Source: Micromonospora tarapacensis
GTDB lineage: Bacteria; Actinomycetota; Actinomycetes; Mycobacteriales; Micromonosporaceae
DNA: 64,000 nucleotides
Reading direction: 5' to 3'
Assembly (NCBI RefSeq): GCF_019697375.1
Contig: NZ_JAHCDI010000004.1
Coordinates: 2,963,324-3,027,323 of the forward strand
Below are positions 1 to 64,000 of this stretch, one piece after another. The position numbers and the translations under genes were made by a program. The notes beneath the pieces are model-generated. The model had not been told where the DNA came from. It was given only the letters and a program-made list of their open reading frames with translations, and did not search any database. Within the stretch, counting starts at the first letter, position 1. Each line of letters begins with the position of its first letter.

Positions 1-76
1 GTTCAAGACGTTCATCGAGCGGCGTGGTCAGGAGACCGGCGCCTGGCGCGGCAAGGTCGACCGCCCGCAGCCCTGA
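1..76 (+). CDS. C-terminal fragment of an unidentified protein
   Basis: The first bases encode, in the frame starting at base 2, the last 24 residues of a protein entering from outside the window, ending in the TGA at 74-76. The visible tail begins FKTFIERRGQETGAWRGK and is basic with no recognisable motif. Codon use is GC-rich at third positions, as in real genes nearby. Nothing can be said about function from so short a piece; the call rests only on an open, codon-biased frame running off the edge. Confidence 0.45.
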   Translation, partial: FKTFIERRGQETGAWRGKVDRPQP

Positions 77-183
77 TCGAACGGAAGTCTGTCGACGGCC
101 GCCGGTCCGCCCGGCGGCCGTCGCCGTGCCCGCGGGCGGGCCGCGCGTCGTTTGCGGCGAACCGGCCCGGGTACCGCGATGAC

Positions 184-441
184 ATGACCGACGACAGGGT
201 GTGGCGCGACGAGGAACGGCTCCCGCTCGAAGAACTGGATCGGGCCGTCGCCCGCTCCACGCTCGACGGGCAGGCCGACGACGTGACCGGCAACGACGCC
301 GGGGAGGAGGCCGCCTTCGGGCACGGCCCCGAGGCGGCCGACCGGGGTGGCGAGGCCACCGACACCGGTCGTGAGCCGACCGACCGTGACCGGGCGTACC
401 GCCCCTCCACCACCGGCCGCACCGGCCCCGACACCTTCTGA
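184..441 (+). CDS. small acidic hypothetical protein (85 aa)
   Basis: An 85-residue hydrophilic protein starting MTDDRVWRDEERL, with many Asp, Glu, Thr and Arg residues and no transmembrane segment or signal peptide. The second half is low-complexity and probably disordered. Third codon positions are almost all G or C, which favours this frame over the two longer antisense frames covering the same bases. A strong hairpin begins ten bases after the stop and fits a terminator. I do not recognise a family. Role unknown; it may be a lineage-specific cytosolic protein. Confidence 0.5.
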   Translation: MTDDRVWRDEERLPLEELDRAVARSTLDGQADDVTGNDAGEEAAFGHGPEAADRGGEATDTGREPTDRDRAYRPSTTGRTGPDTF

Positions 442-450
442 CACCACTGC

Positions 451-489
451 GGGTACGCTCTGGTCACCGGAACGACCAGACGCGTACCC
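451..489 (+). terminator. hairpin downstream of the 85-aa gene
   Basis: GGGTACGC-TCTGGTC (451-465) pairs with GACCAGACGCGTACCC (474-489) with one bulged base and an 8-nt loop. It starts ten bases after the preceding stop codon. There is no T-tract, which is normal for actinomycete terminators. Confidence 0.55.
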
Positions 490-605
490 GAAGTGCGTTT
501 TGCCGCCGGACGGGCCCGGCCAAATGGTCAGTGAATCAGGACGACACAGCCAGAATCGGCCGTTCGGCTGACGGCAACGCCGGTGCCACGCGCAAGACTT
601 TCGGA

Positions 606-818
606 ATGCATCAGGGCTCCGGCTTCCTCACCACGCGTCAGCGCCGCCTCGCCTGGCTCGGTTTCCTCCTCGCCGCCGTCCAGGCGCCGGTCTCCGCCAA
701 ACTGGTCGAGGACAGCTCCTGGCTGTTCAGCCTCTGCGTCGCGCTGATGGTGGCGACCGTGATCATCGCCGACGACGCCGCCCGGCGCCGCCCCGCGGAC
801 GCCCGTTCCTCGGACTGA
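606..818 (+). CDS. small two-helix membrane protein (70 aa)
   Basis: A 70-residue protein with two predicted membrane helices: one around residues 13-33 (LAWLGFLLAAVQAPVSA) and one around 38-55 (WLFSLCVALMVATVIIA), followed by an Arg-rich tail. I chose the ATG at 606, immediately ahead of the recognisable membrane part; an in-frame GTG at 531 would add 25 polar residues without an obvious ribosome-binding site. Small double-spanning proteins of this kind are common in actinomycetes and usually uncharacterised. Function unknown. It converges with the minus-strand gene ending at 828. Confidence 0.55.
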   Translation: MHQGSGFLTTRQRRLAWLGFLLAAVQAPVSAKLVEDSSWLFSLCVALMVATVIIADDAARRRPADARSSD

Positions 819-827
819 CCTCGGGGG

Positions 828-1262
828 TCACGGGCGGGCCTCGTGTCCGGGCCGGCCCCGGCTGCGGCGACGCTCCTTCATCTCCGCCTCGTGGAGGTGC
901 CGCCGGCCGCCGACCAGTTGCTCGCGTGCCGAGCGGTCCACGTCGCTGAACAGCGCGTGGTAGCCGTCGTCGAAGTCCTCGACGATCTGGAAGGTCCACC
1001 GGCCGGCGATGACGTTGCGGCCCACCAGTTCGTCGGCGATCCGGTCGGCGATCGCGGGATGACCCGCAGCGCGGAACATCCGTACCGCGTCGTCGAGCAT
1101 CAGGTCGGCGTGGCCGATGAGCTGGTGCAGCGAGTACAGGTGACCGCGGGCGCGTTCCACGCACTCCAGGGCCTCGCTGAGCCGGCCGAGGGCGGCCACC
1201 GTGTCGTCGGTCACCCCGGCGGGCCGCCGGTGCCGCTCGTCGGGTCCGTCGGTGGTGTCCAT
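828..1262 (-). CDS. conserved hypothetical protein (144 aa)
   Basis: A 144-residue, mostly helical soluble protein (MDTTDGPDERHRRPAG...). The start is fixed by GGAGG lying seven bases before the ATG at 1262; the same frame is open further upstream but without a good site. The core, around residues 20-120, contains LECVERARGHLYSLHQLIGHAD, a stretch rich in His, Asp and aromatic residues, and ends in a strongly basic tail. I recognise no named domain. It looks like a conserved actinobacterial cytosolic protein, but that is an impression. It is divergent from the frameshifted gene at 1427. Confidence 0.65.
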   Translation of the reverse strand: MDTTDGPDERHRRPAGVTDDTVAALGRLSEALECVERARGHLYSLHQLIGHADLMLDDAVRMFRAAGHPAIADRIADELVGRNVIAGRWTFQIVEDFDDGYHALFSDVDRSAREQLVGGRRHLHEAEMKERRRSRGRPGHEARP

Positions 1263-1426
1263 CCGTTCCTCCCTGGTGGCGGTCGTGCCCGGGTGCGTGG
1301 TTTCCCACCCCGACCGGACGCCCGGTTCGGTCCCCCCGGCCACCGGCCGGTGCACCGGTGGAGGATGCCCTGGCCGGCCGAGCGGCCGAGGTCGCGTCCG
1401 GTTGGAGTTGGCTAGATTCGTTCCCT

Positions 1427-1800
1427 ATGCGCGTGCCGTCGAACCGGGTTTCCGCCCCCACCGCCGTCGAGTCGACGCGGTCGAGCCTCGTCGCGCTCGC
1501 CAACGCGGTGGGTCTCGACGGCCTCGCCGCCGCCACCGCCCTGCCGGGTCTGCTCGCCGCCGTCGACCAGCACGCCGCCGCCGTGCGGGACAGCCTGCAC
1601 GGCGACCGGCGGCCACTGTCCGCGGCCGCCCTCGCCGGCTACGCCGAGGGGTGCGCTCCGCGGCCGGTGAGCACGGCTGGCGTACGCCCACCGGCCCGGT
1701 CGAGTGGGCGGAGGCGGACTGGGTACTGCTGCGCCTGCTCGCCGTCTGCGCGCTGACCGCCGTGCTGGGTGTGCCGGCCGCGCAACCGCCCCCGCTGTGA
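1427..1800 (+). pseudogene. DUF6401-like small protein, interrupted by a one-base frameshift
   Basis: Residues 1-75 are read from the ATG at 1427 (MRVPSNRVSAP... to YAEG). The continuation VRSAAGEHGWRTPTGPV...ADWVLLRLLAVCAL lies one frame away and ends at 1800. Adding one G to the GGGG run at 1648-1651 joins them into a 124-residue protein with a typical stop. The pattern of a central HAAAVRD helix, a GYAEGVR segment and a closing W-x-x-ADW-x-x-LRLLAVC resembles the DUF6401 family, often found near natural-product genes; the family call is from memory and moderate. The frame break may be a sequencing error rather than a dead gene. Confidence 0.55.
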
Positions 1801-1862
1801 CGCGGGACGGGTGCCCGCCAACCGGCGGACACCCGTCTTCCTCGCGGCGACGCGATCGACCG

Positions 1863-2726
1863 TTACGGCCGGAACTGCTGGGTCTCGTCGCCGGTGTTCC
1901 CGGACTGGTAGGTGCCGCGTCCCCCGGCCATCGAGGACTCCTGTCCCGACGACGCCTGGGTACGCTCGGCGCCCGTGCGGTCGGCCATCTGCCGCTGCGT
2001 GTCGCCGCGACCCGCCTCGGCCCCCTGCCGCTGGTCGCGGATGTACCGTGACTCCTCGGCCACCCGGTTGAGCCAGCCCTCCCAGCGGCTCTGCATCGGC
2101 CGCACCAGGCCACCGCCGACACCGACGATCAGGATGCCGGCCACCGTGGCGAGGACCGCGATCAGCACGGGCTGGGTGACGGTGGTGGCGATACCCACCT
2201 GGTTCAGCGCCGCGATGATCCCCAGTGCGATCACGAAGATCGCCGACAGGTCGGCCAGCACCCGCCCGTACGACATGCCACCGAGCGCTCCGGTGACGAG
2301 ATCCCGGACCGCGTTGGCGATGGCGAACGCGACCACCACGATCACGATCGCTACGAAGGCGCGTGGCAGCCACGCCACCACGCCCGCGATCAGGTCGCTG
2401 ATCGCGTTGGGGCCCCACACCCCGAAGGCGAACTGCAGCGTGAACAGCAGCACGGCGTAGTACGCCAGTTTCGCCAGGATGTCACTGGCGTCGTACTTCG
2501 TCCGCTCCAGGGCACGCTTGATACCGCCCCGTTCGACCGCTCGGTCGAACCCCACCCGTTCCAGTGCCGCGTCGACGATTTTGAGCACGGCTCTGGCGAT
2601 GAGCCATCCGACCACCAGGATCGCGATGAACGCGATGGCCCGCGGCACGAACAGCAGCACCGACCTCCACATGTCGGCCACGGCGTCACCGATGTTGACC
2701 TGCCTGACCGCGAGGGTTTCCGGCAT
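1863..2726 (-). CDS. MscS-related conserved TM-helix membrane protein
   Basis: A 287-residue integral membrane protein with about five hydrophobic helices (FVPRAIAFIAILVVGWLIA; LAYYAVLLFTLQFAFG; a long one near WLPRAFVAIVIVVVAFAIA; LSAIFVIALGIIAAL; VLIAVLATVAGILIVG). The repeated AIANAVRD/VGWLIARAV-type helices are those of the conserved TM-helix repeat family related to small mechanosensitive channels. The hydrophilic C-terminal 80 residues are Gln/Arg/Gly-rich and probably cytoplasmic. AGGAGG sits six bases before the ATG at 2726. It likely acts in the cytoplasmic membrane in osmotic response, but the MscS pore/beta domain is absent, so a true channel role is uncertain. Confidence 0.8.
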   Translation of the reverse strand: MPETLAVRQVNIGDAVADMWRSVLLFVPRAIAFIAILVVGWLIARAVLKIVDAALERVGFDRAVERGGIKRALERTKYDASDILAKLAYYAVLLFTLQFAFGVWGPNAISDLIAGVVAWLPRAFVAIVIVVVAFAIANAVRDLVTGALGGMSYGRVLADLSAIFVIALGIIAALNQVGIATTVTQPVLIAVLATVAGILIVGVGGGLVRPMQSRWEGWLNRVAEESRYIRDQRQGAEAGRGDTQRQMADRTGAERTQASSGQESSMAGGRGTYQSGNTGDETQQFRP

Positions 2727-2915
2727 GATGTCCCTCCTGTCGCATGGACTGCCCGGCGCGCTTACCCCTTTCACCCGGGTAGCACGCCGCGCCGATCCGA
2801 TCCTTTTTCCCGACAGATCCCGCCAGAGCGGCTCTGACCTGCCGTGATGTCCCGAGCCGGCGCGCCCGAACCATGATCGGGAACACCGGTCGAGCGGGCG
2901 GACTAGGCTGCGGTC

Positions 2916-5039
2916 ATGCCAGGAACGGTCGGGCGAGTCCCCACGCCAGCAGGCCCCGTCCCGGACGCGGCGGCGGGGGCCGCGCACATCGTCGGCCACC
3001 ACCGCTGGAGTGCCACCGCGCTCGGTCCGTACGAGACCTGGGATGCCGACCTCCGGGCGGCCGTCGAGGTCGTGCTCGCCTCGCCCGCGCCGATGGCGCT
3101 GCACCTCGGCGACCAGTTGCTGCTCCTCTACAACGAGGCGTACGCCGCACTGATCCGCGACCGACATCCGCAGGCGGTGGGGCGGCCCACCGCCGACGTC
3201 TTCGCGGAGGTCTGGCAGCGCCCGGGCATCGGCGACGTGGTCGAGCACACCTACCGCACCGGTGAGCCCTTCCTGGAGAAGGAGATCCCCCTTCCGTTGC
3301 ACCGGCCCCCCGACGGGCTGGAACACGCGGTCTACACCAGGGCCTGCTCTCCCGTTCGGGACAGCCGCGGCCGGGTCGCCGGCGTGCTGTCCGTGGTCGC
3401 CGAGACCAGTCCGGCGACGCGGCACCTCCAGGGGCTCAGCGACTTCGCCGCGGCGCTGTCCGGCACCCTCACGCTGGACGACGTGGCACGGGTGGCGCTG
3501 CGCCACGCGATCACCTCGTTCGACGCCGACCGCGTCTCCTTCGCGATCGACGACACCGGCGGCGGCAGCGGGTGGCGGATGGTCCGGCGGGTCCGGGGCG
3601 AACTGGTGGACGAGGCGGACGAACGGCTGCCCCCGTTGTGGCGGCGCGGCCCGGCGGACTGGCCGGTTCCGGCGGTGGTCGGCGCGCGCAGCGGGCAGGC
3701 CAGCTTCATCGACGACGGCCAGCCGCTGCACGAGATCGCGGTCGATCGACACGACCAGAAGGTCCGCGCCCTGGCGGTGATGCCGCTGCGGGCGTCCGTG
3801 GTCCGGGGCGCGCTGAGCGTCGGCTACCGGTCCCCGCACGCCTGGTCCACGGCGGAACGGGCGCTGCTCACCGCGTCGGCCGAACTGGTCGGGCAGGCCA
3901 CCGACCGGGCCCGTCGCTTCGAGACCCAGCACGGCACCGCCCAGCTGTTGCAGCGCAGCATGCTGCCGGAGAATCTGCCGGTCCTGCCGCGCCTGCGGAT
4001 CGCGGCGCGCTACGACCCCGGCGTCGACGGCAACGCCGCGGGCGGGGACTTCTACGACGCGTTCGTGCTGCCCAACGGTGACCTGGGGGTGGTGCTGGGC
4101 GACGTCGCCGGCCATGACGTGCAGGCGGCCGCCCGGATGGGCCAGGTCCGCGCGGCGCTGCGGGCGTTGGCGCTCAACGACCACCGGCCCGACCAGGTGC
4201 TCAGCGGGCTGGACCGCCTGGTCAGCAGCCTCGGCGCCGAGGCCGGCACGCACGAGTTGTTCGTCACCGTGGCCTTCGGCGTCATCGACGTCGAGCGTGG
4301 CAGGCTCACGCTGGCCAGTGCCGGCCATCCGGCGCCGCTGGTGCGGCGCTGCACACCGGCCGGCGACTCGCGGGCCGAGTACCTCGACGTGCCGTCCGGC
4401 GCCCCGCTGGGCATCGGCTACCGGCCCGCGACGCGTACCGCCGACTTCTCGCCCGGCGACACGCTGCTGCTGTTCAGCGACGGCGTGGTGGAACGCCGCC
4501 GGCAGGGGCTGTCGCACGGGCTGGCCCGGCTGGCGGAGTCGGTGGCCGCGGCGCCCAGCGGTGATCCGCGGTCGCTGTGCGCCGTGGCCTCCGCGGCGGT
4601 GCCGGGCACCACCGAGGACGACGTGGCCGTGCTCGCCGTCGAGTACGCGCTGCGACCGAGCCGGTCCGCGCGGATGGAGGTGCCCGCCGAGCCGACGGCG
4701 CCGAGCCGGGTGCGGCACTGGATGACCGCCCAGCTCGCGCAGTGGCGGGTGGCCGAGTCCGTGATCGGCGCGGCGGTCCTCTGCACCAGCGAGCTGACCA
4801 CGAACGCGCTGCTGCACGCCGGCACGGCGGCCCGGGTGGAGGTCGACCTCAGCCCCGAACGCCTGCTCGTGTCGGTGGCCGACCAGGGCTCCCGCGGCAC
4901 GGTCACCCGAGCCCGGACGGAGACGTTGAGCAGCCGGGGGCGCGGTCTGGGCCTGATCGAGGAGTTGAGTGACGCCTGGGGCACCGATCCCACCGTGCGG
5001 GGCTCGACGGTCTGGTTCGAGATCCTCCTCCCGCAGTAG
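2916..5039 (+). CDS. PAS-GAF-SpoIIE phosphatase with C-terminal HATPase domain
   Basis: A 707-residue multidomain signalling protein. Residues ~30-155 look like a PAS sensor, ~170-335 a GAF domain, ~360-560 a PPM/SpoIIE serine phosphatase, and ~585-707 an anti-sigma-type histidine-kinase-like ATPase. Phosphatase metal-binding motifs are visible: GGDFYDAF near 375, GDVAGHD near 394 and FSDGVVE near 519. The ATPase shows ELTTNALLHAG near 625 and GRGLGL near 675. Such proteins combine the RsbU-like phosphatase and RsbW-like kinase of partner-switching systems that control SigB/F-type sigma factors. No anti-sigma antagonist lies beside it; the sigma factor at 12336 is a possible, unproven, client. 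Confidence 0.88.
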   Translation: MPGTVGRVPTPAGPVPDAAAGAAHIVGHHRWSATALGPYETWDADLRAAVEVVLASPAPMALHLGDQLLLLYNEAYAALIRDRHPQAVGRPTADVFAEVWQRPGIGDVVEHTYRTGEPFLEKEIPLPLHRPPDGLEHAVYTRACSPVRDSRGRVAGVLSVVAETSPATRHLQGLSDFAAALSGTLTLDDVARVALRHAITSFDADRVSFAIDDTGGGSGWRMVRRVRGELVDEADERLPPLWRRGPADWPVPAVVGARSGQASFIDDGQPLHEIAVDRHDQKVRALAVMPLRASVVRGALSVGYRSPHAWSTAERALLTASAELVGQATDRARRFETQHGTAQLLQRSMLPENLPVLPRLRIAARYDPGVDGNAAGGDFYDAFVLPNGDLGVVLGDVAGHDVQAAARMGQVRAALRALALNDHRPDQVLSGLDRLVSSLGAEAGTHELFVTVAFGVIDVERGRLTLASAGHPAPLVRRCTPAGDSRAEYLDVPSGAPLGIGYRPATRTADFSPGDTLLLFSDGVVERRRQGLSHGLARLAESVAAAPSGDPRSLCAVASAAVPGTTEDDVAVLAVEYALRPSRSARMEVPAEPTAPSRVRHWMTAQLAQWRVAESVIGAAVLCTSELTTNALLHAGTAARVEVDLSPERLLVSVADQGSRGTVTRARTETLSSRGRGLGLIEELSDAWGTDPTVRGSTVWFEILLPQ

Positions 5040-5095
5040 CGGTAGCTGACTCGTGCGTCCGGCCGGGGCGTCGGGGTCCTGGCCGGCTCGGCCGG

Positions 5096-7611
<2,516 letters not shown>

Positions 7612-7634
7612 TCGACCGATCGGCCCGCCGGCCC

Positions 7635-7664
7635 CCTGCGTCCCGCCCGAGGGCGGGACGCAGG
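7635..7664 (+). terminator. terminator of the GH6 gene
   Basis: A perfect 14-bp stem: CCTGCGTCCCGCCC (7635-7648) pairs with GGGCGGGACGCAGG (7651-7664), starting 24 bases after the cellulase stop. Confidence 0.8.
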
Positions 7665-7790
7665 AGGCCGGTTCGTCGGCACTGACCGCCCATTGCGGGG
7701 GCACTCCCGAACGGCTCGACGGCCCGATGCCGCGCCGGCGTTACCGCCGCCGCGACCCGGGAAGGCGACTGCCGACGAAGGAGGAGACCC

Positions 7791-8378
7791 ATGACCACAC
7801 AGTCGAATCCCCCGGCCTGGCAGCCGGGGGTGACGGGCGGCGGCACCCTCCCGTCCGGTCCTGGCGGTCGTACCGCCGCACCCGGTGGCGACGGGCAGGG
7901 CCCACCGGCCGGTCCGCCGACCGTGACGATCGGCGCCTATCCGGACTATCCGTCCGCCCAACGGGTGGTGGACCACCTGGCCGACAACCGGTTCCCGGTG
8001 GAACGGACCGCCATCGTCGGCACCAACCTGGCCCTGGTGGAGACCGTGCTCGGCCGGCTGACCACCGCCCGCGCGGCGCTGGTCGGCGCCGGCACGGGTG
8101 CCTGGTTCGGTCTGTTCATCGGGCTGCTGTTCGGCATCTTCACCGTCGGGAACTGGGTGGCGGTGATCCTGGTCGGCCTGGTCATCGGTGCCGTCTGGGG
8201 TGCCGTGTTCGGTGGTGTCGCGCACGCGATGACGGGTGGACGGCGGGACTTCACGTCCGCCAGTTCGCTGCGCGCCGGTCAGTACGCGGTCACGGTGGAG
8301 GCGGACGTCGCCGACCAGGCCCGCCAACTGCTGGGCCGGCTGCACCTGGGCGGTCGCACACCGCAGACGGCGGGCTGA
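7791..8378 (+). CDS. general stress protein 17M (YflT)-like membrane protein
   Basis: A 195-residue protein. Residues 1-45 are a Pro/Gly-rich flexible region. Residues ~46-85 (VTIGAYPDYPSAQRVVDHLADNRFPVERTAIVG) match the start of the YflT/general-stress-protein-17M domain, which senses nothing known. Two hydrophobic helices follow (GAWFGLFIGLLFGIFTVG and AVILVGLVIGAVWGAVFGG), then a DFTSASSLRAGQYAV strand and a conserved end. GGAGGAG precedes the ATG by five bases. The family is stress-induced in Gram-positive bacteria, but its function is unknown. It stands alone between the cellulase terminator and a convergent acetyltransferase. Confidence 0.78.
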   Translation: MTTQSNPPAWQPGVTGGGTLPSGPGGRTAAPGGDGQGPPAGPPTVTIGAYPDYPSAQRVVDHLADNRFPVERTAIVGTNLALVETVLGRLTTARAALVGAGTGAWFGLFIGLLFGIFTVGNWVAVILVGLVIGAVWGAVFGGVAHAMTGGRRDFTSASSLRAGQYAVTVEADVADQARQLLGRLHLGGRTPQTAG

Positions 8379-8392
8379 GCCCGTCGCGACCT

Positions 8393-8420
8393 CCGGGCGG
8401 TCCCCCCGTGGGCCGCCCGG
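8393..8420. terminator. probable bidirectional terminator
   Basis: CCGGGCGG (8393-8400) pairs with CCGCCCGG (8413-8420) around a 12-nt loop, between the convergent genes ending at 8378 and 8435. Confidence 0.5.
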
Positions 8421-8434
8421 TCCGATGCGCCCGC

Positions 8435-8974
8435 TCAGTCGGTGACCAGGCGGGCGTGCAGGTGCTCGTCGTAGCGGCGACCGTCGCCGTAGCGGTGCGA
8501 CTGCCGCAGGGTGCCCTCGGCCAGGTAGCCGGCCCGCTCGGCGACGCGGCAGGAGGCCGGGTTGGCCACCGCGTGGCACAGCTCGATCCGTTCCAGGCCG
8601 AGGTCCTCGAAGGCCCACCCGGTGAGCCGGGCGACCGCCGCCGAGGCGAGCCCGCGACCTCGGGCGGCGGCGACGGTCCAGTAGCCGATCGAGGCGTCGC
8701 CGCCCTGGATCCGGTGCAGCGACACCGACCCGAGCATGGTGTCCGGGTCCGTCGGGTCGGCCACGGCCAGCGAGACGTGGCCGCCACCGGACCAGTCGGC
8801 CCGCCACCGCACCCACCGGCGCGCGGTCGCGAGGTCGAGCGCGTCGCCCTGTGGGTTCCACTGCGCGATCGCCGGATCGTGCCACGCGTCGAGCACAGCC
8901 GGCGCGTCCGCGTCCTGCCAGGGCCGCAGCAGCAGGCCAGGGCCGTTCAGTTCCACGACGGCAGAGTCTGGCAC
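8435..8974 (-). CDS. GNAT family N-acetyltransferase (RimJ/RimL type)
   Basis: A 179-residue acetyltransferase of the RimJ/RimL-like GNAT branch. It begins with the typical LLLRPWQDADAPAVLDAW strand-helix, has the central IGYWTVAAARGRGLASAAV segment in which R/G-x-G-x-A binds the acetyl-CoA pyrophosphate, and ends in the NPASCRVAERAGYLAEGTLR motif characteristic of this subgroup. These enzymes acetylate amino termini, aminoglycosides or small amines; the substrate here cannot be inferred. It is convergent with the stress-protein gene and has no operon partner. Confidence 0.85.
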   Translation of the reverse strand: MPDSAVVELNGPGLLLRPWQDADAPAVLDAWHDPAIAQWNPQGDALDLATARRWVRWRADWSGGGHVSLAVADPTDPDTMLGSVSLHRIQGGDASIGYWTVAAARGRGLASAAVARLTGWAFEDLGLERIELCHAVANPASCRVAERAGYLAEGTLRQSHRYGDGRRYDEHLHARLVTD

Positions 8975-9056
8975 ACCCGGCCCGGTCGCCGCACCGGGTA
9001 GCTCAGGACCGGCACCACCCCGTGCACGGTGCCCGCGCCGCAGTCGAACCGGCGGA

Positions 9057-9076
9057 CTTGTTCAAATTTTAAGAAG
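9057..9076. promoter_or_regulatory. imperfect 20-bp palindrome, candidate MarR operator
   Basis: CTTGTTCAAATTTTAAGAAG pairs at eight of ten positions and is a conspicuous AT-rich island in GC-rich DNA. It ends 16 bases before the MarR start, where MarR-family repressors commonly bind 16-20-bp AT-rich palindromes. Autoregulation of the MarR-pirin operon is inferred. Confidence 0.6.
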
Positions 9077-9092
9077 ATGCTATCGTGGCGCC

Positions 9093-9572
9093 ATGACCGA
9101 GAGCCCGCCCAGCGACCGCCTGGCCGCCTGGCGGGCGTACATCGAGGCCAGCCAGCGGTTGTTCACCCGGATCGAGGACGACCTGCGCAGCGCCAGCGAG
9201 CTCAGCTTCGCCGACTACCACGTGCTGGTGCTGCTCTCCGAGGCTCCCGGGCAACGGCTGCGGATGGGCGAGCTGGCCGGCCGCCTGGTCTTCTCGCCCA
9301 GCCGGCTGACGTACCAGATCTCCGCCATGCAGCGGCGCGGCCTGGTCGCGAGGCAACCCTGTCCCCAGGACGGGCGGGGCAGCGAGGCGGTGCTCACGGC
9401 CGCCGGGCTGCTGGCCCTGCGGACGGCCGCGCCGCACCACCTGCACTCCGTGCGCACCCACCTGATGGACGACCTCGACGACGCCGAGGTCGCCTGCCTG
9501 ACCAGGATCTTCACCCGGCTCGGCCGGCGACTGCAGGGCAGTGACTGCACCGCCGCCGCCGGCGACAGTTGA
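9093..9572 (+). CDS. MarR family transcriptional regulator
   Basis: A 159-residue winged-helix regulator. The DNA-binding core runs from about residue 35 to 110: LSFADYHVLVLLSEAPGQRLRMGELAGRL, then the recognition helix FSPSRLTYQISAMQRRGLVAR, then the wing CPQDGRGSEAVLTAAG with the conserved D-x-R. Flanking helices form the dimer interface. It reads directly into the pirin gene twelve bases downstream, so one transcript is likely. A 20-bp AT-rich palindrome covers the promoter. MarR/pirin pairs usually respond to quinones, phenolics or oxidants; the ligand is unknown here. I chose the ATG at 9093, as the longer frame upstream has no family similarity. Confidence 0.88.
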   Translation: MTESPPSDRLAAWRAYIEASQRLFTRIEDDLRSASELSFADYHVLVLLSEAPGQRLRMGELAGRLVFSPSRLTYQISAMQRRGLVARQPCPQDGRGSEAVLTAAGLLALRTAAPHHLHSVRTHLMDDLDDAEVACLTRIFTRLGRRLQGSDCTAAAGDS

Positions 9573-9583
9573 AGGAGCCCACC

Positions 9584-10570
9584 ATGCCCGCCATCACCGT
9601 CGACAACGTGCTCGTCCTGCCCCGGCTGCCCCGACTCGACGAGTCCGCCACGTTCCGGCCGGTTCGCCGGCTGAGCACCGCCCCCAGCGGTTTCGAGGGC
9701 GAGGGTTTCCCCGTGCGCCGGGCCTTCGCCGGGGTCCCGACGAGCGAGCTGGACCCGTTCATCCACCTCGACCAGATGGGTGAGGTCGACTACGCCCCCG
9801 GCGAGCCGCGGGGCACCTCCTGGCACCCACACCGGGGATTCGAGACCGTCACCTACATCATCGACGGGATCTTCGACCACGAGGACAGCCACGGCGGCGG
9901 CGGCACGATCACCAACGGCGACACCCAGTGGATGACCGCCGGCAGCGGCCTGTTGCACATCGAGGCACCGCCGGAGCACCTGGTGGTCAGCGGCGGGCTT
10001 TTCCACGGCACGCAACTGTGGGTGAACCTGCCGAAGGCGGCCAAGATGAGCGCCCCGAAATACCAGGACATCCGGGGCAACCAGACGGCGCTGCTCACCA
10101 CCCCGGACGGTGGCGCACTGGTCCGGGTGATCGCCGGGGAGATCGCCGGCCACCACGGACCGGGGGCCACGCACACCCCGATCACCGTCGCCCACCTGAC
10201 GGTCGAACCCGGCGCGCAGGTCGACCTGCCCTGGCGGGCCGACTTCAACGCGCTGGTCTACGTGCTGGGCGGCCGTGGCACGGTCGGTACCGACCGGCGC
10301 CCGGTGCACACCGGTCAGCTGGCCGTGCACGGGCCGGGCGACGCACTGCGCTTCGCCGCGGACGCCCGGCAGGACGGCAACACCCCGACGCTCGACCTCT
10401 ACGTCATGGGCGGGCAGCCGATCCGGGAGCCGGTGGCGCACTACGGCCCGTTCGTGATGAACACCCGGGACGAGCTGATCCAGGCGTTCGAGGACTTCCA
10501 GGCCGGTCGACTCGGGGTGATCCCGGCGAAGCGGCTACCGCACACCGGGGGCCAGGGCGAGCGACCCTGA
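9584..10570 (+). CDS. pirin family protein
   Basis: A 328-residue bicupin. The N-terminal domain carries pirin metal ligands in the HPHRGFETVTYI motif near residue 87 and in the later DTQWMTAGSGLLHIE motif near 115-125. The second cupin (~185-290) has the TVEPGAQVDLPW and GxGTVGTD strands. Pirins bind iron; some act as quercetin dioxygenases, others as redox-sensing co-regulators. GAAGGAG precedes the ATG at 9584. The gene follows the MarR gene by 12 bases, which suggests that the repressor controls it. The biochemical role in this organism is not deducible. Confidence 0.9.
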   Translation: MPAITVDNVLVLPRLPRLDESATFRPVRRLSTAPSGFEGEGFPVRRAFAGVPTSELDPFIHLDQMGEVDYAPGEPRGTSWHPHRGFETVTYIIDGIFDHEDSHGGGGTITNGDTQWMTAGSGLLHIEAPPEHLVVSGGLFHGTQLWVNLPKAAKMSAPKYQDIRGNQTALLTTPDGGALVRVIAGEIAGHHGPGATHTPITVAHLTVEPGAQVDLPWRADFNALVYVLGGRGTVGTDRRPVHTGQLAVHGPGDALRFAADARQDGNTPTLDLYVMGGQPIREPVAHYGPFVMNTRDELIQAFEDFQAGRLGVIPAKRLPHTGGQGERP

Positions 10571-10580
10571 TCGGCGCGAG

Positions 10581-10608
10581 GGCGCCCGGCACCACCGCGC
10601 CGGGCGCC
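10581..10608. terminator. bidirectional terminator between pirin and a small membrane protein
   Basis: GGCGCCCGGC (10581-10590) pairs perfectly with GCCGGGCGCC (10599-10608). It sits in the 45-bp gap between convergent stops at 10570 and 10616. Confidence 0.75.
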
Positions 10609-10615
10609 CCGGCCG

Positions 10616-10744
10616 TCAGGAGACGGCGAAGATGCCGGCCAGGCCGAGCAGGACCATCACCAGTACCGTCAACAGCGCACCCCGCTCGCCCTCCACCGCC
10701 TGGTCGCGGTGCTCGGTCGCGGAGTTCGTCGTCTCGCCGGTCAT
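10616..10744 (-). CDS. small single-pass membrane protein (42 aa)
   Basis: A 42-residue protein: a polar N-terminal half (MTGETTNSATEHRDQAVEGERG) followed by one membrane helix, LLTVLVMVLLGLAGIFAVS, running to the end. The ATG at 10744 is preceded by GAGGAG at eight bases, much better than the upstream alternatives in the same frame. The C-terminal helix with no positive tail suggests N-in tail anchoring. Similar tiny proteins are scattered through actinomycete genomes without assigned function. It is convergent with the pirin gene and shares its terminator. Confidence 0.65.
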   Translation of the reverse strand: MTGETTNSATEHRDQAVEGERGALLTVLVMVLLGLAGIFAVS

Positions 10745-10865
10745 GGTGTGGCTCCTCGCTACTCGGATCGGGTGCGTACCGGGTCGGCACGGGCTCACCG
10801 ACGTGCGAGCCCGACCAGGGGTTCGTATCGTGAGGGCGTCGTCGACCTCAGCGAAGGGCGGGAAC

Positions 10866-11255
10866 GTGGCGCTGCTGGACTGGTTTCTCAGCGGGCCGAA
10901 ACGTGCCAACCCGGTCTCTGGGTTACCCGTCTGGACCAGCGGAAACCTCGCCGAGCCGCTGATTCACGGCGCGGCGTACTTCGACCGGGAGCACCTGGAC
11001 CGCGATCCGGCGGGCGGCGACGACGCCGATCTGGTCGACCCGGACGACGCGATCACGGCGATCACCGGCGCTGCCCAGGCGTTGCAGCGCTGGCATGACG
11101 GCGGACAGGTCGGCCCTCGGCCGCCCGGCCGGCTGCGATCGCACCGGTCCCGGCGACTGCCCTGGTGGATCCGGGCCTGGGCGCTACCGGCGTACCGGCT
11201 GGTCTACGACCCCGACGGCCGGCCGCTGCGCGCCCGCCGGGCCGGCACCTGGTGA
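10866..11255 (+). CDS. hypothetical protein (129 aa)
   Basis: A 129-residue soluble protein, VALLDWFLSGPKRANPVSG..., rich in Asp in the middle (GGDDADLVDPDDA) and in Arg and Trp near the end (RRLPWWIRAWALPAYRLVYD). No known domain is recognised. The GTG at 10866 is preceded by a GGGCGGGAAC purine tract; the frame is open further upstream but overlaps the divergent small membrane gene. Its last 72 bases overlap the end of the convergent decarboxylase-like gene, an unusually long tail-to-tail overlap that makes one of the two C-termini suspect. Confidence 0.55.
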   Translation: MALLDWFLSGPKRANPVSGLPVWTSGNLAEPLIHGAAYFDREHLDRDPAGGDDADLVDPDDAITAITGAAQALQRWHDGGQVGPRPPGRLRSHRSRRLPWWIRAWALPAYRLVYDPDGRPLRARRAGTW

Positions 11256-11942
11256 CCCCGGCGCCAGCTCGCCGAGCACGCTCAGGCCACCCGGGTACGC
11301 GAAGGACGAGCGCGGCGAGTAGTAACCCCACGCGATGGTGAGCGGATTCTCGGGGCGCAACGCGTAGAGCGGGTGGTCCGGGGCGAGGAACTCCACCGAC
11401 TCGATCTCGAACGAGTTGGACGGCTCGGCGACGACCGGGTAGACGCTGCTGACCAGCTGGCCGTGCAGCGCCGTGAGATAACGGTGATGCCCGTTGTGCA
11501 TCCTGTGCCCGGTGTCACCGACGCGTACCCGGGCCCGGATCATCGGCACGCCGTCGATGTCGGTCTCCGTCACCTGGGTGTCGCCGTCGTGTGTGGTGAT
11601 CGTGGTGTGGCCGGCCAGGGCCGGCGCGCCACGGGCCAGGGCATAGTCGCGCACCCGCTCGCTGGAGGTCACGTAGTGCGTCCACCAGCCCCCCGGGGTC
11701 ACCCCGTCCGGTGCGTCCACCCCGGCCAGGGTCACCCCGAGATAGGTCAACGAGTACGCGCCGAAGCCGGAGGTCTGGCTGTCGTCGTCCACCACGTACT
11801 GGTTCATGAAGACCTGCCGGTCCGGATGCGGTCGCAGCCCGGCCGGGACCAGCGCCGCCACCGCCTCCGGGTCCGCCGGCAGCCAGCTGATGTACAGCGT
11901 CCGGCTGTTCACGACGAGTTGAGGAACGGCAGGGTCGAGCAC
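11184..11942 (-). CDS. acetoacetate decarboxylase family protein
   Basis: A 252-residue protein resembling the acetoacetate-decarboxylase-like fold: VNSRTLYISWLPADPEAVAALVPAGLRPHPD near the N-terminus, then a beta-rich body with AYSLTYLGVTLAGVD and GGWWTHYVTSSERVRDYALARG. The catalytic Lys of true decarboxylases is not apparent, so it may be a binding or lyase variant used in secondary metabolism. The start is GTG at 11942, with GGAGG four bases upstream; the longer frame reaching past 12160 is not similar to the family. The last 24 codons overlap the convergent neighbour and may be an artefact. Confidence 0.7.
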   Translation of the reverse strand: MLDPAVPQLVVNSRTLYISWLPADPEAVAALVPAGLRPHPDRQVFMNQYVVDDDSQTSGFGAYSLTYLGVTLAGVDAPDGVTPGGWWTHYVTSSERVRDYALARGAPALAGHTTITTHDGDTQVTETDIDGVPMIRARVRVGDTGHRMHNGHHRYLTALHGQLVSSVYPVVAEPSNSFEIESVEFLAPDHPLYALRPENPLTIAWGYYSPRSSFAYPGGLSVLGELAPGSPGAGPAGAQRPAVGVVDQPVRR

Positions 11943-12181
11943 AGCGCCTCCGATTAGGGATGTACTCGCGACGCTAACGCCAGTCCCGTCGACGGGACAA
12001 GGACGGAAACGCGACAGTCCGTCAGCGGACCGTGCCGCACCTCGTCCGGTCGGCGGCACGGCACCCCCGTCCGGCTGCCCCAGCCGGGTCGCGCGGACAC
12101 GCCCGGCCCGGCCGAACCGGCCGTTGGTTCGCCCGGAGTCCGAACCTGTGCAGCCGGGGACGGCCACATGCGTGTCCCTTT

Positions 12182-12335
12182 TGCGGCATACGTGATGTTA
12201 AGTAACCTAAGTACATCGTCCGTTCGGCTAGATTTCTGGGAGACGATCAGGTTAAGGTGACTCCCGAACGTACTAGCAAGGACTACACCAAAGCGTCACG
12301 TCTTTTTCCGCGGACGAGGTGCAGGGAGGACCACC
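12182..12335 (+). promoter_or_regulatory. AT-rich leader of the sigma-factor gene with a TAAGTA direct repeat
   Basis: The gap from 11943 to 12335 holds no gene. Its last 150 bases are unusually AT-rich for this genome and contain the direct repeat TAAGTA-ACC-TAAGTA at 12199-12213. This is the likely promoter region of the sigma-factor gene. I could not assign convincing -35/-10 boxes, so the call covers the region only. Confidence 0.35.
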
Positions 12336-13160
12336 ATGACCGCGTCAACGATCACCGAATCGGCGACCGCCCCGGCGACCACCACCCCGAAGCTCGACCC
12401 GCGGGCACTCACCGACAGCGCCGCCGAGGTGCTGAACGCGATGGCCGCACTGCCGGCGGGCCACCCGTCCCGGGCCGCGCTGCGGGACCGGGCGATCGAG
12501 TCCTGGCTGCCACTGGCAAACCATCTCGCCCACCGCTACAGCGGTCGCGGTGAGCCCACCGACGACCTCGCCCAGACCGCCGCCGTCGGCCTGATCAAGG
12601 CGATCGACAAGTTCGACCCCACCCGCGGCGTCGACTTCGCCGGCTACGCCATCCCCACCATCATCGGCGAGCTGAAGCGACACTTCCGCGACCGGACCTG
12701 GGACATTCGCGTCCCCCGCCGCCTGCAGGAGCTGCGGCTGGCCATCTCCGACGCCAACAGCACGCTGCTGCAGAGCCTGGGCCGCTCGCCGACGGTGGCC
12801 GACATCGCCGGACACCTCAAGATCACTGAAGAGGAGGTCCTGGAGGGCCTGGAGGGTGCCCGCGCGTACAACGCGGTGTCGCTGTCCACGCCGACCGGCG
12901 ACGGTGACCGGGCGACCGAGCTGGGCGACATGCTCGGCGGTGAGGACAGCGAGTTCGAGCTGGCCGAGCTGCGGGTGGCCCTCGGCCCGGCGCTGGCCAC
13001 GCTGGACGAGCGCGAGCAGAAGATCCTGACGCTGCGGTTCTACGGCAACCTCACCCAGTCGCAGATCGCCGAGCAGATCGGCGTGTCGCAGATGCACGTG
13101 TCCCGGCTGCTGGCCCGGGCGCTGACGAAGCTGCGGGGGCAGCTCGACGGCGCGTACTAG
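12336..13160 (+). CDS. RNA polymerase sigma factor, SigB/F/G subfamily
   Basis: A 274-residue sigma-70 factor of the stress/sporulation SigB/F/G class. Region 2 spans about residues 55-125, with DLAQTAAVGLIKAIDKFDPTRG and FAGYAIPTIIGELKRHFRDR. Region 3 follows with RRLQELR...LGRSPTVADIA. Region 4 (~215-270) has LDEREQKILTLRFYGNLTQ and the helix-turn-helix QIAEQIGVSQMHVSRLLARAL that reads the -35 box. GGGAGG lies before the ATG. No anti-sigma factor is adjacent, unlike many homologues, so control probably comes from unlinked partner-switching proteins; the SpoIIE/HATPase protein at 2916 is one candidate by class only. Confidence 0.93.
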   Translation: MTASTITESATAPATTTPKLDPRALTDSAAEVLNAMAALPAGHPSRAALRDRAIESWLPLANHLAHRYSGRGEPTDDLAQTAAVGLIKAIDKFDPTRGVDFAGYAIPTIIGELKRHFRDRTWDIRVPRRLQELRLAISDANSTLLQSLGRSPTVADIAGHLKITEEEVLEGLEGARAYNAVSLSTPTGDGDRATELGDMLGGEDSEFELAELRVALGPALATLDEREQKILTLRFYGNLTQSQIAEQIGVSQMHVSRLLARALTKLRGQLDGAY

Positions 13161-13169
13161 GGGGGTGCC

Positions 13170-13204
13170 GACGGTGGCCGGGTCCGCAGGACCCGGCCAC
13201 CGTC
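13170..13204. terminator. bidirectional terminator after the sigma-factor gene
   Basis: A perfect 16-bp stem with a 3-nt loop: GACGGTGGCCGGGTCC (13170-13185) pairs with 13189-13204. It lies between convergent stops at 13160 and 13219. Confidence 0.85.
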
Positions 13205-13218
13205 GTGTCCACGCCGGC

Positions 13219-13812
13219 TCAGCCGGCCGCCGGTTCCCGCCACATCGGCCAGAACGGCGTGCCGTCGGGCAGCCGGAACGGCTCGGCGACCCGGTAGCCG
13301 TGCCGTGCGTACAGATCCCGGCCCATCTCGCTGCTCGCCTCCAGATACGCCGGCACGCCGTTGGCGTCCAGCCAGGCGTGATGGTGGCGCAGCAACGCCG
13401 TACCGATGCCCTGGCCCTGGCGGTCCGGCCGCACGGCCAGCAGGGCCAGGTGGTGGTGGTCGGGGTGCGGATGGTTCGCGGCGAACAACTCGTCGAGGTG
13501 GACGAAGCGGGGCGTCCACTCACCGCAGGCGGCGGACAGCCGGGCGTCGTAGTCCGCCGGCGGCGGCAGCGGCTCACCGACCGACGGCAACCAGACCGCC
13601 ACGCCGGCCCGGTCCTCGGTGCCGAACACCAGCCCGTGCCGCACGGCGTGCTCGACGATGATCTCGAAGCTTCCGGCCAGCACCGCCTCCCGCTTGGCCT
13701 CGTCGGGCACCAGCCACCGGGGGGCGTCCAGGACCAGGAACGACTCGGCGATCCGTGCGGCGACCCACCGGGCGTCGGCCTGGCCGAGCCGCCCGATGGT
13801 CGGCCGGGTCAC
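13219..13812 (-). CDS. GNAT family N-acetyltransferase coupled to a permease
   Basis: A 197-residue acetyltransferase: VTRPTIGRLGQADARWVAARIAESF at the start, a central HHLALLAVRPDRQGQGIGTALLRHH segment containing the R/Q-x-x-G-x-G/A acetyl-CoA motif, and a closing ARHGYRVAEPFRLPDGTPFWPMWREP characteristic of a GNAT subgroup common in actinomycetes. Its GTG start overlaps the stop of the upstream permease gene in a four-base GTGA junction, so the two are translationally coupled. This suggests that the enzyme modifies the amine or amino acid moved by the permease, but the substrate is unknown. Confidence 0.85.
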   Translation of the reverse strand: MTRPTIGRLGQADARWVAARIAESFLVLDAPRWLVPDEAKREAVLAGSFEIIVEHAVRHGLVFGTEDRAGVAVWLPSVGEPLPPPADYDARLSAACGEWTPRFVHLDELFAANHPHPDHHHLALLAVRPDRQGQGIGTALLRHHHAWLDANGVPAYLEASSEMGRDLYARHGYRVAEPFRLPDGTPFWPMWREPAAG

Positions 13813-15332
13813 CGGCGCGCCTCCGTGGTCGCCGGCTCGGTGAACGACGAGGGCGGGACGACGACCGTCGCCGCGCTCTCCGCACCCAGCCCGATCCGGG
13901 CGTACGTGTCGGGACGCCGGCGCCGCAGCGACAGGCCCCACAGCGCGCCGAGCAGCGCCGCCACGGGGTACGCCGCGGGGATCGCCCAGCGCAGCGGCGA
14001 ATCGGGCGCCACGCCGAGCAGGTCGGCGAAGTTCTGCACCGCCAGCACGATGATCGCGACGAGCGCGACCGCGGCGACACCCGGGGCGATCAACCGCCGC
14101 CACAGCGTCTCCTGCTCGCCGCTCCGGGCGAAGTACGCGATGACCGCCACCGAGGTGGTGGCGATCAGCAGCAGCACGCCGAAGCCGCCGCTGGTGCCCA
14201 GCCAGAAGAACAGTTGCAGGACCGGGTCCCAGCCGTTGACCGCGTACAGCACGATCACGAACAGGCCGAGCGCGCTCTGCGCCAGCGAGGCGGCCTGCGG
14301 CGCGCCGGTGGTCGGCGAGGTCCGCCCGAACACCGCCGGCAGCACCCGCTCCCGGCCCAGCGCGAAGGTGTACCGCGCGGTCGTGTTGTGGAACGAGATC
14401 ATGGCGGCCAGCACCGACGTCACGAAGAGCGCCTGCCCGATGGCGAGGACGGTGTCGCCCAGGTGCGCGCCGGCCAGGTTGAAGATCAGTTCGATGCTCT
14501 GGGTGCCGGCCTCCTCGACGATGCGGTCCGGCCCGACCGCCACCGTCATGCTCCACGAGGAGAGCGCGTAGACCACCGCGATGATCGCCACGGACAGGTA
14601 GGTCGCCATCGGCACGGTCCGCTTCGGGTCCTTGCTCTCCTCGCTGAAGACCACCGAGGCCTCGAAGCCGACGAAGCCGAGGATCGCCAGCACGAGCACC
14701 GCGCCGAGGCCCGGCACGAAGAAGTTGTCCGGCGCGAACGCGGCGAAGCTGACGCTGCCACCGGCCGGGTTGCCCAGTTGTCCGAGGTCGAACACCACGA
14801 TGATGGCGATCTCGGCGCAGAGCAGCGCGGCCAGCACCATCCCGTTGATGTCGACCCGGAGCAGGCCGAGCAGGCCGACCAGCGCCCAGGCCACCAACGC
14901 CACGATCCACCACTGTGGCGCGATCCCGAACAGCCGGTCAAGCACCGGCGTGGCGGCCGCGCCGATGGTGCCGTAGAGCCCGACCTGAAGGGCGTTGTAG
15001 GCGATCAGCGCCACCCAGGCCGTGCCCACCCCGGCCGGTCGCCCCAGGCCACGGGAGACGTACGCGTAGAAGGCTCCGGCGTTGGCCATCCGGCGGGCCA
15101 TCGCCACGTAGCCGGCGGAGAACAGGGCCAGCACCGCGGCCACGGCGAGGAACGCGAGCGGGATGCCGAGCACCCCGATGACCCCGTAGCCGGTGGTGAC
15201 CACACCGGCCACCACGGTCAGCGGTGTCGCCGCGGAGAGGACGAAGAAGACCACCGAGGGCACGCCGAGCCGACCACGGGCCAGCGCCTCGGAGACGTTG
15301 CTCGGTCGTTCGGTTGTCGAGGTCGAGGACAT
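13809..15332 (-). CDS. APC superfamily amino acid/polyamine permease
   Basis: A 507-residue transporter with roughly twelve membrane helices. The first helix region, VVFFVLSAATPLTVVAGVVTTGYGV, is the APC-family substrate-binding helix with its broken GYG turn, and helix 6 shows the FVGFEASVVFSEESKDPKRTVP motif diagnostic of APC antiporters/symporters. It probably imports or exchanges amino acids or amines across the cytoplasmic membrane. The ATG at 15332 follows GGAGC. The stop overlaps the start of the downstream GNAT gene; 41 bases upstream lies the GPP34 gene on the same strand, so the three may form one transcript. Confidence 0.9.
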   Translation of the reverse strand: MSSTSTTERPSNVSEALARGRLGVPSVVFFVLSAATPLTVVAGVVTTGYGVIGVLGIPLAFLAVAAVLALFSAGYVAMARRMANAGAFYAYVSRGLGRPAGVGTAWVALIAYNALQVGLYGTIGAAATPVLDRLFGIAPQWWIVALVAWALVGLLGLLRVDINGMVLAALLCAEIAIIVVFDLGQLGNPAGGSVSFAAFAPDNFFVPGLGAVLVLAILGFVGFEASVVFSEESKDPKRTVPMATYLSVAIIAVVYALSSWSMTVAVGPDRIVEEAGTQSIELIFNLAGAHLGDTVLAIGQALFVTSVLAAMISFHNTTARYTFALGRERVLPAVFGRTSPTTGAPQAASLAQSALGLFVIVLYAVNGWDPVLQLFFWLGTSGGFGVLLLIATTSVAVIAYFARSGEQETLWRRLIAPGVAAVALVAIIVLAVQNFADLLGVAPDSPLRWAIPAAYPVAALLGALWGLSLRRRRPDTYARIGLGAESAATVVVPPSSFTEPATTEARR

Positions 15333-15373
15333 GAAGCTGCTCCGGTCTTGGGAGGGGAAGGGGGTGTACCGGG

Positions 15374-16000
15374 TCAGGGGATGCCGCGCAGCACGGCCGC
15401 ACCGACGGCGGCCTCGGTGTGCGCGACGAGCTCCTTCAGCGGAGCCGGCAGGGCCGGGATGATCAGGTTGAGCCGGTGGTGGGCGCGGGGGCCGGTGCTC
15501 CAGAGCACCTCGCGGGTCAGGCCGGCGGCGGCGACCAGCCCGAGCAGCAGCGCGTCGGGCACGCTCGGTGGCTCCGCCCGCTCCAGCAGCGCGCGCAGCC
15601 GGGTGGCCGGCCACGCCGCGACGTTGAGGTCGATCGGCTGGTAGGTGACGGTGGTTCGCAGCAGTCGCCGGCTCTCCTGCCGCCGCAGCACGCCGGCCCG
15701 CGCCAGCCGCTCCCCCACCGAGTTCACCGAGGTCTGGGCGAGGAAGCTGAGCCAGGTCCGCACCGCCTGGTGCTGGGCCTCCCCGATCAGCTGGTCCAGC
15801 ACGGTGTGCGCCAACGCGTCGGCCGGTGGGCGGCGGTCGATCACGGTGACCTGGCCCGAGGCGATCATGATGTGTCCGTAGAGGACCAGCTCACCGAGGA
15901 GACCGCCGGCCAGCCCGAGACCGGTCGCCGCCGGGTGCAGCTTCGCCTTGCCCCGGGTGTCGTTGTGCGCGATCAGGAAGAACTCGTCGGCGATGAGCAA
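15374..16000 (-). CDS. GPP34 (GOLPH3/Vps74-like) family protein
   Basis: A 208-residue helical protein matching the bacterial GPP34 family: MLIADEFFLIAHNDTRGKAKLHP at the start, LGLAGGLLGELVLYGHI and the later alternation of amphipathic helices ending with LVAAAGLTREVLWSTGPRAH. In eukaryotes this fold (GOLPH3/Vps74) binds phosphatidylinositol-4-phosphate at the Golgi; in actinomycetes the role is unknown, and several are linked to secondary metabolism or stress. It heads a minus-strand group with the permease and GNAT genes. The intergenic space to the XRE gene on the other strand is 142 bases, with GCAAC repeats. Confidence 0.85.
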   Translation of the reverse strand: MLIADEFFLIAHNDTRGKAKLHPAATGLGLAGGLLGELVLYGHIMIASGQVTVIDRRPPADALAHTVLDQLIGEAQHQAVRTWLSFLAQTSVNSVGERLARAGVLRRQESRRLLRTTVTYQPIDLNVAAWPATRLRALLERAEPPSVPDALLLGLVAAAGLTREVLWSTGPRAHHRLNLIIPALPAPLKELVAHTEAAVGAAVLRGIP

Positions 16001-16059
16001 ACGTCCTCCCAGGCCGGCCGTCCATTGTGATCGCTAACCCGGGAAAGGATGCACCGAGC

Positions 16060-16094
16060 GCAACTGCAACGCAACTCCCGTTTTCGACAGTTGC
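16060..16094. promoter_or_regulatory. GCAAC repeat cluster with inverted GTTGC, candidate XRE operator
   Basis: Three GCAAC copies (16060, 16066, 16071) are followed by the inverted match CAGTTGC at 16088-16094; GCAACTG/CAGTTGC form 7-bp arms. The cluster lies in the divergent promoter region, about 50-80 bases ahead of the XRE start. Confidence 0.4.
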
Positions 16095-16142
16095 ACTCCG
16101 TGGCGATGCGACCTGGGCCTTCTGTCGTGCCAGACTCGAAGG

Positions 16143-16985
16143 GTGACCGCGAGCCCCACCGTCCGCCGCCGCCGCATCGCCCGGGAACTACGCCAGTTGC
16201 GCGAACGCGCCGGGATGACCCTGGATGTCGCCGCCCGGCAGTTGGACATGTCCAAGAGCAACCTGTCCCGCATCGAGAACGCCCAGATCGGCATCAAGCC
16301 GCGCGACGTCCGGGCCGCACTGGCGCTGTACCAGGTCACCGGGAGCGACGCCGAGGCACTCATCGAGATCGCCCGGGGTGCCCAGCAGCGTGGTTGGTGG
16401 CAGCACTACAGCGACGTGCTGCCGGAGTGGTTCGAGTTCTACGTCGGGCTGGAGGCCGAGGCCGCCACCCTGCGCACGTACGAGGCGGAGGCGGTGCCCG
16501 GACTGCTGCAGACCGAGGCGTACGCCCGGGAGATCTACCGGCTCACCGCCGGCGAGGAGGATCTGGATCGCAAGGTCGCCGCCCGGTTGCGCCGGCAGGA
16601 CGTGCTGCGCAGCGACGACCCGGCCGAGCTGTCGGTGGTGCTGAACGAGGCGGCCCTGCTACGCCCCGTCAGCGGCCGGGGGGTGATGGCGGGGCAGATG
16701 GTCCACCTGGAAGCCGTCGCTCAGTTACAGAATGTCACAATCCAGGTACTTCCCTTCGATGCCGGCGGGCATCCCGCGATGAACTCACCGTACGTGATCC
16801 TCACGTTCGCGGACGCGGCCGACGCCGCCGTGGTCTACCTGGAAAATCTCTCGACAGGCCTGGCACTGGAGGAGGTCGCGCAGGTGCGCTCGTATAGCCT
16901 TGTGCACGAGAGGCTGCGCCGCCTGGCGCTCGATCCGGCAGCGTCCCTGGTCCGCCTGAAAGAAGCTTCTCGCTACTTTACGTGA
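16143..16985 (+). CDS. XRE family regulator with DUF5753
   Basis: A 280-residue regulator. Residues ~8-70 form a Cro/XRE helix-turn-helix (RRRIARELRQLRERAGMTL, then DVAARQLDMSKSNLSRIENAQIG). Residues ~95-275 are the DUF5753 ligand-like domain, with the family hallmarks YEAEAVPGLLQTEAYAREIYR and the NVTIQVLPFDAGGHPAM strand. These proteins occur in dozens of copies in streptomycetes and relatives (WhiJ-type), paired with a small DUF397 protein, and affect development and antibiotic production. The DUF397 gene follows 43 bases downstream. The start is the GTG at 16143. Confidence 0.92.
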   Translation: MTASPTVRRRRIARELRQLRERAGMTLDVAARQLDMSKSNLSRIENAQIGIKPRDVRAALALYQVTGSDAEALIEIARGAQQRGWWQHYSDVLPEWFEFYVGLEAEAATLRTYEAEAVPGLLQTEAYAREIYRLTAGEEDLDRKVAARLRRQDVLRSDDPAELSVVLNEAALLRPVSGRGVMAGQMVHLEAVAQLQNVTIQVLPFDAGGHPAMNSPYVILTFADAADAAVVYLENLSTGLALEEVAQVRSYSLVHERLRRLALDPAASLVRLKEASRYFT

Positions 16986-17028
16986 CTGCCGTACCGCGGT
17001 CACTGTCGGTATCGACGAAGGGATCGCG

Positions 17029-17220
17029 ATGACGGCGCTCGACCTGTCCCGGGCCAACTGGCGCACCAGCACGCGCAGCGTGGGCAATGGCAACTGCGTC
17101 GAGGTCGCCACCGTGGACGGTACAGTCGCGGTGCGGGACAGCAAGGAGCGCCACGGACCGGTCCTGAGCTTCGGGCCGTCGGCCTGGGCCGCCTTCGTCT
17201 CCAGCGTCCACACTCGCTGA
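17029..17220 (+). CDS. DUF397 domain protein (63 aa)
   Basis: A 63-residue protein that is essentially one DUF397 domain: NWRTSTRSVGNGNCVEVA...VAVRDSKERHGPVLSFGPSAWAAF. The W-x-x-S/T-x-x-S, NCVEVA and VRDSK motifs are all intact. In the known pairs DUF397 proteins bind or modulate the XRE-DUF5753 partner encoded next door, and toxin-antitoxin-like behaviour has been proposed. GAAGGGATCGCG precedes the ATG. It follows the XRE gene on the same strand and is almost certainly its partner. Confidence 0.92.
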   Translation: MTALDLSRANWRTSTRSVGNGNCVEVATVDGTVAVRDSKERHGPVLSFGPSAWAAFVSSVHTR

Positions 17221-17332
17221 TCGCCCGCCCGGCCGGAGCAGATCCCCCGTCACCGCCCGTCATCCCGGCACCCGCCCCTGGCGGGTCGCTGTCCGTGATC
17301 GCGCGCCTCCCCGCCGATGCCACATGTCCGCC

Positions 17333-17457
17333 CCTTTGCTCTGCTTCAACCCACGCAGTGGGGCCTCACCTGCGGCGACGCCGCCAATCAGCCGAGGCCG
17401 CAGCTTGCCGGGCCGATGCGGAGCGTGATCGTTGCGTGGGTTGAAGCAGAGCAAAGG
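17333..17457. repeat. 25-bp perfect inverted repeat with nested hairpin (dispersed repeat family 1)
   Basis: The 386-base gap between the DUF397 and hrpB genes holds no gene but contains two perfect 25-bp arms, 17333-17357 (core TTTGCTCTGCTTCAACCCAC) and its reverse complement at 17433-17457. Inside the 75-base loop CTGCGGC (17370-17376) pairs with GCCGCAG (17397-17403). The same 25-mer recurs at 42053-42077, so this is a dispersed element, not a simple terminator. Confidence 0.85.
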
Positions 17458-17606
17458 AAGTGCGAGTAGGAAGCGGTGGCCGAGGGCGCAACCACGCTAT
17501 GTGACGGTCGCCGCTTGAGCCCCGACCGGCCGGGTCGGGGCGACGGGACACCGCACGAGACCCTGCCAGCCCGGCGGGCCGGGTGGGCGCGGTGCGAGAC
17601 TGGGCC

Positions 17607-20148
17607 GTGCTCTCCGACGTGACTCTCGACCTGCCGGTCCGGCCGGTGCTGCCGGCGCTGGTGACGGCGCTGCGCGCGGCGGGTACGGCGGTCCTGGTCG
17701 CTCCGCCGGGCACCGGCAAGACCACCCTCGCCCCGCTCGCCGTGGCCGACGCGGTGGACGGGCGGGTGATCGTCGCCCAGCCCCGGCGGGTGGCTGCCCG
17801 GGCCGCCGCCCGGCGGATGGCGGCCCTGCTCGGCGAGCAGGTCGGCGGCCGGGTCGGATACGCCGTGCGGGGCGAGCGGCGGGTCGGCCCGGGCACCCGG
17901 GTCGAGGTGGTCACCACCGGGCTGCTGGTCCGCCGGTTGCACCACGATCCCGAGCTGACCGGCGTCGGCGCGGTCCTGCTCGACGAGATCCACGAACGGC
18001 AGCTCGACGCCGACCTGGCGCTGGCCTTCACGGTGGAGTCCCGAGCCGCCCTCCGGCCGGACCTGTGGCTGCTGGCCATGTCCGCGACTCCGGAGGCGAA
18101 CCGGTTCGCCGCCCTGCTCGGCGGTGCGGTGCCCGCGCCGGTGGTGCGGGCGTCGTCGGCGCTGCACCCGGTGACCCGGGTCTGGGTGCCACCGCACCGA
18201 CCCGTGCCGCCGCCCGGCGCGGGCCCGGTGGACCGGTCCCTGCTCGACCACGTCGCGGCGACCGTGCGCCGCGCCCTGCGCGAGCAGGAGGGGGACCTGC
18301 TGGTCTTCCTGCCCGGTGCGGGCGAGATCGCCGCGGTCGCCGCCCGGCTGGCCGAGTTGCGCGACAGCGTCGACGTGCTGCGGTTGCACGGCCGTCAGGC
18401 CGCCGCCGAGCAGGACGCGGCGCTACGGGCGGGGCGACGGCGGCGGGTGGTGCTGGCCACGGCGGTGGCGGAGAGCAGCCTCACCGTGCCGGGGGTGCGG
18501 ACGGTGGTGGACGCCGGGTTGTCCCGGGTGGCCCGGCAGGACCTGGCCCGAGGACTGGGCGCGCTGGTGACCGTGCCGGTCTCCCGGGCCGCGGCCAGCC
18601 AGCGGGCCGGCCGGGCCGGCCGGGAGGCCCCGGCCACGTCTACCGCTGCTGGTCGCAGGCGACGCACGAGCGACTGCCGGCGCAGCCGGAGCCGGAGATC
18701 GCCACCGCCGACCTGACCGGCTTCGCCCTGGAGCTGGCCGCCTGGGGCACTCCCGCCGGCACCGGGCTCGCGCTGCCCGACGCGCCTGCGGCGGCGGCGA
18801 TGACGGTGGCCACGGAGACCCTGAAAGCCCTCGGTGCGCTCGGCCCGGACGGCCGGATCACCGAACGGGGCCGGGCCATCGCCGCCGCCGGAGCCCATCC
18901 CCGGCTGGCCCGAGCCCTGCTCGACGGGGCGGCCCGGGTGGGGGCGAGCGTGCGGCGGAGGTGGTGGCGCTGCTCGCCGAGCAGAGCGTCGCCGGACCCG
19001 GCGACGACCTCGCCGCCGTCTGGCGCCGGCTGCGCACCGACGCCGACCCGGCCGCCAGCACCCGCTGGCGCGCCGAGGCACGCCGGCTGCGCGCCGCCCT
19101 GCCGGCCGCCGCCACGGACAGGCCGTCGGGCCTGGGCGCGGTGCCGGCCGGCGGCCGACCGGCGTGGTTGCCCGATGATCTCGCCGCCGGGTTGCTGGTC
19201 GGGCTGGCGTACCCCGAACGGCTGGCCCGGGTGCGGCGGCCGGGCGGTCCGGTGTACCTGATGACCGGCGGGACCGCGGCGGAACTGCGGCCGGGCTCGG
19301 CGCTGGCGGGCGTCGACTGGCTGGCCGTCGCGGTGGCCGACCGCTCGCCCGGCGCGCCGACCGCCCGGGTCCGGCTCGCCGCCGTCCTGGACGAGAGCAC
19401 CGCCCGCGAGGCGGGCGCCTCGCTGCTGCGCACCGAGCGGGAGATCGCTTGGTCGGGTACCGACGTGGTGGCCCGGGAGGTGGTCAGATTGGGCGCGATC
19501 GAGCTGGTCGAGCGCCCGCTGCCGCGACCCGACCGGGACGAGGTCGGCGCGGCCCTGCTGACCGGGCTGCGCAGCAGCGGGCTCGACCTGCTGACCTGGA
19601 CACCGGGCGCCCGGGCGCTGCGCGAGCGGCTGGCGTTCTGCCGGCACGCGCTGGGCGCCGACTGGCCGGACGTGTCCGACGAGGCGCTGCTGGCGAGCGC
19701 GGAGCACTGGCTCGGGCCCGAGCTGGCCGGCGCCCGCCGCCGGGCCGACCTGGCCCGCGTCGACGTGGCCGCGGCGCTACGCCGGCTGGTGCCCTGGCCG
19801 CTGGCCGGGCGGCTGGACGAGCTGGCTCCGGAGCGGGTCACCGTGCCCAGCGGCTCCCGGATCCGGGTGGACTACGCCGATCCGGCGACACCCGTGCTCG
19901 CGGTCCGGCTGCAGGAGACGTTCGGCTGGCCGGACGCGCCCCGCGTGGCCGGTGGCCGGGTGCCGGTGCTGCTGCACCTGCTCTCCCCCGCCGGCCGGCC
20001 GGTGGCGGTCACCGCGGATCTGGCGTCGTTCTGGCGGTCGGGCTACCGGCAGGTCCGGGCCGAGCTGCGCGGACGGTATCCGCGCCATCCCTGGCCGGAG
20101 GACCCGACCACGGCCACACCGACCCGGCGGGTCCGGCCCCGGAGCTGA
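17607..20148 (+). pseudogene. hrpB: ATP-dependent helicase HrpB, interrupted by two one-base frameshifts
   Basis: A DExH helicase of the HrpB type. The N-terminal part shows APPGTGKTT (Walker A), QPRRVAARAAA (Ia), DEIHER (Walker B) and QRAGRAGRE (VI). The frame then breaks near 18631, where GREAP should continue GHVYRCW; and again in the G run at 18940-18944, where GAARVG should continue GERAAEVVALLAEQ. Adding one G at each site gives an 847-residue protein with the normal HrpB C-terminal domain ending at 20148. The start may be GTG 17607 or GTG 17583; neither has a clear ribosome-binding site. HrpB's RNA substrate is poorly known. Both breaks may be sequence errors. Confidence 0.85.
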
Positions 20149-20151
20149 CCG

Positions 20152-20880
20152 TCACGGCTCCTCGACCACGTCCGCGACGACCACCGTGACGTTGTCCGGG
20201 CCGCCGGCACGCAGCGCCAGGTCGATCAGGGCACCCGCGCAGCCCTCCCGGTCCGGCTGGCCGGTCAGCACCTCGGCCAGGGTGTCGGCGCGGACGACGT
20301 TGGACAGCCCGTCGCTGCACAGCAGCCAGCGGTCGCCGGCCCGGGGCAGCATCGTCGCGTACGTCGGGGAGATCTCGTCGCCCTGCAACGCCTGGGTGAC
20401 CACGGCCCGGCGGGGGTGGCTGCCGGCCTGGTCGGCAGTGATCAGCCCCTGGTCGACGAGCATCTGCACGAAGGTGTCGTCCCGGGTGATCTGCTTGAGC
20501 ACGCCGTCGCGGAACAGGTAGGCCCGGGAGTCGCCCACGTGGGCCAGGGCCAGGCAGCTGCCGGTACGCGCGAACAGCAGCGCGGTCAGTGTGGTGCCCA
20601 TCCCCTGCCGTTGCGGATCCTCGGCGACCGCCTGCCGGATCCGGTCGGTGGCCAGCTGGATGCCGCTCTGCAGCGCGGCGACCAGCGCGTCCTCGGGCGT
20701 GGCCAGATCCAGTGGCGCCACCGCCTCGATGGCGATGGCGCTGGCCAGGTCGCCCGCGGCCATACCGCCCATGCCGTCGGCCACGGCGACGAGCCAGGTG
20801 CCGGCGTGCAAGGCGTCCTGGTTACCGCTGCGGATCAGCCCACGGTCGCTCGCCCCGGCGGAACGCAGCTTGAGGGTCAT
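20152..20880 (-). CDS. PP2C-family protein serine/threonine phosphatase
   Basis: A 242-residue PPM/PP2C phosphatase. The metal-binding motifs are visible in order: SDRGLIRSGNQDALHAG near residue 11, VAVADGMGGMAAGD near 32-45, GMGTTLTALLF near 94, LAHVGDSRAYLFRDG near 111-125, and near the end CSDGLSNVV and GGPDNVTVVVADV. It dephosphorylates Ser/Thr residues set by PknB-type kinases; no kinase is nearby. It lacks membrane segments, unlike the PstP phosphatase at the cell-division locus, so it is a soluble paralogue. Its stop lies three bases from the convergent hrpB stop. Confidence 0.93.
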   Translation of the reverse strand: MTLKLRSAGASDRGLIRSGNQDALHAGTWLVAVADGMGGMAAGDLASAIAIEAVAPLDLATPEDALVAALQSGIQLATDRIRQAVAEDPQRQGMGTTLTALLFARTGSCLALAHVGDSRAYLFRDGVLKQITRDDTFVQMLVDQGLITADQAGSHPRRAVVTQALQGDEISPTYATMLPRAGDRWLLCSDGLSNVVRADTLAEVLTGQPDREGCAGALIDLALRAGGPDNVTVVVADVVEEP

Positions 20881-21033
20881 GGCACGCAGCCTGCCAGGAG
20901 AAGGGCTCGGTTGTCTCTAGGAGATCAGGAGCACCCGGCGTGGCGCGGCGAATCTCACTACCCGCCGGTCCGGGAGCCCATCGGGTGGGATCGATTGACA
21001 TGGCCTGTTCACCCTGGAAACATGCCCGATATC

Positions 21034-21047
21034 TGGGAGCGCTCCCA
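21034..21047. promoter_or_regulatory. perfect CebR operator upstream of the GH9 cellulase
   Basis: TGGGAGCGCTCCCA is identical to the published streptomycete CebR box, a 14-bp perfect palindrome. It lies 54 bases before the GTG start of the GH9 gene. Together with the near-identical box at 6170 it predicts a shared cellobiose-responsive regulon; the regulator gene itself is not in the window. Confidence 0.9.
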
Positions 21048-21101
21048 GCCTCAACACCCCCACCTCGCATGTTCCGTCCCGCTCGTCGGAAGGAATTTCC
21101 C

Positions 21102-23711
21102 GTGACGCCATCCCGACGTCGTCTCGCGGTGCTCGCCGCAGCGACCGCCGTGGCGCTGGTCGGCGTTAGTGCCGGCACCGCTTTCGCCGATCCACCCGCC
21201 GACGCACCCGAACAGATCCGCAACGGTGACTTCAGCGACGGCTCGTCGCCCTGGTTCTCCTATGGCACCAACACGCTCGGCGTGGTCGACGGCCAGCTCT
21301 GCGCCACCGTGGCCGCTGGCCTGGCCAACCCCTGGGACGCCGGCATCGGCCACGACGCGGTGCCGCTGATCGCCGGTGCCGAGTACACCCTCGGCTTCGA
21401 CGTCACCTCCACCCCCGGTGGCCCGGTGGCCGCCGTGCTGCAACTCGGCAGCGAGCCCTACACCGGTTACTACTCGGTCACCGCCGCCGCGACCCCGACC
21501 CAGCAGCGCGTCGAGCGCACCTTCGTCGCCCCGACCGACGACAGCCGCGCCCAGCTGATCTTCCAGATCGGCGGCAGCGCCGAGGCGCGGACCGTCTGCC
21601 TGGACAACGTCTCGCTGCGCGGCGGCAACCCGCCCGAGCCGTACGTGCCGGACACCGGCCCCCGGGTCCGGGTGAACCAGGTCGGTTACCTGCCCGGCGG
21701 GCCGAAGCACGCCACGGTGGTCACCGAGGCCACCGAGGCGCTGCCCTGGGAGCTGCACTCCGCCTCCGGAGCCGTGCTGGCCAGCGGCACCACCACGCCG
21801 CGCGGGGTCGACGAGGCGTCGGCGCAGAACGTGCACTCGGTGAACTTCTCGTCGTACCGCACCCCGGGGCAGGGGCTGACGCTGGCCGTGGACGGCGAGG
21901 TCAGTCACCCGTTCGACATCTCCGGCACGCTCTACGACCAGCTCCGGTCCGACGCCCTGCAGTTCTTCTACATCCAGCGCAGCGGTATCGAGATCGACGG
22001 TGATCTGGTCGGCGAGGAGTACGCCCGCCCCGCCGGTCACCTGGGCGTCGCCCCGAACCAGGGCGACACCGACGTGCCCTGTGCCGCCGGGGCCTGCGAC
22101 TACCGGCTGGACGTGCGCGGCGGCTGGTACGACGCGGGCGACCACGGCAAGTACGTGGTCAACGGCGGTATCGCCACCTACCAGCTGTTGAGCACCTTCG
22201 AGCGGACCAAGAACGCCGCCACGGCCGGCTTCGGTGCCGACCTCGGCGACGGGACGCTGCGGCTGCCCGAGCGGGACAACGGGGTGCCGGACATCCTCGA
22301 CGAGGCCCGCTGGGAGCTGGAGTTCCTGCTGCGGATGCAGGTGCCGGCCGGCGAGCCGCTGGCCGGGATGGCCCACCACAAGATCCACGACCGGAACTGG
22401 ACCGGCCTGCCGATGCAGCCCGAGGACGACCCGGAGCCGCGTGAGCTGCACCCGCCGTCCACCGCCGCCACTTTGAACCTGGCCGCCGTCGCCGCCCAGT
22501 GCGCCCGGCTGTTCGCTCCGTACGACACGGAGTTCGCGCAGCGCTGCGGCAGTGCGGCGAAGACCGCGTACGCGGCGGCCAAGGCGAACCCGGCCCGGTA
22601 CGCCCCCGCCACCGGCAACGGCGGTGGCCCGTACGACGACACAAACGTCACCGACGAGTTCTACTGGGCGGCCGCCGAGCTGTACCTGACCACCGGCGAG
22701 GGCACCTACCTGACCGATCTGACCGCCTCGCCGCACCACACCGGTGACGTCTTCGACCCCCGTGGCTTCGGCTGGCAGAGCGTGGCCACGCTGGGCCGCC
22801 TCGACCTGGCCACCGTGCCGAACGGGCTGCCGGCCGCCGAGCGGACCCGGATCCGCGAGTCGGTCATCACCGCCGCCGACAGGTACCTCGCCGAGATCGG
22901 CCGGCAGGCGTACGGGCTGCCCATGCCCGGCGACCCGAACAGCTACTTCTGGGGCGGCAACGGCGCCATCATCAACAACGCCGTCGTGCTGGCCACCGCG
23001 TTCGACCTGACCGGAGCGGCGAAGTACCGCGACGGCGCGGTGCAGACGATGGACTACATCCTCGGCCGAAACGCGCTGAACATCTCGTACGTCACCGGGT
23101 GGGGCGAGCACGCGGCGGAGAACCAGCACAGCCGGATCTTCGGCTTCCAGCTCGACCCGAGCATGCCGAAGCCGCCCGCCGGCTCGATCGCCGGCGGACC
23201 GAACGCCGCCCTCCAGGACCCGTTCGTGGAGCAGCTGCTCGACGGCTGCGCGCCGATGTTCTGCTTCGTCGACGACATCGCCTCGTACTCGACAAACGAG
23301 GTAGCGATCAACTGGAACTCGGCACTGGCCTGGATCGCCTCGTTCCTGGCCGACCAGGGCGATGCCGGCGCGGTGCCGGCGCCCACCTGCACGGTGTCGT
23401 ACACCAACTACGGCTCGTGGCAGGGCGGCACCGGCTTCACCGCCCAGGTGGACATCCGCAACACCGGCACCGCGCCGGTGAACGGCTGGACCGCCCGGTT
23501 CGCCTTCACCGGTGACGCCAAGGTGCGCGAGGCGTGGATGGCGAACGTGACGCAGTCCGGGGCCACGGTGACCGCGAAGAACGAGTCGTACAACTCGCGG
23601 ATCAACCCGGGTGGCTCGGTGATGTTCGGTTTCAACGCCACCACCAGCGGCGGCGCCACTCCGTCGCCTCACCTGATCACGGTCAACGGCGGCGCCTGCA
23701 CCGCCTCGTGA
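21102..23711 (+). CDS. secreted CBM4-GH9-CBM2 cellulase
   Basis: An 869-residue exported cellulase. Residues 1-30 are a signal peptide ending AGTAFA. A family 4/9 carbohydrate-binding module (~35-180, starting RNGDFSDGSSPWF) precedes the cellulase Ig-like domain (~186-270, RVRVNQVGYLPGGPKHAT). The GH9 domain (~278-750) has GGWYDAGDHGKYV near 340 with the catalytic base Asp, the WGEHAAENQHSR signature, and SYSTNEVAINWN near 728 with the acid Glu. Residues ~758-869 are a CBM2. This architecture is typical of processive endoglucanases. The start is GTG 21102 with GGAAGGA eight bases upstream; an ATG at 21069 is possible. A perfect CebR box sits upstream. Confidence 0.94.
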   Translation: MTPSRRRLAVLAAATAVALVGVSAGTAFADPPADAPEQIRNGDFSDGSSPWFSYGTNTLGVVDGQLCATVAAGLANPWDAGIGHDAVPLIAGAEYTLGFDVTSTPGGPVAAVLQLGSEPYTGYYSVTAAATPTQQRVERTFVAPTDDSRAQLIFQIGGSAEARTVCLDNVSLRGGNPPEPYVPDTGPRVRVNQVGYLPGGPKHATVVTEATEALPWELHSASGAVLASGTTTPRGVDEASAQNVHSVNFSSYRTPGQGLTLAVDGEVSHPFDISGTLYDQLRSDALQFFYIQRSGIEIDGDLVGEEYARPAGHLGVAPNQGDTDVPCAAGACDYRLDVRGGWYDAGDHGKYVVNGGIATYQLLSTFERTKNAATAGFGADLGDGTLRLPERDNGVPDILDEARWELEFLLRMQVPAGEPLAGMAHHKIHDRNWTGLPMQPEDDPEPRELHPPSTAATLNLAAVAAQCARLFAPYDTEFAQRCGSAAKTAYAAAKANPARYAPATGNGGGPYDDTNVTDEFYWAAAELYLTTGEGTYLTDLTASPHHTGDVFDPRGFGWQSVATLGRLDLATVPNGLPAAERTRIRESVITAADRYLAEIGRQAYGLPMPGDPNSYFWGGNGAIINNAVVLATAFDLTGAAKYRDGAVQTMDYILGRNALNISYVTGWGEHAAENQHSRIFGFQLDPSMPKPPAGSIAGGPNAALQDPFVEQLLDGCAPMFCFVDDIASYSTNEVAINWNSALAWIASFLADQGDAGAVPAPTCTVSYTNYGSWQGGTGFTAQVDIRNTGTAPVNGWTARFAFTGDAKVREAWMANVTQSGATVTAKNESYNSRINPGGSVMFGFNATTSGGATPSPHLITVNGGACTAS

Positions 23712-23714
23712 TCC

Positions 23715-23752
23715 CCGGGTGGGGCGCCGTCGGCGACCGGCGCCCCACCCGG
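23715..23752 (+). terminator. terminator of the GH9 gene
   Basis: CCGGGTGGGGCGCC (23715-23728) pairs perfectly with 23739-23752, a 14-bp stem with a 10-nt loop that begins four bases after the stop codon. Confidence 0.8.
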
Positions 23753-23832
23753 CCTCCACGTCCGCACCCGACGGCGAGCGACGCCGCCGGCCCGCTGCCG
23801 TGCGGTCAAGGGCCGGGTGATCCGTAGATCGA

Positions 23833-24522
23833 TCAGTTGTGGCTCCGCGGTGGCGTCAATGTGCCGGATGCGCGTAGCGCGGCGATGCGGTCGCGGAGCT
23901 GGCTGCCGCTCATGCGCTTGGCCGCTGCGGCTTGCGGTGTCTCGCTCGCGGCTCCGTACTGCCACCAGGCTTGACCGGTGGTGCGGTCGGTGACGACGAA
24001 ACGCTCCTTGGCGGCGGGGCCACGCACGATCAGGGTGACGGTTTCGCCGTGCGCGGTCACCGAGTGGATCATGCTGTGGTGCAGTGTGTAGGTGTCGCCG
24101 GGCTCCTCGGTGCGGATCATGCGGGGGGTCAGCGCCGATACGTCGATCTGGTCGGTGAAGTCGTGGTCGGTGCCGTAGAGGGTGTGGGTGTAGGAGCCGG
24201 TCAGGATGCGGCTGGTGTAGGTCCAGCGGTGGTTGTGGGGCCGATCGTAGTAGCCGTTGAGGAAGACGTGCAGGCGCAGCCGCCATCCGGTGGGGTCGTC
24301 GTGGAGGACGAGCTTGTCGAGGATGTCGTAGTGCTCGCACAGGTTGGCTAGGCGGGCGTCGTCTGGGATCCGTTGCGTGAGGTCGGCCAGGATCGCCCGA
24401 TCGGCCGCCAACCGGTCGAGGAGCTGTGTGGCGGCAACGTTGACAGAGAGAAGATCGTCCCAGTCCAGCGCGGACAGTGGGCTGAACATCTCGGTGTAGG
24501 TGCTCGGGGCAGCGGTGGTCAC
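23833..24522 (-). CDS. cupin-like metal-binding protein (229 aa), function unknown
   Basis: A 229-residue protein with a cupin-like core. The segment YYDRPHNHRWTYTSRILTGSYTHTLYG (residues ~91-117) resembles cupin motif 1 with an H-x-H pair, and YTLHHSMIHSVTAHGETVTLIVRGP (~145-170) resembles motif 2 with a further His. This would make a single iron- or zinc-binding barrel, as in cysteine dioxygenase-like enzymes. The C-terminal 40 residues are helical and basic. The enzyme activity is not known. It diverges from the XRE gene at 24600 over a 77-bp space containing a TTGATGGGG direct repeat, so the two are probably co-regulated. Confidence 0.65.
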   Translation of the reverse strand: MTTAAPSTYTEMFSPLSALDWDDLLSVNVAATQLLDRLAADRAILADLTQRIPDDARLANLCEHYDILDKLVLHDDPTGWRLRLHVFLNGYYDRPHNHRWTYTSRILTGSYTHTLYGTDHDFTDQIDVSALTPRMIRTEEPGDTYTLHHSMIHSVTAHGETVTLIVRGPAAKERFVVTDRTTGQAWWQYGAASETPQAAAAKRMSGSQLRDRIAALRASGTLTPPRSHN

Positions 24523-24534
24523 GGCAGGTGCTCC

Positions 24535-24560
24535 TTGATGGGGTCGGTGCGTTGATGGGG
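24535..24560. promoter_or_regulatory. TTGATGGGG direct repeat in a divergent promoter
   Basis: TTGATGGGG occurs at 24535-24543 and again at 24552-24560, spaced 17 bases, inside the 77-bp gap between the divergent cupin-like and XRE genes. It is a candidate operator for the adjacent regulator. Confidence 0.35.
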
Positions 24561-24599
24561 CATGTGCCGGACGGCGGCATGGTCACGGGGAGGATTCGC

Positions 24600-26009
24600 G
24601 TGTCCGAGGACGACCGCCGCTGCCAGGACTGCGGCACACCGCTGAGCCGCTACAACACCGCACCGCAATGCGCTCCGTGCACCTCAAGCCGCCGTGAAGT
24701 GCCCGCGCTGACGATGCAGGTGCCTCCGCAGGTGTGGTTCACCGCGGACATGCGTCGGGCGTTGAGCCAGTGGAACTGGCAGACCGTGCTGACCGCCGTG
24801 GCCAACGAGACCGGCGCGTCACAGACGCAGTTCGCCGAGCTGACCGGCCTGTCCCAGGCGCACATCTCCCGGCTGATGAGCGGCACGAGTAGATGCTTCG
24901 ACATCCGCACCATCAGCCAGATCGTGGACGGTCTCGGCGCGCCGCGCCTGCTCGCCGGGCTCGCTCCCGTCCCGGCTTGGTCTGGGGATAACCTGGGCAC
25001 GCAGGGAGACGAGGAGGCCGAGCCGATGAAGCGCCGCACGCTGGTCAGCGCCTCGCTGGCCGCGCCGTTCGCGGCCGTACTCGGCGAGGTCCAGACCTAC
25101 GTCGCCGCCGACGGGGCACGCCAGATCCGACTCATGGTGCCCGAGCTGTACACCCTCGACGATCAGATCGGCGGCGAGGCCGTCTGCCAGGCCGCCCAGT
25201 GGTGCCTGAGCAAGGTCGACAGCCTGCTCAACCAGGCCGACTACAACGAGCCGACCGGCCGCGAACTCCAATCCGCGTACGGCGAGATGGCTGAGATGGC
25301 CGGCTGGCTCCACTTCGACGCCGGCCGCTACGAAGAAGCCAGGTTCTACTACGGCGAAGCGCTTCGCGCCGCTCAACTCGCCGACGACCTCAACCTGGAA
25401 GTCCTCACCCTCGCGAGCATGAACACGCTGTCGCGCTACCAGGGACGCCCCCGCGAGGCCATCCAGCTCATCCAGCTCGCGCAACGCCGAGCCGCCGGCT
25501 GGGCACCGCCGCGCCTGGCCGCCCTGCTTGCGGCGCGCGAGGCCGTCTGCTGGGCACAACTCGGCGACGCCGCCGCCTCACGCAACGCGATGCACCGCGC
25601 CTACCACGTCTTCCACCCCGACATCGGCGAGGAAGACCCGCACTGGCTCGCCTTCTTCGACACCGCGGAACTCGCCGCCCGCCGCGCCACCGCCAGCGGC
25701 TACCTCGGCCGACCCGAACAGGCCGCCACCGCCATGCAGGCGGCCGTCGACGGCCTGGGAGCCAAGTTCCAGCGCAACCGCGCCTACTACAGCGTCCGCC
25801 TCGGCCTGTCGCTGCTGGCTGAAGGGGACCAGACCCGCGCCTGTCACATCGTGGCCCCAGTGCTCCCACTGTTCAAAGACGTCCGCTCCGGCCGGGCAAA
25901 CGCCCGGCTGCGCGAGTTCTGCCACCAGCTCCAAACATCCACCGCGCCAGCCGCCCGTGATCTTCTTGGACAGGTCCACACCCTCCAGATCACCGGGCAG
26001 CCTGCGTGA
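24600..26009 (+). CDS. XRE-type regulator with zinc-ribbon-like N-terminus and TPR-like C-terminus
   Basis: A 469-residue regulator. Residues 7-27 hold CQDCGTPL...QCAPC, four cysteines that could bind zinc. Residues ~60-110 form an XRE helix-turn-helix (ETGASQTQFAELTGLSQAHISRLMSG). A linker with MKRRTLVSASLAAPFAAVLG follows, and residues ~190-465 are TPR-like helical repeats (ETLSRYQGRPREAIQLI-type units), a layout common in actinomycete regulators. The start is GTG 24600 with GGGGAGG six bases ahead. Its stop overlaps the start of the GNAT gene, so the two are one operon. The divergent cupin-like gene is a plausible target. No ligand can be inferred. Confidence 0.82.
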   Translation: MSEDDRRCQDCGTPLSRYNTAPQCAPCTSSRREVPALTMQVPPQVWFTADMRRALSQWNWQTVLTAVANETGASQTQFAELTGLSQAHISRLMSGTSRCFDIRTISQIVDGLGAPRLLAGLAPVPAWSGDNLGTQGDEEAEPMKRRTLVSASLAAPFAAVLGEVQTYVAADGARQIRLMVPELYTLDDQIGGEAVCQAAQWCLSKVDSLLNQADYNEPTGRELQSAYGEMAEMAGWLHFDAGRYEEARFYYGEALRAAQLADDLNLEVLTLASMNTLSRYQGRPREAIQLIQLAQRRAAGWAPPRLAALLAAREAVCWAQLGDAAASRNAMHRAYHVFHPDIGEEDPHWLAFFDTAELAARRATASGYLGRPEQAATAMQAAVDGLGAKFQRNRAYYSVRLGLSLLAEGDQTRACHIVAPVLPLFKDVRSGRANARLREFCHQLQTSTAPAARDLLGQVHTLQITGQPA

Positions 26010-26548
26010 CCAGCCAACCTCACATCCGCCGCCTCGACGCGACCGACCTGCCACGCCATCGGCCGCACTTCATAGACCTCTACCGGGAGGTCTACGCCGA
26101 ACCGCCGTACCTGGAAACCGACGAACACGTCACCGCATACGTGCAACGGTTCGCCGAGGAGTCGTCCCAGCCCGGCTTCGCCCTCGTCACCGCGGAGACC
26201 GACACCGAAGTGATCGGTTACGCCTACGGACACGCCTTCTCCGCCGACGAATGGTGGCCAGACACCGACCACGAACCCGTCGAGACCAGGGGACGCACCA
26301 AGTTCGCCGTCATCGAACTCGCCGTACGCAAGCCACATCGTGGCCGGGGAATCGGCGCACAGCTCATGGCGGCCCTGCTCGACCGACGGCCAGAACACCT
26401 GGCAACACTGTGCTCAAACCCCGCCGCGCCAGCTCGCCACATCTACCAACACTGGGGCTGGCAACCCGTCGCCACCGCCTATCCAACCGGCTTCCCACCG
26501 ATGGACGTACTCGTCCTTCAGCTTCAAGAAGCAGCAAACCCGGCCTGA
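26006..26548 (+). CDS. GNAT family N-acetyltransferase
   Basis: A 180-residue acetyltransferase. It begins IRRLDATDLPRHRPHFIDLYREVY and has the acetyl-CoA motif FAVIELAVRKPHRGRGIGAQLMAALL (R-G-x-G-I-G) in the middle, ending with the usual IYQHWGWQPVATAYPTGFPPMDVLVL. The GTG start overlaps the stop of the XRE/TPR gene (GTGA), so the genes are translationally coupled. Synonymous codon use in this gene and its upstream partner includes more A/T-ending codons than the surrounding genes, which may hint at horizontal acquisition. The substrate is unknown. Confidence 0.85.
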   Translation: MTSQPHIRRLDATDLPRHRPHFIDLYREVYAEPPYLETDEHVTAYVQRFAEESSQPGFALVTAETDTEVIGYAYGHAFSADEWWPDTDHEPVETRGRTKFAVIELAVRKPHRGRGIGAQLMAALLDRRPEHLATLCSNPAAPARHIYQHWGWQPVATAYPTGFPPMDVLVLQLQEAANPA

Positions 26549-26589
26549 CGGACCTGGACCGCTGGCCTCCGTGCACCGGCGGTCGACGG

Positions 26590-27555
26590 TCAGCCGGCGC
26601 GGCGCAGTTTCGGCAGGACCCGGTCGCCGAAGGCGTCAAGGAACGCCCGCTGCTCCTGCCCGACGTGGTGCAGGGCGATCTGGTCGAAGCCGAGATCGAC
26701 GTACTCCTCCAGCCAACCCACGTGCCGGCCCAGGTCGGCGGAGATGTTGACCACCTCGGCGAGCCGGGTCATCGGCACCTCGGCGGAGACCGCGTCGAAG
26801 TGCTCGGGCGTGGTCAGGTCCCAGCAGACCGGCGGCGCGAAGACGTTGCTGCGCCACTGGTCGTACGCGATCGCCTCGGCCTCGGCCTGCGCCGGCGCCC
26901 AGCTGAGGTGCACCTGCAGGTGCACCGGCCCGCGCCCGCCGGCTTCCCGATAGGCGTCGATCATGCGGCGTAGGTGTTCCATCGGCGCGTTGACCGTGAT
27001 CAGCCCGTCCGCCCACTCGGCGCACCAGCGGGCCGTGGCGACGCTGACCGCCGCACCGACCAGCGCCGGCGGCTGCTCCGGGCGGCTCCAGAGCCTGGCC
27101 CGGTCGACCCGGACCAGGCCGTCGTGGCTGACCTCCTCGCCGGCCAACAGGGCGCGGATGATCTGGACACACTCGCGCAGCCGGGCGTTGCGGACGTCCT
27201 TGTTCGGCCAGGCCTCGCCGGTGATGTGCTCGTTGGCGGCCTCGCCGGAGCCCAGCGCCGCCCAGAAGCGGCCCGGGTACATCGCGCCCAGGGTGCCGAT
27301 GGCCTGCGCGATGATCGCCGGGTGGTAGCGCTGCCCGGGCGCGTTGACCACGCCGAACGACAGCCCGGTGGCCTCCAGCGCCGACCCGAGCCAGGACCAG
27401 GCGAACCCGGAGTGGCCCTGACGCTCGCTCCACGGCGCGAAGTGGTCCGAGCACATGGCGGCGTCGAAGCCGACGCTCTCGGCGTGGATCACCGCCGCCA
27501 GCAGCTCACGCGGGTGGATCTGCTCGTGGGAAGCGTGGAAACCGATCGCCGTCAT
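26590..27555 (-). CDS. LLM-class flavin/F420-dependent oxidoreductase
   Basis: A 321-residue luciferase-like monooxygenase-fold protein. It starts MTAIGFHASHEQIHPRELLAAV and keeps the family landmarks AAMCSDHFAPWSERQGHSGFAWSWLG, YHPAIIAQAIGTLGAMYPGRFWAALGSGEAANEHITG and VGAAVSVATARWCAEWADGLITV. The sequence resembles the group annotated as non-F420 flavinoid oxidoreductases, close to F420-dependent glucose-6-phosphate dehydrogenases; which cofactor it uses cannot be settled by eye. The ATG at 27555 fits the family N-terminus. The aldehyde dehydrogenase gene lies 43 bases upstream on the same strand, so they may share a transcript. Confidence 0.85.
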   Translation of the reverse strand: MTAIGFHASHEQIHPRELLAAVIHAESVGFDAAMCSDHFAPWSERQGHSGFAWSWLGSALEATGLSFGVVNAPGQRYHPAIIAQAIGTLGAMYPGRFWAALGSGEAANEHITGEAWPNKDVRNARLRECVQIIRALLAGEEVSHDGLVRVDRARLWSRPEQPPALVGAAVSVATARWCAEWADGLITVNAPMEHLRRMIDAYREAGGRGPVHLQVHLSWAPAQAEAEAIAYDQWRSNVFAPPVCWDLTTPEHFDAVSAEVPMTRLAEVVNISADLGRHVGWLEEYVDLGFDQIALHHVGQEQRAFLDAFGDRVLPKLRRAG

Positions 27556-27598
27556 GCCCCGGTTCCCTACCCACTCCGGCGTCGCCCCAAGCGGCGGG

Positions 27599-29011
27599 CT
27601 ACTCGGCGTGCGCGCCCGCGCCGGCCGTGGCCGCGCCCGCGCCCACCCAGACGGTCTTGACGTTGCAGAACTCGTGCATGCCCTGGGCCGACAGCTCACG
27701 CCCGTAGCCGGACTTCTTCACCCCACCGAAGGGCAGCTCGGGATAGGACGTGGTCATGCCGTTGATGAAGACGGACCCCGCCTCCAGGTCGCGGGCGAAT
27801 CGTTCCTGCTCCTGCGGATCCCGGGTCCACGCGTTCGAGCCGAGCCCGAAGGCGGTGCCGTTGGCCAACTCGATCGCCTCGTCGTACGACGACACCCGGT
27901 ACAGGCCGGCGACCGGCCCGAACACCTCCTCGGCCCACATCCGCATTCCCGGGTCCAGGTCCGTCACCACGGTCGGCGGGTAGAACCAGCCTTCGCCGGC
28001 GGGTTTCTCGCCGCCACAGAGCACGGTGGCTCCCTTGTCGATCGCGTCGCGGACCTGCCCGTCGACCTCGTCGCGGCCCCGCTCGCTGGCCAGCGGGCCG
28101 ACGTCGGTGTCGTCGTCCATCGGGTCACCCACCCGCAGCGCCGACATCCGATGCGCGAACGCCTCGGCGAAGGCGTCGAAGACGTCGGTGTGCACGATGA
28201 AGCGCTTGGCCGCGATGCAGGACTGGCCGTTGTTCTGGCAGCGGGCGGTGGTGGCCACCTCGGCGGCCAGATCCACGTCGGCCGAGGGCATCACCACGAA
28301 CGGATCGCTGCCGCCCAGTTCCAGCACGGTCCTCTTGAGTTCCCGGCCGGCGATCTGGGCGATCGACCGACCGGCGACCTCGCTGCCGGTCAGGGTGGCG
28401 GCCCGCACCCGGGGGTCGCGCAGGATCCGGTCCACCGCGTCGGAGCCGACCAGCAGGGTGGTGAAGGCCCCCTCGGGGAAACCGGCGCGGCGGAACACGT
28501 CCTCCAGCAGCAGCGCGGTCTGCGGCACGTTGGAGGCGTGCTTGAGCAGCCCGGTGTTGCCCGCCATCAGTGCCGGCGCCGCGAACCGCATGACCTGCCA
28601 GAGCGGGAAGTTCCACGGCATCACCGCCAGCACCGGCCCGATCGGTTGGTAACGCACGAATGCCCGGGTGGCGGAGACCGCCTCGGCGTCGGCGGGTTCG
28701 TCGGCGAGAAACTCGGCGGCGTGCCCGGCGTAGAAGCGGCAGGCGGCGGCGCACTTGGTGACCTCGGCCTTCGACGCGGCGAAGGTCTTGCCCATCTCGG
28801 TGGTCATCAGCCGGGCGATCTCGTCCCGCTCCGCCTCCAGCAGGTCGGCCGCCGCGCGCAGCCATCGCCCACGCTGCTCGATCGTGGTGCCGCGCAGCTG
28901 CCGGTAGGCCAGTTCGGTGCGTTCGATCGCCCCGTCGATCTGCTCGTCGGACATCGCCTCGTACGTCTTGAGCACCTGACCGGTCACGGGGTTGGTGGTG
29001 GCGATGGTCAT
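27599..29011 (-). CDS. NAD(P)-dependent aldehyde (succinate-semialdehyde) dehydrogenase
   Basis: A 470-residue aldehyde dehydrogenase. The fold landmarks are all present: PWNFPLWQVMRFAAPALMAGN in the cofactor domain, TGSEVAGRSIAQIAGRELKRTVLELGGSDP with the general-base Glu, and QNNGQSCIAAKRFIVH with the nucleophilic Cys, followed by VFGPVAGLYRV. The overall pattern (MTTEMGKTFAASKAEV, NGMTTSYPELPFGGVKKSGYGREL) fits the succinate-semialdehyde dehydrogenase group, which feeds GABA-derived carbon into the TCA cycle. The ATG at 29011 follows GGGAG; a GTG six codons earlier is possible. Substrate assignment is from overall similarity only. Confidence 0.9.
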   Translation of the reverse strand: MTIATTNPVTGQVLKTYEAMSDEQIDGAIERTELAYRQLRGTTIEQRGRWLRAAADLLEAERDEIARLMTTEMGKTFAASKAEVTKCAAACRFYAGHAAEFLADEPADAEAVSATRAFVRYQPIGPVLAVMPWNFPLWQVMRFAAPALMAGNTGLLKHASNVPQTALLLEDVFRRAGFPEGAFTTLLVGSDAVDRILRDPRVRAATLTGSEVAGRSIAQIAGRELKRTVLELGGSDPFVVMPSADVDLAAEVATTARCQNNGQSCIAAKRFIVHTDVFDAFAEAFAHRMSALRVGDPMDDDTDVGPLASERGRDEVDGQVRDAIDKGATVLCGGEKPAGEGWFYPPTVVTDLDPGMRMWAEEVFGPVAGLYRVSSYDEAIELANGTAFGLGSNAWTRDPQEQERFARDLEAGSVFINGMTTSYPELPFGGVKKSGYGRELSAQGMHEFCNVKTVWVGAGAATAGAGAHAE

Positions 29012-29025
29012 CAGGACTACTCCCG

Positions 29026-29289
29026 TCACTCGAAGAGCGAGTGCCGCGCGCCGGGTTCCTCCCGGCGGCGAGCGGCACGGCGACGTTGGATGACGACCAG
29101 GTCGACGACGGCGACCACCGCGAAGACGGCACAGACGCCGCCCAACCAGGCCAGGTCGGCGCGGAACGCCAGCACCGCAAAAACGATCATCGTCACCAGC
29201 CCGAAGCTCGCCAGCACGAGCCGCAGGTTCAGCGCGCTGTAGGCGTGACCGACCGTGCCGCGGGCACGCCGGGGCTGTGATCTCGTCAT
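29026..29289 (-). CDS. DUF6343 family membrane protein (87 aa)
   Basis: An 87-residue protein with two membrane helices, RLVLASFGLVTMIVFAVLAFRA and GGVCAVFAVVAVVDLVVIQRR, preceded by MTRSQPRRARGTVGHAYSALNL and ending in a basic tail. The N-terminal R-S-x-P-R-x-A-R...SALNLRLVLASFGLV pattern matches DUF6343, a small actinobacterial family of unknown function. The ATG at 29289 is used; a GTG nine bases earlier is equally open. It lies 14 bases upstream of the aldehyde dehydrogenase start on the same strand and may be its operon partner. Confidence 0.75.
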   Translation of the reverse strand: MTRSQPRRARGTVGHAYSALNLRLVLASFGLVTMIVFAVLAFRADLAWLGGVCAVFAVVAVVDLVVIQRRRAARRREEPGARHSLFE

Positions 29290-29426
29290 CACCCCCACCT
29301 ACCCGGCACCGCCACAGCTAACCGTCGTGGGCGCCCCCCACCTGTGCCCGGCACCGGTGGTGGGTTGCGTTACACCGACCGGCCGTGCGGCTGCCCATCG
29401 GCCGACCGGCGGGGAACATGGCAGGC

Positions 29427-30038
29427 ATGACCGTCAGCCCTGCCGCCCCGGTGACCGTCGCCGTGGCCCGACGCACCGATCCCGCCCGCACCGACGAGAT
29501 GGTGGCGTGGATGCGGGCCGGCACCGCGCTGGCCGAGGCGTTTCCGGGCTTCCTCGGCGCGGGGTGGGTGCGCAGCGCGCCGGGGTCCGGCGAGTGGCAC
29601 ATGCTCTACCGTTTCGCCGATCAGGACATGCTGCGCCGGTGGGAGGAGTCGCCGCAGCGGCGCTGGTGGCTGACCTCGGCGCAGGGCATCGTCGAGCACA
29701 CCCGGGTCGAGCGCCGGACCGGCGTGGAGGGCTGGTTCGACCCGCCGCGTGCGGAGGTCGTCGAGCGGCTCGACGCGGCGCCGACCGTGCCGCCGTCGCC
29801 CCCGCGCTGGAAACAGGCGGTGACGATCTGGCTGGCGTTCTTTCCGCTCAGCCTCACCGCCACCGTGCTGACCGGTCAGCTCCTGCCGGGCCTGCCGACC
29901 GCGGCGCGGGTGCTGGTCATGACGCTCACCCTGACCCCGTTGATGACGTACCTGGTGCTGCCCCGGATCACCCGGGCACTGCACTGGTGGCTGCACGGGC
30001 AGCGGGCACCCTGGCGCACACCACGCCGGTCAGCGTAG
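29427..30038 (+). CDS. antibiotic biosynthesis monooxygenase-like membrane protein
   Basis: A 203-residue protein. Residues ~8-110 form a ferredoxin-fold ABM-type domain (VTVAVARRTDPARTDEMVAWMRAG, FPGFLGAGWVRS, WHMLYRFADQDMLRRWEESPQRRWWL). Residues ~135-190 carry two membrane helices (VTIWLAFFPLSLTATVLTGQLLPG and AARVLVMTLTLTPLMTYLVLPRI). Fusion of an ABM domain to a membrane hairpin is a recurring actinomycete architecture of unknown function. The ATG at 29427 is chosen because it directly precedes the ABM strand; earlier in-frame starts lack family similarity. Confidence 0.78.
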   Translation: MTVSPAAPVTVAVARRTDPARTDEMVAWMRAGTALAEAFPGFLGAGWVRSAPGSGEWHMLYRFADQDMLRRWEESPQRRWWLTSAQGIVEHTRVERRTGVEGWFDPPRAEVVERLDAAPTVPPSPPRWKQAVTIWLAFFPLSLTATVLTGQLLPGLPTAARVLVMTLTLTPLMTYLVLPRITRALHWWLHGQRAPWRTPRRSA

Positions 30039-30080
30039 AGTCACCGTGCTGTCGCTCTGCGCTGTGAGGCTGGGGAATTC

Positions 30081-30931
30081 ATGCCTGGACGCTGGACCAC
30101 CGCGGTCGTCAGCCTGCTCGCCCTCGTCGCGTTGGCCTGCGACGCCGGCGGGGAGGCGGCGCCCCGACCCTCGGGGCGACCCCACCGCCCGGCTCGCCGA
30201 AGGTCGTCGCGGCCCTCGGCGACTCGATCACCAGCGGGTTCGGGTCCTGCCTGGTCCTGACCTCCTGCGAGCGCAATTCCTGGTCGACGGGGGGCGGGCT
30301 GCGGGTCGACAGCCACTACCGCCGGCTGCTCGACCGCAACCCGGGGCTGCGCGGCAAGGCACACAACCATGCCCGCCCGGGGGCCCGTGCCGCGGCCCTC
30401 GCCGGCCAGGCGGAGGCGGCGGTACGCGACCGCGCCGACTACGTGACCGTCCTGATCGGGGCCAACGACGCCTGTCGGGGCACCGTCGACGCGATGACGC
30501 CGGTGGCGGAGTTCCGGGCCGAGGTGGATCGCGGCCTGCGGGTGCTGCGCAAGGGCCGCCCGAAGGCCCGGGTCCTGGTCGTCAGCATCCCGAACCTCTA
30601 CCGGCTCTGGGAGGTCGGCCACAAGGAACCGCGGGCGGTGCGGGCCTGGCGACATGGCATCTGCCCGGCTCTGCTGGCCGAGGCGACCTCGACAGCGCCG
30701 GCCGACCGGGCCCGCCGGGCGGCGTTCCGGGAACGGATCGTCGCCTACAACAGCCAACTGGCGGCGGCCTGCCGGGCGTACGGCTCCCGGTGCCGCTACG
30801 ACGGCGGCGCGACCCACCGGATCCGGTTCGACCTGGATCTGGTCAACCAGCTGGACCACTTCCACCCCAACACGGCCGGCCAGTCCCGCCTCGCCGACGC
30901 GACCTGGCGGTCGTCCGGCTACGCCGACTGA
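30081..30931 (+). pseudogene. GDSL/SGNH-type lipoprotein, interrupted by a one-base frameshift
   Basis: Read from ATG 30081 the protein begins with a lipoprotein signal peptide and lipobox LVALACDAGG. The frame then shifts at the GGGG run 30150-30153. One added G restores the join to TPPPGSPKVVAALGDSITSGFG, with block I (GDS), block III (LIGANDAC) and block V (LDHFHPN, supplying Asp and His), giving a 283-residue SGNH hydrolase that ends at 30931. Such enzymes cleave esters of lipids, sugars or cell-wall polymers on the outer face of the membrane. The break may be a sequencing error, since both halves are intact and well biased in codon use. Confidence 0.8.
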
Positions 30932-31091
30932 CCGCCCGGCTCCTCGGGGCGGCAAACGCCGTACCGCACCGGCCGACGGCGGGCCGGGCGATCCGGCACG
31001 GCAGGAATGCAGCAGGATGGCGGGTACGTTCTGGCGATCGGGGCGTCGTCAACCCGACGACCCGTTACGCACCTGCAGGGAGGCCGCACCG

Positions 31092-32009
31092 GTGCTCGAC
31101 CCACACGAGCTCTACGAACTCACCGACGATCTGTCCGACCTCGGTCAACCGGTCCTGATCCAGGCGCTCACCGGTTTCGTCGATGCCGGCAATGCCGGCC
31201 GGCTGGCCCGCGAACAACTGCTCACATCGCTGGAGTCCCGCCCGATCGCCCGATTCGACCTGGATCAGATCTTCGACTACCGCTCCCGCCGCCCGGTGAT
31301 GACCTTCGTCGAGGACCACTGGGAGAGCTACGACGCGCCGGAGCTGGAGCTGCACCTGCTCCACGACGACGACGAGACCCCCTTCCTGCTGCTCACCGGG
31401 CCGGAACCCGATCTGCAGTGGCAGCGGTTCACGGCCGCCGTCGCCGGGCTCGCGGCCCGGTTGGACGTGCGGCTCACCGTCGGGCTCAACGCGATCCCGA
31501 TGGCGGTGCCGCACACCCGCCCGACCGGGGTGACCGCGCACGCCACCCGGCGTGAGCTGATCGCCGGTTACGAGCCGTGGCTGCAACGGGTCCAGGTCCC
31601 CGGCAGCGTGGGCCACCTGCTGGAGTTCCGCCTCGGGGAGCAGGGCCGGGACGCGCTCGGCTTCGCCGCGCACGTGCCGCACTACGTGGCGCAGGCCGAG
31701 TATCCGGCCGCCGCCGAGGTGCTGCTGGCCTCCGTGTCCCGCAGCACCGGCCTGCTGCTGCCCCGCGACGGGCTGCGCTCGGCCGCCGAGGTGGTCCGGG
31801 TGGAGATCGACCGGCAGGTCGCCCAGAGCGACGAGGCCACCGCCCTGGTCCAGGCCCTGGAGGAGCAGTACGACGCGTACGCCCGCGGGCGCGGCGAGAA
31901 GAACCTGCTCGCCGCGGAGAGCGGCCCGCTGCCCACCGCGGAGGAACTCGGCGCCGAGCTCGAACGATTCCTGGCCGAACAGACCCGACCGAACGACAGT
32001 CAGCCGTAG
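31092..32009 (+). CDS. PAC2 family protein
   Basis: A 305-residue soluble protein of the PAC2 (proteasome-assembly-chaperone-like) family, with VLIQALTGFVDAGNAGRLAREQLL near the N-terminus, FLLLTGPEPDLQWQRFTAAVAGLAARL, then GLNAIPMAVPHTRP and HVPHYVAQAEYPAAAEVLLASVSRSTGL. In actinobacteria PAC2 proteins are conserved but their role, possibly near the proteasome system, is unproven. GGGAGG lies eight bases ahead of the GTG start. The gene stands between the GDSL gene and exonuclease III, all on the + strand, without overlaps. Confidence 0.88.
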   Translation: MLDPHELYELTDDLSDLGQPVLIQALTGFVDAGNAGRLAREQLLTSLESRPIARFDLDQIFDYRSRRPVMTFVEDHWESYDAPELELHLLHDDDETPFLLLTGPEPDLQWQRFTAAVAGLAARLDVRLTVGLNAIPMAVPHTRPTGVTAHATRRELIAGYEPWLQRVQVPGSVGHLLEFRLGEQGRDALGFAAHVPHYVAQAEYPAAAEVLLASVSRSTGLLLPRDGLRSAAEVVRVEIDRQVAQSDEATALVQALEEQYDAYARGRGEKNLLAAESGPLPTAEELGAELERFLAEQTRPNDSQP

Positions 32010-32105
32010 GGAAGGCCGCTTGCCGGTGCCGGGGGCAGGTGCCCGGTGGCACCTGCCACGCGAGCCGGCCGCGCGGGTTGGCCGGGGATGCGGCAGGCTG
32101 GCACC

Positions 32106-32903
32106 ATGCGCCTGGCGACCTGGAACGTGAACTCGGTGAAGGCCCGCCTGCCCCGGCTGCTCCAGTGGCTGGCGGGCACCGGGCCGGACGTGGTCTGCCT
32201 GCAGGAGACCAAGTGTCCGGACGGCGCCTTCCCGGTCGCCGAGGTGGGCGAATTGGGTTACACGGTGGCCAGTCACAGCGACGGCCGGTGGAACGGGGTC
32301 GCCGTGCTGTCCCGGGTCGGCCTGGCCGACGTGACGGTCGGGTTTCCCGGCGAGCCCGGGTTCCCGGAGCCGGAGGCCCGGGCGATCGCGGCCACCTGCG
32401 GTGGGCTGCGGGTCTGGTCGGTGTACGTACCGAACGGCCGGACGCCCGACGACCCGCACTACGCCTACAAGTTGGCCTGGCTGGCGGCGCTGCGGGACGC
32501 GCTGGACGCCGAGCTGACCGCCCGCCCGGCACTCGCGGTCTGCGGCGACTTCAACGTGGCACCCACCGACGACGACGTGTGGGATCCGGCGCTGTTCGTG
32601 ACCTCCACCCACGTGACCCCGGCCGAGCGGGCCGCCCTGGCGGCGCTGCGCGACCTCGGCCTCGCCGACGTCGTGCCCACCCCGATGAAGGGGCCGCATC
32701 CGTACACCTACTGGGACTACCGGGCCGGGATGTTCCACCAGAACAAGGGCATGCGCATCGACCTGGTGTACGCGTCGGCGCCGGTGACCCGCGCGGTCCG
32801 CTCGGCGTACGTGGATCGGGAGGCCCGCAAGGGCAAGGGCCCGTCGGACCACGCCCCGATCGTGGTCGACGTCGACCTGGTCCCCACCGTCGAACCCCTC
32901 TGA
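32106..32903 (+). CDS. xthA: exodeoxyribonuclease III
   Basis: A 265-residue AP endonuclease/3'-5' exonuclease of the EEP superfamily. The signatures are complete: MRLATWNVNSVKARLPRLL at the start, DVVCLQETKCPD with the metal-binding Glu, VYVPNGRTPDDPHYAYKLAWL, CGDFNVAPTDDDVWDP with the catalytic Asp/Asn, and the closing KGMRIDLVYAS...GPSDHAPIVVDVDL with the catalytic His. It repairs abasic sites and 3' blocks in base-excision repair. The ATG is at 32106. Actinomycetes often have several such genes. Confidence 0.95.
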   Translation: MRLATWNVNSVKARLPRLLQWLAGTGPDVVCLQETKCPDGAFPVAEVGELGYTVASHSDGRWNGVAVLSRVGLADVTVGFPGEPGFPEPEARAIAATCGGLRVWSVYVPNGRTPDDPHYAYKLAWLAALRDALDAELTARPALAVCGDFNVAPTDDDVWDPALFVTSTHVTPAERAALAALRDLGLADVVPTPMKGPHPYTYWDYRAGMFHQNKGMRIDLVYASAPVTRAVRSAYVDREARKGKGPSDHAPIVVDVDLVPTVEPL

Positions 32904-32971
32904 CTGCCAGCACCGCCTAGGGTGAGGCCATGGCAGTCGTCCAGCAGGTCCCCTGACCTCTTCCCGGTGCG

Positions 32972-33645
32972 TCAGGGAACGCGGGTGGTGGTGAGGGTGG
33001 CGAAGGCGATCACGTTGTCGGCGTAGCCGGTCCCGCCGCCGACCCACTGGCCGCCGCAGGTGATCAGCCGCAGGCTGGCCGGCCCGTCGTGGCCGTACAC
33101 CCGCTCCGCCGGCAGCTGGTCCTTCGGGAAATGCTCCACCGAGTTCACCGTGAAGACGACCACCGAACCGTCCTCGCGGGTCACCTCGACGGTGTCGCCG
33201 ACACGCAGTCTGCCCAGGTCGTAGAAGACCGAGGGGCCGCTCTTGGTGTCCACGTGCCCGACGATGACGGCCGGACCGGGCTCGCCGGGGACAGGGCCGC
33301 GGTCGTACCAGCCGGTCTCCTCGTGCCGGCTCAGCGGCGGCACGGCGATCGAGCCGTCCGGTGCGTCGCCGACCGGCTTCACCGGGGCGGAGACGTCGAT
33401 CGACGGCACGGACAGGCTCACCGGCCGGGCGACCGTGGCGGCGGCGGGCACCCCGGCGACGGTTGCCCGCCACCGACGGCCGCCCACTCCAGCGGGCCGC
33501 CGGCGGTGCGGCCCAGCCCTGCCCCGGTGGCGAAGACACCGGCCAGCACCAACACCGCGGCGACCGGAAGCGACCAGGGGCTGCGACCGGACCGGGCCGG
33601 GCGGGCCCCGGCGCCGCCGGGTCGGGGTGCGCGTGCGGCGGTCAT
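32972..33645 (-). pseudogene. class E/F-like sortase, interrupted by a one-base frameshift
   Basis: The N-terminal part (MTAARAPRPGGAGA... with membrane helix WSLPVAAVLVLAGVFATGAG) and the sortase domain lie in different frames; one added G in the GGGG run (minus strand; CCCC at 33451-33454) joins them into a 224-residue protein. The domain has AVIVGHVDTKSG with the catalytic His and SLRLITCGGQW with the catalytic Cys. The usual basic region after the Cys is replaced by VGGGTGYADNV, so the transition-state Arg is not obvious. Sortases attach surface proteins to the peptidoglycan. The start lies seven bases after the stop of an upstream surface-protein gene. Confidence 0.78.
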
Positions 33646-33652
33646 GGCGGCG

Positions 33653-34234
33653 TCACCGGCGGGTGCCGCGGCGGCGGGACGCCGCGACCCAGAGGACCAT
33701 GCCGGTGACGGTCAGTGCCAGCCCGCCGGGGAGCAGCAGGCTGGTGACACCGCCACCGCCGCCGAATCCGGTCGCCGGCCCCCGGCTGGGATTCGGCGGC
33801 TGATGGCTGGGCTTCAGCTGGCGTACCACCTGGACCATGGTGGATGCCGTCTCGCCGCCCCGGCACTCCAGCTTGACCCGGTAGTTGCCGGGCAGCACCC
33901 GCTCCTTCACCATGGCCGTCCCGGTCAGCAACCCGCGCTGCGGCTGCACGGCGACCCGACCGAACGCGTCCGAGACGACGGTGGCACCTACCGAGTTGTC
34001 CGGACAACTCGCCCTGAGCCCGACCAGATGTCCCGGTTCCACCATGCTCGGCGAGACCTCCACGAACACGCTCGGGCCCGGCTGCGGCGCGGACCGCGAC
34101 AGCGGTGCCGCCACCGCCGGCGCGGCCGGTAGCAGCGGAGTGGCCAGCGCGACGGCGAGCAGCGGGGCGACGGCGAGCAGCGGCGCGGCGAACGAGGCGG
34201 CCGACGGCGCCGGACGTGTACGGGTCACTGACAC
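33653..34234 (-). CDS. secreted cell-surface protein in operon with a sortase
   Basis: A 193-residue exported protein. A long signal peptide (FAAPLLAVAPLLAVALATPLLPAA) is followed by a beta-rich domain (~50-140) with two cysteines (ASCPDN, LECRGG) and a Pro/Ser linker. It ends with a hydrophobic segment, LLLPGGLALTVTGMVLWVAA, and SRRRGTRR, the layout of a cell-wall-sorted protein. No LPXTG is present; GPATGFGG just before the hydrophobic segment is the nearest match. Gene order and the seven-base gap to the sortase suggest a dedicated substrate. The start is GTG 34234, with GGGAGG about eight bases upstream. Confidence 0.72.
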   Translation of the reverse strand: MSVTRTRPAPSAASFAAPLLAVAPLLAVALATPLLPAAPAVAAPLSRSAPQPGPSVFVEVSPSMVEPGHLVGLRASCPDNSVGATVVSDAFGRVAVQPQRGLLTGTAMVKERVLPGNYRVKLECRGGETASTMVQVVRQLKPSHQPPNPSRGPATGFGGGGGVTSLLLPGGLALTVTGMVLWVAASRRRGTRR

Positions 34235-34370
34235 GATGCCCCCTCCCGGCGCGCCGGAGCAGTCGCCGGGCGCCGCCGGACACCCGGACCTGTCCACACC
34301 GATGATGGTCTCACCACCGGTCGTACCTCACATCCGAGCCGGCGCGGTGCTCGCGTAGGCTCGATTCGCC

Positions 34371-35078
34371 GTGACCTCCACCGACCCGATCCCCGCCGTC
34401 GCCGCGCCACAGCCGGCGCGGGCGATCCGTACCTTCCACCCGCGGCGCGGCCGGATGAGCGGCCGGCAGGTGGCGGCGTTGGAGCGACTGTGGCCGGTGT
34501 ACGGCCTGCGCGTCGCCGACGCCGCCCCGTTCGATCCCGCCGGCCTGTTCGGCCGCCGGGCTCCGCTGGTGGTCGAGATCGGATCCGGTATGGGTGACGC
34601 GACCGTCGAGATGGCCGCCGCCGACCCGGATCGAGACTATCTGGCGGTCGAGGTGCACACTCCCGGAATCGCGAACCTGTTGGACCTGCTCCACCGGCGT
34701 GACCTGGCCAATGTCCGGATCGCCGAAGGCGACGCGTTGGATCTGATCGATCTGCTGCCGGCCGACTCACTGGACGCCGTACACGCCTTCTTTCCGGACC
34801 CGTGGCCGAAGTCGCGGCACCACAAGCGGCGGCTGATCCAACCGGCCCACGTCGCCCGGCTGCGCTCCCGGCTGGCCGTCGGCGGCACGCTGCACTGCGC
34901 CACCGACTGGGCGGAGTACGCCGCGTCGATGCGGGCGACCCTGGACGCCGACCCAGGCCTGACCAACCCGTACGACGGCTACGCGCCCCGGCCCGCCCAC
35001 CGGCCGGTGACCCGGTTCGAACGGCGGGCGCTGGCCGCGGGACGCCCGATCGCCGACCTGATCTACCGCCGCCGGTAG
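34371..35078 (+). CDS. trmB: tRNA (guanine-N7-)-methyltransferase TrmB
   Basis: A 235-residue SAM-dependent methyltransferase that makes m7G46 in tRNA variable loops. The Rossmann SAM motif VVEIGSGMGDATVEMA is near residues 66-81; FPDPWPKSRHHKRRLIQPAHV near 143-163 is the TrmB hallmark. The C-terminal TRFERRALAAGRPIADLIYRR is also typical. The GTG at 34371 leaves about 20 non-conserved residues before TFHPRRGRMSGRQ, which is normal for actinobacterial TrmB. It is divergent from the surface-protein/sortase operon; the DUF3516 helicase follows 58 bases downstream. Confidence 0.95.
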   Translation: MTSTDPIPAVAAPQPARAIRTFHPRRGRMSGRQVAALERLWPVYGLRVADAAPFDPAGLFGRRAPLVVEIGSGMGDATVEMAAADPDRDYLAVEVHTPGIANLLDLLHRRDLANVRIAEGDALDLIDLLPADSLDAVHAFFPDPWPKSRHHKRRLIQPAHVARLRSRLAVGGTLHCATDWAEYAASMRATLDADPGLTNPYDGYAPRPAHRPVTRFERRALAAGRPIADLIYRRR

Positions 35079-35136
35079 CGGCGGGCGCGGGCCCGGTTGG
35101 CGCCGGGGGACGGAAGCCAGGCACCATGGACCGGCC

Positions 35137-37641
35137 ATGACACTCACCGCCGCGCTGCCGAAGACCGCCGACCCCGACACCCTCTACGACGCCTTCGCCG
35201 GCTGGGCCTCCGAGCGCGGCCTCGACCTCTACCCCCACCAGGAGGAGGCGGTCATCGAGATCGTCTCCGGGGCGAACGTGATCATGAACACGCCGACCGG
35301 ATCCGGCAAGAGCCTGGTCGCGGTCGCCGCGCACTTCGCCGCCCTGGCCGACGACCGGACGACCTTCTACACCGCGCCCATCAAGGCCCTGGTGTCGGAG
35401 AAGTTCTTCGCCCTCTGCGAGGTCTTCGGCGCCGAGAACGTCGGCATGCTGACCGGCGACGCGAGTGTCAACGCCGACGCCCCGATCGTCTGCTGCACCG
35501 CGGAGATTCTGGCCAACCTGGCGCTGCGCGAGGGCTCCCGCGCCGACGTCGGCCAGGTGGTCATGGACGAGTTCCACTTCTATGCCGAGCCCGACCGCGG
35601 CTGGGCCTGGCAGGTGCCACTCATCGAGCTGCCCCAGGCCCAGTTCGTCCTGATGTCGGCCACGCTCGGGGACACCACCCGCTTCGTCGATGACCTGGCC
35701 CGGCGCACCGGGCGGGCGACCGCCGTCGTCAGCTCGGCCGAGCGGCCCGTCCCGCTGCTCTTCTCGTACGCGGTGACGCCGCTGCACGAGACGCTGGAGG
35801 AACTGCTGCAGACGAAGCAGGCCCCCGTGTACGTCGTGCACTTCACCCAGGCCGCCGCGCTGGAACGCGCCCAGGCGCTGATGAGCGTCAACGTCTGCAC
35901 CCGGGCCGAGAAGGACATGATCGCGCAGGCGATCGGCGGGTTCCGGTTCACCTCCGGCTTCGGCAAGACGCTGTCCCGGCTGGTCCGGCACGGCATCGGC
36001 GTGCACCACGCCGGCATGCTGCCCAAGTACCGCCGGCTGGTGGAGACCCTCGCCCAGGCGGGGCTACTCAAGGTCATCTGCGGCACCGACACCCTCGGCG
36101 TCGGCATCAACGTGCCGATCCGCACGGTGCTGTTCACCGGGCTGTCCAAGTACGACGGGGTGCGCACCCGGCTGCTCAAGGCCCGCGAGTTCCACCAGAT
36201 CGCCGGCCGGGCCGGGCGGGCCGGCTTCGACACCCTCGGCCGCGTGGTCGTGCAGGCCCCCGAGCACGTCATCGACAACGAGAAGGCCCTCGCCAAGGCG
36301 GGCGACGACCCGAAGAAGCGACGCAAGGTGGTGAAGAAGAAGCCACCGGAGGGGTCCGTCGGGTGGGGCCAGCCCACCTTCGACCGCCTGGTGTCGGCCG
36401 AACCGGAACCGTTGACCTCCAGCTTCCAGGTGAGCCACTCGATGCTGCTCAACGTCATCGGCCGGCCAGGAGACGCCTTCGCCGCCATGCGGCACCTGCT
36501 CACCGACAACCACGAGGACCGGGCCGCCCAGCGCCGGCACATCCGGCGGGCCATCGCCATCTACCGGGCCCTGCGGGCCGGCGGCGTGGTCGAGGAGCTG
36601 CCGCAGCCGGACGAGACCGGGCGGCGGGTCCGGCTCACCGTCGACCTCCAGCTCGACTTCGCCCTCAACCAGCCGCTGTCGCCCCTCGCGCTGGCCACCA
36701 TCGAGCTGCTGGACAGCGAGTCCCCGTCGTACGCCCTCGACGTGCTGTCGGTGATCGAGTCGATCCTCGACGACCCGCGCCAGGTGCTGTCCGCGCAGCA
36801 GTTCAAGGCCCGCGGCGAGGCGGTCGCCGCGATGAAGGCCGACGGCATCGAGTACGAGGCCCGCCTCGAACTGCTCGACGCGGTGACCTGGCCGAAGCCC
36901 CTGGCCGAGCTGCTGGAGGACGCGTACGAGATGTACCGGCGGGGGCATCCGTGGGTGGCCGACCACCAGCTGTCCCCCAAGTCCGTCGTCCGGGACATGT
37001 ACGAGCGGGCGATGACCTTCACCGAGTACGTGCAGTTCTACGGGCTGTCCCGTTCCGAGGGCCTGGTGCTGCGCTACCTCGCCGACGCGTTCAAGACACT
37101 GCGGCAGACGGTGCCCGAGGAGGCCAAGACCGAGGAACTGATCGACCTGATCGAGTGGCTCGGCGAGCTGGTCCGGCAGGTCGACTCCAGCCTCATCGAC
37201 GAGTGGGAGCGGCTGCGCAACCCGACGGACCTGCCGGAGGTCGCCGCCGCCCTGGACGACCGCCCGGCGGCGGTCACCCGCAACCCTCGGGCGTTCCGGG
37301 TGCTGGTGCGCAACGCCCTGTTCCGCCGGGTGGAACTGGCCGCGCTGCGGCACTGGGACGCCCTCGGCGAACTGGACGCGGGCTCCGGCTGGCACGCCGA
37401 CGCCTGGGCGGACGCGCTGGAGCCGTACTACGAGGCGTACGACGGGATCGGGACCGGGCCGGACGCCCGTGGACCGGCGCTGTTGATGATCGAGCAGGGT
37501 CGGGAGCGCTGGACGGTGCGGCAGATCCTGGACGACCCGGAGGGCCACCACGACTGGGGCATCAGCGCCGAGGTGGACCTGGCCGCCTCCGACGAGGCCG
37601 GGGCCGCGGTCGTGCGGATCACCGACGTCGGCCAGCTCTGA
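35137..37641 (+). CDS. DEAD/DEAH-box helicase with DUF3516 (Ski2-like)
   Basis: An 834-residue superfamily 2 helicase. The motor holds NTPTGSGKSLVAVAA (Walker A, residue ~50), TAPIKALVSEKF, MDEFHFY (DExH, ~143), MSATLGDT (motif III), GVHHAGMLPKYRR, and [13 protein letters not shown] (motif VI, ~352). A Lys-rich insertion (KKRRKVVKKKPP) precedes the DUF3516 domain filling the rest, with SFQVSHSMLLNVIGRPGD and YALDVLSVIESILDDPRQVL. Ski2-type helicases unwind structured RNA with a decay machinery; in actinobacteria the RNA target is not known. The start ATG follows TrmB by 58 bases; cotranscription is possible. Confidence 0.93.
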   Translation: MTLTAALPKTADPDTLYDAFAGWASERGLDLYPHQEEAVIEIVSGANVIMNTPTGSGKSLVAVAAHFAALADDRTTFYTAPIKALVSEKFFALCEVFGAENVGMLTGDASVNADAPIVCCTAEILANLALREGSRADVGQVVMDEFHFYAEPDRGWAWQVPLIELPQAQFVLMSATLGDTTRFVDDLARRTGRATAVVSSAERPVPLLFSYAVTPLHETLEELLQTKQAPVYVVHFTQAAALERAQALMSVNVCTRAEKDMIAQAIGGFRFTSGFGKTLSRLVRHGIGVHHAGMLPKYRRLVETLAQAGLLKVICGTDTLGVGINVPIRTVLFTGLSKYDGVRTRLLKAREFHQIAGRAGRAGFDTLGRVVVQAPEHVIDNEKALAKAGDDPKKRRKVVKKKPPEGSVGWGQPTFDRLVSAEPEPLTSSFQVSHSMLLNVIGRPGDAFAAMRHLLTDNHEDRAAQRRHIRRAIAIYRALRAGGVVEELPQPDETGRRVRLTVDLQLDFALNQPLSPLALATIELLDSESPSYALDVLSVIESILDDPRQVLSAQQFKARGEAVAAMKADGIEYEARLELLDAVTWPKPLAELLEDAYEMYRRGHPWVADHQLSPKSVVRDMYERAMTFTEYVQFYGLSRSEGLVLRYLADAFKTLRQTVPEEAKTEELIDLIEWLGELVRQVDSSLIDEWERLRNPTDLPEVAAALDDRPAAVTRNPRAFRVLVRNALFRRVELAALRHWDALGELDAGSGWHADAWADALEPYYEAYDGIGTGPDARGPALLMIEQGRERWTVRQILDDPEGHHDWGISAEVDLAASDEAGAAVVRITDVGQL

Positions 37642-37760
37642 CCGGTCCTCGTGGCAACCGCCCCGCTGGCCGCGGTGGTGCCGACGGCCGCAGCGGTCGC
37701 CGCCGCGTTCGGCTCGGCGAGAAGGCCCGTGGCTATCGGCCCGGGAAGGTCGTCCGACAC

Positions 37761-37796
37761 TTCGGGGGTGGAACCGAAACTGGTTCCACCCCCGAA
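37761..37796. terminator. bidirectional terminator between the helicase and LPXTG genes
   Basis: TTCGGGGGTGGAACC (37761-37775) pairs perfectly with 37782-37796, a 15-bp stem with a 6-nt loop, between convergent stops at 37641 and 37814. Confidence 0.85.
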
Positions 37797-37813
37797 AGCG
37801 TCGACGGGTGCGG

Positions 37814-39451
37814 TCAGTCGCGCGGGGTCTGGAACGCCACGCGGCGACGCCGGAACAGGACGAACAGCACGCCGCCGAGCGCGAGCACGGCGGCACCGAC
37901 ACCGGCGAGAGCGGCGGCCGGCGCACCGGTCACCGGCAGGCCCCCACCGGCGCCACCGTCGTCACCGTCGTCACCACCGGAACCGCCGTCGCCGGTGTCG
38001 ATGACGATGCGGGCGGTGTTGTTCTCCGGCTTGGACTCGGTGATTGACCTGCCACCGTCGACCACGATCGTGCCGTCGGTACCCGGCGTCGACTTGATCT
38101 TGATTCGGACGGTGGCCGTAATCCGGCCGTAGCCGGACGCGACGCTCGGGAACTCGCTCTCGAAGTTGCAGCGCAGCTTCTCCGACTCGGGCAGCGTCCC
38201 GCCCTGACCGCCGTCGGTGTAGCACCACTCGGCGGGCAGCAGCACCGTGCCGCTCGGCGCGGTGATCGACACACCGGGGCCGCCGCCGTCCGACGGGCCG
38301 TTGTTGACGACCTCGTAGGTGAGGTCGATCGTCTGGCCAACGGCGCCCTTGACGGCAGGAGCGGTGACGGCCACGTCGAGGTGGTTCTTCTTGCTCCAGA
38401 GCCGGAAATCCGCGTAGTTGTCCGACTCATCGAGTTCGCGTTCCACGACGGCCTGCCGGGCGAGACCGGCACGGGTGGCCTTGTCGTGCAGGGCGCGGAC
38501 GGCATCGGCGAAGGACGGGCCGCCGCCCTTGCTGCTGGCGACCTTCTTCGCCGCCCGCGCCTCCCCGGCCAGGGCGACGCTGAACGCGCCGTAGTGCTCG
38601 GAGGGCCCGGGCAGGTTGCGACCGAAGGTCAGGTTGAACAGTGATTCTCCGGTCTCGTCGTCGAACAGCAGCAGGCCCTCACCCGGCTCCAGGGTCAGCG
38701 GCAGGACGCAGGTGACCGAGCTCGGCCCGTACACGTACGGCAATCCGATGTCGTTCGGGTAGTAGTCCGTGTAGGTGCAGTCGCGGTAGCGCTCGACGAA
38801 CGTGGCGCCGGAGGGCAGGCTGATATCGACCGTGAAGTCGGTGGCGGCGCTGTCACCCTCGTTGAGCACACCGCTGTACAGCGGGGCGGTGTCCCCGGCG
38901 CCGAGCCGACTCGACTTGTCGTTGACGTCCTGGGCGGCGGCCACCAGATCGGGCCCGGAGGCGATGATCGTCACCGGGAACGTCGTGGTGTTGTCGCCGG
39001 GATTGGCGTCGTCCTCCGCGCCCGCGATCGTCACGGTGACCGAGCCGGCGTCGCCGGGCTTGGCGCCCTGACGGCTGGCCAGCGAGAGCGGGCGGATGGT
39101 GGTGACCTGACCGGCCGTGAGCGCGCCGATGGTGCAGGTGACGTTGTCGCCAGTGAGTTCGCAGGTATCCAGCCAGTCCGGCACGGTCGCGACAACCCCA
39201 TCGGAGAGGTTGCTCAGATCGAAGGTGACGGTCACTGCTGTCGCGTCGGCCGCACCGTGGTTGTAGACGTACATGCCGACGGTGGTGCCGAGATTGTCGA
39301 TCTCTGCGACCGGCTCACGGGTGAACGAGACGAAGAGGTCGGGCTGGGCGTCCGCGGCGTGTGCGGTGGTGGCGGGGGCGAAGAGTGCGGTCGTCGCCAG
39401 CACCGCCGCGCCGACCGCGAGGCGGGGCCAACGGGCCGTGAGGGATGCCAT
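37814..39451 (-). CDS. LPXTG-anchored surface protein with DUF11-like domains
   Basis: A 545-residue exported protein: signal peptide (VGAAVLATTALFAPATTAHA) at residues 1-33, then two or three beta-rich DUF11/CARDB-like domains (PDLFVSFTREPVAEIDNLGTTVG; HLDVAVTAPAVKGAVGQTIDLTYEVVNNGPS) separated by an Ala/Lys-rich region, an Asp/Gly-rich linker (GDGGSGGDDGDDGGAGGG), and a complete sorting signal: LPVTG at about residue 505, a hydrophobic helix and RRRR. It is thus covalently anchored to peptidoglycan by a sortase, or membrane-held if unprocessed. The biological role is unknown. It stands alone, far from the sortase gene at 33 kb. Confidence 0.9.
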   Translation of the reverse strand: MASLTARWPRLAVGAAVLATTALFAPATTAHAADAQPDLFVSFTREPVAEIDNLGTTVGMYVYNHGAADATAVTVTFDLSNLSDGVVATVPDWLDTCELTGDNVTCTIGALTAGQVTTIRPLSLASRQGAKPGDAGSVTVTIAGAEDDANPGDNTTTFPVTIIASGPDLVAAAQDVNDKSSRLGAGDTAPLYSGVLNEGDSAATDFTVDISLPSGATFVERYRDCTYTDYYPNDIGLPYVYGPSSVTCVLPLTLEPGEGLLLFDDETGESLFNLTFGRNLPGPSEHYGAFSVALAGEARAAKKVASSKGGGPSFADAVRALHDKATRAGLARQAVVERELDESDNYADFRLWSKKNHLDVAVTAPAVKGAVGQTIDLTYEVVNNGPSDGGGPGVSITAPSGTVLLPAEWCYTDGGQGGTLPESEKLRCNFESEFPSVASGYGRITATVRIKIKSTPGTDGTIVVDGGRSITESKPENNTARIVIDTGDGGSGGDDGDDGGAGGGLPVTGAPAAALAGVGAAVLALGGVLFVLFRRRRVAFQTPRD

Positions 39452-39632
39452 GTGTGCTCCGGAGAAGGAAGACCGATGGAGCCCCGGACTCTAGTTGAAG
39501 ATCAGCTCGCGCGTTGTCCCTTGTCTAGGAGGGTTGGCGAGGTACCGGGCCGGGCTTCACCGCAGCCCGGAAAATCCGGTGGCCGATCCACCCGGTTGGC
39601 CCCTTATCTGCCCTGGGAGATGTCAGGGTCGT

Positions 39633-39656
39633 CGATTAGAATGTATGTACTAATCG
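39633..39656. promoter_or_regulatory. palindrome upstream of the hypothetical gene at 39681
   Basis: CGATTAG (39633-39639) and CTAATCG (39650-39656) form perfect 7-bp arms around an AT-rich 10-base spacer, 25 bases upstream of the start. Nothing else is seen in the 229-base gap from 39452 to 39680. It may be an operator; no binding protein is implicated. Confidence 0.45.
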
Positions 39657-39680
39657 AGTTCCTGACCTGGGAGGATGCTC

Positions 39681-40322
39681 GTGACCGCGCCCATCTCCAC
39701 CCCCCTCACGCCGTACGCCACCCTCCTCGGTTTCACCCGGTACGTCGACCGCACCGGGCCGACCAAGGCCAGCTTCGTCGGCGGCCTGCGTCGACAGCGG
39801 GCGAGCCGCTCCGGGTTCAACCCGCACGGCCAGTTCGTCAAGGCACTCAAGGCCGACATCGCCTTCCACACCGGCGGCACCCATCTGGCTCAGGTGGTCG
39901 ACGTGGTCAAGCCCCGGTGGCGTCCGCTCTACCAGGCGCTCGTGCCCGGCGCGACGGCGTGGCTGCACTCCCTCGGCGAGCCCGCCGGTGTCGACCTGGC
40001 CCAGACCCGGGACGCCCTGGCCATGCTCGGCGACCTCCCTATCAAGATCAACCCACACTTCGGCATCCGGTACGCCGACGGCCGCGCCGAGGCGGTGCGG
40101 CTGCACTTCGACGAGGCTCCGCCCAGCGAGGAGGCGATGCTGGCCGCGCTGCACCTGACGGCCCGGCACATGGACGCCGTCCTGCCACACGCCGAGCCGG
40201 TCCTGGTCGACGTCCGCCGGGGCACGACCCACCGGATGCCCGAGGGCACCAAGCCCGACGAGATCGAGCGCTGGCTCGCCGGCGAGGCCGCCGCCTTCCG
40301 CGCCATCTGGTCCGCCGCCTGA
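39681..40322 (+). CDS. conserved hypothetical protein (213 aa)
   Basis: A 213-residue soluble protein: VTAPISTPLTPYATLLGFTRYVDRTG, then KASFVGGLRRQRASRSGFNPHGQFVKALKADIAFHTGGTHLAQVVDVVKPRW. It is rich in basic residues and predicted to be mixed alpha/beta. No named domain is recognised; the H-x-x-R and QVVDVVKPRWRPLYQALV pattern suggests a conserved nucleic-acid or nucleotide-related protein, but this is a guess. GGGAGG is placed six bases ahead of the GTG at 39681 and directly against an ATG at 39675, so the GTG is preferred. A 7-bp palindrome precedes it. A strong hairpin follows the stop by 60 bases. Confidence 0.6.
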   Translation: MTAPISTPLTPYATLLGFTRYVDRTGPTKASFVGGLRRQRASRSGFNPHGQFVKALKADIAFHTGGTHLAQVVDVVKPRWRPLYQALVPGATAWLHSLGEPAGVDLAQTRDALAMLGDLPIKINPHFGIRYADGRAEAVRLHFDEAPPSEEAMLAALHLTARHMDAVLPHAEPVLVDVRRGTTHRMPEGTKPDEIERWLAGEAAAFRAIWSAA

Positions 40323-40381
40323 CCTGAGCCGTCCCATCTGCCCACGTTTCACCGGCTCGCCCGAACAAGCCGCAGCTCAGC

Positions 40382-40437
40382 AACTTCGGGGACGATGTTG
40401 CCTCGGCGTGCCCGGAGGCAACATCGTCCCCGAAGTT
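40382..40437. repeat. 23-bp perfect palindrome, left flank of the DUF559 gene
   Basis: AACTTCGGGGACGATGTTGC... (40382-40404) and its exact reverse complement (40415-40437) enclose a 10-base loop. A closely related hairpin lies at 41442-41499 beyond the other end of the gene; left arms match at 21 of 23 positions. Confidence 0.85.
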
Positions 40438-40482
40438 CCATCGACTCCTGCTGCACAAGGGGCAGGAGGGGAGCGGCGGCGG

Positions 40483-40491
40483 TTGTCCACA
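40483..40491 (+). promoter_or_regulatory. DnaA-box-like sequence TTGTCCACA
   Basis: TTGTCCACA, the actinobacterial DnaA-box consensus, lies 42 bases ahead of the DUF559 gene. It is a single copy, so it is not an origin; it may be chance or a promoter-region site for DnaA. Confidence 0.25.
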
Positions 40492-40532
40492 GGGGTGTCG
40501 GGAGAGGCTTCCGGTCGTTCAGGGTGGACGGC

Positions 40533-41426
40533 ATGGCCACCTCCGCTCGGCGTCCGCCGCAACTGCGCGGGCGCGTCTTCCGTGGTTCTTGTGCCGTGGC
40601 CCGAGGGCTGCTGACCCGGGGCGAGTTGCGCAGCAGAGCGTGGCGGCCGATCTTCCGGGACGTGTACGCCGACGCCCAGCTCACGATCTCGCACCGCACC
40701 CGGTGCCAGGCTGCGGCGCGGTGGGTTCTTCCGCCCGGTTCGGCGATCGCCGGGCGGAGCGCCGCGGCCCTGTTCGGTGCCGGGTTCATCGGAGACGCCG
40801 AACCGCTCGACGTTCTGGTGCCCGCCGGGCAACGCTTCGGGCCGGTCGCCGGTCTCGCGGTGCATACCGGCGAGGTCGCCGAGGTCGACGTGCTGTCACA
40901 CGCCGGGATGCCGGTCACCACGCCGCTGCGGACCTGCTGGGATCTGGCCCAGTGGCTCAGTGTGGAAGAGGCCGTGGTTGTGGTGGACCGGCTGCTCGGC
41001 CTGCGGCTGCTGCAATCGGATCAGCTGCGGGAGCTGGCCCACCGTCGTCACGGCGCCCGGGGCTGGAAACGCATGCTTCGCGTGGCACAGCTTGCCGACC
41101 CCGGCGCGGAGTCGGCTCAGGAGTCACGGCTGCGGGTGCGGATCGTGCTGGCCGGTGTTCCGCAGCCGGTGACCCAGTTCGTGTTGCAGCGGGATGGCAG
41201 GTTCATCGCCCGGGTCGATCTCGCCTGGCCGGAGCTGAGAATCGCGGTCGAGTACGACGGCCTCTGGCACGATGATCCGGAGCAGTTCCACCGTGACCGA
41301 CGGCGCCTCAACCGCCTGCTCGGCGAGGACTGGATCGTGTTGCACGTGACGGCACAACGACTCCGCCAGGACTTCAACGGCTTCCTCGCCGAACTCCGCC
41401 AAGCAATCCGCACCCGCACCAGCTGA
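40533..41426 (+). CDS. DUF559-type endonuclease-like protein with AbiEi-like N-terminus
   Basis: A 297-residue protein. The N-terminal ~100 residues (RGLLTRGELRSRAWRPIFRDVYADAQ) resemble the winged-helix start of AbiEi-type antitoxin/regulator proteins, with a central region containing LRTCWDLAQWLSVEEAVVVVDRLL. The C-terminal ~110 residues match the DUF559/Vsr-like nuclease fold: a RVDLAWPELRIAVEYDGLWHDDPEQFHRDRRRLNRLLGEDW segment with the D...E-x-D pattern of PD-(D/E)XK enzymes. This layout is frequent in actinomycetes, in many copies per genome, and its function is unknown. ATG 40533 is chosen as the first start after the left palindrome. Flanking related hairpins on both sides suggest a cassette. 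Confidence 0.8.
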   Translation: MATSARRPPQLRGRVFRGSCAVARGLLTRGELRSRAWRPIFRDVYADAQLTISHRTRCQAAARWVLPPGSAIAGRSAAALFGAGFIGDAEPLDVLVPAGQRFGPVAGLAVHTGEVAEVDVLSHAGMPVTTPLRTCWDLAQWLSVEEAVVVVDRLLGLRLLQSDQLRELAHRRHGARGWKRMLRVAQLADPGAESAQESRLRVRIVLAGVPQPVTQFVLQRDGRFIARVDLAWPELRIAVEYDGLWHDDPEQFHRDRRRLNRLLGEDWIVLHVTAQRLRQDFNGFLAELRQAIRTRTS

Positions 41427-41441
41427 CCCCTTCTTGCCCAG

Positions 41442-41499
41442 CAACTTCGGGGAAGATGCTGCCTCCGCATGCGCCGAGGCGACACTTTCCCCGAAGTTG
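41442..41499. repeat. 24-bp imperfect palindrome, right flank of the DUF559 gene
   Basis: Left arm 41442-41465 and right arm 41476-41499 match at 20 of 24 positions around a 10-base loop, starting 16 bases after the DUF559 stop. It is related in sequence to the palindrome at 40382 and may also serve as a terminator. Confidence 0.8.
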
Positions 41500-41512
41500 C
41501 ACAGGTCCTGGG

Positions 41513-41902
41513 TCACGTGTGGTTGGTGGGAGTGGTTGGGGTGAGGTGGGCGACCGGAACGACCCGGGGATCGTCGATCGGGCCGACGATCACTCGCAGG
41601 GCCGGGAAGCGGTCCACCAGGAGCCGGCGGCACGAGTCGCAGGGGGTGACCACGCTCCGGCCCCGATCGCCGACCGTGACGATGGTCTCCAACTCGCTGA
41701 CACCCTGGGTGGCGGCGGCGCCGATCGCGATCAGCTCGGGGCAGGCGCCGCCGGTGGGGTGCACCACGTTCACGCCAGAGACCACCCGACCGTCGGCGGT
41801 GCGGGCCGCCGTGGCAAGGGTGTGGGCGGCGCTGCGGCAGCGCAGCTTCGCCACCGCGCTGGCGGCCTGCACCAGCGCCCGATCGGTGTCACGCATCGTC
41901 AT
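41513..41902 (-). CDS. cytidine/blasticidin deaminase-like protein
   Basis: A 129-residue protein of the cytidine-deaminase fold. The zinc site is recognisable but modified: HPTGGACPELIAIGAAA carries C-P-E in place of the usual C/H-A-E, and TPCDSCRRLLVDRFP supplies the P-C-x-x-C pair. Small tetrameric deaminases of this kind act on cytidine or on nucleoside antibiotics such as blasticidin S. The substrate here is not decidable. Start ATG 41902, or the ATG two codons later. Only 13 bases separate its stop from the right-hand palindrome of the DUF559 cassette. Confidence 0.8.
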   Translation of the reverse strand: MTMRDTDRALVQAASAVAKLRCRSAAHTLATAARTADGRVVSGVNVVHPTGGACPELIAIGAAATQGVSELETIVTVGDRGRSVVTPCDSCRRLLVDRFPALRVIVGPIDDPRVVPVAHLTPTTPTNHT

Positions 41903-41935
41903 CCCGCGTCCCCGTGTTCCGCTTCCGCCCCGGCG

Positions 41936-41992
41936 GTCGACTCCCGGCCCGACAGTCGACTCCCGGCCTGACAGTCGACTCCCGGCCCGGCG
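41936..41992. repeat. three tandem 19-bp units
   Basis: GTCGACTCCCGGCCCGACA and two near-copies (41955, 41974) follow each other directly with one or two substitutions each, ending in a partial GTCAACG. They lie in the 353-base gap between the deaminase and hrpA. Confidence 0.85.
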
Positions 41993-42052
41993 GTCAACGA
42001 TAGACCGCCGCCCCTCTGGCGTGCGTCGCCCGTGCCCTGCCCCACCACGGCC

Positions 42053-42141
42053 CCTTTGCTCTGCTTCAACCCACGCACTTGCTCTGCTTCAACCCATGCA
42101 CCGGTCATGACCAGAACCGTTGCGCCGGGTGAAGCAGAGCA
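42053..42141. repeat. second copy of dispersed repeat family 1
   Basis: The gap 41903-42255 has no gene. Bases 42053-42077 are identical to the 25-bp arm at 17333; a second, slightly diverged direct copy follows at 42079-42100 (TTGCTCTGCTTCAACCCATG...), and a degenerate inverted arm lies at 42121-42141. The element is thus rearranged or decaying relative to the 17.3-kb copy. Confidence 0.8.
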
Positions 42142-42255
42142 GACGTTGCCGTGCGATGCCGGGCGCGGCCGGCATCCCAGGGCGCGGGGCGGGTGCGGGG
42201 CGGGTGGGTAACCAGGAGGCGGGTCGGCGGCGGGCTGCCTATCCTTGGCCACGAC

Positions 42256-45200
42256 ATGCAGAATCCAGCCTCAGCCGCCGCGACCGATCCCGTCCGCGAA
42301 TTGCAGCGCCGCCTCTCCCCGTTGATGTTCCGCGACCAGCGCCAGCTGCGCCGCCGGCTCGACGGGTTGCGGAAGCTACGAGACCCACAGCGGCGGGAAT
42401 CGGTGCTTGCGGAGATCGTCGCCGAGACGGCGGAGGCGGAGACCCGCCTGGAGCGGCGGCGGGCGGCGGTGCCGGCGGTCACCTACCCGGCCGTGCTGCC
42501 GGTGAGCGAACGCAGGGACGACATCGCCGCGGCGATCCGCGACCACCAGGTGGTGATCGTGGCCGGCGAGACCGGCTCGGGCAAGACCACCCAGTTGCCG
42601 AAGATCTGCCTGGAGCTGGGGCGAGGCGTCACCGGACTGATCGGTCACACCCAGCCCCGGCGGCTGGCCGCGCGGACGGTCGCCGACCGGATCGCCGAGG
42701 AACTGGGCACGGAACTCGGCGACGTGGTCGGCTACAAGGTGCGCTTCACCGACCAGGTCGGCGAGAACAGCCTGGTCAAGCTGATGACCGACGGTATCCT
42801 CCTGGCCGAGTTGCAGACCGACCGGATGCTCCGCCAGTACGACACCCTGATCATCGACGAGGCGCACGAGCGCAGCCTCAACATCGACTTCATTCTCGGC
42901 TACCTCCGGCAGCTGCTCCCCCGCCGCCCCGACCTGAAGGTCGTGATCACCTCGGCGACCATCGAGACCGACCGGTTCGCCCGGCACTTCGCCGGCCCGC
43001 CGACCGCCGAGCACCCCGACGGTGAGCCGGCGCCGGTGGTGGAGGTCTCCGGCCGGACCTATCCGGTCGAGGTGCGCTACCGACCATTGGTCGAGGTCAA
43101 CGAGGACGCGGCGACCGACGACGGTGACGAGGAGAACGTCCGCGACCAGATCCAGGCGATCGGCGACGCGGTCGAGGAGTTGGCCGTCGAGGGGCCCGGC
43201 GACATCCTGGTCTTTCTCAGCGGCGAACGGGAGATCCGGGACACCGCCGAGGCGCTCGGCAAGCTGGTACAGCACCGCCGTTCGCTGCGAAACACCGAGA
43301 TCCTGCCGCTGTACGCCCGGCTGAGCGTCGCCGAACAGCACCGGGTCTTCGCCCCGCACGGCGGGCGCCGGGTGGTGCTGGCCACCAACGTCGCGGAGAC
43401 CTCGCTGACCGTCCCGGGCATCAAGTACGTGGTGGATCCCGGCACCGCCCGGATATCCCGCTACTCGCAGCGGTTGAAGGTGCAACGGCTGCCCATCGAG
43501 CCGGTGTCCCAGGCGTCGGCCAACCAGCGCAAGGGGCGCTGTGGACGGACCTCCGACGGCATCTGCATCCGGCTCTACGACGAGCAGGACTTCGGCACCC
43601 GGCCCGAGTTCACCGACCCGGAGATCCTGCGCACGAATCTCGCCTCGGTCATCCTGCAGATGACCGCCATCGGTCTCGGCGACATCGCCGCCTTCCCGTT
43701 CATCGACCCGCCGGATCGGCGCAACATCACCGACGGCGTCAACCTGCTGCACGAACTGGGCGCGTTCGATCCCGCCGAGGCCGACCCGGCCCGTCGGCTC
43801 ACCCCGCTGGGCCGCCGGCTGGCCCAGCTTCCGGTCGACCCTCGCCTGGCCCGGATGGTGCTGGAGGGTGAACGCAACGGCTGCGCCACCGAGGTGATGG
43901 TGATCGCCGCCGCGCTGTCGATCCAGGATCCGCGCGAGCGGCCCGCGGAGAGGCAGGCTCAGGCCGACCAGGCCCACGCGCGGTTCGCCGACGCCGAGTC
44001 GGACTTCGTGGCGTACCTCAACCTGTGGCGTTACCTGCGCGAGCAGCAGCGGGCGCTCTCCTCCAGCGCCTTCCGGCGGATGTGCAAGGCGGAATACCTG
44101 AACTACCTACGGGTCCGCGAGTGGCAGGACATCGTCAGCCAGTTGCGGCAGGTGCTGCGTACCGCCGAGGGGGACGGCCGGGGACGCGGCCGGCGGGGCC
44201 CGGCGCAGGGCGCGCCCGACGGTGGTGGGCGACGCCAGGCCGGCGCGGACCTGCCGGAGGAGATCGACACCCCGAAGGTGCACCAGTCGCTGCTGCCCGG
44301 CCTGCTGTCGCACGTCGGCCTGAAGGACGCCCAGAAGCACGAGTACCTGGGCGCGCGGGGGGCGAAGTTCGCGCTGTTCCCCGGGTCGGCGCTGTTCCGT
44401 AAGCCGCCGCGCTGGGTGATGGCCGCGGAGCTGGTGGAGACCTCCCGGCTCTGGGGCCGGGTGAACGGGCGGATCGAGCCGGAGTGGGTCGAGCCGCTCG
44501 CCCAGCACCTGGTCAAGCGCAGCTACAGCGAGCCGCACTGGGAGAAGAAGCAGGCGGCGGTGATGGCGTACGAGAAGGTCACCCTCTTCGGCGTACCGCT
44601 GGTCAGCTCCCGCAAGGTGAACTTCGGCCGGATCGACCCGACGTCGAGCCGGGAACTGTTCATCCGGCACGCGCTGGTCGAGGGCGACTGGTCCACCCAC
44701 CACCAGTTCTGGCGGGACAACCAGCACCTGCTGACCGAGGTGGAGGAGCTGGAGAGCCGGGCCCGGCGGCGGGACATCCTGGTCGACGACGAGACGATCT
44801 TCCAGTTCTACGACGAGCGGATCCCGGCCGAGGTGGTCTCCGGCCGGCACTTCGACACCTGGTGGAAGGTGACCCGGCGGGAGCGGCCCGAGCTGCTCAC
44901 CTTCACCCGCGAACTGCTGGTCAACGCGGGTCGGGGCGGGGTGGACGGGGCCGACTACCCCGACGAGTGGCGGGCCGACGGGGTGGCCCTGCCGCTGACC
45001 TACACGTTCGAGCCGGGCACCCCGGCCGACGGGGTCACGGTGGACATCCCGTTGCCACTGCTCAACCAGGTGCCCGCGGAGAGCTTCGACTGGCAGGTGC
45101 CCGGGCTGCGTGAGGACCTGGTCATCGCGCTGATCCGGTCGCTGCCGAAACCGGTGCGGCGCAACTTCGTACCGGTGCCCGACTTCGCCCGCGCCGCCCT

Positions 45201-46317
45201 GGCCGCGGTCACCCCCGGCGAGGAGCCGCTGCTGGACGCGCTGACCCGGCAGCTGCGGCGGATGACGGGGGTGACCGTGCCCCGCGACGCCTGGGACGTG
45301 GGCAAGCTGCCGCCGCACCTGCGGGTCACCTTCCGGGTGCTCGGCGAGGACGACAGGCCGGTCGCCGAGGGCAAGGACCTGCCGGCGCTGCAACGCCAAC
45401 TCAAGGCGGAGGTACGCCAGGTGGTGGCCGCCGCCGCGCCGGACCTGGCCCGCTCCGGGCTGACCGGCTGGGAGATCGGTGTCCTGCCGCGCACCATCGA
45501 GCAGGTGCGCGCCGGGTACGCGGTGACCGCCTATCCGGCGCTGGTGGACGAGGGCAGCACGGTCGGGGTGCGGGTGTTCGACTCGCCGGCCGAGCAGGAG
45601 GCCGCACACTGGGCGGGGACCCGGCGGCTGCTGCGGCTGACCGTGCCGTCGCCGGCGAAATTCCTGCAGGGGCGGCTGACCAACGAGGCGAAGCTGGCGT
45701 TGTCCCGCAACCCGCACGGCGGCGTGCAGGCGCTGATCGAGGACGCGGCCGGCGCGGCGATCGACAAGCTGGTCGCCGACGCCGGTGGGCCGGTCTGGGA
45801 CGCCGAGGGCTTCGCCGCGTTGCGGGAGAAGGTCCGGGCCGGGCTGGTGGACACGGTGGTGGCGGTGATGGACCGGGTCCGCGCGGTGCTCACCGCGGCG
45901 TACGCGGTGCAGCAGCGGCTCGGCGCGACGAAGAACCTGGCGGTGGTGGCCGCCCTGGCCGACATCCGTGCCCAGCTCGACGGCCTCGTCCACGCCGGGT
46001 TCGTCACCGAGGCCGGGTACGCCCGTCTGCCGGACCTGCTGCGCTACCTGACCGCGATGCAGCGGCGGCTGGACCGGCTGCCCGGCAACCCGGCGCGGGA
46101 CAAGCAGCAGCAGGACCGCATCGCGGTGGTCCAACGGGAGTACGACGAGATGCTCAGGGCGCTGCCCCCGGCCCGGCGCTCGTCCGCGCCGGTGCGGCAG
46201 ATCCGCTGGATGGTCGAGGAGTTGCGGGTGAACGTCTTCGCCCAGGCGCTGGGCACCCCGTACCCGGTCTCCGAGCAGCGCATCTACCGCGCGATGGACG
46301 ACGCCGAGGCCCGCTGA
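42256..46317 (+). CDS. hrpA: ATP-dependent RNA helicase HrpA
   Basis: A 1353-residue DEAH-box helicase. Motifs appear in order: AGETGSGKTTQLPK (I, residue ~102), TQPRRLAARTVADRIAEE (Ia), IDEAHERSLNIDFILGYL (II, ~200), ITSATIETDRFARHFAG (III), LATNVAETSLTVPGIKYVVD (V) and QRKGRCGRTSDGICIRLY (VI), followed by the ratchet/OB region and the long C-terminal domain special to bacterial HrpA. A Gly/Arg-rich insertion lies near residue 640. In E. coli HrpA acts on stalled ribosomes and mRNA processing. The ATG at 42256 is chosen; the open frame reaches 42151 without homology. No frameshift, unlike the hrpB paralogue. Confidence 0.95.
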   Translation: MQNPASAAATDPVRELQRRLSPLMFRDQRQLRRRLDGLRKLRDPQRRESVLAEIVAETAEAETRLERRRAAVPAVTYPAVLPVSERRDDIAAAIRDHQVVIVAGETGSGKTTQLPKICLELGRGVTGLIGHTQPRRLAARTVADRIAEELGTELGDVVGYKVRFTDQVGENSLVKLMTDGILLAELQTDRMLRQYDTLIIDEAHERSLNIDFILGYLRQLLPRRPDLKVVITSATIETDRFARHFAGPPTAEHPDGEPAPVVEVSGRTYPVEVRYRPLVEVNEDAATDDGDEENVRDQIQAIGDAVEELAVEGPGDILVFLSGEREIRDTAEALGKLVQHRRSLRNTEILPLYARLSVAEQHRVFAPHGGRRVVLATNVAETSLTVPGIKYVVDPGTARISRYSQRLKVQRLPIEPVSQASANQRKGRCGRTSDGICIRLYDEQDFGTRPEFTDPEILRTNLASVILQMTAIGLGDIAAFPFIDPPDRRNITDGVNLLHELGAFDPAEADPARRLTPLGRRLAQLPVDPRLARMVLEGERNGCATEVMVIAAALSIQDPRERPAERQAQADQAHARFADAESDFVAYLNLWRYLREQQRALSSSAFRRMCKAEYLNYLRVREWQDIVSQLRQVLRTAEGDGRGRGRRGPAQGAPDGGGRRQAGADLPEEIDTPKVHQSLLPGLLSHVGLKDAQKHEYLGARGAKFALFPGSALFRKPPRWVMAAELVETSRLWGRVNGRIEPEWVEPLAQHLVKRSYSEPHWEKKQAAVMAYEKVTLFGVPLVSSRKVNFGRIDPTSSRELFIRHALVEGDWSTHHQFWRDNQHLLTEVEELESRARRRDILVDDETIFQFYDERIPAEVVSGRHFDTWWKVTRRERPELLTFTRELLVNAGRGGVDGADYPDEWRADGVALPLTYTFEPGTPADGVTVDIPLPLLNQVPAESFDWQVPGLREDLVIALIRSLPKPVRRNFVPVPDFARAALAAVTPGEEPLLDALTRQLRRMTGVTVPRDAWDVGKLPPHLRVTFRVLGEDDRPVAEGKDLPALQRQLKAEVRQVVAAAAPDLARSGLTGWEIGVLPRTIEQVRAGYAVTAYPALVDEGSTVGVRVFDSPAEQEAAHWAGTRRLLRLTVPSPAKFLQGRLTNEAKLALSRNPHGGVQALIEDAAGAAIDKLVADAGGPVWDAEGFAALREKVRAGLVDTVVAVMDRVRAVLTAAYAVQQRLGATKNLAVVAALADIRAQLDGLVHAGFVTEAGYARLPDLLRYLTAMQRRLDRLPGNPARDKQQQDRIAVVQREYDEMLRALPPARRSSAPVRQIRWMVEELRVNVFAQALGTPYPVSEQRIYRAMDDAEAR

Positions 46318-46333
46318 ACGGCCGCCGACGCCG

Positions 46334-47267
46334 TCAGAGGGGTGCCACGCCGGGCGGGAGTTCGCCGGTGGCGGTGGTGGTGTGGACGTAGTCGAGCAGG
46401 ATGCGGCGTAGCTCGCGGCCGGCGTGGGTGGGTACCACGTCGCGGCGGCGGGCCACGGCGATGGTGCGCCGCACCCCGGGGAGCCAGCCGGGTGACCCGG
46501 ATGCCGGGCCGGCGGGCCACCACGATGCCGGGGACCAGGGCGATGCCGAGCCCGGCCTCGACGAAGCTGAGCACGGCGTCCATCTCACCGCCGTCGACGG
46601 ACAGGGTCGGCTCGAAGCCGGCGTCCCGGCACGCCTGGAGGGTGGCGTCGCGCAGGTCGTAGCCCTCGCGGAACATGACCAGCGGCTGGTCGCGCAGGTC
46701 GGTGATGCGCAGGTCCCCGCCGGCCGAGGTGGTGGGCACCGGATCGACCGAGGCGACCACCAGGCTCTCGGTCAGGATCGGGTCGGCCCGCAGCCCGGGG
46801 TCGGCGCCCTGGGCGGGCATGATGATCAGCGCCAGGTCCAGGTCGCCGCGGAGCAGGTCCCGGACGAGGTCCTGGGAGCCGCCCTCCTCCACCCGCAGGT
46901 CGACGGTGGGGTGCGCGTCGCGGAACCGGCGCAGCACCGGCGGGGCGAGCGAGGTGGCCAGGCTGGGGGTGGCGCCGAGGCGTACCCGGCCGCGCCGCAG
47001 CCCGACCAACTCCTGCACCTCGCGGCTGGCGGTGTCGACGTCGGCCAGGATCCGCTTGGCCAGTGGCAGCAGCACCTCCCCCGCCGCGGTGAGCGTGATG
47101 TTGCCCCTTACCCGCTCGAAGAGGGGGGCGCCGAGGGTGTCCTCCAGCGCGTGAATTTGCTTACTCAACGATGGCTGGGTGATGCCGACGATGTCGGCCG
47201 CCTGGGTGAAATGTCGGACTTCTGCCACCGCGACGAAGTACCTCAGCTGATGGAGCTGCATCTTCAT
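46334..47267 (-). pseudogene. LysR family regulator divergent from sdhCAB, with a frameshift near its end
   Basis: A LysR-type regulator. Residues ~1-65 are the winged HTH (MQLHQLRYFVAVAEVRHFTQAADIVGITQPSLSKQIHALEDTLGAPLF), followed by the effector-binding domain (RLGATPSLATSLAPPVLRRFRDAHPTVDLRVEEGG). Near 46474-46481 (CCCCGGGG) the frame shifts; dropping one base continues GVRRTIAVARRRDVVPTHAGRELRRILLDY to a stop at 46334, a normal 310-residue length. In the unshifted frame the end is a spurious Arg/Pro/His tail. The gene faces sdhC across about 70 bases, so it probably regulates succinate dehydrogenase. The ATG could be 47267 or, by homology, 47261. Confidence 0.85.
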
Positions 47268-47280
47268 AGCTTATGGCTAT
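47266..47280. promoter_or_regulatory. T-N11-A type inverted repeat, candidate LysR operator
   Basis: ATAGCTTATGGCTAT has perfect 5-bp arms (ATAGC/GCTAT) in the LysR T-N11-A format. It abuts the LysR start codon and precedes sdhC by about 60 bases, as expected for a LysR target in a divergent promoter. Confidence 0.55.
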
Positions 47281-47301
47281 CAAGACTGCGGTGTCGATGC
47301 A

Positions 47302-47331
47302 TTGGACGACTGATCAAAGTGCTCCTAGCGT
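47302..47331 (+). promoter_or_regulatory. candidate sdhC promoter giving a leaderless transcript
   Basis: TTGGAC (47302-47307) and TAGCGT (47326-47331) are separated by 18 bases. Transcription from about seven bases downstream would begin at the GTG at 47339, producing a leaderless mRNA; consistent with this, no ribosome-binding site precedes that GTG. Confidence 0.4.
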
Positions 47332-47338
47332 CGGTCGA

Positions 47339-48031
47339 GTGGTAGTCACGACGAGAACGCGGTCGCCCATCCGATCCAATGTCGGCCTCAAGGCCGTCAT
47401 GGCGGTGACGGGCATCGTCCTGGTGCTGTTCCTCATCGCCCACATGCTGGGCAACCTGAAGATCTTCGCGGGCGCCGTCTCGTTCAACCACTACGCGGAA
47501 TGGCTGCGGGAACTGGGTGCCCCGGCGCTGCCCGGCGTCTGGGGCCTGTGGTTCCTGCGGATCGGGCTGGTGGTGGCCGTCGTCGCCCACATCTGGGCCG
47601 CCACCGTCCTGGCGGTGCGGGCCCGCGCCGCCCGCCCGGTGCGCTACGCCCACCGCAAGAAGGTCCGCGGCAGCTACGCGGCCCGCACCATGCGCTGGGG
47701 CGGCGTGATCATCCTGCTCTTCGTGATCTACCACATCCTGGACCTGACCACCGGCACCCTGAACCCGGTCGGCGACCCGGCCCGGCCGTACGCCAACGTG
47801 GTCGCCGACTTCGCCCCGGAGCGCTGGTACGTCACGCTCTTCTACACCCTCGCGATCGTCGCCATCGGCTTCCACCTGCGGCACGGAGTGTTCAGCGCGC
47901 TGCGCAGCCTCGGCCAGCAGACCCCGCGCGGCGAACAGTGGGCCCGGGTGGTGGCGCTGGTCTTCGCCGTCGCGCTCTGCGCCGGCTACCTCGTGGTCCC
48001 GTTCGCCGTACTCACCGGATTGGTGTCCTGA
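47339..48031 (+). CDS. sdhC: succinate dehydrogenase cytochrome b subunit
   Basis: A 230-residue membrane protein with five helices typical of the single-subunit, di-haem b558-type anchor of actinobacterial succinate dehydrogenase. Helix 1 is [25 protein letters not shown] with the haem-ligand His; [13 protein letters not shown] precedes it; later His residues occur in [21 protein letters not shown] and [12 protein letters not shown]. It anchors SdhAB to the cytoplasmic membrane and reduces menaquinone. The GTG at 47339 fits the family length and a leaderless start; a longer frame begins at ATG 47273. Followed two bases later by sdhA. Confidence 0.92.
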
Positions 48032-48033
48032 CC

Positions 48034-49967
<1,934 letters not shown>

Positions 49968-49971
<4 letters not shown>

Positions 49972-50729
49972 ACCTGACCCTGCGCATCTGGCGCCAGTCC
50001 GGCCCCCAGGACAAGGGTCGGATGGTGACGTACCAGGTCGCCGACGTCTCCCCGGACATGTCGTTCCTGGAGATGCTCGACGTGCTCAACGAGCGGCTCA
50101 TCCTCGCCGGAGACGAGCCGGTCGCCTTCGACCACGACTGCCGCGAGGGCATCTGCGGCATGTGCGGCCTGATGATCAACGGGGACGCGCACGGCCCGCA
50201 GCGCGGCACCACCGCCTGCCAGCTGCACATGCGGCAGTTCTCCGACGGTGACACCATCGACATCGAGCCGTGGCGGGCCCGAGCCTTCCCGGTCATCAAG
50301 GATCTGGTGGTCGACCGCGGCGCCTTCGACAAGATCATCGCGGCCGGCGGGTACATCACCGCACCCACCGGCAGCGCGCCGGAGGCGCACTCCGTACCGG
50401 TGGCCAAGGCCAACGCGGACGCCGCCTTCTCCTCGGCCGCCTGCATCGGCTGCGGCGCCTGCGTGGCGGCCTGCCCGAACGGCTCCGGCATGCTGTTCAC
50501 CGCCGCGAAGGTCACCCAGCTCTCGCTGCTGCCGCAGGGCCAGCCGGAGCGCCACACCCGGGTGATCGGCATGGTCGACGCGCACGACGAGGCCGGCTTC
50601 GGTGGCTGCACCAACGCCGGCGAGTGCACCGCGGTCTGCCCGAAGGGCATCCCGCTCACCACCATCGGCCGACTCAACCGCGACTACCTGGCCGCCACCA
50701 CCAAGCGCGGCGACACCCCGGGCACCTGA
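49968..50729 (+). CDS. sdhB: succinate dehydrogenase iron-sulfur subunit
   Basis: A 253-residue iron-sulfur protein that carries electrons from FAD to the quinone. The [2Fe-2S] ligands are in [11 protein letters not shown] and TTACQLH; the [4Fe-4S] in [16 protein letters not shown]; the [3Fe-4S] in [17 protein letters not shown]. The N-terminal [22 protein letters not shown] is typical of the actinobacterial b558-type operon. The GTG start at 49968 overlaps the sdhA stop, coupling translation. The operon order C-A-B matches the menaquinone-type succinate dehydrogenases. Confidence 0.96.
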
Positions 50730-50830
50730 GCGCCCGAACCCCAACCCACAGACCGCCGATCACCGCATCCGGTTCAAACGGTCGGAGACGGGTAGCAGTC
50801 CAGCTACCTGGCATCGGAGGAGGGGTTGGC

Positions 50831-51754
50831 ATGCGGGCACCGACCGTGGCGACGGCCGGCGACCGGGCCCACGTCGCGTCGCGGATCGCGGCGGTCCACC
50901 GCCGGCTGAGCGGTCAGGCGGGTGGCAACTGGCAGGCGTACGTCAGCCTCGCCGGCCAGGACGGCGCCGATCCCCTGGTCGCGGTGTGCGAGTCGGCGGA
51001 CCAGCGGATCGAGGCGTACAGCGTCAACAAGATCGCGGTGGCCGCCGCGGTGCTGGACAGGGTCGACCGGGGCCTGCTCACCCTCGACCAGCAGGTGGAG
51101 GTGACCGCCGCGATCGTGGTGCCCGGCGGCGACGGGATCTTCAGCCTGGACGGCGCCTACCCCAGCCTGGTCACCCTCGGCCATGCCCTGGCGAACCTGC
51201 TCACCGTCTCCGACGACACCGCGGTCCGGCTGTGCGGGCTGGTCTGCCCGGCCGCCGAGATCAACCAGATCCTGGTGGCGAAGGGCTTCCCCAACACGCA
51301 GGTGCAGCCGGTGGCCAACCCGAACCGCTTCTTCCTGGGCACCAGCACCCCGCGGGAGACCCACGACCTGTTGCGCGCCCTGGTCGGCGGCTCGCTGATC
51401 TCCGCCGCCTCCACCGAGTTCGTGCTGCGGCTGCTGCGCTCGCCGGTGGCCTTCACCGACGGCGTACGGCGGGAGATGTCCTCCGCCGAGCGGGCCCGGA
51501 TCGCCACCAAGGCCGGCTGGTTCGCCGACGCCCGGCACGAGGCCGGAGTGATCTTCGACACTGCCGGCGCGCCCCTGGTGACGTACGCCCTCTTCGCCGA
51601 CGGCCAGTCCGGCGCGGGCGACTTCGGCGCCACCCACCCCGCCGTGCAGGCGCGGGCCCGGTTCGGCCGCCGCGTTCTCGATCTCACCGACGGTCTCGGC
51701 GGCAGCGGCACCGTCCACCGCGGGCAGCCGTACCGCCCGAGCAACGGCGGCTGA
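50831..51754 (+). CDS. beta-lactamase-fold serine hydrolase, no signal peptide
   Basis: A 307-residue protein of the class A beta-lactamase/PBP superfamily. The nucleophile motif S-x-x-K is at Ser64-Lys67 in YSVNKIAVAAAVL; an SDD-T motif appears in LTVSDDTAVRLCGL; and the KTG-equivalent is KAGWFADARHEAGVIF. A very good ribosome-binding site (GGAGGAGGGG) precedes the ATG. There is no signal peptide, unusual for a secreted lactamase, so the protein may be cytoplasmic, perhaps an esterase or D,D-peptidase-like hydrolase. Whether it confers resistance cannot be told. Confidence 0.85.
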   Translation: MRAPTVATAGDRAHVASRIAAVHRRLSGQAGGNWQAYVSLAGQDGADPLVAVCESADQRIEAYSVNKIAVAAAVLDRVDRGLLTLDQQVEVTAAIVVPGGDGIFSLDGAYPSLVTLGHALANLLTVSDDTAVRLCGLVCPAAEINQILVAKGFPNTQVQPVANPNRFFLGTSTPRETHDLLRALVGGSLISAASTEFVLRLLRSPVAFTDGVRREMSSAERARIATKAGWFADARHEAGVIFDTAGAPLVTYALFADGQSGAGDFGATHPAVQARARFGRRVLDLTDGLGGSGTVHRGQPYRPSNGG

Positions 51755-51806
51755 ACCCGGCAGCGGAGGCTAGCGTGGACCCCGGGGATCAGGTAGAGGG
51801 GGGACC

Positions 51807-52958
51807 ATGCGGGCATCGAAGCAGCCGGCCGGCCCGGCAGGCGGCCGGCGGATCAGCCGATCGGCGGCCGGTCTGGCCGCGTTGGCCGGGCTGGCCGGTG
51901 TCGCCTGGGCCGCGCGGAACATCCCGGCCGCGCTCGGCGGTCAGCTGGCCGGCGCGCGAGCCGAACGGGCCGCCCGGTCGCCCCAGTTCCGCGACGGCAC
52001 GTTCCACAACCGTGCGGGCACTCGGACGACGGTTCCCGCGCCCGACCGCAACCTGCTCCGGGAGCTGATCTTCGGCAAGCAACAGCGGCGGCCGACCGCA
52101 CCGGTGCCGCTGGTCCGGCCCGCCGCCGAGACCGGCATCGAGTCGACCCGCGAGCTGAACGTCGTCTGGTACGGCCACGCGTCCGCCCTGATCGAGATCG
52201 AGGGCCGGCGGGTGCTGCTCGACCCGGTGTGGAGCGACCGGTGCTCCCCGTCGGCGGCGGTCGGCCCGCGCCGGCTGCACGAGCCACCGGTACGCCTCGA
52301 CGAACTGCCCCGCATCGACGCGATCCTGATCTCGCACGACCACTACGACCACCTCGACATGGCCACCGTGCGGGAGCTGACCGCCCGGCAGTCAGCGCCG
52401 TTCCTGGTGCCGCTCGGGGTGGGCGCCCACCTCGACCGCTGGGGTGTGCCGGCCGATCGGATCATCGAGCTGGACTGGTCGCAGACCCACCGGGTGGCCG
52501 ACCTGGAGATCACCTGCACCGCCGCCCAACACTTCTCCGGCCGGGGCCTGCGCCGCAACGGCACCCTGTGGAGCTCCTGGGTGGTGGCCGGACGCCAGCG
52601 GAAGGTCTACTACACCGGAGACTCCGGCTACTTCGACGGGTACGCCGAGATCGGCACGGCACACGGGCCGTTCGACGTGACGCTGATGCAGATCGGCGCG
52701 TACGACCGGGCGTGGCCGAGCATCCACATGTTTCCCGAGGAGGCCGTCAGCGCTCACCTGGAGCTGCGTGGCGGGCTGTTCGTGCCGGTGCACTGGGCGA
52801 CGTTCAACCTCGCCCTGCACGACTGGTCGGAGCCGGTGGACCGGCTGTGGGCCGAGACCAAGGCACGCGACGTCCGGTTGGCGGTGCCGCGCCCCGGCGA
52901 GCGGGTGGTGGTGGACGATCCGCCGCCGGTCGACGGCTGGTGGCAGGCCGTCGCCTGA
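51807..52958 (+). CDS. NAPE-PLD-like MBL-fold metallo-hydrolase
   Basis: A 383-residue metallo-beta-lactamase-fold hydrolase. Residues ~18-35 (SAAGLAALAGLAGVAWAA) look like a membrane anchor or signal segment. The zinc ligands are evident: NVVWYGHASALIEIEGRRVLLDPVWSDR, then ILISHDHYDHLD (H-x-H-x-D-H), HFSGRG, YYTGDSGYFDGY with the bridging Asp, and PVHWATFNL. This is the pattern of N-acylphosphatidylethanolamine phospholipase D-like enzymes and of UlaG-type lactonases. It probably acts on phospholipid or a phosphate ester in the membrane. It follows the lactamase-fold gene by 52 bases. Confidence 0.87.
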   Translation: MRASKQPAGPAGGRRISRSAAGLAALAGLAGVAWAARNIPAALGGQLAGARAERAARSPQFRDGTFHNRAGTRTTVPAPDRNLLRELIFGKQQRRPTAPVPLVRPAAETGIESTRELNVVWYGHASALIEIEGRRVLLDPVWSDRCSPSAAVGPRRLHEPPVRLDELPRIDAILISHDHYDHLDMATVRELTARQSAPFLVPLGVGAHLDRWGVPADRIIELDWSQTHRVADLEITCTAAQHFSGRGLRRNGTLWSSWVVAGRQRKVYYTGDSGYFDGYAEIGTAHGPFDVTLMQIGAYDRAWPSIHMFPEEAVSAHLELRGGLFVPVHWATFNLALHDWSEPVDRLWAETKARDVRLAVPRPGERVVVDDPPPVDGWWQAVA

Positions 52959-52961
52959 CTC

Positions 52962-54473
52962 TCAGAGCACGAAGGCGTCGGTCCAGAGGGCGCCGCCGCG
53001 GCCGGACAGCGAGTCCAGCATGGCCACGGCCTGCCCGTCGGTCAGCTGAGCCACGAAGTCCACGATGGCCCGGCCGCGGGCCTTGCCGAGCCGGTCCGGG
53101 GTGCGCGGGTGCAGCTCCGCCTCGGCCAGCTCCACCAGGTCGTGCAGCCGCCGCGGCAGCCGGGACTCCTCCTCCGGGTCGAGCAGCCACTCCAGCAACG
53201 CCTCGACGAGGGTGCTCAGCAGCCGGGCCTGACCGCGCTGGTGCAGCGCCAGGTCGGGACGGGCCAGCACGAACCGGTGGTGGACGAACTTGAGCACCTG
53301 CACCTCGTGCCACTGTGCCGGGGCCAGCAGCACGTGCCCGGAGCGCACCGCCGGCTGCTCGACAACGGTGATCGAGTCGACGAAGCGGGTGGTCCACCGG
53401 GCGGAGAAGCGCGCCACGTACTGCTCCGCCTCGATCGAGCCGTCGAACGGCACGGCGAGCAGGCCCTCGACCAACTCCTCCCGGACGTGCTCGACCGCGG
53501 CGGCGAACGCGTCGTCGGTGGCGACCCAGCCGTCCTTGTGGTGCAGCTGGCGGCGCAGCCGCTCGATGGACGAGCCGGGCCGGCGGGCCGAGGTGTTCAG
53601 GGCCGCGTCGGTGATGGCCCGCAGGTGAGTCCCCTCGCGCTGCCACGCCATCAGCTCGGCCGCCACCGCGCCCTGCTGGAGCACACCGACCCGGTAGAAG
53701 TCCTCGACGTCGTGGATGGCGTAGGCGATGTCGTCGGCGGTGTCCATCACCGACGCCTCGACGGTCTGCTGCCAGTCGGCGATCCGGCCGGCGAACGGCG
53801 CCCGGGCCTGCCGCAGGTCGTCCAGCTCGGTGCGGTACGCCCCGAACTTCGCCGAGCCGCTGTCCGGGTCGTCCGGCGGCGGGGTCGCCCCGCGCGGCGG
53901 CGGATCCATCAGGCGCGGATGCGGGTCGGGGTGATCGAGCCGGGTCCACGGATACTTCAGCATCGCCGCCCGCACCGCCGCGGTCAGGTCCAGGCCGGTG
54001 GTCGCCGCGCCGCGGATCTCGGTCGAGGTGACGATGCGGTACGACTGCGCGTTGCCCTCGAACCCGTCGGCCAGGCCGAGCCGGTGGCGGGCCAACCGGT
54101 CCAGCACCCGCTCCCCCAGGTGACCGAAGGGCGGGTGGCCGAGGTCGTGGGCGAGCGCGGCGGCCTCCACCACGTCCGGGTCGCAGCCGCCCAGCTTCTC
54201 CACCAGGTCGCGCTGCCACCCGTCGGCGGTGAGCCGCTCCGCGATCGCCCGGGCCACCTGAGCCACCTTCAGGCTGTGGGTCAGCCGGTTGTGCACCAGC
54301 AGCCCGGACCCGCCCGGGCTGACCACCTGGGTGACGCCGCCGAGCCGGGCGAAGAACGGCGAGGAGACGATGCGGTCCCGGTCGGCCCGGAACGGGCTGG
54401 TCGCCAGGTCGCCGAGGGCCCGCGCGCTGCCGCCGAAGAGACGGCGCGCCCGGGGGTCCACAGGTGGTTCCAT
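52962..54473 (-). CDS. dgt: dGTPase (deoxyguanosinetriphosphate triphosphohydrolase)
   Basis: A 503-residue HD-domain enzyme. The catalytic metal ligands lie in HNRLTHSLKVAQVARAIAE (first His), AALAHDLGHPPFGHLGE (H-D and H) and MDTADDIAYAIHDVEDF (the distal Asp). The N-terminal RIVSSPFFARLGGVTQVV region is characteristic of the dGTPase family. It hydrolyses dGTP (and other dNTPs in some members) to the nucleoside and triphosphate, controlling nucleotide pools. ATG 54473 was chosen; an upstream in-frame ATG at 54497 would add eight residues. It is divergent from tex with 62 bases between starts. Confidence 0.93.
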   Translation of the reverse strand: MEPPVDPRARRLFGGSARALGDLATSPFRADRDRIVSSPFFARLGGVTQVVSPGGSGLLVHNRLTHSLKVAQVARAIAERLTADGWQRDLVEKLGGCDPDVVEAAALAHDLGHPPFGHLGERVLDRLARHRLGLADGFEGNAQSYRIVTSTEIRGAATTGLDLTAAVRAAMLKYPWTRLDHPDPHPRLMDPPPRGATPPPDDPDSGSAKFGAYRTELDDLRQARAPFAGRIADWQQTVEASVMDTADDIAYAIHDVEDFYRVGVLQQGAVAAELMAWQREGTHLRAITDAALNTSARRPGSSIERLRRQLHHKDGWVATDDAFAAAVEHVREELVEGLLAVPFDGSIEAEQYVARFSARWTTRFVDSITVVEQPAVRSGHVLLAPAQWHEVQVLKFVHHRFVLARPDLALHQRGQARLLSTLVEALLEWLLDPEEESRLPRRLHDLVELAEAELHPRTPDRLGKARGRAIVDFVAQLTDGQAVAMLDSLSGRGGALWTDAFVL

Positions 54474-54535
54474 GATCGCCACGGTAGCCGGGCACAATGC
54501 CCTACGGAACCCACACCCGAACGCGGAGCGACATC

Positions 54536-56971
54536 GTGACCCTCTCTGTTCATCAGCGCATCGCCGAGGAACTCGGCGTCGCCGAGCGCCAGGTACACGC
54601 GGCCGTGGAGCTGCTCGACGGCGGCGCCACCGTGCCGTTCATCGCGCGCTACCGCAAGGAGGCCACCGGGCTGCTCGACGACACCCAGCTGCGCGCCCTG
54701 GAGGAGCGGCTGCGCTACCTGCGCGAGCTGGACGAGCGGCGGGCCGCGGTGCTGGAGTCGATCCGCTCCCAGGGCAAGCTGGACGAGGCCCTGGAGGCGC
54801 AGATCCTGGCGGCGGACTCCAAGTCCCGCCTGGAGGACATCTACCTGCCGTACAAGCCGAAGCGGCGGACCCGCGCCCAGATCGCCCGCGAGGCCGGCCT
54901 GGCACCCCTCGCCGACGCGCTGCTCAGCGATCCGGCGCAGGATCCGAAGGCGACGGCGGCCTCTTTCGTCGACGCCGACAGGGGCGTGGCCGACGCCGCC
55001 GCCGCGCTGGACGGCGCGCGGGCCATCCTCATCGAGCGGTTCGCCGAGGACGCCGACCTGATCGGCACGCTGCGCGAGCAGATGTGGTCGCGGGGCCGGC
55101 TCGTGTCCCGGGTACGCGAGGGACAGGAGAGCGCCGGGGCGAAGTTCTCCGACTACTTCGACTTCGCCGAGCCGTACCCGAGGCTGCCCTCGCACCGCAT
55201 CCTGGCGATGTTCCGCGGCGAGAAGGAGGGCGTGCTCGACCTGACCATGGACCCGGAGGCCGAGGGCGACTCCGATGCCCCGGTCACCGGCCCCACCCGC
55301 TACGAGGCCGTGATCGCCGGCCGCTTCGGGGTCAGCGACGCCGGCCGGCCCGGCGACCGCTGGCTCGCCGACACGGTGCGCTGGGCGTGGCGTACCCGCA
55401 TCCTCATCCACCTCGGGGCGGACCTGCGGATGCGGCTGTGGCAGGCCGCCGAGGAGGAGGCCGTCCGGGTCTTCGCCACCAACCTGCGTGACCTGCTGCT
55501 CGCCGCGCCGGCCGGCGCCCGGCCCACCATGGGGCTGGACCCGGGACTGCGTACCGGGGTGAAGGTGGCCGTGGTGGACGCCACCGGCAAGGTCGTCGCC
55601 ACCGACACCATCTACCCGCACGAGCCACGCCGGCAGTGGGACGCCTCGATCGAGACCCTCGCCCGACTCGCCGCCGCGCACCGGGTGGAGCTGGTGGCGA
55701 TCGGCAACGGGACGGCCAGCCGGGAGACCGACAAGCTCGCCGGTGACCTGATCAAGCGCTTCCCGCAGCTGGAACTGACCAAGGTGATGGTCTCCGAGGC
55801 CGGCGCCTCGGTCTACTCCGCCTCGGCGTACGCGGCGCAGGAACTGCCCGGCATGGACGTGTCGCTGCGGGGCGCGGTCTCCATCGCCCGCCGCCTCCAG
55901 GACCCGCTCGCCGAGCTGGTGAAGATCGAGCCGCGCTCCATCGGCGTCGGGCAGTACCAGCACGACCTCTCCGAGGTGAAACTCTCCCGGTCGCTGGACG
56001 CGGTCGTGGAGGACTGCGTCAACGGCGTCGGGGTGGACGTCAACACCGCGTCGGCCCCGCTGCTGACCCGGGTCTCCGGCATCGGCGCCGGCCTGGCGGA
56101 GAACATCGTGCTGCACCGGGACGCCAACGGGCCGTTCCGCACCCGGGCCGACCTGCGCAAGGTGCCCCGGCTCGGCCCGAAGGCGTTCGAGCAGTGCGCG
56201 GGCTTCCTGCGCATCCCCGACGGCAACGACCCGCTGGACTCCTCCAGCGTGCACCCGGAGGCGTACCCGGTGGTGCGCCGGATCCTCACCAGCACCGGCC
56301 AGGACCTGCGGTCGCTGATCGGACGCAGCACGATCCTGCGTGGTCTGCGCGCGACCGACTTCGTCGACGACACGTTCGGCCTGCCCACCGTCACCGACAT
56401 CCTCGCCGAGCTGGAGAAGCCGGGCCGCGACCCGCGCCCGGAGTTCCGGACGGCGACCTTCGTCGAGGGCGTCGAGAAGATCGGCGACCTCACCCCCGGC
56501 ATGGTCCTGGAGGGTGTGGTCACGAACGTCGCCGCGTTCGGCGCGTTCGTGGACGTCGGGGTGCACCAGGATGGCCTGGTGCACGTGTCGGCGATGTCGC
56601 GCACCTTCGTCAAGGACCCCCGCGAGGTGGTGAAGTCCGGCGACGTGGTGAAGGTCAAGGTGCTGGACGTGGACGTGCCGCGCAAGCGGATCTCGCTGAC
56701 CCTGCGCCTGGACGACGAGGCGGAGCCGGGCACCGGGCGGGGCAGCCGGGGCGGCGCCGAGCGGGGCGGCACCGGGCGGCAAGGTCGCGGGCCGGGCGGG
56801 CAGGGCCGGGGCGGCGCCGAGCCGCAGGGCCGGGGCGGGCTGGCGGGGCAGGGCCGGGGCGGGAAGGGCGGAGGCGGGCAGGGCAGGGGCGCCGGGCAGG
56901 GGCGGGGCGGTGGTTCCGCTCCCGCGGACGGCGCGATGGCCGACGCGCTGCGCCGGGCCGGGCTGCTCTGA
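54536..56971 (+). CDS. tex: Tex family RNA-binding protein with an RG-rich tail
   Basis: An 811-residue transcription accessory protein. It begins [42 protein letters not shown], the Tex N-terminus; a YqgF/RuvX-like domain includes [19 protein letters not shown] near residue 335; helix-hairpin-helix repeats follow ([17 protein letters not shown]...[27 protein letters not shown]), and an S1 domain ([26 protein letters not shown]) near residues 658-725. The last ~75 residues are almost only Gly, Arg, Gln and Ala in RGG-like repeats, a tail not general to Tex. GTG 54536 has CGGAG eight bases upstream; the frame opens at ATG 54497. Confidence 0.94.
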
Positions 56972-57048
56972 GCGGGCACCTCGCCCGTCCCCACCCGTGG
57001 CAGGGCCGGCGGCGAGGGCCGGTCCGGTCAGCGGCGGGCCAGCCAAAT

Positions 57049-57112
57049 CGGTGACGCGCCGGCCCCGGTCGGTGGCACGCCAGCCCCCGGTCGGTGGCAC
57101 GCCGGCCCCGGT
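57049..57112. repeat. three tandem 21-22-bp units
   Basis: CGGTGACGCGCCGGCCCCGGT is followed at 57070 and 57092 by near-copies with CGGTGGCACGCC in place of the first half. The block lies in the gene-free 321-base gap downstream of tex (56972-57292), which also holds inverted repeats. Confidence 0.8.
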
Positions 57113-57120
57113 AGCGGAGC

Positions 57121-57209
57121 GGGTCGAGTCACAGTGGTCGACCCGCTGTCGAGCTGAGGGCACAAACGGATCGCCGCCGGGTGAGAGCGCAGACGGTTCA
57201 GCTCGACAG
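57121..57209. repeat. palindromic segment: 7-bp hairpin plus 12-bp inverted repeat
   Basis: GGGTCGA (57121-57127) pairs with TCGACCC (57138-57144). Immediately next to it, CTGTCGAGCTGA (57146-57157) is the exact reverse complement of TCAGCTCGACAG (57198-57209), separated by 40 bases. With the tandem repeat just upstream, the whole gap is repetitive and has no gene. Confidence 0.75.
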
Positions 57210-57289
57210 GCACTGGAGGACGCGACTGGTCGTGCGGCGCCACCGGCGCGCCCGCGCGCCCGCGCGCTCTGCGCGGCGCGTACCGTCGG

Positions 57290-57724
57290 GTGGTGCGTGA
57301 CGACGGTCCGGACTGGCGGGAGGTGCGGCGGCACGCGGTGCTGGCGCACGCGGCGGCGGCCGAGCAGCGACGCCTCGATGAGCAGGCCGAGGCGGCGGCG
57401 CTGGTCAGCGCGTTCGTCGCGGAGGCGCAGCGCCGCGGTCTGGCCACCACCCGGCTGGTCGCGCGATCCCACGACGGCCGGGCCCGTTACCGGACCCGGC
57501 TGCACGGTTGGTACATCGACCGGGCGCGGACCCGGGCCGTCGACGTGGATGGTCGATTCCACCTGTTGACCGTGCCGCGGGCGCTGCGGGCCCGGTTCCT
57601 CGGGGCCGATCCCCAGCCCGGCCCGGCCCCGCTGGTGATCGGCGCGGGCGGCCGGGACGGAGAGTCGGTACCGCTGCGGATCATGCTGCAGCGGCGGCTC
57701 GACGCCGGCGACACCCGCCTCTGA
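57290..57724 (+). CDS. hypothetical protein (144 aa)
   Basis: A 144-residue basic protein. The first 60 residues are a long amphipathic helix rich in Ala, Arg and Glu (WREVRRHAVLAHAAAAEQRRLDEQAEAAALVSAFVAEAQRRG), which might form a coiled coil. The second half has RYRTRLHGWYIDRARTRAVDVDGRFHLLTVPRALRARFLG, a small beta-rich unit. No family is recognised. Two GTG codons in a row (57290, 57293) can start it and neither has a clear ribosome-binding site. The downstream hairpin at 57749 marks the transcription end. Confidence 0.6.
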   Translation: MVRDDGPDWREVRRHAVLAHAAAAEQRRLDEQAEAAALVSAFVAEAQRRGLATTRLVARSHDGRARYRTRLHGWYIDRARTRAVDVDGRFHLLTVPRALRARFLGADPQPGPAPLVIGAGGRDGESVPLRIMLQRRLDAGDTRL

Positions 57725-57748
57725 CCAGCGTAGACGACACTCCCGATC

Positions 57749-57779
57749 GGACACGGCACGCCGCGGTGCCGTGTCCTTT
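57749..57779 (+). terminator. terminator after the 144-aa gene
   Basis: GGACACGGCAC (57749-57759) pairs perfectly with GTGCCGTGTCC (57766-57776) around a 6-nt loop and is followed by TTTG. Confidence 0.8.
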
Positions 57780-57871
57780 GTGCGTCCCTGCGGGTTGACG
57801 TGTCGGGATCCGTGTCGACTGTCGCTATTTTCCAACGACGAGAGCGAACAGTCTGATACAACCCGTTTGTC

Positions 57872-57900
57872 TGCTATGACCGGTTGGCCATGACCGGTTG
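57872..57900 (+). promoter_or_regulatory. extended -10-like site and direct repeat before the glycan operon
   Basis: TGCTATGAC (57872-57880) looks like an extended -10 element. The 11-mer ATGACCGGTTG occurs at 57876-57886 and 57890-57900, three bases apart, so a regulator could bind just where polymerase does. Confidence 0.35.
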
Positions 57901-57919
57901 ACTTACGGAGGTCAGAACG

Positions 57920-58567
57920 GTGCCCGTATCCTCGGTGACCGCACCCGCACGCCCGTCCCGGCCGGCGCGGCCGAGCGATCCGGTCAAGCGGGTGTTCGAC
58001 GTGGTCCTCGCGACGGCACTGCTGCTGCTGACCGCACCGCTCATGGCGATGGTCGCGGCGGCGGTCGCCGTGGGCCTGGGCCGGCCGGTGCTGTTCCGGC
58101 AGCACCGCGCCGGGCAGGATGGCCGCCTGTTCGAGCTGGTCAAGTTCCGCACCATGCGGGCGCCGCACGGCGAGCTGACCAGCGACGCCGACCGACTCAC
58201 GCCGCTCGGTCGCTGGCTGCGCGCCACCAGCCTGGACGAACTGCCGACGCTCTGGTGCGTGTTGCGCGGCGACATGAGCCTCGTCGGGCCCCGGCCGCTG
58301 CTGCCGGAGTACCTTGGCCGCTACTCGCCCACGCAGGCCCGACGGCACGAGGTCCGCCCGGGCATCACCGGGCTGGCCCAGGTGCGCGGGCGCAACGGCC
58401 TCGACTGGGACGACAAGCTCGCGCTCGACGTGGAGTACGTGACGCGGCGCAGCTTCCGCCTGGACCTGTCGATCCTGGCGGCCACGATCCGGACGGTCCT
58501 GCGTCGAGAGGGGATCGCCGCCGCCGGCAACGCGACCGCGCCGGAGTTCCTCGGGAGCCGGCGATGA
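57920..58567 (+). CDS. PglC-like sugar transferase (undecaprenyl-phosphate glycosyl-1-phosphate transferase)
   Basis: A 215-residue small monotopic phosphoglycosyltransferase. The re-entrant membrane helix (VKRVFDVVLATALLLLTAPLMAMVAAAVAV) is at residues ~22-50. The catalytic core has FRQHRAGQDGRLFELVKFRTM, then TSLDELPTLWCVLRGDMSLVGPRPLLPEYL with the conserved D-E-L and R-P, and RPGITGLAQVRGRNGLDWDDKL. It transfers a sugar-1-phosphate from its UDP-form to undecaprenyl phosphate at the inner membrane face, the first step of a surface glycan. GGAGG precedes the GTG start. Its TGA overlaps the next gene's ATG, so the aminotransferase is translationally coupled. Confidence 0.9.
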   Translation: MPVSSVTAPARPSRPARPSDPVKRVFDVVLATALLLLTAPLMAMVAAAVAVGLGRPVLFRQHRAGQDGRLFELVKFRTMRAPHGELTSDADRLTPLGRWLRATSLDELPTLWCVLRGDMSLVGPRPLLPEYLGRYSPTQARRHEVRPGITGLAQVRGRNGLDWDDKLALDVEYVTRRSFRLDLSILAATIRTVLRREGIAAAGNATAPEFLGSRR

Positions 58568-59712
58568 CCGGCACGATCCACCTGTCCCCGCCGGACGTCG
58601 GCCCGCTGGAGGAGTCGTACCTGATCGCGGCACTGCGTTCCGGGTGGGTCGCGCCGGTCGGGCCGGATCTCGACGCCTTCGAGCGGGAGGTCGCCACCCG
58701 GGTCGGCACCCACGGCGCGGTGGCCGTCAGCTCGGGCACCGCCGCGCTGCACCTGGCCCTGCTGGGGTTGGGCGTCGGCCCGGGACACGTGGTGCTGGTG
58801 CCGACCCTGACCTTCGTCGCCACGGCCAACGCGGTCCGCTACACCGGCGCCCGGCCGGTCTTCGTCGACTGCGACCCGCAGACGGGCAACGTGGACATCG
58901 CCCTCGTCGCCGAACTGCTGCACCGGCTCCGCTCGCGCGGCGAGCGGGTCGGGGCGGTGATCCCGGTGGACATGTTCGGCAGCTGCGCCGACTACGCCGC
59001 GCTGCTGCCGATCTGTGCCGCTGCGGACGTCCCGGTGGTCGAGGACGCCGCAGAGGCGCTCGGCGCGACCCACCTCGGCCGGGCCGCCGGCTCCTTCGGC
59101 CGGATCGGCGTCCTCTCCTTCAACGGCAACAAGATCATGACCACTTCCGGGGGCGGGATGCTGGTCGGCGACGACGTGGCGCTGCTCGACCGGGCGCGGT
59201 ACCTGTCCACCCAGGCGCGCGAGCCGGTGCCACACTACGAACACCGCGAGACCGGCTACAACTACCGGCTGAGCAACCTGCTCGCCGCACTCGGCCGGGC
59301 CCAACTCGTCCGGCTGGACGGCATGATCGACCGCCGCCGGCGACTGCGCGACCGGTACGCCAAGCTGTTCGCTCCGGTGCCGGGGGTGCGGCTGATCGGC
59401 GCCGAGGACACCGGCTCGAACTGCTGGCTCACCAGCATCCGGGTGGACCGGCAACGCTCCGGCTGGGCCGCCGCCGACCTCGCCGCCCACCTGGCCGCCC
59501 GGCACATCGAGACCCGCCCGGTGTGGAAGCCGATGCATCTGCAGCCGGCGTACGCCGACGCCGAGAGCCGGCTCACCGGGGCCGCCGAGCGTCTCTTCGC
59601 CGAAGGGCTGACCCTGCCCAGTGGCAGCGCTCTCAACGAACGGCAGGTCACCACCGTGTTCTCGGCGATCGACGAGTTCCTGACGGCGCGTACCGGAGCA
59701 CCGGCGGCGTGA
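58564..59712 (+). CDS. PglE-like sugar aminotransferase (DegT/DnrJ/EryC1 family)
   Basis: A 382-residue PLP enzyme. It starts with IHLSPPDVGPLEESYLIAALRSGWVAPVGPDLDAFE, has VPTLTFVATANAVRYTGARPVFVDCDP and VVEDAAEALGATHLGR with the PLP-ring Asp, and the Schiff-base Lys190 in LSFNGNKIMTTSGGGML. The NGNKI-x-TTSGGGM form is typical of enzymes that aminate 4-keto UDP-sugars. It probably adds the C4 amino group to a UDP-4-keto-6-deoxy-GlcNAc produced by the dehydratase at 60503. The ATG overlaps the transferase stop (ATGA); its own stop overlaps the next gene's GTG. Confidence 0.9.
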   Translation: MTGTIHLSPPDVGPLEESYLIAALRSGWVAPVGPDLDAFEREVATRVGTHGAVAVSSGTAALHLALLGLGVGPGHVVLVPTLTFVATANAVRYTGARPVFVDCDPQTGNVDIALVAELLHRLRSRGERVGAVIPVDMFGSCADYAALLPICAAADVPVVEDAAEALGATHLGRAAGSFGRIGVLSFNGNKIMTTSGGGMLVGDDVALLDRARYLSTQAREPVPHYEHRETGYNYRLSNLLAALGRAQLVRLDGMIDRRRRLRDRYAKLFAPVPGVRLIGAEDTGSNCWLTSIRVDRQRSGWAAADLAAHLAARHIETRPVWKPMHLQPAYADAESRLTGAAERLFAEGLTLPSGSALNERQVTTVFSAIDEFLTARTGAPAA

Positions 59713-60353
59713 CCGTACCTCTGGTGGTCGTCGGTTGCGGCGGACACGGCCGGGAGGTCCTGACCGTCGCGCGGGCCATGAACGCCACCGTCGGACGACC
59801 CCGCTGGCAGTTGCTCGGCTTCGTCGACGACCGACCCTCGGAGGTCAATCTCAAGCGGGTGCAGCGGCTCGACGTGCCGTACCTGGGCGGGGTGACCTGG
59901 TTGTCCGAGGCACCGCCGGACACCCACCACGTGATCGGGATCGGCGATCCACGGATCCGGCGCTCGGTCGCACACCGGGTCGACCGGTACGGGGTGCCGG
60001 CGGCCAGTCTGGTGCACCCCGACGCGACGCTCGGCCCGGACCTGCGGCACGGGCCCGGTCTGGTCGCGTTCGCCGGGGCGCGGGTCACCACCAACGTGAC
60101 CCTCGGGCGGCACGTGCACCTCAACCAGAACTGCACCGTCGGGCACGACTGCGTGCTGGCCGACCACGTGTCGGTGAACCCGCTGGCCGCCATCTCCGGC
60201 GGGTGCCGGTTGGACGAAGGGGTGCTCGTCGGCACGAACGCCGCCGTCCTGCAGGGACTACGGGTGGGGCGGGACAGCACGGTCGGCGCGGGCGCCTGTG
60301 TGGTCCGCGACGTGGCCGAGGGCGTGGTTGTCAAGGGCGTACCGGCGCACTGA
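59709..60353 (+). CDS. PglD-like acetyltransferase (left-handed beta-helix)
   Basis: A 214-residue acetyltransferase. An N-terminal Rossmann-like domain (VPLVVVGCGGHGREVLTVARAM, FVDDRPSE) binds the UDP-sugar, and a C-terminal left-handed beta-helix has hexapeptide repeats such as VTTNVTLGRHVHLNQNCTVGHDCVLADHVSVNP with the His that activates the amine, ending with VVRDVAEGVVVKGVPAH. It would acetylate the C4 amine made by the preceding aminotransferase, giving a UDP-N,N'-diacetylbacillosamine-like sugar. GTG 59709 overlaps the aminotransferase stop. A 149-base AT-rich space follows before the dehydratase gene. Confidence 0.9.
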   Translation: MTVPLVVVGCGGHGREVLTVARAMNATVGRPRWQLLGFVDDRPSEVNLKRVQRLDVPYLGGVTWLSEAPPDTHHVIGIGDPRIRRSVAHRVDRYGVPAASLVHPDATLGPDLRHGPGLVAFAGARVTTNVTLGRHVHLNQNCTVGHDCVLADHVSVNPLAAISGGCRLDEGVLVGTNAAVLQGLRVGRDSTVGAGACVVRDVAEGVVVKGVPAH

Positions 60354-60502
60354 GTGCCAGCCCGTCAGCGGGATGCGACCTCACGCCAGAAATTCGCAAA
60401 ACGCCCAAAATATCTGATTCTGCATGTAGCAAGGACAAGAGCATAACTTCTCCTTTCGCTCGGCACGGGCGGAAGCGGTCGACAGGAAACAGGGAGCCGC
60501 TC
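60354..60502 (+). promoter_or_regulatory. AT-rich leader before the dehydratase gene
   Basis: This 149-base gap in an otherwise tightly packed operon is markedly AT-rich (for example AAAACGCCCAAAATATCTGA). It may hold an internal promoter for the dehydratase; I could not fix -35/-10 boxes with confidence. Confidence 0.35.
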
Positions 60503-62374
60503 ATGCGGGACACACAGAGCACCCGGCCCACGGACCCGAGGCCACGCCGGACCAGGGCCCGCTACCGCACCCTCGTGTTCATGGCCACCGACACCACAGC
60601 CTGGGTCGGTGGCTTCGTCGCGGCAGCCTGGACCCGCTACGAGTTCGCCCTGACCACCACCCAACTGACCCGGGCCGCCGGCTGCGGGCTGCTCGCCGCC
60701 GGGCTGCACGTGGCCGTGGCGGGCGCGCGCCGGATGCGCTCGGGCCGGCACCCGCTCGGCAGCCTTCAGGAGGTCCAGGGGTTGGCTGGAACCGCGCTCA
60801 CCACCGCCGCGGTGATCCTGCTCGGCGTACTCCCGGTCCCCGAACGGCCGGTGCCGGCGAGCACCCCGCTGGTCGGCGGCGCGCTCGCCCTGCTGCTCAT
60901 GCTGGCCGTCCGGTTCACCTACCGGCACCAACGCGACCTCGCGCTGCGCCCCGACGTCCGCTCGTCGGCCCCGGTGCTGCTGTTCGGGATGGGCGACGCC
61001 GGCCAGGGGCTGCTCCGCGCACTGCTCACCGACCCGCGCAGCCGCTACCGGCCGGTCGGCGCCCTCGACGACGACCCGGAAAAGCGCAACCTCTCCGTCG
61101 ACGGCGTTCGGGTGCTCGGCGGGCGCGACGATGTCGCCGCGGCGGTGGGCCGCACCGGCGCCACCACCGTGATCTTCTCGGTCGCCAACGCCGACGCCGC
61201 CCTCATCCGGCAGATCCGGGAGTCCACCCTGAACACCGGGGCGGCGTTCAAGGTGCTGCCGCCGGTGCGCGACCTGGTCGACCACCGGATCACGGTGACC
61301 GACGTACGGGACGTACAGATCAGTGATCTGCTCGGCCGCCGGCAGGTGGTCGCCGACATGGCGGTCCGGACCAACGGCCTCACCGGCCGGCGCATCCTGG
61401 TCACCGGCGCCGGCGGCTCGATCGGGTCCGAGCTGTGCCGCCAGGTGATGAAGGCGGACCCGGGCGAACTGATGATGCTCGACCGCGACGAGTCGGCGCT
61501 GCACGCGCTGCAGATGTCGCTCGACGGCCGGGCGATGCTGGACGGTCCCGAGCTGATCCTGGCCGACCTGCGCGACGACGAGGTCATCCGGCGCATCATC
61601 CGGGAACGCCGACCCGAGATCATCTTCCACGCCGCCGCGCTGAAGCACCTCACGCTGCTCGAACGGCACCCGGGCGAGGCCGTGAAGACGAACGTGTGGG
61701 GCACCCTGTCGGTGCTGGACGCCTGCCGCGACGTGGCCAAGTTCGTGAACATCTCCACCGACAAGGCCGCCGACCCGACAAGCGTCCTCGGCTACTCCAA
61801 GCGGATCACCGAGCGGCTCACCGCGCACGCCGCCTCACGCTTCCCGGGCACCTTCCTGAGCGTCCGCTTCGGCAACGTGCTGAGCAGCCGGGGCTCCGTG
61901 GTCACCGCATTCCAGCGGCAGATCGAGACGGGCAACCCACTCACCGTCACCCATCCCGAGGTGACCAGGTACCTGATGACCGTGCAGGAGGCCGTGCACC
62001 TGGTGCTCCAGGCCGCCGAGATCGGTCGCGACGGCGAGGCGCTGGTACTGGACATGGGCGAGCCGGTACGCATCATCGACCTGGCCCGGCAGATGGCCGA
62101 ACAGGCCGCCAGCGACGTGCCGATCGTCTTCACCGGGCTGCGTCCCGGCGAGAAGCTGCACGAGGATCTGCTCGGCGCCGGGGAGACCGACACCCGGCCG
62201 TTCCATCCGCTGGTGTCGCACGTCGCGGTGCCACCGCTCGACCCGCTGGAGGTCAGCGGCCTCGACCCGTTCGACGACCCGGCGAAGGTCGTGGCCGAAC
62301 TGACCCGGCTCTGCGCCCAGCCGGCCGCCGGCTCTGTCGTGGACGGTGCTGTCGGGCTCCCCACGCCCCGCTGA
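60503..62374 (+). CDS. PglF-like membrane UDP-GlcNAc 4,6-dehydratase
   Basis: A 623-residue membrane-bound nucleotide-sugar dehydratase. Four membrane helices lie in residues ~25-135. A first Rossmann-like domain (VLLFGMGDAGQGLLRALL) is followed at ~295 by the SDR domain with GAGGSIGSELCRQVMKADPGELMMLDRDE, IIFHAAALKHLTLLERHPGEAVKTNVWGT, and VNISTDKAADPTSVLGYSKRITE in which the T-D-K replaces the usual SDR triad. It makes UDP-4-keto-6-deoxy-GlcNAc for the aminotransferase in this cluster. GGGAG lies seven bases before the ATG at 60503. It converges with the epimerase gene at a strong shared hairpin. Confidence 0.93.
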   Translation: MRDTQSTRPTDPRPRRTRARYRTLVFMATDTTAWVGGFVAAAWTRYEFALTTTQLTRAAGCGLLAAGLHVAVAGARRMRSGRHPLGSLQEVQGLAGTALTTAAVILLGVLPVPERPVPASTPLVGGALALLLMLAVRFTYRHQRDLALRPDVRSSAPVLLFGMGDAGQGLLRALLTDPRSRYRPVGALDDDPEKRNLSVDGVRVLGGRDDVAAAVGRTGATTVIFSVANADAALIRQIRESTLNTGAAFKVLPPVRDLVDHRITVTDVRDVQISDLLGRRQVVADMAVRTNGLTGRRILVTGAGGSIGSELCRQVMKADPGELMMLDRDESALHALQMSLDGRAMLDGPELILADLRDDEVIRRIIRERRPEIIFHAAALKHLTLLERHPGEAVKTNVWGTLSVLDACRDVAKFVNISTDKAADPTSVLGYSKRITERLTAHAASRFPGTFLSVRFGNVLSSRGSVVTAFQRQIETGNPLTVTHPEVTRYLMTVQEAVHLVLQAAEIGRDGEALVLDMGEPVRIIDLARQMAEQAASDVPIVFTGLRPGEKLHEDLLGAGETDTRPFHPLVSHVAVPPLDPLEVSGLDPFDDPAKVVAELTRLCAQPAAGSVVDGAVGLPTPR

Positions 62375-62401
62375 TCGGCGGGACGCTGACGACAAGACAA
62401 C

Positions 62402-62430
62402 GGGCCGGCGACCACTCGGGTCGCCGGCCC
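62402..62430. terminator. bidirectional terminator in the glycan locus
   Basis: GGGCCGGCGACC (62402-62413) pairs perfectly with GGTCGCCGGCCC (62419-62430) around a 5-nt loop, between convergent stops at 62374 and 62447. Confidence 0.85.
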
Positions 62431-62446
62431 CGCCGGTCCGAGCGGC

Positions 62447-63571
62447 TCAGCGGCGGATACCCGCCCATTCATGGTGCCGCCGCACTGTGGACAGGATGAA
62501 GTCCACCACCCGGCGCGAGGTGTCCGGCACTCGATAATCGGACGGGCAGGGCACCCCGTCGGCGGCGACCTGCGACACGGTGACTTCCACCGCCTCCACC
62601 ACGCCGCCTGGATCCAGGCCGGTCATGATGATGCCGCCGGCATCGAGCGCCTCGGGACGTTCGATCGACTCCCGCAGGGTGACCGCCGGAAAGCCGAGGA
62701 TCGCCGACTCCTCGCTGATGGTCCCGCTGTCCGACAGGGTGCAGAACGCGCGGGTCTGCAGGTGAACATAGTCGATCAGGCCGAACGGCTCGTGGAACGC
62801 GATGCCGTCGAGCACGGTCGCGTCGGGGGCCAGGGCCTCGATCCGCTTACGGGTACGCGGGTGGGTGGAGACCAGCACCGGATGGCCCCAGCGGTCCCGA
62901 ACGGCGGCCAGGCAGTCGAGCAGCCGCCGCAGCCGGGCCGGCTGGTCGACATTCTCCTCTCGGTGGGCACTGACCAGGACGTACCGGCCCGGGGTCAGGT
63001 CGAGTTGGCTGAGGATCCGAGAGCTCTCGATCTCCGGCTTGTAGTGCTCCAGCACCTCACGCATCGGCGAGCCGGTGTGCAGGATGCGCCGTGGATGCAG
63101 ACCCTCGGCGAGCAGGTTCCGTCGGGCGTGCTCGGTGTAGACGAGGTTGAAGTCGGCGACGTGGTCGACCAGCCGGCGGTTCGTCTCCTCCGGCACGTTC
63201 AGGTCGAAACAGCGGTTGCCGGCCTCCATGTGGTAGACCGGTACCCGCATCCGGCGCGCCATCAGCGCGGCGATGCAACTGTTGGTGTCCCCGAGCACCA
63301 GCAGGGCATCCGGCCGCAGCTCGGCGATTGCCGCCTCCACCCCGACCAGCACACCACCCAGCACCCGCCCCAGAGAGGACGTGTCCACCCGCAGGAAGCG
63401 GTCCGGCGGCCGCAGTCGCAGCTCGGTGAAGAAGACGTCCGAGAGCGTACTGTCCCAGTTCTGCCCGGTGTGTACCAGCACATGGTCGACGGTACGATCC
63501 AGTCTGGCCAGCACCCTAGACAGCCGGATGATCTCCGGCCGGGTACCGACGACGGTCATCACCCTGGTCAT
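62447..63571 (-). CDS. UDP-N-acetylglucosamine 2-epimerase (non-hydrolysing, WecB/FnlC type)
   Basis: A 374-residue GT-B-fold epimerase. It begins MTRVMTVVGTRPEIIRLSRVLARLD and has VHTGQNWDSTLSDVFFTELRLRPPD, LLVLGDTNSCIAALMARRMRVPVYHMEAGNRCFDLNVPEETNRRLVDHVAD, VSAHREENVD and SDSGTISEESAILGFPAVTLRESIERPEA, all typical of the WecB family. Because it follows a WbjC/Cap5F-type reductase gene it is more likely the FnlC/Cap5G/WbjD 2-epimerase that completes UDP-N-acetyl-L-fucosamine than a housekeeping WecB. GGAG precedes the ATG at 63571. The upstream reductase ends 43 bases before. Confidence 0.92.
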   Translation of the reverse strand: MTRVMTVVGTRPEIIRLSRVLARLDRTVDHVLVHTGQNWDSTLSDVFFTELRLRPPDRFLRVDTSSLGRVLGGVLVGVEAAIAELRPDALLVLGDTNSCIAALMARRMRVPVYHMEAGNRCFDLNVPEETNRRLVDHVADFNLVYTEHARRNLLAEGLHPRRILHTGSPMREVLEHYKPEIESSRILSQLDLTPGRYVLVSAHREENVDQPARLRRLLDCLAAVRDRWGHPVLVSTHPRTRKRIEALAPDATVLDGIAFHEPFGLIDYVHLQTRAFCTLSDSGTISEESAILGFPAVTLRESIERPEALDAGGIIMTGLDPGGVVEAVEVTVSQVAADGVPCPSDYRVPDTSRRVVDFILSTVRRHHEWAGIRR

Positions 63572-63614
63572 CGACCACTCCGTCCCGCGACCGGCCCGAC
63601 CATCGTGTCGCCGG

Positions 63615-64000
63615 TCATGCCAGCGCCTCCGCCGGTTCCCGCCGCTCGCTCTCGACCGGCTCGGCGTACGTGTCGGGCCGCTCCGGATCGAACAACTCGT
63701 TCACCCAGAAGAGGGTCAGCAGCTCGCCGCGGCCGGTGTTGACGATCTTGTGAATCCACATCGTCGGCATGTCCACCACCACCGGGGAGTCGCCGTCGAC
63801 CGGAAATCGGACAACCTCGTCGTGGCCGACCCGGCGCAGGCTGATCTCGGCGCTGCCGCGGAGGACAGCGAAGCGCTCCACCTTGGCCAGGTGGAAGTGC
63901 TCCCCTCGGGTCACCTCGGGGTGGGAGGTGGAGCAGAACGTCTGCCCCTGCCCACCGTGGGACTTCACCACCTCGGTCAACTCGCCCCGCGGGTCCGCAT
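63615..64000 (-). CDS. WbjC/FnlB/Cap5F-type reductase, C-terminal part
   Basis: The minus-strand frame is open to the window edge; the visible 127 residues (beginning DPRGELTEVVKSHGGQGQTF and continuing STSHPEVTRGEHFHLAKVERFAVLRGSAEISLRRVG) match the C-terminal cupin domain of the bifunctional UDP-2-acetamido-2,6-dideoxyhexos-4-ulose epimerase/reductase (Cap5F, WbjC, FnlB). The metal ligand H-x-H is in GEHFHLAKVE; the end has VDMPTMWIHKIVNTGRGELLTLFWVNELFDPERPDTY. It acts just before the 2-epimerase in UDP-L-FucNAc synthesis. The N-terminal reductase domain, and probably the FnlA dehydratase gene, lie outside the window. Confidence 0.88.
   Translation of the reverse strand, partial: ADPRGELTEVVKSHGGQGQTFCSTSHPEVTRGEHFHLAKVERFAVLRGSAEISLRRVGHDEVVRFPVDGDSPVVVDMPTMWIHKIVNTGRGELLTLFWVNELFDPERPDTYAEPVESERREPAEALA

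Follow-up and report, generated by a model that had tools for sequence, protein, structure and literature searches.

The window, a 64,000-nucleotide stretch of the Micromonospora tarapacensis genome, contains an AbiEi-like/Vsr-like nuclease gene enclosed, as a single gene, by an upstream and a downstream palindromic element that we designate type A (Table 1; type A has the sequence AACTTCGGGGA...). This bracket was first proposed in a reading of the sequence alone (hereafter, the sequence-only reading) and is real: the upstream palindrome is perfect, the downstream element is related to it, and one gene lies between them. The downstream element is situated between the convergent 3' ends of the nuclease gene and a cytidine deaminase gene, and the neighbor on the other side, the gene at 39675-40322, has no Pfam or NCBIfam match. 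When both neighbors were checked against families, neither matched one of nucleotidyltransferases. A search for a stem followed by a T run, as in intrinsic terminators, found three sites, none of them at either type A element. Elsewhere in the window, a 19-nt tandem repeat resembling CTCCCGGCCCGACAGTCGA occupies 41903-41997, upstream of the deaminase gene, and four more strong hairpins of other sequence occur at 7628-7671, 13169-13205, 23715-23752 and 37761-37796.

Table 1. Features of the nuclease locus (window coordinates)
Feature	Position	Strand	Remarks
Upstream palindromic element, type A	40375..40440	.	82% identity with downstream element across 66 nt
Perfect 23/23-bp palindrome in upstream element	arms 40382-40404 / 40415-40437		
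TTGTCCACAGG, DnaA-box-like motif	40483..40493	+	-50 from start codon
AbiEi-like/Vsr-like nuclease gene	40533..41426	+	297 aa
AbiEi-like two-domain half	40554..41099	+	fold residues 8-189
Vsr/EDxHD-type nuclease half	41109..41423	+	residues 193-297
Downstream palindromic element, type A	41441..41500	.	related to upstream element

The encoded protein and its promoter region

Structure alignment and a PADLOC match place a winged helix and the C-terminal AbiEi fold in the first half of the protein, and the second half has the Vsr/EDxHD nuclease fold with its catalytic residues conserved (EDxHD being the name of this motif). By structure alignment and profile match, this catalytic half is close to I-Bth0305I. 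The nuclease residues D229, E240, D242, H246, D255 and R258 are invariant among 57 sequences. Foldseek returned nothing from the PDB at E ≤0.001, with 1zel (Rv2827c; 1.7e-3) and 3r3p (1.3e-2) as the top rows, so the fold assignment draws on the second-look alignment, the PADLOC match and the profile match. The joining of an AbiEi-like N-terminus to a Vsr-like nuclease, another proposal of the sequence-only reading, is borne out by the fold and the conserved residues. Against DUF559 (Pfam PF04480) the protein scored 19.0 bits, below the gathering cut-off of 20.6. It had no match among 50,697 phage records, and a phage origin was rejected on that ground. The gene is under purifying selection, with a dN/dS of 0.17-0.18 against four orthologs; the corresponding values for the upstream neighbor gene are 0.06-0.17.

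Of 78 loci, 50 have the DnaA-box-like motif TTRTCCACAGG, with at most one mismatch, upstream of the gene, for the most part at -49/-50; none of 1422 control windows has it. Its occurrence near -50 extends to most Micromonosporaceae loci (L042-L120 set), with 0 in Geodermatophilus, Modestobacter, Blastococcus and similar genera. The sequence and position of this DnaA-box-like motif suggest that expression may be tied to replication.

Recurrence of the bracket and types of palindrome

A genome scan identified 79 loci encoding relatives of the protein. Sequence-blind hairpin finding revealed that loci without type A often carry a different palindrome, many on both sides; some orthologs are without type A and some have no detected palindrome. 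Type B has the sequence GGAWGTAGTGGCCTCC and type C the sequence GAAAGAGTGGCTATTCC, the palindrome of Catellatospora loci is GCAGTTTCGGGGAAACTGC, and loci of Geodermatophilus, Modestobacter, Blastococcus and similar genera have several further types. The agreement between arm length and the 23-bp repeats bound by AbiEi proteins is limited to one palindrome, the other types pairing over about 14-36 bases.

Among 79 of 83 loci (four with short flanks dropped, four own-genome paralogs included and the window left out), 49 had an upstream hairpin with a score of at least 14 within 250 nt, 43 had a downstream one and 26 had both, compared with 6 of 638 control windows; in the same set, upstream-downstream similarity reached at least 25 at 49 loci, a level seen in 5.9% of 1038 pseudo-gene controls and in 11% of 1500 cross-locus pairs. 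Chance was rejected on the hairpin and pair-similarity controls and on dN/dS.

Across the 31 loci that share one chromosomal site and have at least one hairpin, the more the proteins differ, the less alike the palindromes are (r -0.61). With species distance fixed, the partial correlation in these loci was -0.60 (0/2000 permutations), and there was a smaller species component of -0.33 (0/2000 permutations). The matching of gene and palindrome sequences is well supported. The interpretation given by the sequence-only reading is supported in part: the association is real, recurs and changes with gene type, whereas recognition or movement of the palindromes by the nuclease is a hypothesis, and the palindromes may act as duplex inverted repeats rather than as hairpins. 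Many loci have palindromes on one side or none.

The M. tarapacensis genome itself encodes paralogs, of which one has a matched pair (L012), two are one-sided (L011, L015) and two have none (L010, L013). One paralog match (L010/L014, G000:C3:206939-207777) consists of two overlapping pieces and is perhaps a broken gene; a palindrome pair was not found there. For a second paralog, a matched pair was present in 7 of 21 loci at a threshold of 24 that was set once the scores were known, with L273, L275 and L285 duplicating loci of the earlier scan and L191 starting within its gene. Several genomes have another palindrome, GATCAACTCGGGTTC..., at this second paralog (L269, L270, L279, L280). In a broad draw of 60 genomes for DUF559 genes, 29 matched and gave 30 loci via a crude ORF caller, five of them incomplete; a clear bracket was found at 2 of the 30 (L162, L177) and a one-sided hairpin at two (L157, L164), so the bracket is not general to DUF559 genes. 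Four of six relatives from a plasmid collection were examined, and three were bracketed, the Nonomuraea one not.

Dispersed copies of the palindromes

The genome of the window has 12 type A sites plus one doubtful site, two of which form the bracket. The sequence-only reading had held that palindromes lying mostly away from the gene, or the same gene without them, would speak for chance or for ordinary terminators. Literally taken, 10-11 of the 12-13 own-genome sites do lie away from the gene, which is the dispersal that a REP-like system predicts; orthologs without the window's palindrome do exist, and many of them bear another one, often on both sides. Given the dispersed copies and the alternative palindromes, both objections apply only in part and by the letter.

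Half-arm patterns were counted in 30 genomes hand-picked to cover the types (own genome excluded; some typed by a single side; G011, with C upstream and A downstream, and G024, with a diverged A, grouped as type A). For the A pattern, the 12 type A genomes had 6-37 matches on both strands (median 15.5) and the remaining 18 had a median of 1; for the B pattern, nine type B genomes had 11-56 (median 35) and the 22 not of that type had a median of 0. Mann-Whitney P was 6e-4 (A) and 7e-6 (B), the genomes not being independent. Reversed-pattern controls totaled 0 for A and 1 for B. Abundance tracks the cognate gene, as in REP/RAYT systems, with exceptions and among genomes that are not independent: type B genomes G015, G018, G019 and G021 had 17, 18, 55 and 15 A matches, and the non-B genomes G004, G005 and G013 had 14, 8 and 19 B matches, the remaining non-B genomes having 0-3. 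We read these off-type copies as putative relics of replaced cassettes. Among 72,556 plasmid records at E ≤0.001, the palindromes that bracket three distant relatives (29-32% identity) had matches under their own species or strain name only: at 20 places in eight records of Tsukamurella tyrosinosolvens, at 10 places in two records of Arthrobacter StoSoilB13 and at six places in one record of Arthrobacter ERGS1:01, where a place seems to be one count per strand per palindrome and bracket copies are included.

In G019, 28 of 42 copies were classified as convergent (12), unidirectional (11), divergent (3) or within a called ORF (2), and nine own-genome copies as unidirectional (4), convergent (2), divergent (2) or unknown (1); these classes come from a crude gene caller, with adjacent A and B copies counted twice. 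Copies of A and B in G019 are often ~80-155 bp apart, start to start. Side-by-side A/B copies, mostly ~130-150 bp apart, occur on its contigs C5, C16, C39, C78, C83, C86, C99, C110 and C112, several of which end near such pairs.

One B element, located between convergent genes, could be read in 10 of 13 relatives and is conserved in all 10. Across nine genomes (9 of the 10 read B elements, G091 omitted), pairing is retained in 271 of 279 cells of a structure predicted from their own alignment, and two-sided changes occur at three pairs. Arm conversion, as well as selection, could explain this intact pairing. At a site where G019 has a B element, six relatives have a GATCAACTCG...CGAGTCGATC element that resembles GATCAACTCGGGTTC.... 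Comparison of sites among relatives revealed neither a clean-ended insertion nor a duplicated target, in intergenic DNA too variable to judge by. One presence/absence site has an A copy in G019 and G021 that is absent from the 11 other relatives read, in intergenic DNA too variable for defining ends. Among the five relatives read at own-genome site L006, a related palindrome stands at the same gene 3' end in G001, G099 and G100, that of G006 is further off and G009 has none.

Cassette exchange and chromosomal sites

Between the type A locus L049 of M. noduli and the type B locus L059 of M. saelicesensis, the neighbor gene differs by 2.2% and the protein by 35%. Their flanks are 96.6-98.8% identical until just beyond the stop codon of the upstream gene, and again after the second palindrome. 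Between these flanks the palindrome types differ, and nothing can be aligned except pieces of the gene, at 74-84% identity, and one stretch of 43 nt at 91%. Within the 43-nt stretch, L049 has a 20-nt B-like left-arm remnant at 4826, directly before its A element at 4848. The alignment shows a cassette swapped for another type between close relatives, at one site. Length differences between L049 and its relatives near 7081 and 8940 were considered and set aside as variable repeat-rich stretches, not palindromes. Much of the genus has the gene at a single site, so the cassette as a whole must seldom move.

Type A genes are not confined to one chromosomal site but are found at two or more. The second is common to L050, L053 and L055, whose flanks give 16-19 kb of summed tblastx matches among one another and 1.1-1.5 kb against the window. 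At L055 the palindromes are found only downstream of the gene; four successive type A palindromes with intervening DNA lie at 5914-6455. M. endolithica carries both L055 (type A) and L076 (type B, at the shared site).

Discussion

Our preferred interpretation, which we hold with moderate confidence, is that of a REP-like system of repeats whose enzyme is a nuclease other than a RAYT, with palindrome-gene-palindrome as its unit. From the foregoing we infer palindrome binding, cleavage, mobilization, copying and a link to replication. The AbiEi-like half would recognize its cognate palindrome by the arms, possibly with one monomer on each. PMC7319586 describes AbiEi and Rv2827c as binding, in their own promoters, paired inverted repeats of 23 bp, and the arms of the perfect palindrome are 23 bp; the simplest model would hence have two monomers on the duplex arms, which would bring a pair of nuclease domains to the element. 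The Vsr/homing-endonuclease-like half might then cut or nick at or near the palindrome, and repair or strand transfer could copy or move the palindrome among intergenic sites and, rarely, the whole cassette. Cognate palindromes would accumulate in this way, each gene type retaining its own palindrome family, and expression may be linked to replication via the -50 DnaA-box-like motif.

Three other readings were weighed. If the palindromes were operators, the AbiEi-like protein would autoregulate, the dispersed copies would be regulon or nucleoid sites, and the nuclease would act elsewhere, in mismatch repair or defense. The AbiEi fold of the protein, the published binding of AbiEi and Rv2827c to inverted repeats in their own promoters, and the upstream palindrome preceding the gene all agree with such a role, which nevertheless appears unlikely: an operator needs no matched copy after the stop codon, the nuclease residues are invariant in the 57 sequences, and copies are mostly convergent or unidirectional rather than divergent (23 vs 3 in G019, n=28; 6 vs 2 in the own genome, n=8). 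The gene might instead be a free-standing homing endonuclease inserted in its own recognition palindrome, with dispersed copies as potential targets and spread by break repair. This would account for the proximity of the catalytic half to I-Bth0305I, for two-sided palindromes that look like one duplicated or split site, and for the swap between close relatives. Simple homing leaves unexplained how dispersed palindromes multiply without the gene, and we judge it quite improbable.

It is very improbable that the palindromes are ordinary bidirectional terminators or mRNA-stabilizing hairpins that flank the gene by happenstance. The placement of the downstream element between convergent 3' ends, the prevalence of dispersed copies at convergent or unidirectional gene pairs and the retained pairing of the B element are what terminators would show, yet neither element of the bracket has a T-run terminator-like site, and this reading does not explain why the pair matches, why it varies with protein type or why copy numbers follow gene type. 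As the sole explanation, terminators fail on the T run, type matching and type-tracking abundance; they could explain the positions of dispersed copies, not the matching of gene and palindrome. Dispersed copies may well function as terminators or RNA hairpins, a role also put forward for REPs, without this being the reason for their existence.

The REP-like interpretation offers a testable function for an uncharacterized actinobacterial nuclease family and for dispersed palindromes to which our searches assigned no owner. A functional pairing would mean that repeats of the REP kind also arose with an enzyme unrelated to RAYTs. We give about an even chance to the broader proposal of a second, independently evolved REP-type system, in which actinobacterial AbiEi-Vsr nucleases recognize and multiply their own palindromes, with pairs coexisting or replacing one another and possibly DnaA-timed; if true, it would be the missing RAYT counterpart in high-GC Gram-positive bacteria. 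The A, B, C and other types also form a natural matched protein-DNA set from which the DNA reading of the AbiEi fold could be learned.

Comparison with known systems

AbiEi antitoxins (type IV TA) share the fold of residues 8-189; here it is fused to a nuclease, with no neighboring nucleotidyltransferase and with palindromes also downstream and dispersed. The catalytic fold and its acidic/His residues are shared with Vsr/EDxHD I-Bth0305I and with DUF559 (Caulobacter VsrA, in the accessible part of PMC12907096), whereas the gene described here is stand-alone and intergenic, its protein having no phage-record match. CGTC REPs and the repeats counted by RepRanger are dispersed palindromes without an owner, and the palindromes here are likewise dispersed. 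Within the available text of PMC12306157, the RepRanger table gives repeat counts for three Actinomycetota species and the term 'DUF' has 0 occurrences; a further REP survey, likewise partly available, is PMC1590033. DUF559/AbiEi-nuclease genes tied to dispersed palindromes were not found in our literature search, which drew on partly accessible sources and left most subscription journals and bioRxiv uncovered.

The closest likeness is to REP/REPIN-RAYT systems (REPtrons), as the comparison drawn by the sequence-only reading anticipated and as the dispersed copies and the cassette exchanged between relatives bear out. In both, palindromes flank one gene, cognate copies are dispersed between other genes, and several classes occur per genome. 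The accessible parts of PMC3686654 and PMC3733652 describe this layout, in which abundance seems to be tied to the cognate gene, and the latter places published REPs mainly between convergent and unidirectional genes. In comparison with REPs, the elements here are longer (about 56-86 bp) and less frequent, a genome having at most tens of half-sites, and by eye they show no obvious unpaired GTAG/CGTC tag. The Actinobacteridae in the sample of PMC6006769 have TnpA subclass 1.1 only, as far as the available part of that paper extends. A RAYT is a Y1/HUH enzyme, and an AbiEi-like and Vsr-like protein stands in its place here; a RAYT in the own genome was ruled out by 0 matches to the Y1/HUH transposase family (PF01797) in the whole genome. 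With the layout of a REPtron but an enzyme of another fold in place of a RAYT, the present system is like, and yet is not, a RAYT system.
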